Shown piece after piece: positions 1 through 35,228 of a stretch of DNA of 35,228 nt. A program made the translations under genes and the position numbers. The notes below the pieces were generated by a model. The model did no database searches, was not told the origin of the DNA, and saw only the letters and a list, made by a program, of their open reading frames with translations. The stretch lies in the NCBI GenBank assembly GCA_020725645.1, contig DYEQ01000090.1, positions 1 through 35,228 on the forward strand, given 5' to 3'. The DNA comes from Candidatus Fermentithermobacillaceae bacterium (lineage in GTDB: Bacteria; Bacillota; Sulfobacillia; Fermentithermobacillales; DUSS01). The first letter of the stretch is position 1; each line of letters begins with the position of its first letter.

Positions 1-139
1 ACGGTGTAAAGTCCGCAAGCCCCGCCGTGGACAACACCCGCGTTATCGCCGCAGTCAACGTCGTCTTGCCGTGATCGATGTGCCCGATCGTCCCCACGTT
101 TACGTGAGGCTTCGTACGCTCGAATTTCTTCTTGGCCAT
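1..139 (-). CDS. tuf: Elongation factor Tu, N-terminal part (cut by window edge)
   Basis: EF-Tu is the GTPase that carries aminoacyl-tRNA to the ribosome. Only the first 46 codons are in the window. The translation starts [20 protein letters not shown] and contains the P-loop GHIDHGKTT, diagnostic for EF-Tu. The ATG is preceded by a strong AGGAGG at normal spacing. It is the last gene of a minus-strand unit that begins with three tRNA genes. The rest of the gene lies beyond the left edge. Confidence 0.97.
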
Positions 140-192
140 GAATATCCTCCTTTACCGTCTTCTGATATTATGGCCCTAAGGCGTCAGATATC

Positions 193-221
193 TTTGTATC
201 ATTGGACGAGAATTCCTGCAA
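193..221 (-). promoter_or_regulatory. Candidate promoter for tuf
   Basis: On the minus strand, TTGCAG (216-221) and TACAAA (193-198) are separated by 17 bases, and the -10 is preceded by TG one base upstream (extended -10). It lies between tRNA-Thr and tuf, so tuf could be transcribed both with the tRNAs and on its own. It is a consensus match only. Confidence 0.4.
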
Positions 222-236
222 TAGCGACAAGGACAA

Positions 237-257
237 GCGCTTGAAGGCGCTTTTGAA
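237..257 (-). other. Hairpin between tRNA-Thr and tuf
   Basis: AAGCGC and GCGCTT flank a six-base loop just downstream of the tRNA-Thr 3' end on the transcribed strand. There is no U tract, so it may act in tRNA 3' processing or as a weak attenuator rather than a terminator. Confidence 0.3.
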
Positions 258-266
258 CCAAAAAAG

Positions 267-342
<76 letters not shown>

Positions 343-372
343 GCCACTGAATCATGAGGTTATATTCGAATT

Positions 373-449
<77 letters not shown>

Positions 450-457
450 ACCATCGA

Positions 458-543
458 TGGTGGAGAGGGCTGGATTCGAACCAGCGAAGGCGTCGGCCAA
501 CAGATTTACAGTCTGCCCCCTTTGGCCACTTGGGTACCTCTCC
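458..543 (-). tRNA. tRNA-Tyr (anticodon GUA)
   Basis: Class II tRNA of 86 bases with a long variable arm, acceptor GGAGAGG/CCTCTCC, anticodon GUA in loop CTGTAAA, and encoded CCA. It is the first gene of the tRNA-tuf unit, just downstream of a good promoter. Confidence 0.96.
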
Positions 544-554
544 ACGCAGAGAGT

Positions 555-583
555 ATATTACTACGCTTGGGATAACTGCGCAA
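555..583 (-). promoter_or_regulatory. Candidate promoter of the tRNA-Tyr/fMet/Thr-tuf unit
   Basis: TTGCGC (578-583) and TAATAT (555-560) on the minus strand are 17 bases apart. The -10 lies 11 bases upstream of the tRNA-Tyr 5' end, as expected for a stable-RNA promoter with a short leader. Confidence 0.6.
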
Positions 584-731
584 GTACCTGCGCCCGGTTA
601 AGTGGCAAAAGCGGAACGAGCGACCGTCCGACGGCGCGCTCGACCCGGTTGGTTGCATCCGCTGCTCGCGGGAATTCGGCGATGGGTGTACAATGTTTCT
701 CAGGCTACGAGCCCGGGTTGGAGGGTGTACT

Positions 732-1778
732 ATGAAAGCAGCTATCATCGGACAACCTCAGTCCGGCAAGAGCACCATTTTCCGGGTCCTCACCGGTTCC
801 GAACGTCCCGCGGGTCATAGAGATCGGACCGAGGTTGGAGTCGCCGAAATCCCGGATTGGCGAGTTCAGTATCTCAGCAACCTCTGCAAGCCCGACAAGA
901 CGACTTTCGCCCGCATGGACGTGGTCGTCCTCGATGAGGGGGACGAACAATCGTTTCTCAAAGGCGTGCGGTCATCTGACGTGCTCATCGAGGTGATTCC
1001 GGCGTTCCTCATCGCCGGTTTTGGGGGGGGAGGAGCGGCGGACGATGTGACGTCTCACTTTGAGCACGTTAACCTGACTTTTCTCGTCAGAGACCTGCAG
1101 ACGGTGGAGAACAGGCTCGAGCGCGTGAGACTGAACAAAGCTACACCCATAAACCACATGGAACCCGGATTCCTAGAGCGATGTAAGGAAGCTCTGGAAA
1201 ACGAGATTCCGCTGCGGAACGTGAAATTCGACCCGCTGTACGATATATTGCTAAAGAACTTCGACTTCCTGACGCTGAAGCCGTTTATTTTCGCCGTAAA
1301 CGTGGCGGAAGACTCGCTCAGCAGTCCGGATTTTCCCGGGAAGCAACAGATTGAAGATACTGCACGAAACGCACAAAGTCCGGTGGCCATATTCTCAGGA
1401 CCGGTGGAAGAAGAGATCTCCCGCCTTCCGGAGGAAGACCGCCGGGAGTTCCTCAAAGCGTACGGTCTCGACGAACCCGGGGCGTGGCGGCTTGCTAGAA
1501 TCACCCGGGCACACCTCAACCTGATATCCTTCTTCACGATCGGGTCGAACGAGGTCAAAGCGTGGACGATACCTCAGGGGACGACCGCCTTAAAGGCGGC
1601 GGGAAAGATCCATAGCGACATGGAAAAGGGATTTATCCGTGCTGAAGTTATGGCCTTCGACGACCTGTATCGCTTGGGGTCGGTGAAAGCTGTTAAAGAA
1701 AACGGTCTATACCGGTCTGAAGGCAGGGATTACGTCGTGAAAGACGGCGATATACTCTTGATCAGGTTCAACGTTTAG
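732..1778 (+). CDS. YchF-like (Obg-superfamily) P-loop NTPase with TGS domain
   Basis: A 348-residue member of the YchF/OLA1 family of translation-factor-class NTPases, which in characterised members bind ribosomes and often prefer ATP. The P-loop reads GQPQSGKST (residues 7-15), differing from the usual GxPNVGKST. The base-recognition position reads NVAE, as in YchF proteins rather than the NKxD of true GTPases. A coiled-coil-like middle (about 120-180) is followed by a C-terminal TGS domain whose segments FIRAEVMAFDDL and YVVKDGDILLIRFNV are typical. The start is the ATG at 732, six bases after GGAGGG; an upstream in-frame ATG has no ribosome binding site. A TACAAT at 689-694 may be its -10 box. 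The divergent P-loop suggests a second, specialised YchF paralogue. Confidence 0.85.
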   Translation: MKAAIIGQPQSGKSTIFRVLTGSERPAGHRDRTEVGVAEIPDWRVQYLSNLCKPDKTTFARMDVVVLDEGDEQSFLKGVRSSDVLIEVIPAFLIAGFGGGGAADDVTSHFEHVNLTFLVRDLQTVENRLERVRLNKATPINHMEPGFLERCKEALENEIPLRNVKFDPLYDILLKNFDFLTLKPFIFAVNVAEDSLSSPDFPGKQQIEDTARNAQSPVAIFSGPVEEEISRLPEEDRREFLKAYGLDEPGAWRLARITRAHLNLISFFTIGSNEVKAWTIPQGTTALKAAGKIHSDMEKGFIRAEVMAFDDLYRLGSVKAVKENGLYRSEGRDYVVKDGDILLIRFNV

Positions 1779-1801
1779 GCCGCTACGACTTATACTCTTT
1801 C

Positions 1802-1810
1802 TGGTATAAT
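1802..1810 (+). promoter_or_regulatory. Extended -10 promoter of tRNA-Thr(UGU)
   Basis: TGGTATAAT is a perfect extended -10 element (TGnTATAAT) 13 bases upstream of the tRNA. No convincing -35 box is seen, which is common for extended -10 promoters. Confidence 0.6.
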
Positions 1811-1823
1811 ACTTCCGGTGCAG

Positions 1824-1898
1824 GCCGGCGTAGCTCAACGGCAGAGCAACTGATTTGTAATCAGTAGGCTATGGGTTCGAATCCCATCGCCGGCTCCA
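1824..1898 (+). tRNA. tRNA-Thr (anticodon UGU)
   Basis: Acceptor GCCGGCG/CGCCGGC, anticodon loop TTTGTAA (UGU), T-arm GGGTTCGAATCCC and encoded CCA. It is a single-gene transcription unit between its own promoter and terminator, complementing the GGU isoacceptor on the other strand. Confidence 0.96.
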
Positions 1899-1906
1899 GC
1901 GTAAGG

Positions 1907-1936
1907 CCCCAATCAGTTTGGGGTTTCTTCGTTTTT
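1907..1936 (+). terminator. Rho-independent terminator after tRNA-Thr
   Basis: CCCCAA and TTGGGG form a stem with a five-base loop, directly followed by a T-rich stretch (TTTCTTCGTTTTT). It lies 8 bases after the tRNA end. Confidence 0.85.
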
Positions 1937-2145
1937 GACAGCCTCATAACAGCTACGAAAATCGGCAGAATCTTGTGACCGTTCTCTCACAGCTCCGGCA
2001 ACCGGGAAGGAGGACCCTCGGTTGGTCCGCGGCTCTCTGAAGCCACCCAGTACTTCCTGGCCGAGGCATCCGCCGGCCAGGAAGTGCTTGCTACACTGTT
2101 CGGTGTTAGCGGTTAGCGATTCTTAGTGCTTAGAAAACGATGCTA
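1937..2145. other. Non-coding stretch with an 11-bp perfect hairpin
   Basis: No gene with a credible start is seen. The clearest structure is ACTTCCTGGCC (2052-2062) and GGCCAGGAAGT (2075-2085), a perfect inverted repeat with a 12-base loop. It has no U tract on either side. It could be a weak terminator for the small peptide gene to its right, or the trace of an older regulatory RNA. Confidence 0.5.
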
Positions 2146-2259
2146 CTAGTTCTGGCGAGGACCTACGACGATGCAAGCCTCTCCAAGCTGGTCAACAATT
2201 CCGACCTTGATGCACGCGCATGGGGTTACTGAGCCCCCTTCTGCTATAATGCCATTCAT
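2146..2259 (-). CDS. Orphan 37-residue Cys-containing peptide
   Basis: The frame starts with ATG exactly 5 bases after GGAGGTGA in the sequence GGGAGGGAGGTGATAAC (2260-2276), one of the strongest ribosome binding sites in the window. It ends with two stop codons in tandem. The product starts MNGIIAEGG and ends VVGPRQN, with cysteines at residues 14, 16 and 28 (a CAC pair plus one distant Cys) and two short hydrophobic runs. I do not recognise a family. It lies 69 bases downstream of an ABC-2 permease remnant on the same strand, a setting often seen for exported or modified peptides, but no modifying enzyme is visible. The translation signal is seen directly; any role is inference. Confidence 0.5.
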   Translation of the reverse strand: MNGIIAEGGSVTPCACIKVGIVDQLGEACIVVGPRQN

Positions 2260-2343
2260 GTTATCACCTCCCTCCCAGTTAAGTAGTTGCCCAGAGTACT
2301 TTGGATTGTGTTATCACCTCCTTCCCGGTCAGTAGCTGGCCAG
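2259..2343 (-). repeat. Imperfect tandem duplication of a gene-end plus ribosome-binding-site segment
   Basis: Two copies of a segment of about 36 bases (2259-2294 and 2309-2343), about 30 positions identical, each containing GGAGGTGATAACA. The right-hand copy includes the last codons and stop of the permease. The left-hand copy ends at the ATG of the 37-residue peptide. In the right-hand copy the matching position reads ACA instead of ATG, so no peptide follows it. This suggests a duplicated cassette of which one peptide start was lost. Confidence 0.7.
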
Positions 2344-2982
2344 CGTCCCTTCCCTCAGGCTCCGGCGTTCGAATCTGCGGAAGACCAGTATACCGAGGCA
2401 CAGTAGCGCAGCTGAGCAGCCCACGAATAACCACAGCGGGATGCTGGTCGTGCAGGCCGATTCCGGAAGGAGTGCGCGCCGAGTCCGTATGAGCCCTTGA
2501 GTAAATGGAAAGAACCGCGCAAACCAGGAGAGTCCTTCGGCACTTTCGTACCCCATCGGCATAATACCCAGGGCGAATAGCAGAACGAAGAGGAGATTCT
2601 TCACCAGACCCAGTTGTTTGTAGCGAATCGTAAGTCCGCCGAGAATATAGCCCAGCCCGAGCATGCCCAACGCGGCGATTACTGAGTTCAGAATGATTGG
2701 ACCGAAGCTCCACATGACGTGCAGCCCAAAGGCCAGCGACAGAAGAATGACGGCGACCAGGGTCTCTACTAAACAACCAACATAACTCGGGAGAAACTGA
2801 GCCACTATCACTCCGGTAAGACCCAGTGGACTGAGGGCGCTGATGCTCGGTATGGAAACGAGTATGATTCCTCCCATGATGATCAAGTTGGAAACGAAGG
2901 TGGTTATGGTGCTGAAGAAGTATCGCCTCTTGAACGCGAAGTACAGGCGAAATTCCTCGCTCAGCGACGATGTGAAGGACAA
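2329..2982 (-). pseudogene. ABC-2 type transporter permease, 5' end lost
   Basis: From about the first dozen residues the product looks like an ABC-2 (DrrB/NatB-like) permease: a basic amphipathic stretch (FRLYFAFKRRYFFSTITTF) followed by about six hydrophobic segments up to the C-terminal charged tail RRFERRSLREGTLASY. Upstream of the EEFRLYF segment the reading frame is antisense to the XRE-regulator remnant, so the natural start and promoter are gone. A TTG at 2980-2982 is in frame and could still permit translation. No ATP-binding partner gene is in the window, so the transporter is probably dead or borrows an ATPase. The C-terminal end carries one copy of the duplicated segment. Confidence 0.65.
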
Positions 2983-3349
2983 GATCGCTGCATTCCTAGG
3001 AGTATCAGTGTCTCGCCTGTTGTATTCGGAAGAACCCGTGCTACCGGAGGTTGAAGCCCCTGGTCCTCTCATACACAACCCGGAACGGCAGGAGCTTCGG
3101 CAGGTTTTGGATACTTTTCTTGCGGCGACACACATGGAGGAGCTGCGCCGTCCGTTTTACGTAGCTCTTGGGACGCTAAACGATACGGAGGCCCGTTCGG
3201 TCAAGCGTTTCCTCATGCAAGTTCTGCGGGACAAGACTGCGGGCGAAAGCGAGGCTGTCCACAGAAGAACTTGCCAGGCAGGACTATCGACCGTTTCCGG
3301 AACTGGAGCCTTACCGGAGGAGAGCAATGCTGTCTCTTTTGAGCGCTGA
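2954..3349 (+). pseudogene. XRE-family regulator, N-terminal HTH missing
   Basis: The frame contains the last helices of an XRE/Cro-type HTH domain (SLSDDVKDKIAAFLGVSVSRLL, split here as SLSDDVKDK and IAAFLGVSVSRLL), then a linker and a helical tail of about 100 residues. The first 40 or so residues, including the recognition helix, are absent: to the left the frame runs antisense into the permease. The two genes were once divergent, and a deletion has removed the intergenic region and both 5' ends, with the join at about 2953-2962. Unlikely to bind DNA as it stands. Confidence 0.6.
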
Positions 3350-3361
3350 CCCTCCGGAGGA

Positions 3362-3625
3362 CTACCACCAGTGCAGGTAGATCTCTCCAAAAACCGTCGC
3401 CATCGTCCTTTCTCTAAACCCGATGAGCCTGAGAGTGGACCCTCTTTCCTGCATCAACTTCGCGTCTAAACTCTGGAAGACTATATCCAGAGTCTCCCGG
3501 CCAATTTCCCCTAACCAGTGTTGAACCCGTCTTTCAAAGGACTCAAAATCCGAACACTCCCTCAAAGATTGCTGGATCCTCTGGTAGAAAAGAAGGATCA
3601 TGGCGACCAGGCGTTGAACTACCAT
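3362..3625 (-). mobile_element. ISLre2-type (UPF0236) transposase N-terminal fragment
   Basis: The 87-residue frame matches the start of ISLre2-family transposases: a helical N-terminus with FESFERRVQHWLGEIGRETL, a second helix LDAKLMQERGS, then RTMATVFGEIYLH, the characteristic start of the domain that in full-length proteins continues for about 350 more residues. Here it stops after HWW. The catalytic region is missing, so this is an insertion-sequence remnant. A 10-bp inverted repeat lies just upstream. Confidence 0.6.
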
Positions 3626-3647
3626 CTCCGATTCTACTTTTCATTGA

Positions 3648-3687
3648 AGGGCTGCTGACCGTGGAAGGTTCTAGGCAGCCCTTCTTT
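3648..3687 (+). terminator. 10-bp inverted repeat with T-rich tail
   Basis: GAAGGGCTGC and GCAGCCCTTC are perfect complements separated by 19 bases; the right arm is followed by TTTGTTGTTT on the plus strand. It can be a terminator or the terminal hairpin of the neighbouring insertion-sequence remnant. Confidence 0.4.
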
Positions 3688-3775
3688 GTTGTTTCGAAAA
3701 GGGAATCTTCGATTTCAGCCGGACAGGCTCCTACCGAAAACGTACGCTGCCGCCGTACTCCTTGAAAGCGTATGC

Positions 3776-4160
3776 TCATCCACCCCATCGCGGCAGAGGC
3801 TTATCAGCTGGCCAACTGTGGATCTTGAAACGCCTTCCCAGCAGAGATACCTCAGCTTTGGGAGGCGTCTCGTAGAAGTTCTTGCGCAACTCGATAGTAT
3901 TCAGGTAGTCGAACCCTTGACTCACGAAAAAGTCCAAAGCCTCAAGATTGGCCGGCACAACATGAAGACGCAGCGACCGAGCCCCTCCAGACTTCGCCCA
4001 CTCCTCGACCCACGCGAGAATCTGCCCCCCGATGCCGGCACCTCGTTCCTCATTCTACAACAAGGTTCTCGACCCAGTAGTAGATTTCGTGATCTGCGAG
4101 TCCCTCGCGGTCTGCCGAAATGAAGGTCTCTGAGGCAGCTCTGATGAGTCCTCTTTAAAA
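3776..4160 (-). pseudogene. GNAT acetyltransferase remnant, frameshifted
   Basis: Two adjacent minus-strand frames together give a GNAT fold. The upstream frame reads ...AASETFISADREGL then EIYYWVENLVVE. After an extra base near 4052 the next frame continues EERGAGIGGQILAWVEEW and LRLHVVPANLEALDFFVSQGF, covering the acetyl-CoA motif (GAGIGGQ) and the C-terminal strand. Upstream of about 4160 a stop codon follows, so about 50 N-terminal residues are missing. The single-base shift and the truncation make it a pseudogene. Confidence 0.65.
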
Positions 4161-4241
4161 GGAACGTTCCTTGGCCATAGAGAAAGAAATCGTTTCGGCG
4201 CAGTTTCGCGCGAGTTAATACCGGCGTCCAATCAAGGTCAA

Positions 4242-5097
4242 AGGAGGGAGCAGCATGGACGGTAAACCCGTAACTGAGATACGGGAGGTTCCTCCCGGCT
4301 ACATTGACTCGGTCAACATCATGTGTACAATGCCGGGTTCTGACCCTCAGGAGGTGTTACGGGAGAGCGGCCGGGTCCACCAGCACGTTGCAGCTCTGAG
4401 CGTCAGAACCTTAGGTGCTTTCCACAACGGTAGGCCGGTCGGTCGCCTGGAAATCATGCCGATCGATGCTGCTCCCCTCGCCCTTGCTGGCGACGGGCTT
4501 TGGGTTATCAGGTGTTTGTGGGTGCTGGAAGAAGCTCAAGGTCGCGGGATGGCCAAAACCCTTATGAAGCACGCCATCGATATCGCCCGGGGATCAAAAG
4601 GGATTGCCGTAGTCACCTACGAGAACTGGATGCCGGTCCCGTTCTTCGGGAAATTCGGCTTTGAGGTAGTAGAGAAAAAACGAACAGCTACGCTACTTCT
4701 CCTGAAGATGAACCCTGATGCTACCGTCTCCTTTGCCCCCTATGCCGAAGGCGCGACCTCCAAGCGAACTCCCATTAGCAACAAGGACGCTTCCGGCGCC
4801 CCCGAAGTTACAGCGGGCGAGCAATCTGCTGAAGAGAAAGTGGTCCGTGTAGAGGCAGTATTCACCGGTAGGTGTCCATGGCTCATACAGAGCTGGAGAC
4901 GCTGGCTAAAGGCAGCTCGGGAGATCTCAGATAGGGTCCTCACCTCGGAGAGAATAATCCTTACCCGAACTGATGCCTTGCGCTTCGGTGATGAGAATAT
5001 CTACATTGACGGAGTTCCCTACGACGGCTCCCCGGTCCAGGTTGATCTCTTCCGTAAGGCTGTACAGGAGCGGCTCGCGGCCAAAGGTCTTGCTTAG
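4242..5097 (+). CDS. GNAT N-acetyltransferase with C-terminal YoaP-like domain
   Basis: The coding part runs from the ATG at 4255 (280 residues), preceded by AGGAGGG at 4242-4248. Residues about 10-150 form a GNAT domain: the acetyl-CoA-binding signature is EEAQGRGMAKTLMKHAI, followed by the strand and loop TYENWMPVPFFGKFGFEVV. The linker (about 155-200) is polar and probably flexible. The C-terminal 80 residues (CPWLIQSWRRWLKAA, then ILTRTDALRFGDENIYIDG) resemble the thioredoxin-like extension seen in YoaP-type acetyltransferases, here with a CPW segment in place of a CxxC. Substrate unknown. It is the only intact gene between the pseudogenes and ogt. Confidence 0.75.
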
Positions 5098-5113
5098 CAT
5101 CGATACAAGGAGC

Positions 5114-5136
5114 TTTGGGTAGATTTATCTCCCAAA
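5114..5136. terminator. Convergent terminator-like hairpin
   Basis: TTTGGG and CCCAAA with an inner AGAT/ATCT pairing form a stem between the convergent GNAT and ogt genes. It overlaps the ogt stop codon and is flanked by short A/T stretches on both sides. Confidence 0.45.
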
Positions 5137-5661
5137 TTCATGCCGGAGCAACCACTCCTTGCGGTGAAGACCGCCGCCGTATCCGGCGAGACCACCGACA
5201 GCTACGACCCGGTGACACGGAACGATGATGGCAATGGGGTTGGCGGCGCAGGCATTGCCCACAGCCCGGAAAGCTTCCGGCGATCCAACTTGCGCTGCCA
5301 CTTGCCGGTACGTCCTGGTCTCCCCAAAAGGAATGGTCGTGAGCGCATGCCACACCCGCATGTAAAAAGGAGGACCGGAGAGCTTCAGCGGTACCGAGAA
5401 CTCCCTGAGTTTTCCTTGGAAGTACAGGTCGAGCTCACGCCGAGCTCGTTCCAATGCCTTACCGGCTGCCTTACTGGATGCTTTATTGGGTGCTTTATTG
5501 GCTGCTTTATCTGCGCGGTATGGAACCCTCACGGGCGTCTCGGGAAAAGCACCGTCTAAAAAGGAGAGCCCGGTGAGGTACTCATCTTCAAACGTGAGCA
5601 CCACCGGACCGATGGGCGTTTCCAACGGAAAGCAGCTCCGGATATTTCTCCCGCTTACCAA
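5125..5661 (-). CDS. ogt: Methylated-DNA--[protein]-cysteine S-methyltransferase
   Basis: Suicide repair protein that moves alkyl groups from O6-alkylguanine to its own cysteine. Active site PCHRVV (nucleophilic Cys), the Asn-hinge/arginine-finger region FRAVGNACAANP, and the C-terminal GGLAGYGGGLHRKEWLL are all present, so the catalytic domain looks intact. Between the N-terminal beta domain and the catalytic domain, residues 51-70 form a repeated Lys-Ala linker (units of the type xKAx) encoded by a 12-bp tandem repeat; ordinary Ogt proteins lack it. The start is a TTG, ten bases after GGAGG, which is slightly far; an alternative start further in is possible. Confidence 0.9.
   Translation of the reverse strand: MVSGRNIRSCFPLETPIGPVVLTFEDEYLTGLSFLDGAFPETPVRVPYRADKAANKAPNKASSKAAGKALERARRELDLYFQGKLREFSVPLKLSGPPFYMRVWHALTTIPFGETRTYRQVAAQVGSPEAFRAVGNACAANPIAIIVPCHRVVAVGGLAGYGGGLHRKEWLLRHEFGR
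5453..5512 (-). repeat. 12-bp tandem repeat inside ogt (5 units)
   Basis: Five adjoining 12-base units, read on the plus strand as AATGCCTTACCG, GCTGCCTTACTG, GATGCTTTATTG, GGTGCTTTATTG and GCTGCTTTATCT. Each encodes a four-residue Lys-Ala-containing unit. The period is a multiple of three, so changes in copy number keep the frame. Confidence 0.9.
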
Positions 5662-5697
5662 GGGAAATTAGCCTCCAAGACCTGCTGCCTTACAACA

Positions 5698-6366
5698 CTA
5701 GCGAGACATAAAATCCGATTGCCTTGAATTCCGCGGATACACGAATTTCTCGAGCTTCCGTTTGACGCGCTGGAGGGCATTATCGATGGACTTGACGTGC
5801 CGGTTGAGATCTGCCGCGATTTCCATGTAGGATTTTCCGTCGAGGTAGTACGCGAGTACCTGTCGTTCGAGATCGCTTAAGAGCTCCGTCATTCTGGATT
5901 CGATGTAGCTGGCTTCTTCGCCGTTAATCACGATTTCCTCGGGATCGGTGACATCCGCACCGGGCATCACGTCGATGAGCGTACGGTCGGAATCCTCGTC
6001 GTAAATCGGCCTGTTTAACGAGATGTATGAGTTCAGGGGAATGTGCTTCTGTCTGGTAGCTGTCTTGATGGCGGTGATGATCTGTCTCTGGATGCATAGT
6101 TCGGCAAAAGCTTTGAACGAAGCAAGCTTGTCACCGCGAAAGTCTCTTATCGCCTTATAAAGCCCTATCATTCCTTCCTGGATGATGTCTTCGCGGTCGG
6201 CGCCTATGAGGAAATACGATCGCGCCTTCGCCCTTACGAAACTCTTGTACTTGTTGATCAAATACTCTTGTGCCAAAACCGAGCCCGCTCGTGCCAGATC
6301 CACTACTTCCTCATCCGGCTTGTTTGAAAAGCCGAGGTAAGGGTCAGCTTCAGGGCCTATTGCCAA
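5698..6366 (-). CDS. sigH: RNA polymerase sigma-H (early sporulation) factor
   Basis: Alternative sigma-70-family factor; in Bacillus and Clostridia SigH drives entry into sporulation. Region 2 is nearly identical to known SigH (FVRAKARSYFLIGADREDI, then QEGMIGLYKAIRDF), and region 4 has YLDGKSYMEIAADLNRHV followed by KSIDNALQRVKRKLEK. The start is the TTG at 6366, seven bases after GGGAGGGG (6374-6381), giving 222 residues, close to the usual 218. Starts at 6420 (ATG) and 6444 (TTG next to the rlmB stop) are in frame but lack a good ribosome binding site or make the protein too long. It follows rlmB, probably in one operon. Confidence 0.95.
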   Translation of the reverse strand: MAIGPEADPYLGFSNKPDEEVVDLARAGSVLAQEYLINKYKSFVRAKARSYFLIGADREDIIQEGMIGLYKAIRDFRGDKLASFKAFAELCIQRQIITAIKTATRQKHIPLNSYISLNRPIYDEDSDRTLIDVMPGADVTDPEEIVINGEEASYIESRMTELLSDLERQVLAYYLDGKSYMEIAADLNRHVKSIDNALQRVKRKLEKFVYPRNSRQSDFMSR

Positions 6367-6444
6367 CAGGCATCCCCTCCCGTGCCCTCCGGTATGGCCT
6401 GTCCCCGCAAACAACCTCATTATAACCGCTTGTCCTGGTTTCAA

Positions 6445-7224
6445 TCAATAGGAGGTTCCGGGGTGAGATAGCGGTTTCAGAACGCGCTGTCTCCGTACCT
6501 CATAGAGAGCTAAAGCTGCCGCCACGCTCGCGTTCAAACTACTTACCGGCCCGTACATTGGTATTTTTACAAGGACATCGCAACTCTCCCGTACCAACCG
6601 GGAGAGGCCTCGTCCTTCTCCTCCCACTATGATCGCCACCCGGCCCGCGAAGTCCTGGCGCCACAGTTCAACAGAGCCGCTGGCGTCAAGGCCATAAACC
6701 CAGAGGCCGTTTTCCTTTGCCCACCTGATGAACCAGTATACGTTCGGGACTTCCGCAACGGGCAGGTGGAACACGGCGCCTGCTGATGCCCTCGCGGCAC
6801 CCTGTCCGAGTCTCGCCACCCGCCGCCTTGGAACCACAAGGCCGTGCACCCCCAAGGAAAGAGCGGTCCGCGCCATAGCTCCTAAGTTCTGGGGGTCTTC
6901 GACGCCATCCACCGCGAGAAGAAAAGCGTCTTCTCCCCGGCGCTCCGCCCGTTCCAGAAGGTCCTGAACTTCGAGGGCGGGAACTTCTTCGACCACAGCT
7001 GAGACCCCTTGGAATGCTCCCGGACACCTGGTCCGGAAAACGTCGTCATCGAGCACGACTAAGGGAACTCCCGCTTGCTCCGCGTATCGCAAGATCTCCT
7101 CCAAACGCCTAGCGGATTTCCTGGAAATGAGGACCTCGCGCACGGGCCACCTGCTCCTGAGAGCTTCCGCCACGGCCTGTCTCCCCGATATTGCAGAAGT
7201 CCCTCTCGATCGTTCGCTGTTCAA
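6445..7224 (-). CDS. rlmB: 23S rRNA (guanosine-2'-O)-methyltransferase, TrmH/SpoU family
   Basis: Methylates ribose of a guanosine in the 23S rRNA peptidyl-transferase region. The N-terminal RNA-binding (L30e-like) domain begins ISGRQAVAEALRS. The SpoU knot motifs follow: DGVEDPQNLGAMARTALSLG (motif 1), IVGGEGRGLSRLVRESCD (motif 2) and IPMYGPVSSLNASVAAAL (motif 3). 259 residues, full length. TTG start overlaps the thyX stop (TTGA) and has GGGGAGG seven bases before it, so translation is coupled to thyX. The yacP (NYN domain) gene often found between rlmB and sigH is absent. Confidence 0.93.
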   Translation of the reverse strand: MNSERSRGTSAISGRQAVAEALRSRWPVREVLISRKSARRLEEILRYAEQAGVPLVVLDDDVFRTRCPGAFQGVSAVVEEVPALEVQDLLERAERRGEDAFLLAVDGVEDPQNLGAMARTALSLGVHGLVVPRRRVARLGQGAARASAGAVFHLPVAEVPNVYWFIRWAKENGLWVYGLDASGSVELWRQDFAGRVAIIVGGEGRGLSRLVRESCDVLVKIPMYGPVSSLNASVAAALALYEVRRQRVLKPLSHPGTSY

Positions 7225-8180
7225 CGAGGTTCCTCCCCGCGTCCCGGCTCATCCTTCCTGGACGAACGGCGTCTTTCTTCGTAAGCTTCGCGCAGGACCT
7301 CAATGGTGGGTGCCCTGCCACAGGACATTTTCCCCTCAGGGCAGTAACCGAAATCCTCGCAGGAGGCCCCCGCACGGTAAAAGATATTGGGAGCTATTTT
7401 CTTGTATTCATAAAGTAGCTTCGTAAAAAGTTCCCGTATTTCCCATTGAGCTCTCTGGCAACAGCGAAGGTTGAACATGTGACGGAGCTGCCGCGCATTT
7501 ACCGTGATCACGAATCGCGTCTCCGTCGCGTTGGTCAGGGCGAACCGCACATCTTCGGCGGGAATGCCGCGGGAATGACCCTCCCGCTGTATTTGTCTTA
7601 CTTCCTCCTGGAGCTTGCGAAATCGTTCCAGGAAGTCAGGATGAGCCCGGAAGGACGGCGGGACGACATAACCAAAGTTTTGCTCCCTCACGTATCGCTG
7701 AGACTGCTGGAGCTGGGATACGTCGGGGGAAGATTGAACCGGTTCGTTGTAAAAAACGACCCCGCTGTCTTTGAATACTTTCATCAGGCGATGCCTGTCG
7801 TTTTGCTGGCTGGATATTCTTGAGTAGCCCTGCACGGCAAAGGTGGTGTACCAGTGCTCCAGAGCTCCCAGGTGGCCGGAGTTGATAAGACTCCTGATAA
7901 ATCGTCCAACCTCCTCTTTGGAAGGCTTGTCCGCAATGAGCATGCGCTCTAGTTCGCCGATATCGAGCGGGACATAGCAGATTTTGGGCAAAAGCAATAG
8001 CCGCTCCGTGTCAATGTTTGTGCCCATGAAGGGGTAGTACAGGATTTTGACTTCGAGCTCAACCTCTCTGGGACGCTCGCCTGGGGAGTTATCCTGAGAG
8101 GCCCGTCGAGAAGAGTGTTCAGGTGATGAAGAAAGCTGTTCACCCGATGGGTCCCGTTTTGCCTGGTACCGCTCGGACAT
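7221..8180 (-). CDS. thyX: FAD-dependent thymidylate synthase, with insertion at the ThyX motif
   Basis: Makes dTMP from dUMP with folate, FAD and NADPH. Recognised by GYSRISSQQ followed by RHR (129-131), QSQRYV (159-164), LRHMFNLRCCQRAQWEIREL and a Cys-rich C-terminal part CPEGKMSCGRAPT. In normal ThyX the RHR motif is followed within eight residues by the SQRY segment; here 29 residues lie between them, so about 21 residues are inserted at the substrate-binding loop. The first 40 residues are polar and dispensable-looking. The ATG follows AAAGGTGA at good spacing. It lies between cysS and rlmB; the mrnC gene usual in this position in relatives is absent. Confidence 0.88.
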   Translation of the reverse strand: MSERYQAKRDPSGEQLSSSPEHSSRRASQDNSPGERPREVELEVKILYYPFMGTNIDTERLLLLPKICYVPLDIGELERMLIADKPSKEEVGRFIRSLINSGHLGALEHWYTTFAVQGYSRISSQQNDRHRLMKVFKDSGVVFYNEPVQSSPDVSQLQQSQRYVREQNFGYVVPPSFRAHPDFLERFRKLQEEVRQIQREGHSRGIPAEDVRFALTNATETRFVITVNARQLRHMFNLRCCQRAQWEIRELFTKLLYEYKKIAPNIFYRAGASCEDFGYCPEGKMSCGRAPTIEVLREAYEERRRSSRKDEPGRGEEPR

Positions 8181-8340
8181 TGTACATTCACCTTTCTTTC
8201 GCCGTTATTCTAAGCTTCGCAGACACCACAAACATCGCTCAGCTCTGGCCACATAAGCGTGAACAACTGACCCACGGGGATAGTCCACCAGCCCTCCACG
8301 ACTGCGCGACCGTTGCGAGCTGGGGCGGGGTCGGGACACC

Positions 8341-9801
8341 CTACGATTTAATGCTCCATCGAGTGCCGCCTGGTTCGTCCTGAATCACTACCCCGTTGTC
8401 CTGGAGCTTGCGCCGTATCTCGTCGGCCAGGCCCCAATCCTTTCTGCTTCTAGCCTCGTCCCTGATCCTCACCAGTAACTCGACGAGATCTTTCAAACCG
8501 TCACCGTGAACTCGAGCCGAAGCTTCTCGTTGAGCGCCCCACACGTCTGGAAGGATACCCAGGATTCCGGAGAATTCTATGAGGTCGAGGTATGCTTCGG
8601 CGAACAAGCGTCTCGATTCGGGGCCCGCCGAGCGCCCTTTGTTGTCGGTGAGCGCGGAGTTCAGGGCCGAGACGAGGTCGAACACAGCTGATAAGGCCAG
8701 AGCGGTGTTAAAGTCGTCGTCCAGGGCGGAAAAGAAAGTCTGGCGTGCCTTTTGTTTTGCGCTTTCGAGGCGATCCGGAGTCGAGATCCCGGTATCCCCA
8801 GGAGTTCGAAGGAAATCGTAAGAGCGTTCCACGGTGGAACGCAGCCTTTCCCAGCCTCGTACCGAGGATTCCAGAAGCTCTATGGAAAAGTCCAGGATCT
8901 TCCTGCGATGAGCTGACAAAAGGTAGATACGAAGCCCTTCCGGGGGGTACTGAGTTAAGAGCTCGTCGAGAGCTACTACGTTGCCCAGGGATTTGGACAT
9001 CTTTTCTCCTTCGAGATTGAGCATTTCGTTGTGAAGCCAGCAACGGACAAAAGGCTTTACGCCGGTGAAGGATTCCGACTGAGCTATTTCGTTTTCATGG
9101 TGCGGAAAGACCAGCTCCATCCCGCCTCCGTGCATATCGATGGACGGTCCCAGGATGTTCGTCACCATAGCTGAGCATTCGATGTGCCACCCGGGCCTTC
9201 CCCTACCCCACGGGCTGTCCCAACCGGGCTCGTCACCGGGGACCGCCTTCCATAGAGCCCAATCCAATGGCGATTCTTTCGCCTCGGAAACCTCGACTCT
9301 AGCCCCGGGCAGAAGCTCATTCACATCCTTGCCGGAAAGCTTTCCGTAGTCCGGAAAGCTCATGGCGCGGAAATACACGTCCCCACCGCTTACGTACGCA
9401 TGACCCTTTGCCAGGAGCCCCTCGGTCATCCGGATGATCTCGCGGATGTACTGCGTAGCTCTCGGATAAGCGTCCGCAGGGATGACGTTCAGGCGCCTCA
9501 TAGACTCCAGGTATTGCCTGGAGTTGGTTTCCGCTATTTCCTCGGGGGGAAGACCCGTTTCCTTGCTTCTTTTGACGATCTTGTCATCGATGTCGGTGAA
9601 ATTCTGAACTAGCGTAACCGAATATCCAAGGTAAGTAAGATACCTCCGGACGACATCCCAAAACACGCTGGGGCGAGCATGTCCCACGTGGCTCTTGGCG
9701 TAGGGAGTGATGCCGCACACGTAAATCGACACACGAGGGGGATTTAGTGGCACAAAATCCTCTTTCCGGCGCGTCAGAGTGTTATAGACTTTTACACCCA
9801 T
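8341..9801 (-). CDS. cysS: Cysteinyl-tRNA synthetase
   Basis: Charges tRNA-Cys. Class I synthetase signatures: CGITPYAKSHVGHARPS contains the zinc cysteine and the HIGH-type motif (HVGH), WHIECSAM and HGGGMELVFPHHENE supply further zinc ligands, and EKMSKSLGN is the KMSKS loop. The C-terminal DALR and anticodon-binding regions are present. 486 residues, normal length. ATG start, GGAGG six to seven bases upstream. In a minus-strand series after ispDF, likely the same operon driven by the promoter before the PIN/TRAM gene. Confidence 0.97.
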   Translation of the reverse strand: MGVKVYNTLTRRKEDFVPLNPPRVSIYVCGITPYAKSHVGHARPSVFWDVVRRYLTYLGYSVTLVQNFTDIDDKIVKRSKETGLPPEEIAETNSRQYLESMRRLNVIPADAYPRATQYIREIIRMTEGLLAKGHAYVSGGDVYFRAMSFPDYGKLSGKDVNELLPGARVEVSEAKESPLDWALWKAVPGDEPGWDSPWGRGRPGWHIECSAMVTNILGPSIDMHGGGMELVFPHHENEIAQSESFTGVKPFVRCWLHNEMLNLEGEKMSKSLGNVVALDELLTQYPPEGLRIYLLSAHRRKILDFSIELLESSVRGWERLRSTVERSYDFLRTPGDTGISTPDRLESAKQKARQTFFSALDDDFNTALALSAVFDLVSALNSALTDNKGRSAGPESRRLFAEAYLDLIEFSGILGILPDVWGAQREASARVHGDGLKDLVELLVRIRDEARSRKDWGLADEIRRKLQDNGVVIQDEPGGTRWSIKS

Positions 9802-9857
9802 CGGGTTCGCCTCCCGCTTTTATGCCTCGGGTAATAACAGTGGAATGAGAAGGAGGG

Positions 9858-11120
9858 TCATACCCCGCTATCCTGCGCCCGGCGCGCCAGGGATGCCACG
9901 GCTAAGCAAGCGATTCCTTCCTTCCGTCCGAGAGCGCCCATATTCTCCGGAGTCGTGGCCTTCACCGAAACGCTATCCCGATGCAGTCCTAACGCGCCTG
10001 CGATGTTCCTTCGGATCCGGTCATAGTATGGTGATATCCTCGGCGTCTCGGCTATCACCGTCGCATCGACGTTGATAGCTTGCCACCGGGAAGACAGAAC
10101 CTTCCACAGCTCGTGCAAAAGACCGAGGCTGAAAGCACCCCGATACCTGGGATCCCCGGGAGGAAACCAGTGTCCGATGTCCTTTTCACCGGCTGCGCCG
10201 AGCAAGGCGTCCATCACCGCGTGGCACAGCACATCTCCATCGGAATGTCCTTCGAGACCGGGGTGATCGGGCACCGTTACGCCCCCAAGGACACAGGGCC
10301 TATCGCCGGCAAACCTGTGAACGTCAAAACCGATACCGGTCCTCAACAGATGTGAAGCCACGTCCTCCCGCCGGATGGGCCTTCCGTAACGCCTCACCGG
10401 CCGGAACCGGATCTCTCCGCCTCTCCTGGACTGCTTGTAACGCTCGAGCGCCTCTTGCATCACCAGATCCTCGGGAGTCGTAATCTTGAAATTCAGCCTG
10501 GATCCTGCCACAAGAGCTACCGGGTGCCCCAAACGCTCTACGAGCTCGGAATCGTCTTGCCCGGTAAAGTTATCTCTCAGAGCTGCCAGGTGAGCCTGGG
10601 TCAGAAGATCTCTCGAAAACACCTGCGGAGTTTGAACCGCCACAAGCCCTTCCCTCCGCGGCGTGAGTTTGACCGCCCTATCTTTGTTCGAGGATTTCAA
10701 CGCATCGTAGATGGGGACGCAGGAAATCGCCGCGCCCGTCCTGAAAGCTTCCTCGGCCACCTCCCGTACGAGGTCAGTAGAGACATTGGGACGCGAGGCA
10801 TCATGGACTAAAACCCACGATGCTTCCTGGGGCACACAAGCAAGTCCAGCTCTCACCGACTCCTGTCTGGTGGAACCGCCCTGCACCGCACGGACGGTCT
10901 TGCCCCCGGAATACGTCTGGATGACTTCTTCGCCGCTATCGAACCACTCTAGCGGCAGAACAACAACCGCCCCCGAAACCAGCGGCGAGCTCATGAGCCT
11001 CTCCAGGGTTAGCCCCAGGATGGGCTTACCGTTTACGGGGATAAACTGCTTTGGAACTGAGCTCCCCATTCGCGCCCCCATGCCTCCGGCGGCGATTATC
11101 GCCCAAAGCGTACCGCTCAA
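9858..11120 (-). CDS. ispDF: Bifunctional IspD/IspF isoprenoid enzyme
   Basis: Fuses two steps of the MEP pathway: CTP transfer to 2-C-methylerythritol 4-phosphate (IspD) and formation of the cyclodiphosphate (IspF). IspD domain about 1-235, with the nucleotide-binding AIIAAGGMGARMG and LVHDASRPNVS. IspF domain from about residue 260, with zinc ligands D266 and H268 in GFDVHRF, H300 in HAVMDALLG, and ATTPENMGALGRKEGI. The intervening enzyme IspE is elsewhere, as usual with such fusions. TTG start after GGAGGG, overlapping the end of the PIN/TRAM gene region by adjacency (1 base apart). Confidence 0.96.
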   Translation of the reverse strand: MSGTLWAIIAAGGMGARMGSSVPKQFIPVNGKPILGLTLERLMSSPLVSGAVVVLPLEWFDSGEEVIQTYSGGKTVRAVQGGSTRQESVRAGLACVPQEASWVLVHDASRPNVSTDLVREVAEEAFRTGAAISCVPIYDALKSSNKDRAVKLTPRREGLVAVQTPQVFSRDLLTQAHLAALRDNFTGQDDSELVERLGHPVALVAGSRLNFKITTPEDLVMQEALERYKQSRRGGEIRFRPVRRYGRPIRREDVASHLLRTGIGFDVHRFAGDRPCVLGGVTVPDHPGLEGHSDGDVLCHAVMDALLGAAGEKDIGHWFPPGDPRYRGAFSLGLLHELWKVLSSRWQAINVDATVIAETPRISPYYDRIRRNIAGALGLHRDSVSVKATTPENMGALGRKEGIACLAVASLARRAQDSGV

Positions 11121-11121
11121 T

Positions 11122-12222
11122 TCAACCCTCCTGCCCCTGGGGCTTCGGCCTGGCGAAAATCATCCTCCCGGCCGGTGTCGTATGGCAATTGGTCACTACT
11201 ACCAAAATCGTCTCGCCGATATAGCGCTTCCCAGCATCAACTACCACCATGGTACCGTCCTCGAGATAGCCCACACCCTGCCCCGGTTCTTTACCCTCTT
11301 TGATTATGTTCACAGAAATCTCTTCCCCTGCTGCAACTATGGGCTTCAACGCGTTGGCGAGCTCGTTGATGTTGAGCACGACCACTTCCTGCAGCTCCGC
11401 TATCTTCGCGAGGTTGTAGTCAGTCGTGACTATGCTGGCCCCGAGTTCCTTGGCCATTTTCACGAGGCGTGAATCGACATCGAGGTCCTGATGATCCGGC
11501 CACTCCTTTATGGAGACCTCGAGCGGAAGCTCCTTCTGAAGGACGTTCAGCACCTCCAACCCGTGTCTTCCCTTGTTACGCTTGATGGTATCGGCCGAAT
11601 CCGCGATATGCCTGAGCTCGTCCAGGATAAACGACGGAACTATTATGGGGCCGTCAACAAACCCGGTCCTGCAAACGTCGCCGAAGCGTCCGTCTATGAT
11701 CGTACTCGTATCGAGGATTTTCGGCTTGGAACCCGAACCGGAGAAGACCGTCTGAGCCCGCTTCCCTACGGATTGACGGAGACGGGGGGGTATCAGTACC
11801 ACGAGATCCTCCTTCTTGCTTACGGCCACGGCGATGCCGATGTAACCCAGCACCACGACTCCCACTGTGGGAAGGAAACTCCCCGCCACCGGAATCCGGG
11901 ATAGGGCTGGCGCTAATAGGTTAGCTATTATGAGGCCGACAATGAGTCCGCCAACCCCCACCACGATGTCAGAAAGGGGAAGTTTCACAAGCCGCTCTTT
12001 TGTCCATGTGAGACTGAGGATTATCGTTCTTGCGACCGGAGGTCCGCCGAAAGCAAAGATGGTCGCGACGATCAAAGACCCGAGAACCACGAAACCGGCG
12101 GACTGGTAAAGATCGAACGTCTTTTGGGCCAGGGTTGCCAGCGGGCCCAGCAAATAGATAGAGAGACCAATCCCGATCAAGAGCCCGGCTATAGCGAAGT
12201 ATTTTCTAGCGGATGACCCCAC
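11122..12222 (-). CDS. PIN/TRAM domain membrane protein (YacL-like)
   Basis: Four hydrophobic segments in the first 125 residues anchor the protein in the membrane. A PIN nuclease-fold domain follows (KILDTSTIIDGRF, VPSFILDELRHIADSAD, SRLVKMAKELGASIVTTDYN), with the acidic residues expected for metal binding. A C-terminal TRAM domain (about residues 280-345) probably binds RNA. The exact substrate of YacL-type proteins is not established. I chose GTG at 12222, seven bases after GGGAGG; a TTG 24 bases upstream lies before the ribosome binding site. First gene of the PIN/TRAM-ispDF-cysS series. DisA, which often neighbours this gene, is missing. Confidence 0.9.
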   Translation of the reverse strand: MGSSARKYFAIAGLLIGIGLSIYLLGPLATLAQKTFDLYQSAGFVVLGSLIVATIFAFGGPPVARTIILSLTWTKERLVKLPLSDIVVGVGGLIVGLIIANLLAPALSRIPVAGSFLPTVGVVVLGYIGIAVAVSKKEDLVVLIPPRLRQSVGKRAQTVFSGSGSKPKILDTSTIIDGRFGDVCRTGFVDGPIIVPSFILDELRHIADSADTIKRNKGRHGLEVLNVLQKELPLEVSIKEWPDHQDLDVDSRLVKMAKELGASIVTTDYNLAKIAELQEVVVLNINELANALKPIVAAGEEISVNIIKEGKEPGQGVGYLEDGTMVVVDAGKRYIGETILVVVTNCHTTPAGRMIFARPKPQGQEG

Positions 12223-12274
12223 ATGCGCACCTCCCTTTTTCAACAACTACACGCGGGCCGGCACGTGCGTCCCT

Positions 12275-12303
12275 ATTATATGACAAGCACCATACGCCTC
12301 CAA
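12275..12303 (-). promoter_or_regulatory. Sigma-A promoter for PIN/TRAM-ispDF-cysS
   Basis: TTGGAG (12298-12303) and a perfect TATAAT (12275-12280) on the minus strand are separated by 17 bases, 53 bases upstream of the start. It is back-to-back with the carD promoter. Confidence 0.75.
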
Positions 12304-12336
12304 GGTAGAGACGTTAGCCTCCGCCCCCGCGTTCGT

Positions 12337-12365
12337 TTGACCGATCCCCCAGGATATGGTATGAT
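12337..12365 (+). promoter_or_regulatory. Sigma-A promoter of carD
   Basis: TTGACC (12337-12342) and TATGAT (12360-12365) with a 17-base spacer, 31 bases before the chosen ATG. The close divergence from the PIN/TRAM promoter makes a shared regulatory region. Confidence 0.75.
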
Positions 12366-12395
12366 GTGTGCAGGTATTTTACGGGAGGAAGTATG

Positions 12396-12872
12396 ATGTT
12401 CAAAGTAGGCGACCGCGTGGTATATCCGATGCATGGCGCCGGCGTGGTCGAATCCATCGAAGAACGGGAGGTTTTGGGACAGGTCCATAAGTATTACGTC
12501 TTGAGCCTTTCCTTCGGTGACATGAAGGTCATGGTCCCCGTTGACAGCGCTAACGAAGTCGGTCTCAGAAAGGTGATTTCCGACTCGGAAGTGAACGCCG
12601 TCCTCGAAGTCCTGAAGTCCGAGTGCACAGCTATGTCCTCCAACTGGAACCGCAGGTACCGTTCCAATCTGGAGAAGATCAAGAGCGGCAGCATCTACGA
12701 AGTAGCTGACGTCGTCCGAAACCTCACCATGAGAGACAAGGAAAAGGGTCTGTCCACCGGAGAGAGGAAAATGCTCGACTCTGCCAAAGAAATACTCATT
12801 TCCGAGCTCACGTTGGTGAAAGGGTGGAAACGGGAAGAAGCTGAGATGGTTCTCCAGCAAATCCTCGCGTAG
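12396..12872 (+). CDS. carD: CarD family RNA polymerase-binding regulator
   Basis: CarD/CdnL proteins bind the RNA polymerase beta subunit and stabilise open complexes, notably at rRNA promoters. The N-terminal RNAP-interaction domain starts MFKVGDRVVYPMHGAGVVES and resembles the domain of Mfd (TRCF). The C-terminal helical domain includes the conserved region around NLTMRDKEKGLSTGERKML. About 158 residues, normal size. Two adjacent ATG codons (12393, 12396) are possible; the second fits the family start and gives seven bases after GGGAGG. It faces away from the ispDF operon. Confidence 0.92.
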   Translation: MFKVGDRVVYPMHGAGVVESIEEREVLGQVHKYYVLSLSFGDMKVMVPVDSANEVGLRKVISDSEVNAVLEVLKSECTAMSSNWNRRYRSNLEKIKSGSIYEVADVVRNLTMRDKEKGLSTGERKMLDSAKEILISELTLVKGWKREEAEMVLQQILA

Positions 12873-12898
12873 AAGGATCTTTCTCGGAACAGGCCATC

Positions 12899-12928
12899 TT
12901 GACTCCCCTTTACGGCTTAAAGTAGAAT
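12899..12928 (+). promoter_or_regulatory. Promoter of tRNA-Ala
   Basis: TTGACT (12899-12904) and TAGAAT (12923-12928) with an 18-base spacer, 24 bases before the tRNA. The downstream small gene can be co-transcribed. Confidence 0.65.
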
Positions 12929-12952
12929 GAGTGCGCGTATGGTCACGCTGGT

Positions 12953-13027
12953 GGGCGTGTGGCTCAGTGGGAGAGCGTCCGGTTCGCATCCGGGAGGTCG
13001 CGGGTTCGAATCCCGCCACGTCCACCA
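12953..13027 (+). tRNA. tRNA-Ala (anticodon CGC)
   Basis: Acceptor GGGCGTG/CACGTCC carries the G3-U70 pair that identifies alanine tRNAs. Anticodon loop TTCGCAT gives CGC, reading GCG. CCA is encoded. It sits 32 bases upstream of a small protein gene. Confidence 0.95.
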
Positions 13028-13059
13028 TTCTAATCAGAACCTTCCGCGAGGTGACAAAC

Positions 13060-13458
13060 GTGAAGGACCTTTTGTGCGACGGCTTCCAGGACTGCGTCCG
13101 GCACTACCTGATCAGGCACAAAAGCATAGTTGACATCATGTCGAAGCTTCAGGAGTCATCAAGCCGGGTCAACCGGGCGGTCGCAAAGGCGGTCACGAGT
13201 TGCGGTTGTATCGAAATACACGCGGGGCGTCAGAGAATCCCTCCTGGAGTTGAAACCCTCGAAGGTCTTCGAGACCACATGTCCACTCACGTGGAAGGAG
13301 GACTGTGCGATCACTGCAGAGAAGTTCTCGAGGAAGAAATCGGACGAACCCTCTTTTATCTGGCAGCCTTATGCAATGCGCTAGACCTCAATCTGTATGA
13401 TGTGCTCTTAAAGGAACAGGAGAGGCTTTCCTGCCTGGGTGTGTTCAATTTCTCCTAG
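13060..13458 (+). CDS. Small conserved Clostridia protein of unknown function (Cys-containing)
   Basis: 132 residues, GTG start six bases after GAGGTG. It is largely helical, with the motif TSCGCIEIHA (about residues 45-54), a pair CDHC (about 88-91), and the ending AALCNALDLNLYDVLLKE. Such proteins are conserved next to the clpC-radA-carD neighbourhood of Clostridia, sometimes labelled DUF1573-like because of the short TSCGC match; I do not know the function. Four cysteines in two pairs could bind a metal. It is convergent with radA, the two stop codons overlapping by four bases. Any longer upstream reading would run through the tRNA, so the GTG is preferred. Confidence 0.8.
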   Translation: MKDLLCDGFQDCVRHYLIRHKSIVDIMSKLQESSSRVNRAVAKAVTSCGCIEIHAGRQRIPPGVETLEGLRDHMSTHVEGGLCDHCREVLEEEIGRTLFYLAALCNALDLNLYDVLLKEQERLSCLGVFNFS

Positions 13459-14807
13459 TCCCGGTTGCTCAGGGCGTACCGCACCGCTTCTTCTACAGTG
13501 CGTACAGCTACGAGGTTTTTCCGGGATTGTCGCCTGGCGAACCGTTCGGGGACAAGCGCTCGCGAGAATCCCATTCTAAAAGCTTCTTTCACCCTGTCCT
13601 CCAGCCGGGGCACCATTCGCACTTCCCCTGAAAGCCCGAGCTCCCCGATAACCACGAGGTCGTCGGCGACGGGAGTCTGCCGGTAGCTGGAGACGAGAGC
13701 TACAGCACACGCTAGGTCGACGGCGGGTTCGCTTACCTTAAAGCCTCCGGGTATCTTTAGAAACGCGTCTTTAGTTTCCAGCCCTGCTGCGACATTCCTC
13801 GCCAGCACCGCGAGGACTAGACTCACTCTATTCTGGTCGAGCTCCGTGCATATGCGCCTGGAAGCTCCGTAGACCGACGGAGCGACCAAAGCTTCCACCT
13901 CAATGCAAATCGGCTGCGTTCCGCTGAGGCAAACGGAAACACACGAACCGGGGTTCTCCGGATTTCTTTCCGATAGAAACTCCTGAGAGGGGTTTTTTAC
14001 TTCCTCAAGCCCTTCATCTTCCATGCGGAATACGCACACTTCGTAAGTGGGACCGAAGCGGTTTTTTTGAGCTCTTATGATCCGGTGCAGGTTGGTCTTT
14101 TCGCCCTCGAAATACAACACGGTGTCGACCAGGTGCTCCAAGAGCCTCGGCCCGGCGATGTCTCCCGTCTTTACGGTGTGGCCGACCAGGACCACGGTTA
14201 CGTCGTTTTCTTTAGCAAACTCCAAAAGCTTCGTGGCACACGCCCTGATTTGCGCCGGGGTGCCGGGAAGAGAAGGGAGCGACTCGTCTTCGGCGGTTTG
14301 TATGGAATCGACGATCACCAGGGAGGGCTTTAGTTTCCCAGCTGCATCTATGATATCGTCTACATTCTGACTCCCCAGAAAAAACAGGCCGGCGTTCTTC
14401 ACGCCTAATCTCCTTGATCTGAGGGCTACCTGGGACCGGGATTCTTCCCCCGACGTGTACAGAACTCTCCGGCCCGATGCGGAGACCATATCGGCCGATT
14501 TCAAGAGCAAAGTCGACTTACCGACGCCGGGCTCCCCACCGAGAAGCACCAAAGACCCGGGGACAAACCCGCCCCCCAACACCCTGTCGAACTCCTCGAA
14601 TCCCGAACTGAACCGGGTGAGGACGCACTCGGGAAACTCGGTGAATGCAATAGCTTTCACCTCTTTGCGCCGGCGACCATCTTCGCGCCTTCCCTTTTCT
14701 TCTTCCATCATGGTGTTCCACTCGCCACATTCCGGACATTTCCCGTACCACCTGGGGGACTGAAAGCCGCAAGATGAGCACACAAAGACGGAGCTGGCCC
14801 GTTTCAC
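13455..14807 (-). CDS. radA: DNA repair protein RadA (Sms)
   Basis: RecA-family ATPase and helicase that promotes branch migration in recombination. Four-Cys zinc finger at the N-terminus (C10, C13, C24, C27), Walker A GEPGVGKST (about 91-99), the RadA-specific KNRFG motif (about 250), and a C-terminal Lon-like domain ending with a conserved GEVRMVPRLEDRVKEA segment. 450 residues, full length. GTG start after AGGTGA. Downstream of clpC but separated from it by a terminator-like palindrome. Confidence 0.96.
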   Translation of the reverse strand: MKRASSVFVCSSCGFQSPRWYGKCPECGEWNTMMEEEKGRREDGRRRKEVKAIAFTEFPECVLTRFSSGFEEFDRVLGGGFVPGSLVLLGGEPGVGKSTLLLKSADMVSASGRRVLYTSGEESRSQVALRSRRLGVKNAGLFFLGSQNVDDIIDAAGKLKPSLVIVDSIQTAEDESLPSLPGTPAQIRACATKLLEFAKENDVTVVLVGHTVKTGDIAGPRLLEHLVDTVLYFEGEKTNLHRIIRAQKNRFGPTYEVCVFRMEDEGLEEVKNPSQEFLSERNPENPGSCVSVCLSGTQPICIEVEALVAPSVYGASRRICTELDQNRVSLVLAVLARNVAAGLETKDAFLKIPGGFKVSEPAVDLACAVALVSSYRQTPVADDLVVIGELGLSGEVRMVPRLEDRVKEAFRMGFSRALVPERFARRQSRKNLVAVRTVEEAVRYALSNRD

Positions 14808-15170
14808 AGCGACTCACCTATCCTCATGTCTGGTTTAAGTACCGGCTCTGGACTCCGCCCATCAGCCCCGGGTTCGTGTGCGGGTTTTCCGACCGCCGTA
14901 GCCCGGTATCCCCGCTTCCGTCCGCGCCGCCGGTTTCAAAAGGAGGCTTCTATTGCGGACTACGATGTTCCTCTCTGGACTGAACCGGCCCCAACGCAGT
15001 CGTTCCTTCCACAGGAGAAAGATACCGCCCTCCGTCCCCCGGCGGGTGGACCGTCGGGTAGGCGAAGGGCGGTATCCCTTCTTTGGTCCCAAAGCTGGTC
15101 GCCACGCCTGCTGGTTATACCTGGTCGTCACACCCGGTCATCACAACCGGCCTCGTGCTCCCGTCTCTAT
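14808..15170. other. Non-coding gap between clpC and radA
   Basis: No gene is supported. Reading frames here have no ribosome binding site and no recognisable protein features. It contains the palindrome described separately. A promoter for radA is not obvious. Confidence 0.5.
15021..15076 (-). terminator. Terminator-like palindrome after clpC
   Basis: GATACCGCCCT and AGGGCGGTATC are perfect 11-bp arms; on the minus strand the right arm is followed by CTTTCTCC. The long GC-rich loop (34 bases) also pairs with itself. It lies 95 bases after the clpC stop. Confidence 0.55.
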
Positions 15171-17630
15171 CTACCTCGCGGCGACCGCTCCTTGACTCCT
15201 GAATGCGATCTTTCCCTCATCGTCCAGGTCCACGAGGATCTTGTCTCCTTCTTTAAACTCGCCCCGAAGCACCGCGTCGGACAACGGGTCTTCCACGAGC
15301 CGTTGAATGGTGCGCCGGAGAGGCCTTGCGCCGTAATCCGGGTCCGTTCCTTCCTTAATGAGCTTTTCCCGCGCTCTTTCCGTCACCTCCAGATGCACCT
15401 TAAGGGAGTCGACAAGCCTCTTTTCGACTTCTTTGAGCTGGATGTCCACGATCTTCTTCAAGTGCTCCTCGGTGAGGGCGTGGAACACGATGATTTCGTC
15501 GACGCGGTTCAAAAACTCCGGGCGGAAGATGCGTTTGACCGCATCCATCACCCTGTCCCGCATCTCCTCGTGGGCTTTCTTCCGATCGGTTTCGGCGACA
15601 AATCCGAGGATGGCCTTTCCGTGTATGACTTCAGCACCCGCGTTGGACGTCATTATTATGACCGTGTTCCTGAAATCAGCGGTCCTACCCCGAGCTTCGG
15701 TCAGCCGTCCGTCCTCGAGGACCTGTAGTAGCACATTGAACACATCAGGGTGAGCTTTCTCTATTTCATCCAGAAGCACGACGGAGTACGGCTTCCGCCT
15801 GACCGCCTCGGTCAACTGGCCTCCTTCTTCATATCCCACGTATCCGGGGGGGGCGCCAACGAGACGAGAGACGGTGTGCCGCTCCTGGTATTCGGACATA
15901 TCCAGTCTAATCATGGCGTCCTCATCGCCGAAAAGCGCTTCGGCGAGGGCTCGAGCCAGCTCGGTTTTGCCGACACCTGTCGGACCCAAGAATATGAAAG
16001 AACCGATGGGTCTCCGCGGGTCTTTGAGGCCAGCCCTGGCACGGCGGATGGCCTTAGCTACACTGGTTACCGCCTCGTCCTGCCCGACGACCCTGCGATG
16101 GAGTTCCTCCTCGAGGTGAAGCAGCCTTTCGGCATCGGTGGCCGTGAGTTTCTCCACGGGAATGCCCGTCCACGACGCGACGATTTTAGCGATGTCCTCC
16201 GCCGTCACCGTCGATTTCTCCGGAACATCTTTTTCGTGCCAGGCTTCCTTACGTTGAGCTAGCTCCTTCCTCAGCTGCTGCTCCTGGTCTCTAAGCTGAG
16301 CTGCTTTCTCAAACTCCTGGGCGCTCACAGCAGCTTCTTTTTCCTTAGCGAGGGCGGCGATCCTTTCCTCGAGTTGGCGGAGATCCTCCGGGGTTTCAAA
16401 CGCCCTCAGCCTAACCCTGGAACCCGCTTCGTCGATGAGATCGATAGCCTTGTCCGGAAGGAATCTATCTTTAACGTACCTGTCGGACAGTTTAGCGGCG
16501 GCCTCCAGCGCTTCATCGGTATAGCGGACCTTATGGTGCGCTTCGTAACGGTCTCTGAGACCTTTCAGGATCTCGATTGTCTCGTCCACGGTGGGCTCAT
16601 CCACCATCACCGGTTGGAAGCGCCTTTCTAGAGCGGCGTCCTTTTCTACGTGCTTACGGTATTCGTCAATGGTGGTTGCCCCGACGCACTGGAGCTCTCC
16701 CCGCGCAAGCATGGGTTTCAAGATGCTCGAAGCGTCTATGGCCCCTTCGGCGGCACCCGCCCCGATGATGTTGTGCATTTCGTCGATGAAGACGATGATA
16801 TCCCCGGCCCGGCGGATTTCATCGAGGACTCTCTTCAGTCTTTCTTCAAACTCGCCGCGGTACTTGGTTCCGGCCACAAGCGCGGGCAGGTCCAAAGTCA
16901 CGACCCGGCGGCCCTTGAGGATTTCCGGGACGTTACCGTGCGCGATAGCTTGAGCTAACCCTTCCACAATCGCCGTCTTGCCTACGCCCGGCTCTCCTAT
17001 GAGCACCGGATTATTCTTGGTACGCCTGGCGAGGATCTGGATAACCCTCTCGATCTCCTTTTGCCTCCCGATGACGGGATCGAGCCTCCCTTCCTGAGCC
17101 AGCGCGGTAAGGTCCCTTCCAAAGGCGTCAAGGGTGGGCGTTCGTTTACGTCCGTCCCGCCGAGGTCCCAGCGCAGGTCCCGGGGCTTTGATTTCCCCTC
17201 CGACGCGCCTTACCACTTCCTCTCTAGCCCTATCGAGGTCGGCTCCGAGCTTGGTCAGGACCACGGCCGCCTTGCCTTCTTCCACACGGAGCAGGGCCAG
17301 GAGAATGTGTTCGGTACCGACGTAATTGTGGCCGAGGTTAGAAGCTTCCTCGGGGATCACCTGGAGTACTCTTTTGGCCAGCGGCGTGAGGGCCTCCACC
17401 GAATCCACGCGGGGTCTGGATTCCATGGTCTTCATAAGTTCCTCTTTTACCATTTGAGGCGAAATCCCCATGGCCTCCAAGACCTGTACGCCCACACTTC
17501 CGGTTTCCCGCAGGAGGCCCAAAAGGATGTGCTCGGTATCCATAGTCTCAGAGCCGTAGCGTCTAGCTTCTTCCTGAGCCCAGTTGAGGACCCTCATGGC
17601 CCTTTCGGTATATCTCTCTCTGCCGTTCAT
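15171..17630 (-). CDS. clpC: ATP-dependent Clp protease ATP-binding subunit ClpC
   Basis: AAA+ unfoldase that feeds proteins, including McsB-phosphorylated ones, to ClpP. Double Clp-N domain (1-145), first AAA+ module with GEPGVGKTA near 213, a middle coiled-coil/UVR region (about 415-460), second AAA+ module with [20 protein letters not shown], and a C-terminal D2-small domain. 819 residues, typical. The ATG is preceded by GGGGG at seven bases, a somewhat weak site. It is 164 bases downstream of mcsB, with a strong hairpin in between. Confidence 0.97.
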
Positions 17631-17736
17631 TTGAAATCCCCCTTCGACTCGCTTTCACTCGTTCTAAAACGCCTGGACAAACAGGGCTTTCCGCTTTGCA
17701 GTAAGTTTTTGGAACGTTTTTCGAATAACACATCTT

Positions 17737-17763
17737 GTTCGAACACCACCCCCGTGTTCAAAC
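17737..17763 (-). other. mRNA hairpin between mcsB and clpC
   Basis: On the mRNA strand GTTTGAACAC and GTGTTCGAAC pair over ten positions (one G-U) around a seven-base loop. Another TTCGAA lies at 17720-17725. It is not followed by a U tract. It may serve as an RNA-processing or attenuation element inside the operon. Confidence 0.4.
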
Positions 17764-17794
17764 CTCGCCCCGGCTTCGTCGACCTCATCCGAGC

Positions 17795-18877
17795 TCACCG
17801 GCTACTCGCTGAGAGGTGATTCCTGATGAGCTCCGCGCGTTTAGTATCCCTTTCGGACGGGGACATCTCGCGGCCTGACACCTTTTGGACGAAGTTGGGC
17901 CGGGACATCACCATTACCTCGTTGATCTCCTTTACGGTCAAGTGAGGAATGATACCCATGTCCACGCCCATCCGCACGTCAGACCACAATTTCATCGCTT
18001 CTTTCGAGGTCAGCGCCCTTGCGTTGCACAGTATCCCCATGGAGCGCCAAACCCTGTCCTCGACCTCCTGACGGTTTGAACGCAGAAGGGTCTCTCGCAT
18101 CCTCTTTTCCTCGGAGACCACCTGCTGTGCCACGGTAGACAGGTTGTCGATTATCTCCCTTTCCGTCTGGCCTAGCGTGATCTGATTGGAAATCTGGAAT
18201 ACGTTTCCCTGGCCTTCCGTCCCCTCTCCGTATAGTCCCCTGACCACGAGCCCGACTTTATTGACGGTGGTGAGCACCCTGCCCACCTGCCCTCCCATGC
18301 TTAGCCCCGCCAGGTGAACCATAACCGAAGCTCTGAGACCAGTGCCGGCATTGGTCGGGCAAGCCGTAAGGTACCCCAGTCGCTCCGAGTAGGCGAAGGG
18401 GAGTACCTCTTCCAAAAGGTCATCCATTCCCGATGCTGCTACCCATGCCTCTTCCAGCTCGAGGCCCGAGTACAGGCACTGGAGACGAATATGGTCCTCT
18501 TCGTTAACCATGATGCCTAGAGCTTCGTCTTCCCTGAACGCAAGGCCCTCGCCCTCCCCGCGCTGGGCATGCTGCGGGCTGATGAGATGCTTTTCCACCA
18601 GGACCATCCTGTCCAGGGGTGTTATGGTCTCGAGATCGATGAAGTGAAGGACGCCCCAGGCACCTTTCCCGTTAACCGAGTCCACAGCTTTTTTGATTCG
18701 GAGCATAACTTCTTTGGCGTCATCTCCCCGAAGGAGGTGGGGAAACGGCACGTCTTTGAGGTTCCTTGCCAGTCTCACCCTGGATGATAGAACCACGTCG
18801 GCGAGATGCCCGCTTCCGTCCATCCACGGAGACGCGGCCCTGGTCAGAATGGCGTCGAGAGCTTCCTGATCCTTCAC
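17795..18877 (-). CDS. mcsB: Protein arginine kinase McsB
   Basis: Phosphorylates arginine residues of proteins to mark them for ClpCP, and inactivates CtsR. ATP:guanido phosphotransferase fold: the nucleotide-binding SSRVRLARNL (31-40), NEEDHIRLQ with the catalytic Glu/Asp region, CPTNAGTGLRASVMVHL, and the segment GLYGEGTEGQGNVFQISNQ. 360 residues, full length. GTG start overlaps the McsA stop (GTGA), so the two proteins, which act as a complex, are translationally coupled. Confidence 0.96.
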   Translation of the reverse strand: MKDQEALDAILTRAASPWMDGSGHLADVVLSSRVRLARNLKDVPFPHLLRGDDAKEVMLRIKKAVDSVNGKGAWGVLHFIDLETITPLDRMVLVEKHLISPQHAQRGEGEGLAFREDEALGIMVNEEDHIRLQCLYSGLELEEAWVAASGMDDLLEEVLPFAYSERLGYLTACPTNAGTGLRASVMVHLAGLSMGGQVGRVLTTVNKVGLVVRGLYGEGTEGQGNVFQISNQITLGQTEREIIDNLSTVAQQVVSEEKRMRETLLRSNRQEVEDRVWRSMGILCNARALTSKEAMKLWSDVRMGVDMGIIPHLTVKEINEVMVMSRPNFVQKVSGREMSPSERDTKRAELIRNHLSASSR

Positions 18878-19398
18878 CGCGCGCCACCCCCGAGTTTCTT
18901 TTCGAGGGCCCGGATCTTGTCCCGCAGAACGGCAGCTTCTTCATAGGCTTCTCTGGCCACCGCCTGGGATAGCTGACGCTTCAGAGATTCGATTTCCCTT
19001 TCGAGCTTGGAAGTACCCTTAGCTCGGGAAGCTACCTTGCCCACGTGACGATCGGACCCGTGTATCCTCCGTAGCAGGGGCATAAGGCGATCGTCGAAGG
19101 TTTCGTAACATCTGGAACATCCGAGCCGCCCGTAACGAGCGAAGTCTCTGTAGCTCATTCCGCATACCGGGCACCTCGTCTCGGTCTCTCCGGGTCCGAG
19201 GGCGGGAACTTCGGATTGGATCGAGCCCAAAAGCGCAGAGAGGAGGTTATCTATGGAAAACTGTTCCTGAAAGAATACGTTCAGGACTCCCTTTTCCCTG
19301 GCACACTCCTCGCACAGATTCATGACGGTCTTCTTCCCGTTCACCGTCTGTTCAACGTGGACCGTGGCAGTCCGCTTTCCGCACTCCTCGCACAACAT
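18874..19398 (-). CDS. mcsA: McsA, zinc-binding activator of McsB
   Basis: Adaptor that activates McsB and takes part in CtsR control. Four CxxC pairs for zinc: CEEC (3-6), CEEC (about 29-32), CPVC and CSRC. A C-terminal UVR domain (about 135-170; LKRQLSQAVAREAYEEAAVL and RDKIRALEKKL) mediates partner contact. 174 residues. The ATG follows a GGGAAGTGAG-type site. Second gene of the ctsR operon. Confidence 0.95.
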   Translation of the reverse strand: MLCEECGKRTATVHVEQTVNGKKTVMNLCEECAREKGVLNVFFQEQFSIDNLLSALLGSIQSEVPALGPGETETRCPVCGMSYRDFARYGRLGCSRCYETFDDRLMPLLRRIHGSDRHVGKVASRAKGTSKLEREIESLKRQLSQAVAREAYEEAAVLRDKIRALEKKLGGGAR

Positions 19399-19416
19399 GA
19401 CGACTCACTTCCCTTC

Positions 19417-19896
19417 TTACAAGTCGCTGGCATCTTCGACCCGCCCGGTGACAAAATACGCGCACAACATCGCTTTGAGAATGTTAGCTCTCAGGATATC
19501 CCTGAGCGGAGGATCCACTACCAGAGTATCCCTGGAGACAGCTGCTTTCATCACTCGAGCTGCCCTGCCATCGACGTACCCTTCCTCTTCCAGGCGGCTT
19601 ACCAGGTGGTAGGCTTCAGCTTGCGTCGAGCTTTCGCCCACCGCCCCTAGGATGTCTTCCAGCAAGTTCGGTCCCAGGGATATTCTCCTGACACGGATGA
19701 AGCCTCCCCCGCCCCTTCTTGATTCGGTAAGATACCCTCGCTCCGGTCGGAATCTCGACGTTATCACGTACGTTACTTGAGAAGGCGTGCAACCGAATCG
19801 CTCGGCGATGGATACCCTTTGAATCTGCGCCGTACCTCTTCCTTGATCTACGAGCATTCGTATATATTCTTCGATGATATCAGCAAGACAGGACAA
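19417..19896 (-). CDS. ctsR: Transcriptional repressor CtsR
   Basis: Represses class III heat-shock genes. The winged HTH (about residues 2-65) has CTPSQVTYVITSRFRPERGY and the wing glycine stretch RRGGGGFIRV, hallmarks of CtsR; the C-terminal domain has RDILRANILKAMLCAY. The start is TTG at 19896, eight bases after a run of G (GGGGGGGG), giving 159 residues starting at the conserved DIIEEY region. A TTG 36 bases upstream lies before this site and is less likely. First gene of the operon, with its own operator upstream. Confidence 0.95.
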   Translation of the reverse strand: MSCLADIIEEYIRMLVDQGRGTAQIQRVSIAERFGCTPSQVTYVITSRFRPERGYLTESRRGGGGFIRVRRISLGPNLLEDILGAVGESSTQAEAYHLVSRLEEEGYVDGRAARVMKAAVSRDTLVVDPPLRDILRANILKAMLCAYFVTGRVEDASDL

Positions 19897-19951
19897 TCTC
19901 TGAACCCCCCCCTTCGTCTTATTCCGTTTCAATCGCTCCGTTTGATTTTAC

Positions 19952-19968
19952 TTTGACTATCTTTGACC
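19952..19968 (-). promoter_or_regulatory. CtsR operator
   Basis: On the minus strand, GGTCAAA GAT AGTCAAA is a complete match to the CtsR heptad direct repeat (RGTCAAA-NAN-RGTCAAA). It lies just downstream of the -10 box, well placed for autorepression. Confidence 0.9.
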
Positions 19969-19977
19969 TTCGGAATC

Positions 19978-20005
19978 AATATACACCTTCGGTGGAAAAA
20001 CGCAA
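19978..20005 (-). promoter_or_regulatory. Candidate promoter of ctsR-mcsA-mcsB-clpC
   Basis: TTGCGT (20000-20005) and TATATT (19978-19983) with a 16-base spacer; the CtsR operator covers the expected transcription start. Confidence 0.55.
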
Positions 20006-20031
20006 TAGGGTTGAGGCATCCCGCAAGCTAT

Positions 20032-20048
20032 CGCCGGTTCTTACCGGC
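20032..20048 (-). other. Short GC hairpin between rlmI and the ctsR promoter
   Basis: GCCGG and CCGGC around a six- to seven-base loop, downstream of the rlmI-like gene on the transcribed strand. It has no U tract, so a terminator role is only possible. Confidence 0.2.
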
Positions 20049-20113
20049 AGTAGGCGGATCGCTGGTAGCGGAGCCTACCTGGTCTAACACGGGCGACCAC
20101 CTGAACTCCCATG

Positions 20114-21310
20114 CTAAAGCACCTGGTAAATGCGGCACTTGAGGTACTCGGTTTCAGGCACGCCTACCAGCACGGGATGATCTCTGGCCTGACCCCGCCT
20201 TTCGAGTAAACGCAAGATCCGGCCCGCATCCCGCGCCGCATCTTCGATCACGCTTTCGAACTCGGCGGGGAGAAGGTGCTGGGAGCAGGAGGAGGTGATC
20301 AGGAAGCCTCCGGGTCTCAGTACTTTGATGGCTCTTAGGTTGATCTCTTTGTATCCAGCTAGCGCCCGAGGCACGGCCCGGCGGCTTCTTGCAAAAGCCG
20401 GGGGATCAAGGTTGACTACGTCGAAAAGTTCACCCTTCCGGTCGTAATCACGCAGCTCATCGAAGGCGTTGCCCATCCGAAGATGGAACTCGGTTTCGAA
20501 CTGGTTGAGCTTCGTTGACGCTTGAAACAGGTCAAGTGCCGCCTCGGATACCTCGATTGCTGTCACGTGGACGGCCCCGCCCTTGGCCAGGGAAAGACCG
20601 AATCCTCCGGAATACGAAAATGCGTCGAGGACTTTTCTATCTTTGGCGAGCCACCTGACGGCCAATCTATTCTCCTGCTGGTCGAGGAAGTAGCCGGTCT
20701 TTTGTCCCTTCGCCACATCCACCAGATGCCTCACGCCGTTTTCGTCGATTTCCACCAGAGGATCGAAAGGCTGACCCACAAATCCAGCGACTTCCGGGAG
20801 ACCCTCAAGAGAGCGGACGGGCGCATCGTTTCTCTCATATATGCCCTTGGGTGCCAGGAGGTCTGTAATGCCTCGAGTCACCGCGTCCTTCCACCTGTCC
20901 ATACCAAGGGTCAGCGTCTGAAAGACGATATAGCCGCCGAAGTCGTCTATGATCAACCCCGGAAGGAAGTCAGATTCGGAAAACACGAGCCTCGTTCCGA
21001 GGCCGCTGGATTCGGGGGGCCATTTGTCCCCGTAAATTTGCTTCCGGAAAAGGATAGCTGCCTCAAGCCGTCTCATTATGAATTCCTCGTTGACATCCTC
21101 GTCTTCCCTGGTGAGGAGGCGAACCAGAATCTGGGAAGCCGGGTTTATGTACCCCCTGCCTATAAATCCGCCTTTGGGGTCGAGTACGTCCACAATGTCC
21201 CCGGGTTCAAACGAGCCTTCGATCGAGGAAACCTCCGTTTGGAAGACCCATGGATGACCCGTTATCGACCGGTGCTTTTGACCCGGCTTGAGTTCTACTC
21301 TGGCCCTCAT
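20114..21310 (-). CDS. Class I rRNA (cytosine-C5) methyltransferase, RlmI-like
   Basis: 398 residues with an N-terminal PUA RNA-binding domain (about 1-85; KHRSITGHPWVFQTEV) and a SAM-dependent methyltransferase domain: YFLDQQENRLAVRWL, motif I LDAFSYSGGFGLSLAKGG, motif IV NLDPPAFARSRR, and a catalytic-Cys-containing SSCSQHL. RlmI of E. coli methylates C1962 of 23S rRNA; YccW-like homologues in Bacillota probably act similarly, but the exact base is inferred. ATG overlaps the trxB stop (ATGA), so it is coupled to trxB. Confidence 0.9.
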   Translation of the reverse strand: MRARVELKPGQKHRSITGHPWVFQTEVSSIEGSFEPGDIVDVLDPKGGFIGRGYINPASQILVRLLTREDEDVNEEFIMRRLEAAILFRKQIYGDKWPPESSGLGTRLVFSESDFLPGLIIDDFGGYIVFQTLTLGMDRWKDAVTRGITDLLAPKGIYERNDAPVRSLEGLPEVAGFVGQPFDPLVEIDENGVRHLVDVAKGQKTGYFLDQQENRLAVRWLAKDRKVLDAFSYSGGFGLSLAKGGAVHVTAIEVSEAALDLFQASTKLNQFETEFHLRMGNAFDELRDYDRKGELFDVVNLDPPAFARSRRAVPRALAGYKEINLRAIKVLRPGGFLITSSCSQHLLPAEFESVIEDAARDAGRILRLLERRGQARDHPVLVGVPETEYLKCRIYQVL

Positions 21311-22227
21311 ACCGCCCGCCCCATCAGGTAAGTCTCAGCTGCGAACGCCGCAGTGGCCCCGTCACCGACAGCCGTCGACACCTGCCGCAAGGGTTTCCGT
21401 CTAACATCGCCGGCAGCGTAAAGGCCTGGCGTTTTCGTCGACATGTCAGGCCCCGTCAGGATATAACCGCTGTCATCCGTCTCTACCAGGTCCACAACCG
21501 GAGCCGTGTTGGGTGAAGAACCTACGTAGAGGAAGACCGCGGAAACAGGTTCTTTATTAACCTCTCCAGTCTTCACGTTTCTCACCGTTACAGCTTCGAC
21601 GTACCGTTCGCCGTGAATCTCGTCGACTACGGAGTTCATACACGAAAGGATCTTCGGGTTTTCCCGCACCATCTTTTGGTTGTAAAGCCCGGCCCTGAAC
21701 TCGTCCCTTCGGTGTATCAGAATGACTTGCGACGCAAGCCTCGCGAGAAACTGCGCCTCGGTGAGAGCGGAATCACCGCCGCCTACCACAGCTACCCTCT
21801 TGCCGGAGAACAAGGGCCCGTCACACGTGGCGCAAAAGCTCACACCTTTTCCGATCAGCCGGTCTTCACCCGGCACGTTAAGGCGCCTCGGACTGGTGCC
21901 GGCGCAATAGATGACCGCGCTGCTCTCGTAGGTGGAAGCTTGACCTGACACCGAAAAGCCGGCGTCCCCAAGACTTACTTTTTCGACCTCGTCCGTTTCA
22001 ATGAGGGCGCCGAACCCCCGGGCATGTTCGGCCATGAGCTCCATAAGCTCCAGGCCTTTTATCCCCTGAGGAAAGCCCGGATAATTGTGGATCACGTCCG
22101 TGGTAGCAGCTTGACCGCCTCCGCCCATGGGGTCGAGAACTATCACTTTCCAGCCGGAACGAGCTGTGTAAAGGGCCGCTGTCAAGCCTGCGGGCCCTCC
22201 TCCCACTACGATCACGTCGAAAGCCAT
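21307..22227 (-). CDS. trxB: Thioredoxin reductase
   Basis: NADPH-dependent flavoenzyme that keeps thioredoxin reduced. FAD-binding VVGGGPAGLTAA (7-18), redox-active CATC (132-135), NADPH-binding GGGDSALTEA, HRRDEFRA for the 2'-phosphate, and the C-terminal FAD motif TPGLYAAGDV. 306 residues, full length. ATG six bases after AGAGGTGA. Operon with the rlmI-like gene; divergent from the SpoIID-like gene. Confidence 0.95.
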   Translation of the reverse strand: MAFDVIVVGGGPAGLTAALYTARSGWKVIVLDPMGGGGQAATTDVIHNYPGFPQGIKGLELMELMAEHARGFGALIETDEVEKVSLGDAGFSVSGQASTYESSAVIYCAGTSPRRLNVPGEDRLIGKGVSFCATCDGPLFSGKRVAVVGGGDSALTEAQFLARLASQVILIHRRDEFRAGLYNQKMVRENPKILSCMNSVVDEIHGERYVEAVTVRNVKTGEVNKEPVSAVFLYVGSSPNTAPVVDLVETDDSGYILTGPDMSTKTPGLYAAGDVRRKPLRQVSTAVGDGATAAFAAETYLMGRAV

Positions 22228-22371
22228 CTAAAATCACCTCTCGGCCTCATTTGCCAGTTACAACGATGCTACCATCCAAAGGCATCTAGACTCAATGTCG
22301 CCGGTTAACCGCTCCGACTGAGTTTTGATCGAAACCAAGTTGGAGAAACCTACGGAAGGAGGTGGTCTCAG

Positions 22372-23319
22372 TTGGGCGCTGCTGAAGATACCCTAAGAAA
22401 ACCCGGGAGGCTCGGAGCGGTGGTTTCTGGCGTTCTCGTGGTCCTGGTCCTCATCGTCATATCCAGGACTCAGGTGCGCCGCGCGCCCGAAAAGCCCGGA
22501 GCCGAACCTCTGCTGACCGTCTATTTTCACGGGGAGAACGCTGTCAGGAAAATGCCGCTGGAAACGTACATCGAAGGGGTCGTAGCTGCGGAAATGGACC
22601 CCAACTGGCCCATAGAAGCTCTCAAAGCTCAAGCTATCGTGGCCCGGACTTTCACCGTGGAGAAAATCCAAGGCGGGGGCGTACCGGCAAGGGGAACGGA
22701 CGCGAGCACTGACCCCAAGGAGTTCCAGGCCTATGACGCTGCGAAAGTGAACGACCGGGTAAGAGAAGCTGTGAGGTCAACCAGGGGCCAGGTCATCACC
22801 TACGGTGGTAAGCCTATCCAAGCGTGGTTTCACGCGAGCTCCGGAGGCAAAACGGCCACTCCAGAAGAAGGACTGGGTCAGAAAATGGGCGCGCTTCCCT
22901 ATGTCTCGGTAGTACCGGATATGCCGGCCAGTTCCCCCCAAACCTGGGCACGGAGGTTCTCCGCCTCGGAAGTAGCTAGCGCTGCGAGAAAGGCCGGCGT
23001 GCCGGTGGGTGACTCCGTTTCATCGATCCGGATCGGCAGGAAGGGTCCATCGGGCCGAGCTGAGACCCTCATCATCAATGGAAAGACGGTTTCAGCTCCG
23101 GCCCTGAGACTTGCACTGGGAGGTGAAAAGATGAGGTCCACCCTGCTGGAGGACGTGCGGCTCGAGGGCGATACGGTGTATATGAGGGGGCGCGGGTATG
23201 GTCACGGCGTCGGCATGTCCCAGTGGGGTGCCTGGGTAATGGCTCTTAGGGGAAAGAAGGCCCAGGACATCGTCAGGTACTATTACCGGGGCGTCAAGAT
23301 AGAGACCATGTGGCACTGA
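22372..23319 (+). CDS. SpoIID/LytB-domain protein (amidase-enhancer / lytic transglycosylase-like)
   Basis: SpoIID-family proteins cleave glycan strands; SpoIID itself works in engulfment during sporulation. There is one N-terminal transmembrane segment (about residues 17-33) and then the extracytoplasmic domain: LETYIEGVVAAEM (with the catalytic-type Glu), ALKAQAIVARTFT, FHASSGGKTATPEE, and the hallmark GYGHGVGMSQWGA. 315 residues. TTG start seven bases after GGAGGTG. Whether it is SpoIID proper or a vegetative paralogue cannot be decided; there is no spoIIM/spoIIQ-like neighbour. Confidence 0.9.
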   Translation: MGAAEDTLRKPGRLGAVVSGVLVVLVLIVISRTQVRRAPEKPGAEPLLTVYFHGENAVRKMPLETYIEGVVAAEMDPNWPIEALKAQAIVARTFTVEKIQGGGVPARGTDASTDPKEFQAYDAAKVNDRVREAVRSTRGQVITYGGKPIQAWFHASSGGKTATPEEGLGQKMGALPYVSVVPDMPASSPQTWARRFSASEVASAARKAGVPVGDSVSSIRIGRKGPSGRAETLIINGKTVSAPALRLALGGEKMRSTLLEDVRLEGDTVYMRGRGYGHGVGMSQWGAWVMALRGKKAQDIVRYYYRGVKIETMWH

Positions 23320-23367
23320 AGAAACGGGCATTCGCAAAAGCGGACCGAACCCAAGGGTTTTAGAAAC

Positions 23368-23420
23368 GAGTCCCCGCGAACTAGCCACACGTGTCCGGCC
23401 TTCCGGCTTCGCGGGGACTC
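23368..23420. terminator. Bidirectional terminator between convergent genes
   Basis: GAGTCCCCGCGAA and TTCGCGGGGACTC are perfect 13-bp arms around a 27-base loop that contains a smaller CCGG hairpin. It lies between the convergent SpoIID-like and EF-G-like genes. Confidence 0.8.
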
Positions 23421-23438
23421 CTTATCGAGCACTTATCG

Positions 23439-25523
23439 CTACTTATTCTCCTTCTCTTTCTCTTTCCTGGCCGCTTCAATGATGCCCTCAGCTACCTGGG
23501 CGGGAACTTCTTCGTACCTATCAAACTCCATCTTGAAGATGCCCCTGCCCTGAGTCATCGACCGGAGGTCTATGGCGTATTTCAACATCTCGGCCATCGG
23601 GACCATCGCCTTAATGATCTGGAAAGGACCCTTGGCCTCCACGCCCAGAATCCGTCCTCGTCTCTTGTTGAAATCGCCCATGATATCGCCCATGAACTGC
23701 TCGGGCACCATGACCTCCACCCGCATGATGGGCTCGAGGAGTACGGGGTTAGCTTCGGAGCAGCCCTTCTTGAAGGCAAGCGATGCAGCTATCTTGAATG
23801 CCAGTTCCGATGAGTCAACCGGATGGTACGAGCCGTCGTAAAGGATTGCTCTCAAGTTCGTGACCGGGTACCCGGCCAGTACACCTTCGTTAAGAGCTTC
23901 CCGCAGACCCTTTTCCACAGCGGGAATATACTGCCTGGGAACGGCTCCGCCGAAGATCTTATCCACGAACTCGAAGTCTTTATCGGGCGCGGGTTCGAAT
24001 TCGATAAACACGTGACCGTACTGGCCTCTACCGCCCGTTTGTTTCTTGTGCTTGCCCTCAGCTTTCGCTGTGCCCTTAATGGTCTCCCGGTAGGGAACTT
24101 TTGGAAGCGAAAGCTCCACATCCACGTGGAACTTGTCCCTGAGTTTGGTGGTGGTGACGTCTACGTGCACCTCTCCCAAACCCGACAGTATGGTTTCGCC
24201 GGTTTCGGTGTTCCGTTCCACCCGAATCGTGGGGTCTTCTTCAACCAGTCGCTGCAGACCCGCGGATATTTTGTCTTCGTCTCCTTTGGTCTTCGGTCGT
24301 ACAGCTACCGAGTAGACGGGTTTGGGGAAAGCTATCGGCTCGTAAACGATGGGTGACGATTCCAAACACAGGGTGTCCCCGGTGGTCGTCTCCTGGAGTT
24401 TGGCCACCGCGCCTATGTCGCCGCCGGACACTTCCGGTACCGGTTCCTGGCTCTTACCCTTTATCGAATAAAGCTGCCCCACCCGTTCGGACCTGCCTCT
24501 TGTGGCGTTAAAGCAAGTGGTGTTGGAGACGAACTTGCCCGAGTAAACCCGGAACAGAGACAGCTTCCCGACGAAGGGGTCAGCCGTGGTCTTCCATACC
24601 AGGGCCGAGAACGGCGCTCCCGGTGCCGCCTCAAATGACTTTTCCTCCTCCGAGCCCGGGGCCTTCCCCACCGGCGCCTTCACATCAGCTGGCGACGGCA
24701 TGTAAGCAACGATGGAATCCATTATGGCATGCACTCCGATGGTCTTGGCGACCGAAGCGGGGATGGCCGGAAAAGATTTCCGCTTGAGGACAGCTAGTTT
24801 GATGCCTCTGACGATCTCTTCCGGGGTGAGCTCCTGGCCCTCGATGTACTTTTCCATGAGCTGGTCGTCCCCGTCGCAAGCGGTCTCGACGAGTTTCTCT
24901 TTGGCGGACTCCACGGCATCCTTCAGGTCTTGAGGAATATCCTGTTCGGCTATCTTGCCTTCGCCTTGCGTAACCAGAGCTTTGCCGCCGATGACATCGA
25001 CGACCCCCCGGAAGCCCGCTTCCTTGCCGAGCGGGATATAAAGCGGCACGACATGACCACCAAAAGCACGGTTGACTTCCTCAAGAGTCTTCCAAAAATC
25101 CGTATTCTCTCTATCAAGCTTGTTTATAGCTATGATGCAGGAGAGATTCCGTTGCCGCGCGTAATCCCATACGATTTCGGTCCCTACCTGTACACCGCCG
25201 GTCGCATCGACGACGACTACCACCCCTTCTACAACCCGAAGAGCTGATAGTACGTCGCCCACGAAGTCGAAATATCCCGGGGTGTCAAGCAGGTTTATCT
25301 TCGTGCCTTTCCATTCAACAGGCGCCACCGAAGTAGATATGGTGGTCTTGCGACGTATTTCCTCGGAATCGAAATCCAGTACCGATGTACCTTCATCAAC
25401 CTTGCCAAGCCGCGTGTTGCCGCCGGATATAAAGAGCATGGCATCGCCAAGCGACGTCTTGCCGGCGCCGCTATGAGCTATAAGAGCGACATTACGCAGA
25501 TTTTCTATGGAATATTCCTTCAC
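23439..25523 (-). CDS. EF-G-like translational GTPase (FusA2-type)
   Basis: Paralogue of elongation factor G. GTP-binding domain with G1 AHSGAGKTS (16-24), G3 DTPGYFDF and G4 NKLD; domain II (about 315-400) followed by domains III-V ending in MTQGRGIFKMEFDRYEEVP. The G1 loop AHSGAGKTS, rather than AHIDAGKTT of the canonical protein, marks the EF-G-like subgroup whose role is not well settled (stress translation, ribosome recycling). Start GTG at 25523, eight bases after GGAGGG; an upstream in-frame extension of 38 codons overlaps the promoter. 694 residues. The canonical fusA would be expected in the str operon elsewhere. Confidence 0.93.
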   Translation of the reverse strand: MKEYSIENLRNVALIAHSGAGKTSLGDAMLFISGGNTRLGKVDEGTSVLDFDSEEIRRKTTISTSVAPVEWKGTKINLLDTPGYFDFVGDVLSALRVVEGVVVVVDATGGVQVGTEIVWDYARQRNLSCIIAINKLDRENTDFWKTLEEVNRAFGGHVVPLYIPLGKEAGFRGVVDVIGGKALVTQGEGKIAEQDIPQDLKDAVESAKEKLVETACDGDDQLMEKYIEGQELTPEEIVRGIKLAVLKRKSFPAIPASVAKTIGVHAIMDSIVAYMPSPADVKAPVGKAPGSEEEKSFEAAPGAPFSALVWKTTADPFVGKLSLFRVYSGKFVSNTTCFNATRGRSERVGQLYSIKGKSQEPVPEVSGGDIGAVAKLQETTTGDTLCLESSPIVYEPIAFPKPVYSVAVRPKTKGDEDKISAGLQRLVEEDPTIRVERNTETGETILSGLGEVHVDVTTTKLRDKFHVDVELSLPKVPYRETIKGTAKAEGKHKKQTGGRGQYGHVFIEFEPAPDKDFEFVDKIFGGAVPRQYIPAVEKGLREALNEGVLAGYPVTNLRAILYDGSYHPVDSSELAFKIAASLAFKKGCSEANPVLLEPIMRVEVMVPEQFMGDIMGDFNKRRGRILGVEAKGPFQIIKAMVPMAEMLKYAIDLRSMTQGRGIFKMEFDRYEEVPAQVAEGIIEAARKEKEKENK

Positions 25524-25601
25524 TAAGTGCTCCCTCCTCAGGATAGCGCCCCGCCCAACCGAATCTCGCGGTTCAGAGGGTCCGGTCGAGGTTCCTCCGG
25601 C

Positions 25602-25631
25602 ATGATACCAGTTAGTGTGATGAACACGCAA
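25602..25631 (-). promoter_or_regulatory. Candidate promoter of the EF-G-like gene
   Basis: TTGCGT (25626-25631) and TATCAT (25602-25607) with an 18-base spacer and TGG before the -10 (extended -10). 79 bases upstream of the GTG start. Confidence 0.55.
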
Positions 25632-25754
25632 GACCAACCGGAAGCTGCGTGAAGAGCTGTTCGTCTATAAAACATGACGCCCCACCGCCGCAAACCCTCG
25701 CTTAGCGCAGTCAAGGTGCGTAAAGTAACGACCGGTCTTCTGGACCACAACGGA

Positions 25755-25782
25755 AGCGGGGGCGGTTTTCGCCGTCCCCGCT
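25755..25782 (-). terminator. Terminator of the BsuPI-domain gene
   Basis: On the minus strand AGCGGGGACGG and CCGCCCCCGCT pair around CGAAAA with one mismatch. It lies 31 bases after the stop codon. The U tract is weak. Confidence 0.5.
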
Positions 25783-25812
25783 CTCTTTACCGTGTTGCTT
25801 TTCTACTGGGAA

Positions 25813-26658
25813 CTACCACACGTAGAACCACGTTTGAGCGAGCGTTACATAATACCCGTTCGCTGTGTTCGAGCGGATCTCCGCCATATACCACCCAGGT
25901 TCGAGACCCTTAAGGTTTACGAAAGCGTAGCGCGTGGCGCCGCTTTCCATATATCCGATAGAGTCGCTGAAGCCAACTCCGGGAACATACTGGACCGACC
26001 CGACCTTCCTCACCATAACCTGGTAACCGTACTGGTAGGGGAGCCAAATGTCACGGCCGGACTTGTTCTTCACCACGACGCGAAGCCGCGGGTATGGGTT
26101 CAACCAGGACGGTCCCATGAAACTTACGGAGTAGGACACCGGCTCCCGGCCTGTAACCCATATATACGCGCTCGCTACCGGGTACCATCTAGACTCCGCC
26201 AGGAAGTAAGCTTGTACCATGTAGGATCCTTGCGGAACCCAGGGCAAAGCCGCCTTATACATTTTGACCTCACCGGCCTCGATGGTTTCGGTGGTAACTA
26301 CCTGAGCGAAGGTCCTTTCGGCACCCCAACGCCAAATGGGGAGTCCATCAGCCCAGAGCACGAAATCCACCTGCTGGCTCGTGGGGAATTCTGCGGTGAC
26401 AGGCTTTCCAGTATCATTCACCACGAGAAGTCGCAGCTCTCCGGTCTCGGGCAAGTATTGCAGAACGTACTCAAGACCGAGGCGAGATGCGCCCGGGGAC
26501 CACCCGTTCCCACCACCGATTGGGAAGGGGTACCACCAGTACCAGTCTTGGTAGCCTTGAGCCGCTAGACCGGCCCAGTTCGGACTCGCCATTACGGGCA
26601 CCGCCAATCCCAGAGCCGTAACCGCGGCAACAAGTACTATAACAGCTAGGCGTCGCAT
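25813..26658 (-). CDS. Secreted protein with BsuPI (proteinase-inhibitor-like) domain
   Basis: The first 25 residues (MRRLAVIVLVAAVTALGLAV, then PVMAS) are a classic signal peptide with a likely cut after MAS. Residues about 55-170 resemble the BsuPI beta-sandwich: a strand pair (VVNDTGKPVTAEFPTSQQVD), FVLWADGLPIWRWGA, then EAGEVKMYKAALPWVPQGSY. Residues about 180-280 look like a second immunoglobulin-like sandwich ending YYVTLAQTWFYVW. Aromatic-rich surface. The ATG at 26658 follows AAAGGATGA at eight bases; a longer reading exists but begins upstream of the site. Function unknown; BsuPI was named for an intracellular proteinase inhibitor, but most members are untested. Confidence 0.75.
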   Translation of the reverse strand: MRRLAVIVLVAAVTALGLAVPVMASPNWAGLAAQGYQDWYWWYPFPIGGGNGWSPGASRLGLEYVLQYLPETGELRLLVVNDTGKPVTAEFPTSQQVDFVLWADGLPIWRWGAERTFAQVVTTETIEAGEVKMYKAALPWVPQGSYMVQAYFLAESRWYPVASAYIWVTGREPVSYSVSFMGPSWLNPYPRLRVVVKNKSGRDIWLPYQYGYQVMVRKVGSVQYVPGVGFSDSIGYMESGATRYAFVNLKGLEPGWYMAEIRSNTANGYYVTLAQTWFYVW

Positions 26659-27024
26659 TACGTCTATCATCCTTTCGTTTGTGTTTTCCTGGTCCGTCGT
26701 TGCCCGAGGATTTCTTGTCAAGTTCGTTTCGGGTCAGCCACACACCATAATACGATAACACATGCTAGCAGTCGGGGGGACTGGTAAGTGATGGTTGCGC
26801 GATTCCTCTGGTCAGCCGGAAGGACGTCTTCTTACACTACGAGCCACGCCCGTGGCATTGTCATATGTTTGTAGGATCTGACACTCCGATCCATGATCGA
26901 TTCAAGCCGAAAGAGGCGGGGATGACCCTACCGCTCGGGGGTTCGTCCAATTAATACCGGGCGAGCTGGTTCCCGCTCGCAGGTATCGCATTACTCTCGG
27001 GAAAGACCCGCCCGGCATATCCTT
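26659..27024. other. Non-coding gap between the PTS operon end and the BsuPI gene
   Basis: No gene is supported. It contains the inverted repeat at 26954-26986. On the minus strand a TATTAT in the left part could be a -10 for the BsuPI gene, but no good -35 accompanies it. Confidence 0.4.
26954..26986 (-). terminator. Possible terminator of the PTS operon
   Basis: On the minus strand ATACC-T-GCGAGC and GCTCGC-CC-GGTAT pair around an eight-base loop, followed by TAATT. It lies about 40 bases after the PTS IIB stop. Confidence 0.45.
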
Positions 27025-27489
27025 TCATTCTAGGAAGAACGGCTTGTCATCGGGAACTATTCTAAACTCCACTTTTACTCCACTGGCAGCGATTTCTTTC
27101 AGAATCGATAGCTCTTCCTCTGAAAGGGAGATATTTCTGTAAAACGGCTTACGTCCGGGCTTGGAGCCCACACCTCCGACGTTCAGCTTGTCGAACTCGA
27201 CTCCCGACTCCAGAAGCCTCTTAGGTTCCCTCGGGGTCTTGCACAGTACTATGACTTTTTCGTCCCCGCTGTTGTCCTCCGTAAGGGCCCGTGCTGCATC
27301 CTCTACGGTCAAAGCCTCTACCGAGATTCCGTTGGGCGCCGCCATTTTAAACAGCTGGAGCGAGAATTTATCTTTGGCCACGAAGTCATCGGCGATGATG
27401 ATCTTTTTCGCCCCGGTGACCTTAAGCCAACCTGTCATCACCTGACCGTGAATTAACCTGTCGTCAATCCGTACTAGAACGGGTTGCAT
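27025..27489 (-). CDS. PTS system mannose/fructose/sorbose family IIB component
   Basis: Takes phosphate from IIA and passes it to the incoming sugar. VRIDDRLIHGQVMTGW near the N-terminus holds the phosphorylated His14, typical of the mannose-family IIB. 154 residues, one domain, full length. The ATG is preceded by GGAGGGG. Last gene of the operon; separate from IIA as in sorbose-type systems. Confidence 0.92.
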   Translation of the reverse strand: MQPVLVRIDDRLIHGQVMTGWLKVTGAKKIIIADDFVAKDKFSLQLFKMAAPNGISVEALTVEDAARALTEDNSGDEKVIVLCKTPREPKRLLESGVEFDKLNVGGVGSKPGRKPFYRNISLSEEELSILKEIAASGVKVEFRIVPDDKPFFLE

Positions 27490-27546
27490 CTTCGTTAGTC
27501 CCCTCCTCTCTCTGCGTCTCCTGCCGCAAAGCTTAAACTCACATTT

Positions 27547-27957
27547 TCAGCTGCCCATCATGGCCTCGAGCTCCTTGGAGAAGTCCACGATAGAACCCTG
27601 TCCCTCATGGAGCACCTTGGCGGCCAGGTCCTTCGCGGATCCGGCCTCACCGCGACTCATAACCGCTTGGAGGAGCACGGGCAGGTTCACTCCAGCTATG
27701 CAGCGGCGCTGGGGACTGATTAGTCTCGCGACGACGTTGCATGGAGTGCCTCCCTTAACATCCACGAGGAAAAGAACCTGTTCCCCGGCGCCGCAGGCCC
27801 GCAGCCCTTCGGCCACGCGCTCCGCATAGCCCTCCGGCGATTCCTCCGGTCTTAGTCCAACGGCGAAGACCTTCTCCTGCTGCCCGCAAATGAGAGTCAT
27901 GGCGCTGAGCAACCCGTCGGGAAAGTCCCCATGGCCCAAGATACCTATTACCAACAA
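27547..27957 (-). CDS. PTS system mannose-family IIA component
   Basis: Receives phosphate from HPr. The EIIA-Man fold starts LVIGILGHGDFPDGLLSA with phospho-His at position 9; FLVDVKGGTPCNVVARL and AGVNLPVLLQAV follow. 136 residues. Starts with one of two tandem TTG codons; GGAGGG lies four or seven bases before them. Upstream partner of IIB. Confidence 0.92.
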   Translation of the reverse strand: MLVIGILGHGDFPDGLLSAMTLICGQQEKVFAVGLRPEESPEGYAERVAEGLRACGAGEQVLFLVDVKGGTPCNVVARLISPQRRCIAGVNLPVLLQAVMSRGEAGSAKDLAAKVLHEGQGSIVDFSKELEAMMGS

Positions 27958-28079
27958 ACTCCCTCCTTTGAACGTCCCTTGGATCTACCAGTTGTCGGAC
28001 CTCGCCCTACCACCCGAACGGACCCTATCGATTCAGAGGTCATCACTTGCCCTATCCGACGAGCACGTCGTGGGGAGGT

Positions 28080-29126
28080 CTACTCCATCCGTACAACCAC
28101 TCTATACGCGCCCGGACGTGTAGCGTACTCAAAAGCATCCTGAATTCGGCTGAACGGGAACACTTTCTCTACCAGTTGAGAAACCCGTAGTCTTCCGTTG
28201 GCAACCAGAGCGACTGCCCGTTGGAAGTCGTATTTCCGTGGGCTAATGGTCCCGACCAGTTTTATCTCATTATAGTGGATACGATTGAGATCCACCTCCG
28301 TTTTCGATCCTTTTTCACCATGGTAAGACGTGTAAATGACCATTGTAGCTCCGGTTGCACACACAGCCATTAAATCCGCAAGCAGGCCGGGAGTGCCTCC
28401 GGTAACAAACACCGCTTCCACGCCCTTGCCTCCAGTGGCCTGGCTGATTTGATCCGCCAGCGCTCCACCTGTAGGATCCAGTACAACGTCGGCCCCAAAG
28501 TCTTGAGCCAGCCGGCGCCTTTCCGCTGCAACCTCGGAAACGAGCACACGAGTACCTTTGAGGGTCAATAAGTTGGTATGAATTAACCCCATAACGCCGG
28601 CCCCTACCACCAAGACGTCATCTCCCGGCTGCACGTTGGCTTTATCGACACTGCTGATGCAACACGCGACCGGCTCCGTAAGGGAAGCGGTAATACGGTC
28701 GATTTCCCGAGGGAACTTGAAGACCTGGTACCCGGGTACGGCCATCAATTCGGCAAAGCCACCTGGTCCTGCCGGTCTACCAGGCCGGTGGAGTTTTCTT
28801 GAGTTCAAGCACCGATTGTCGGTGTATTTGCGACAGTTGACACACTGCTCACACCTGTTGATCCGAGACACCGCTACATGATCGCCGGGCTTTACGCTGG
28901 AAACCACCGCGGGCCCGACCTCTTGAACTACTGCTGAGATTTCGTGACCAGCGTAAACCGGGTACGAGGACTCGCGCTCGCCCCGAAACACCCCTTGGTC
29001 GGAGGTACATATCGCGCATGCAATCACTTTTACCAGGATCTCATCATCGCGAAGAACCGGTTTCTCCCAGTCTTCGAGTTCGACTTTCCCCGGTCCAACT
29101 ATTTTAGCTACCTTATACGTGTTCAT
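28080..29126 (-). CDS. Zinc-dependent medium-chain alcohol/polyol dehydrogenase
   Basis: Likely NAD(P)-dependent oxidation of a polyol or polyol phosphate to a ketose (phosphate). Catalytic zinc ligands C40 and H61-E62 (AGHE), structural zinc cysteines C92, C95, C98 and C106, and a Rossmann fold with VVGAGVMGL (about 173-181). Closest in pattern to sorbitol/threonine dehydrogenase-like members used in sugar-alcohol operons; the exact substrate cannot be read. 348 residues. ATG after GGGAGG. Between the aldolase and PTS IIA genes. Confidence 0.88.
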   Translation of the reverse strand: MNTYKVAKIVGPGKVELEDWEKPVLRDDEILVKVIACAICTSDQGVFRGERESSYPVYAGHEISAVVQEVGPAVVSSVKPGDHVAVSRINRCEQCVNCRKYTDNRCLNSRKLHRPGRPAGPGGFAELMAVPGYQVFKFPREIDRITASLTEPVACCISSVDKANVQPGDDVLVVGAGVMGLIHTNLLTLKGTRVLVSEVAAERRRLAQDFGADVVLDPTGGALADQISQATGGKGVEAVFVTGGTPGLLADLMAVCATGATMVIYTSYHGEKGSKTEVDLNRIHYNEIKLVGTISPRKYDFQRAVALVANGRLRVSQLVEKVFPFSRIQDAFEYATRPGAYRVVVRME

Positions 29127-29201
29127 GTGTTTGCCTCCCGTCAGTTGGTATCCACGAGACCGTCGCGCCAGCGCGCGTGATATGGCCTTCCCAGCCAGGC
29201 T

Positions 29202-30050
29202 TCACGCTTTGCCAGACGCTCCAAGCTTTCGCAACCAGTCGCGGGCGACAGGCGCGGCTGCCTTGTTGGCGGTTAACCATATTTTCACTGCTGTCAAGTT
29301 TTCAAGAGGTTCTGTCTCCAGGATCTCCTTGGCCTTCTCCCTGATGGCTACCTGTAGGTCGGTGAAAACGTTAACCTTGGATACCCCCAACGGAGGAGTT
29401 CTCTCGATCCCCGGAGTGCTCGAGCCACCGTGAATCACCAGTGGCAGATCCACCTGCTCCGCGATCTTCGAAAGTCTCTCGAGATCGAGTGTAGGGGTAA
29501 ACTTATACATCCCGTGAGCTGTACCGATAGCTACCGCAAGGAAGTCCACGCCGGTAAGTTCGGCAAACCGGCGTGCATCCTCCGGTCTAGTAAGGAATTG
29601 CGCTCGTTCTTCCTCGGAAGGAGCATGATCCGCTACACCCACATGACCGATTTCCGCCTCAACTGACACCCCACAGGCATGGCATATCTCCACAATCCTC
29701 TTCGTGGCTGCGACGTTCTCGTCGAACGGAAGTTTGGACCCGTCAAACATCACGGAGCTAAAACCTGCTCTGACCCCTTGCATTATGATGTCGAACGAGT
29801 AGCCATGATCAAGGTGAAGTGCCACAGGGATTCTGTGTCTTCTTGCCAGCACGTCGGCCATAGCGAATACCGTGTCCGCACCGTAAGTCTTAACGGTGGG
29901 CTCTGCCGCTTCGATCAAACAAGGGGCGTTTTCCTCTTCGCACGTTTCCATGATTACCATGATACTCTGCAGGTCCGTGATGTTGAAAGCCGGCACCGCG
30001 TAGCCTCTGCGTCTGGCATCAACCAGGATCTCTTTTGTGTTGACCAGCAT
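29202..30050 (-). CDS. Class II ketose-(bis)phosphate aldolase, FbaA/GatY/KbaY type
   Basis: Zinc-dependent aldol cleavage of a ketose phosphate to dihydroxyacetone phosphate and an aldehyde. Catalytic D81 and zinc ligands H82 (HLDHG), H179 (GTAHG) and H207 (VIHGGS); phosphate-binding GGSSTPG and NVFTDLQ. 282 residues. ATG six bases after the AOR stop, with GGAGG ten bases before it. No sugar-phosphate kinase is in the operon, so a ketose 1-phosphate rather than a bisphosphate may be the substrate; this is inference. Confidence 0.9.
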   Translation of the reverse strand: MLVNTKEILVDARRRGYAVPAFNITDLQSIMVIMETCEEENAPCLIEAAEPTVKTYGADTVFAMADVLARRHRIPVALHLDHGYSFDIIMQGVRAGFSSVMFDGSKLPFDENVAATKRIVEICHACGVSVEAEIGHVGVADHAPSEEERAQFLTRPEDARRFAELTGVDFLAVAIGTAHGMYKFTPTLDLERLSKIAEQVDLPLVIHGGSSTPGIERTPPLGVSKVNVFTDLQVAIREKAKEILETEPLENLTAVKIWLTANKAAAPVARDWLRKLGASGKA

Positions 30051-30053
30051 GCC

Positions 30054-31991
30054 TCAGATGCCTCCAGTCTCTCCACACTTGTGTCTAACGAGATGAGCCG
30101 GTATTGAACCGGCGTATTCTTCCAAGCCCAGCTCTCTGATAGTCTCCAGGGTAGGAATTCCGTCTTCGCTCCAGCCCTGGATCCGGTAGTACTCGCCAAG
30201 CATCTTGCCGAGATGCGGAACGTGCCCGGCGGAACCCCCCTCCGGGAAGGCGAGCGTCGCAATTCGAGGGGGAATGGTGTCGTCCTTTCTGCTGATTCCA
30301 CATCGTACATTGTACAGTCGCTTGAGGGTGAATATCCTGGTCCCCCTTCTCAGGAATTCGGACGGGGTCATGTCGACTCCCGTCACGTAGGTGAAATACT
30401 TCGAAACCCGGTCCACACCAGGTCTGAAATAGCGACACATGCACAACGAGTCATACATGCTTCCGATGGCCTGGGCTTTCACAACGAGGTCGGCTTTTCC
30501 CTCCCACGTGTGAGGGTCCAGGGGCTTATCAATGCCGATAGACGGATCCGTTGCTCGGGACTCGAAGATCGACGACTGCCCTTGAAGATGGCAGGCCCCT
30601 CGGTTGGACGTTGCGTACGCCAGTGCCAGACTCGACCGAGCTCTTGGATCGTGGGCGGGAAGCTCCAGACCCTTAACCTGCATTGCGTACTCTTCCGCAC
30701 CTTTTCCGATTACCATAGAGGCCCGTCGAGTACCGAGTCCCAGAACGGCCCCGAAACCTTCTTTACGAGCGATTTGACCAATGAGCGTGAATACGGTTTG
30801 CGGATCCCCCCACCTGAGGTGAAGACCACCGGTGTCCCGGGTATCGATTACACCCTTTTCATACAGCTCCATTGCAAACGCGATGGTCGCACCGGTCGAT
30901 ATGGTGTCGAGCCCGAGCCGATTGCACAATTCGTTGGCGCAAACTATGGCGTCGAGGTCATCCATGAGTACGTAGGAGCCCAGGGCCGCCAGCGACTCAT
31001 ACTCGGGACCCCTTCCTTCTACGGGACCGTAAGGGCCGTGAGGGTGGGTAATTATCTTGCCGCACCCGATGGGACACCGGTGGCAAGCGGTCGTCCTGGT
31101 ATTCATCTGCTTTACGATTTGCATACCGCCTATTCGCGAAACTGGTTCCTTCCACGTGCCTTGAGACCAATTCTTTATGGGTAGGTCGCCGATTTTCTCA
31201 ACCCACTCGAGACTGGCCCCCGTGCCGTATCTTTTCATGCCTTCGTTGGCCCTCACCGTCTCCGGGCCTATGCGGCGGTTCATCTCGAGCACTGCATCTG
31301 GATTGTAAATAGGCACATCACGGGTTCCAAGTACAGCGACGGCTTTCAGATTCTTCGAGCCCATCACAGCACCTAGTCCGCCTCGAGCCGCAGCTCTTGC
31401 TTCCTTACCTTCACTCATGATTGCGGACAAGGGAACCATCCGCTCCCCGGCGACACCTATGCAAGTCACAACAGCTTTGTCCGTCGTCTCAGCTTTTACC
31501 CGCCTATCCGTTTCAAACGTGTCAAGGCCCCAGAGGTGAATTGCCGGCCGGAGTTCAGCTCTTCCCTCAGCGATCCATAGGTACACAGGCGATTCCGACC
31601 GTCCGCGAACAACTATCCCGTCGAATCCTGCCCTCTTGAGCATCGTACCCCAGTAGCCACCGGCGCTGGCTTCACCATAGATTCCGGTCAGCGGAGATTT
31701 CGCAGCCACCTCGTGCCTGCCCGAACACATTACCGGGGTGCCTGTAAGAGGGCCGGTCATAAAACAAAGGACATTCTCGGGCCCCAGCGGCGCTGTCTCA
31801 GGGCCGGTCTCTCTATATAGGATGTCAGCGGCAAAACCGCTCCCACCTATTAAGTCCAGAACGCGGACGTCCGTCGCCCTTGATTCGCAGGTTCCCTTTG
31901 TGAGGTCGACATGAAGGATTTGCCCCATATAACCCGGGCGCATTCCGCCCGAGCATCTATCAACCGGTCTGCCCCCGCGTACTGACTCCAA
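30054..31991 (-). CDS. Aldehyde:ferredoxin oxidoreductase (tungsten-pterin family)
   Basis: Oxidises aldehydes to carboxylic acids and reduces ferredoxin, using a tungstopterin and a 4Fe-4S cluster. The N-terminal domain has GYMGQILHVDLTKG and IYGEASAGGYWG; the middle has the cluster cysteines CHRCPIGC plus a distal Cys in DSLCMCRYF, and the pterin-binding AARGGLGAVMGSKNLKAV. 645 residues from the TTG at 31991, which follows GGAGGTG at six bases. A GTG at 32057 has no such site, and an ATG at 31943 matches the usual family start; either is possible. Its position between PTS IID and an aldolase is unusual and suggests it acts on the aldehyde released by that aldolase. Confidence 0.9.
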   Translation of the reverse strand: MESVRGGRPVDRCSGGMRPGYMGQILHVDLTKGTCESRATDVRVLDLIGGSGFAADILYRETGPETAPLGPENVLCFMTGPLTGTPVMCSGRHEVAAKSPLTGIYGEASAGGYWGTMLKRAGFDGIVVRGRSESPVYLWIAEGRAELRPAIHLWGLDTFETDRRVKAETTDKAVVTCIGVAGERMVPLSAIMSEGKEARAAARGGLGAVMGSKNLKAVAVLGTRDVPIYNPDAVLEMNRRIGPETVRANEGMKRYGTGASLEWVEKIGDLPIKNWSQGTWKEPVSRIGGMQIVKQMNTRTTACHRCPIGCGKIITHPHGPYGPVEGRGPEYESLAALGSYVLMDDLDAIVCANELCNRLGLDTISTGATIAFAMELYEKGVIDTRDTGGLHLRWGDPQTVFTLIGQIARKEGFGAVLGLGTRRASMVIGKGAEEYAMQVKGLELPAHDPRARSSLALAYATSNRGACHLQGQSSIFESRATDPSIGIDKPLDPHTWEGKADLVVKAQAIGSMYDSLCMCRYFRPGVDRVSKYFTYVTGVDMTPSEFLRRGTRIFTLKRLYNVRCGISRKDDTIPPRIATLAFPEGGSAGHVPHLGKMLGEYYRIQGWSEDGIPTLETIRELGLEEYAGSIPAHLVRHKCGETGGI

Positions 31992-32060
31992 CCGATCCAC
32001 CTCCAGCTGGGCGGGGCTCCAATCCTTGGGTATGGAGCCCCGCCCAAACCACTCCACCGG

Positions 32061-32885
32061 CTAACCAAGCAACTTGAGATAACCGAGAATGAACCCTACC
32101 AGGAAAACGAGTCCGATGATCCTGTTTACCCTAACTCCCCGTCTCAAAAGCACCCATATCCCCAAGACCAGAGCCAGCGGCAACAGATTGGGAAGTATCT
32201 TATCGAGCACCTCGGTCTGGAGATCGATGGGTGGCAGATCAGAAATGCTGACTTTGCCGATGATCTTGAAATTGACGTAGCGCGCGCTCAAAGCGCCCGC
32301 CGCCATAAGTCCGATGAGGCTCGCGGCCTTTGTGGCCTGCTTAAGAAGCCCGCTCTCGGTCAGCCGTTCGATAAGGGGTCCGCCTTGCTGGTAAGCGGCC
32401 ATGAACCACCAGTAGTGCAGCGGGTACGAAATTCCCAGCACCAAGACAGTATAGAGGATGGGTCCTAGTACGCTTCCCTGGAGACCGAGGGAAATCCCCA
32501 CTGCAAGCAAAATGGGGAAAATCATACCCTGAAAAACGGAGTCACCGATGCCGGCCAGCGGTCCCATAAGCGACGTCTTGACGCTGTTGATCGTCTCGTC
32601 CGGAATGTCGGCCCCATTTGCTTTCTGCTCTTCCATGGCGGCCACGATGCCCGCGGCAATGGTCCCGGTAGTCGTATTCGTATTGAAGAACACAAGATGC
32701 CGCTTAAGGGCTGCGGATATCTCCTCCTTGGTATGGTAGAGTCGCTTTATGACTGGAATCATCGCGTGGGCAAACCCGACACCCTGCATTCGCTCGTAAT
32801 TGTACAGACCATGGAGAAACCCGGTCCAAATCGCCCATACCTTGATCAGGTCGAGCCTGGTCAGCTTCTTTTCATCAGCGGCCAT
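32061..32885 (-). CDS. PTS system mannose-family IID component
   Basis: Membrane subunit that, with IIC, forms the sugar channel. Amphipathic N-terminus (YNYERMQGVGFAHAMIPVIK), a region with several membrane segments in the C-terminal half, and the conserved FFNTNTTTGTIAAGIVAAME and SLMGPLAGIGDSVFQG. 274 residues. ATG after GGAGG, one base downstream of the IIC stop. Next gene in the operon is the AOR. Confidence 0.94.
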   Translation of the reverse strand: MAADEKKLTRLDLIKVWAIWTGFLHGLYNYERMQGVGFAHAMIPVIKRLYHTKEEISAALKRHLVFFNTNTTTGTIAAGIVAAMEEQKANGADIPDETINSVKTSLMGPLAGIGDSVFQGMIFPILLAVGISLGLQGSVLGPILYTVLVLGISYPLHYWWFMAAYQQGGPLIERLTESGLLKQATKAASLIGLMAAGALSARYVNFKIIGKVSISDLPPIDLQTEVLDKILPNLLPLALVLGIWVLLRRGVRVNRIIGLVFLVGFILGYLKLLG

Positions 32886-32886
32886 A

Positions 32887-33630
32887 TTAGCTTGCCTCCT
32901 TTCCGGTAACTTGCCTCTGGGTAAGCAAGACGAAGCAGATGCCCAGGATCACCACCGCCATGATGTCAAGTTTGAGGTAAGCCGCGAGCACGAACCCAAT
33001 GAAAAACGCCGGCAAGATCGAAAGGTCGGTGGCCATATACCTGAGGAGCAGGGCGTAGCCAACGGCCGGTAGCAGCTTACCCGCCACCGTGATTCCGGAG
33101 ATGACGGAAGCCGGTAATAAAGAGAGAAGAGACTGTATGGGACCAGCTCCGTATCGTACGGCCAAGAACGTGACGAGCCCAGGGTATACGAGAGCGAAAA
33201 GGGTGCCGGGGATTATATTCAGCCAGACTATGCCTCGCATATCCCCTTCCTCGGCATAACGGTCTGCCCAGTGCGCAAAGAACGAGAAAAGGGACATCTT
33301 CAATACGTTTACGGAGTTGCCGATCATCGCCACGGGTACCGCGAAAGCAAGGGCCATCTCAGGGGTCATGTTCGCCAAGATACCCATGGCGGGACCGAGC
33401 ACCCCTGCAATGAGGATATCGGCTGGCGCCGACCCGCCGACAGACATGTAGCCGATGTACACGGCGTTGATTGTAGCTCCGATGATCGTGCCCTTAATTG
33501 GGTCACCCAAAATCAGGCCTACTACGAATCCGGATACCAGTGGTCTCATGAACGCAAAAAACCTGGTGTTTAAAGTCAACGAGCTACCTATCCAAAATGC
33601 CCACAATGATACAAGAATGGCTTGTAGCAA
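32887..33630 (-). CDS. PTS system mannose-family IIC component
   Basis: Integral membrane subunit that selects the sugar. Seven or so hydrophobic segments; typical features are RPLVSGFVVGLILGDPIKG and GATINAVYIGYMSVGGSAPAD. 247 residues. TTG start after GGGAGGGAGCGAG. First gene of the operon after the intergenic region with the SorC-type regulator upstream. Confidence 0.94.
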   Translation of the reverse strand: MLQAILVSLWAFWIGSSLTLNTRFFAFMRPLVSGFVVGLILGDPIKGTIIGATINAVYIGYMSVGGSAPADILIAGVLGPAMGILANMTPEMALAFAVPVAMIGNSVNVLKMSLFSFFAHWADRYAEEGDMRGIVWLNIIPGTLFALVYPGLVTFLAVRYGAGPIQSLLSLLPASVISGITVAGKLLPAVGYALLLRYMATDLSILPAFFIGFVLAAYLKLDIMAVVILGICFVLLTQRQVTGKEAS

Positions 33631-33873
33631 CTCGCTCCCTCCCTACACAGGCTGTATTATCAGACCGACCCGCAGCTGAACGGGTGTGCTGACGTTTGTT
33701 CTATTCGACGCCGATGGTGGTAATCCTTCTATTTTCCGATTCTTTTTCTAAGTGCAATTATCATGATTGAAGGCAGGAGTGTAGTCTCCACGGGCGACCG
33801 AGCAGGTTTTTGTAGGGGGAGTGTATGTAGACAAGGTTACCAGGTGGAATCTACAAAGACCCTGGCTCTATCT
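33631..33873. other. Leader region between sorC-type gene and PTS operon
   Basis: No gene is seen. It likely holds the PTS operon promoter. On the minus strand, TTGCAC next to the palindrome may be a -35, but no convincing -10 follows at the right spacing. No -24/-12 sigma-54 element is apparent either. Confidence 0.4.
33755..33769. promoter_or_regulatory. Candidate SorC-type operator (imperfect palindrome)
   Basis: CAATTATCATGATTG pairs with itself at 12 of 14 arm positions. It lies in the leader between the regulator and the operon it probably controls. The sequence is AT-rich in a GC-rich background. No data on the true operator. Confidence 0.3.
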
Positions 33874-34830
33874 CTATGGTGACGTTTCGAGGATACCCGC
33901 AGCTGCGGAAACGTCTGTTACTAGAACATCAACCCAACGACCTTTTAGGGCAGCCGTGATAGCTGCGACTTTACCAATACCGCCGGCCACGGCTAGAACC
34001 GTGTCGGCACGACGCAATGCGGGCAAATCAATCCCCATCACTACATCGGTCTCCTCGGCGACAACCTCGCCGTTTTCGTCTAGAAATCTGCCGCAAATGT
34101 CTGCTACGACGCGTCGTTTGGAGTACTCTTCCGCCGCGCGGACTCTCGCTAGAAACAGCGAGTCCTGGGTACCACCGACCTTACCCACTCCCACCAGTGC
34201 GTAATGTAGATTACTCCACATAGATACGCATTGGGCGACCGCAGCATCTTCGAGCAACGCTGTTTTTATCTTAGGGCTGGTTACATAGTAGGGAACTTGA
34301 AAGAACACGCATGAGCCGCCAAGCTTTTCGGATGCCATACGAACCATTTCGTTAACCTGGAACTTAGCGTCGTACAACCCGGCCCCGCCCACTAGCGGAG
34401 TCACTTTTAATCCTGGTACGCGTCTTGAGCCACTCAGTGCCGATACTGTGTGGAAGACAGTAGCACCTCGTCCGATACCTAGTACCTGATTGCCCCGAAG
34501 ACCCTGCTCCAAAACCTGGGCAGCTTTGGCACCTATCCTCCTTTTTATCTCGTCATCCGTTCCGGCCCCCGAGACGACGTGGACAGCTCTCAGGTGAAAT
34601 CTGTCACGGAGTTTATCTGCCATCTGCTTTATGGAATCCCTGGGATCATTGATTGAGACACTTACTATGCCCTTAGCTCGAGCGACGGACAGCAGCCTCG
34701 ACACCATCGGGCGAGATATGCCCACAGCTCTGGCGATAGCCTCTTGTGTCATGCTGTCCCTGTAATACATCTCGCATAGCCTTATCACCAGATCCAGGGT
34801 CTCGTCGTCGTAGATTTCTCGCAGTGCCAT
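33874..34830 (-). CDS. SorC-family sugar-binding transcriptional regulator
   Basis: Controls sugar catabolic operons in response to phosphorylated sugars. N-terminal HTH (about residues 26-50; SMTQEAIARAVGISRPMVSR), then a sugar-phosphate-binding domain like that of glucosamine-6-phosphate isomerase: GIGRGATVFHTVSAL, VVGVGK-like ALVGVGKVGGTQD, and near the end TVLAVAGGIGKVAAITAALKG. 318 residues. ATG preceded by GGGGAAGG. Directly upstream of the PTS-AOR operon on the same strand, so probably its regulator. Confidence 0.9.
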   Translation of the reverse strand: MALREIYDDETLDLVIRLCEMYYRDSMTQEAIARAVGISRPMVSRLLSVARAKGIVSVSINDPRDSIKQMADKLRDRFHLRAVHVVSGAGTDDEIKRRIGAKAAQVLEQGLRGNQVLGIGRGATVFHTVSALSGSRRVPGLKVTPLVGGAGLYDAKFQVNEMVRMASEKLGGSCVFFQVPYYVTSPKIKTALLEDAAVAQCVSMWSNLHYALVGVGKVGGTQDSLFLARVRAAEEYSKRRVVADICGRFLDENGEVVAEETDVVMGIDLPALRRADTVLAVAGGIGKVAAITAALKGRWVDVLVTDVSAAAGILETSP

Positions 34831-34921
34831 TTACCTTCCCCTTATCCTCTGTAAAAAACACACTTTATACCGAGCCCCAACCTCGTCAGTTCGACACACC
34901 CGACAGCGATTCCTTCTTTTC

Positions 34922-35062
34922 TCATGTATTGCTCGTACTGGTCGCACCCACTGACCCTTTTCCGCCGCGTGCGCCGGCCAGACATACAACAACGATGCCG
35001 ACGAGGACAACTGTCGGTCTTATTATGTCGACGGTATCACCTGCTTCAACTATCACAAGCAA
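34922..35062 (-). CDS. Possible small single-span membrane peptide (46 residues)
   Basis: A minus-strand frame from TTG at 35062 gives a 46-residue product with one clear hydrophobic helix (TVVLVGIVVVCLAGARGG) after a short acidic stretch (VEAGDTVDIIRP). The protein-like pattern is suggestive, but no ribosome binding site is visible, so it may be chance. Confidence 0.25.
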   Translation of the reverse strand: MLVIVEAGDTVDIIRPTVVLVGIVVVCLAGARGGKGSVGATSTSNT

Positions 35063-35113
35063 GTATAGAAGTGTTTTTGCTTCTACGAGAAATGAAGCGC
35101 ATGAGAAATAAAA

Positions 35114-35137
35114 AAGCCCTGCGTTTTCGCAGGGCTT
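35114..35137 (-). terminator. rRNA operon terminator
   Basis: On the minus strand AAGCCCTGCG and CGCAGGGCTT are perfect 10-bp arms around a tetraloop, followed by TTTTTTATTT. A strong rho-independent terminator just after 5S rRNA. Confidence 0.93.
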
Positions 35138-35146
35138 TTAAAATCA

Positions 35147-35228
35147 GCTCCCGGCGGCGACCTACTCTCCCGGGCCACAGGGGCCAAGTACCATCGGCGC
35201 TGGAGGGCTTAACTTCCGTGTTCGGGAT
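35147..35228 (-). rRNA. rrf: 5S rRNA, 3' part (cut by window edge)
   Basis: On the minus strand the sequence contains ATCCCGAACACGGAAGTTAA followed by GCCC and GGGAGAGTAGGTCGCCGCC, the conserved 3' half of bacterial 5S rRNA. The 5' part is outside the window. It marks the end of an rRNA operon running leftwards. Confidence 0.95.

Follow-up and report, generated by a model that had tools for sequence, protein, structure and literature searches.

The sor operons for L-sorbose in enterobacteria and lactobacilli bring together a SorC-type regulator, a mannose/sorbose-family PTS, and a Zn-dehydrogenase (SorE), and the sor operon of Lactobacillus casei also carries a homologue of class II aldolases. 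All of these elements are present in the operon described here, which, unlike the sor operons, has no sorbitol-6-phosphate dehydrogenase gene between positions 27025 and 34830 and has an additional gene, that of a tungsten-type aldehyde:ferredoxin oxidoreductase (AOR). The galactitol (gat) operon of Escherichia coli similarly has a PTS and a Zn-dehydrogenase, and its class II aldolase, GatY, shares 42% identity with the aldolase of our operon, but its PTS is of a different family, its route is a bisphosphate route, GatY contains a D-x-R motif, and no aldehyde oxidase is encoded. We know of no physiological substrate for most bacterial AORs, and no description of PTS-linked AORs was found in the open-access literature searched.

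The window, by which we mean the whole analysed stretch of 35,228 nucleotides (contig C67, genome G000), comes from an uncultured, heat-loving member of Candidatus Fermentithermobacillia (Bacillota) represented by a MAG of 2.1 Mb that is 90.6% complete. Its relatives include a sister species, the Candidatus Fermentithermobacillaceae MAG Bu31 (G002), and Ca. Fermentithermobacillus carboniphilus Bu02 (G007; CP062796.1), which is described as fermenting anaerobically and as having Rnf and a ferredoxin-linked hydrogenase, and whose mannose-type PTS has been assigned to N-acetylglucosamine use (PMC10215811); no mention of an AOR was found in that paper. The host genome itself encodes RnfC, three AORs (one of them in the window), and one type I glycerate kinase; a search of the same genome for a type II glycerate kinase found none. 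PTS EI was also sought in the host MAG and not found, and this absence is likely an assembly gap, because both sister species encode EI, as do the seven other relatives tested. The eight genes of the operon lie where the first-pass annotation had placed them, all on the minus strand and with strong matches to Pfam families, in the order SorC regulator, IIC, IID, AOR, class II aldolase, Zn-dehydrogenase, IIA, and IIB:

33874..34830, minus strand: SorC/DeoR-type regulator with sugar-binding domain (PF04198, Sugar-bind/SorC, 197 bits)
32887..33630, minus strand: PTS IIC, mannose/sorbose family (PF03609, EII-Sor, 221 bits)
32061..32885, minus strand: PTS IID, mannose/sorbose family (PF03613, EIID-AGA, 296 bits)
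32010..32044, minus strand: perfect inverted repeat in the IID-AOR gap, with 11-bp arms as scanned
30054..31943, minus strand: AOR family, 629 aa (PF02730, AFOR_N, 244 bits; PF01314, AFOR_C, 440 bits)
29202..30050, minus strand: class II aldolase lacking D-x-R (PF01116, F_bP_aldolase, 293 bits)
28080..29126, minus strand: Zn-dependent dehydrogenase, probably NAD dependent (PF08240, ADH_N, 80 bits; PF00107, ADH_zinc_N, 68 bits)
27547..27957, minus strand: PTS IIA, mannose family (PF03610, EIIA-man, 72 bits)
27025..27489, minus strand: PTS IIB, sorbose family (PF03830, PTSIIB_sorb, 167 bits)

The operon is an unusual, recurrent combination of ordinary protein families. IIA, IIB, IIC, and IID of the mannose/fructose/sorbose PTS family all score above the Pfam cut-offs. 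Gaps in the upstream part measure 243 bp between SorC and IIC, 1 bp between IIC and IID, and 117 bp between IID and the AOR gene (read from the ATG at 31943); downstream, the AOR and aldolase genes are separated by 3 bp, the aldolase and dehydrogenase genes by 75 bp, the dehydrogenase and IIA genes by 122 bp, and the IIA and IIB genes by 57 bp. The arrangement is kept in Bu31, with protein identities of 85 to 95%, as is the position of SorC upstream of IIC. The most likely start of the AOR gene is the ATG at 31943, because the inverted repeat occupies the IID-AOR gap and homology begins at MRPGYMGQ; the GTG at 32057, which lies just ahead of the repeat, is an unlikely start. The repeat is unique in the window (none expected in shuffles), its arms are conserved in Bu31, and no T run follows it; it is possibly an RNA processing or attenuation element and may set the expression of the PTS and AOR genes apart. 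Among candidate promoters, sigma-70-like sites were no commoner than in shuffles. The operon is followed by genes for an EF-G-family protein and a BsuPI-domain protein (23439-26721), and in the sister species, too, IIB is followed by the EF-G gene; upstream of SorC, the window edge (35112-35228) takes in the last part of a 5S rRNA-like gene together with its terminator.

The solved structures closest to the window AOR are themselves AORs, including that of Pyrococcus furiosus (1aor), and the residues corresponding to the 4Fe-4S cysteines (Cys287, Cys290, Cys294, and Cys503) and to the Glu and His of that enzyme (Glu316 and His452) are conserved; by reference to the P. furiosus protein, we take the last two to be catalytic. 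The closest AORs outside PTS operons, about 50% identical, were discarded as guides to the substrate, their mixed neighborhoods (aminotransferase, thiolase, and, once, LarA) being uninformative. At one locus (L069, 6513-9712), within a sugar-type cluster, an AOR 50% identical to that of the window directly follows a LarA-like gene. In the Zn-dehydrogenase, Cys40, His61, Glu62, and Cys92, Cys95, Cys98, and Cys106 are invariant, as expected of metal-site and catalytic residues, and an acidic residue after beta-2 (Glu198) suggests NAD dependence.

Asp81, His82, His179, and His207, which belong to the expected metal and catalytic sites, are invariant in the alignment of the window aldolase, which has the class II fold according to PF01116. 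The C-terminal D-x-R motif is absent from this protein and from each of the other seven class II aldolases of PTS loci in the alignment (8/8); it is present in GatY and AgaY of E. coli, in Helicobacter pylori FBA, and in a homologue on contig C10 of the host genome whose gene adjoins that of a PfkB-type kinase. E. coli YdjI, annotated as a ketose-1-phosphate aldolase, also lacks it. Few sequences were compared, and we take the motif to be part of the second-phosphate site of bisphosphate aldolases. Two further structures without it, 8q57 and 8q58, are deposited in the PDB under the names KbaY and ketose-bisphosphate aldolase and may count against this argument; they are presumably sulfofructose-1-phosphate aldolases. 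The window operon contains no kinase gene, and a match to the PfkB type, the kinase family searched, was absent from 39 of 40 core loci and present in 1, a core locus being one that joins PTS, Zn-dehydrogenase, and aldolase genes. Because D-x-R and, in all core loci but one, a PfkB-type kinase are missing, a ketose 1-phosphate is favored as the probable substrate of the aldolase, with an unphosphorylated aldehyde as product; the first-pass annotation had read the lack of a kinase in the same way, and that reading gains support. Retro-aldol cleavage of a ketose 1-phosphate yields a 2-hydroxyaldehyde. In a Thermoflexia MAG (L172, 13248-17149), LarA-like racemase, GlcF-like, and GlcD-like genes lie downstream of a PTS-aldolase-dehydrogenase core, and these would suit a 2-hydroxyacid product.

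A search for the co-occurrence of AOR and PTS genes, proposed with the first-pass annotation, recovered the sister-species operon and three further arrangements, together with many related operons that lack an AOR. A second PTS-AOR operon in the host genome (contig C98; L075, 7501-14905) comprises a divergent SorC gene followed by IIB, a fused IIC-IID, a class I (DhnA/FbaB-type) aldolase that is not homologous to the class II enzyme of the window, an AOR, and a Zn-dehydrogenase, and operons of this type are conserved in both sister species. The third type, found in Bu02, encodes HPr, EI, a LevR-type activator, IIA, IIB, IIC, IID, Zn-dehydrogenase, class II aldolase, AOR, and GlpX; a Bu02 relative (G016) has the same order, with the AOR gene cut by the contig end. 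The fourth, in an Anaerolineae MAG (L108), runs on one strand from IID through a GntR-type regulator, a class I aldolase, a Zn-dehydrogenase, an MFS transporter, and an AOR to IIA, the last two about 45 bp apart. By a rough hand estimate over 61 genomes, about 0.55 cases of an AOR gene less than 7 kb from an IID gene would be expected, and 6 were seen; these represent three unrelated operon types, with a seventh case (G016) truncated. Broader sampling of the phylum with permeases of the C98 and Bu02 types added PTS-dehydrogenase-aldolase operons but no further in-operon AOR; C98-like operons in G331 and G355, for example, have no adjacent AOR.

The PTS-linked proteins occupy four places in a tree of 38 AORs, and that of the Bu02 type nests among unlinked AORs, including the third AOR of the host genome. 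A single inherited, PTS-specific clade was rejected by the AU test (p=1.7e-49); the tree was built by a quick method and has some long branches, and the placement of individual lineages is less sure than this rejection. Since the PTS-linked proteins do not form one clade, AOR joined PTS operons repeatedly and independently. Both aldolase classes are found alongside it, which speaks for a tie to the reaction itself and not for the descent of a single block of genes.

When an IID alignment was scanned against 84,980 species genomes and the best 79 loci were kept, the core, with its aldolase and Zn-dehydrogenase genes inside a 6-kb limit, was present in 32. An AOR or ALDH accompanied 12 of these 32 core loci, compared with 1 of the 47 other PTS loci, a difference (Fisher p=4e-5) that is indicative only, the loci being partly related; in the lone noncore case (L171), the ALDH gene lies close to the end of the region covered. 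PTS, dehydrogenase, and aldolase form a recurring core, whose aldehyde slot is filled by an AOR, by an NAD-type ALDH, by an Fe-alcohol dehydrogenase, or by nothing. ALDH operons occur in Actinomycetota (e.g., Terrimesophilobacter mesophilus and Cryobacterium and Homoserinimonas MAGs), in Chloroflexota, and in a Paenibacillus, which also has an Fe-alcohol dehydrogenase in the slot, as do G006 and G482; many core operons have none of the three enzymes nearby. Seven actinomycetotal loci (L110, L117, L129, L135, L136, L157, and L168) carry PTS, EamA transporter, Zn-dehydrogenase, class I aldolase, and ALDH genes, with HPr and EI where detected. G006 (L082, 5680-15987) has two adjacent PTS-aldolase-dehydrogenase sets: one is an ortholog of the window operon without the AOR, and the other includes an Fe-alcohol dehydrogenase. 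The first-pass annotation had made a functional link depend on the AOR and PTS genes staying together; AOR does move independently, in the literal sense that related operons lack it, yet its moves converge on the same partners. Because of this convergence, AOR looks like an exchangeable aldehyde-oxidizing module and not like a fixed part of the PTS operon or an unrelated neighbor.

Taken together, gene content and gene neighborhood make it probable, in our judgment, that the operon serves the catabolism of a sugar alcohol or ketose, in which the aldolase would release DHAP and a 2-hydroxyaldehyde and the AOR would oxidize the aldehyde and reduce ferredoxin. Judging from its family, the mannose/sorbose-type PTS would import and phosphorylate the sugar alcohol or ketose; the Zn-dehydrogenase would interconvert a polyol phosphate and a ketose 1-phosphate, probably with NAD; and the aldolase, on the motif and kinase evidence, would split this ketose 1-phosphate, yielding DHAP and an unphosphorylated 2-hydroxyaldehyde, for which glyceraldehyde is the likeliest candidate and lactaldehyde or glycolaldehyde a less likely one. 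The convergent gene neighborhoods suggest that AOR would then convert the aldehyde to the acid with formation of reduced ferredoxin, which Rnf could reoxidize. DHAP would enter lower glycolysis, and glycerate, if this is the acid, could be phosphorylated by the type I glycerate kinase of the host. The pathway of the first-pass annotation thus explains the operon best at present, if AOR is taken as an exchangeable module; its proposal that AOR oxidizes the aldehyde released by the aldolase gains partial support from the repeated recruitment of AOR and from its replacement by ALDH or Fe-alcohol dehydrogenase.

We give about an even chance to a broader proposal, that these operons constitute a PTS-fed, kinase-free glycolytic branch in which AOR is a dedicated catabolic enzyme bypassing triokinase, GAPDH, and PGK, and that this branch was assembled independently at least four times. 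If so, AOR would gain a defined, PTS-fed catabolic role, sugar breakdown in Rnf-bearing fermenters would be tied to low-potential ferredoxin, and the published N-acetylglucosamine reading of the Bu02 mannose-type PTS would need revision (PMC10215811). The gene neighbors predict an aldehyde-producing step and a testable substrate class for AOR.

In one alternative, the AOR would be mainly detoxifying, clearing reactive aldehydes such as methylglyoxal, glycolaldehyde, or lactaldehyde that escape from the metabolism of triose phosphates, and most of the carbon would flow elsewhere; AORs are generally broad in substrate, and many core operons manage without an aldehyde enzyme. We consider this unlikely, given that AOR or ALDH tracks the aldolase and dehydrogenase among PTS loci, which indicates a specific source of aldehyde. 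It is more doubtful still that the aldolase acts on a ketose bisphosphate formed by a kinase encoded elsewhere, with AOR oxidizing glyceraldehyde 3-phosphate to 3-phosphoglycerate in the manner of archaeal GAPOR: a PfkB-type kinase does adjoin the C10 aldolase homologue, but that homologue has the D-x-R motif that the window aldolase lacks, the operon is without a kinase, and the window AOR scores 38 bits against a curated GAPOR model, far below its cut-off of 1300.

Somewhat less improbable than the bisphosphate route, though still unlikely, is direct import of a ketose such as L-sorbose as its 1-phosphate, with aldolase and AOR acting as proposed and the dehydrogenase serving as a SorE-like side branch that makes a hexitol phosphate. 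The SorC-type regulator and the sorbose-family PTS would suit this arrangement, as would the Zn-dehydrogenase and class II aldolase homologue of Lactobacillus sorbose operons, but without a sorbitol-6-phosphate dehydrogenase in the operon the hexitol phosphate would have no local exit. That AOR is an unrelated neighbor inserted by chance is very improbable; in favor of this, many genomes of the class carry AOR genes, and some orthologous PTS cores have no AOR, but its independent recruitment into operons of one kind, the conserved order in the sister species, and the replacement by ALDH all argue against it.

The reading that we prefer, oxidation by AOR of an aldehyde released from a ketose 1-phosphate, has parallels in other systems. 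The E. coli ydjE-K cluster (NC_000913.3) resembles the window in combining a Zn-dehydrogenase (YdjJ), a class II aldolase (YdjI), and an aldehyde-handling enzyme (YdjG); the annotated substrate of YdjI, L-glycero-L-galacto-octuluronate-1-phosphate, is a ketose 1-phosphate, in keeping with the D-x-R absence that it shares with the window aldolase. The cluster differs in having a separate kinase (YdjH), non-PTS transporters, and a reductase as its aldehyde enzyme, and identities are modest (34% between the window aldolase and YdjI and 25% between the window dehydrogenase and YdjJ). For the breakdown of sugars in archaea, a ferredoxin-dependent oxidation of glyceraldehyde has been proposed (Mukund and Adams 1991, cited in PMC2063504). 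That scheme, as it is outlined in the citing paper, likewise has free glyceraldehyde oxidized to glycerate in an AOR-type reaction with ferredoxin, glycerate kinase acting next, but it belongs to a nonphosphorylative Entner-Doudoroff pathway without a PTS, in which glyceraldehyde arises from KDG aldolase. For the PTS, EamA, and ALDH operons of Actinomycetota and Chloroflexota (L110, L117, L129, and others), no functional description was found in the open-access literature searched; they differ from the window operon in an NAD-type ALDH in place of AOR, a class I aldolase, and in-operon HPr and EI, but they share with it the same core and the same proposed aldehyde-oxidizing step.
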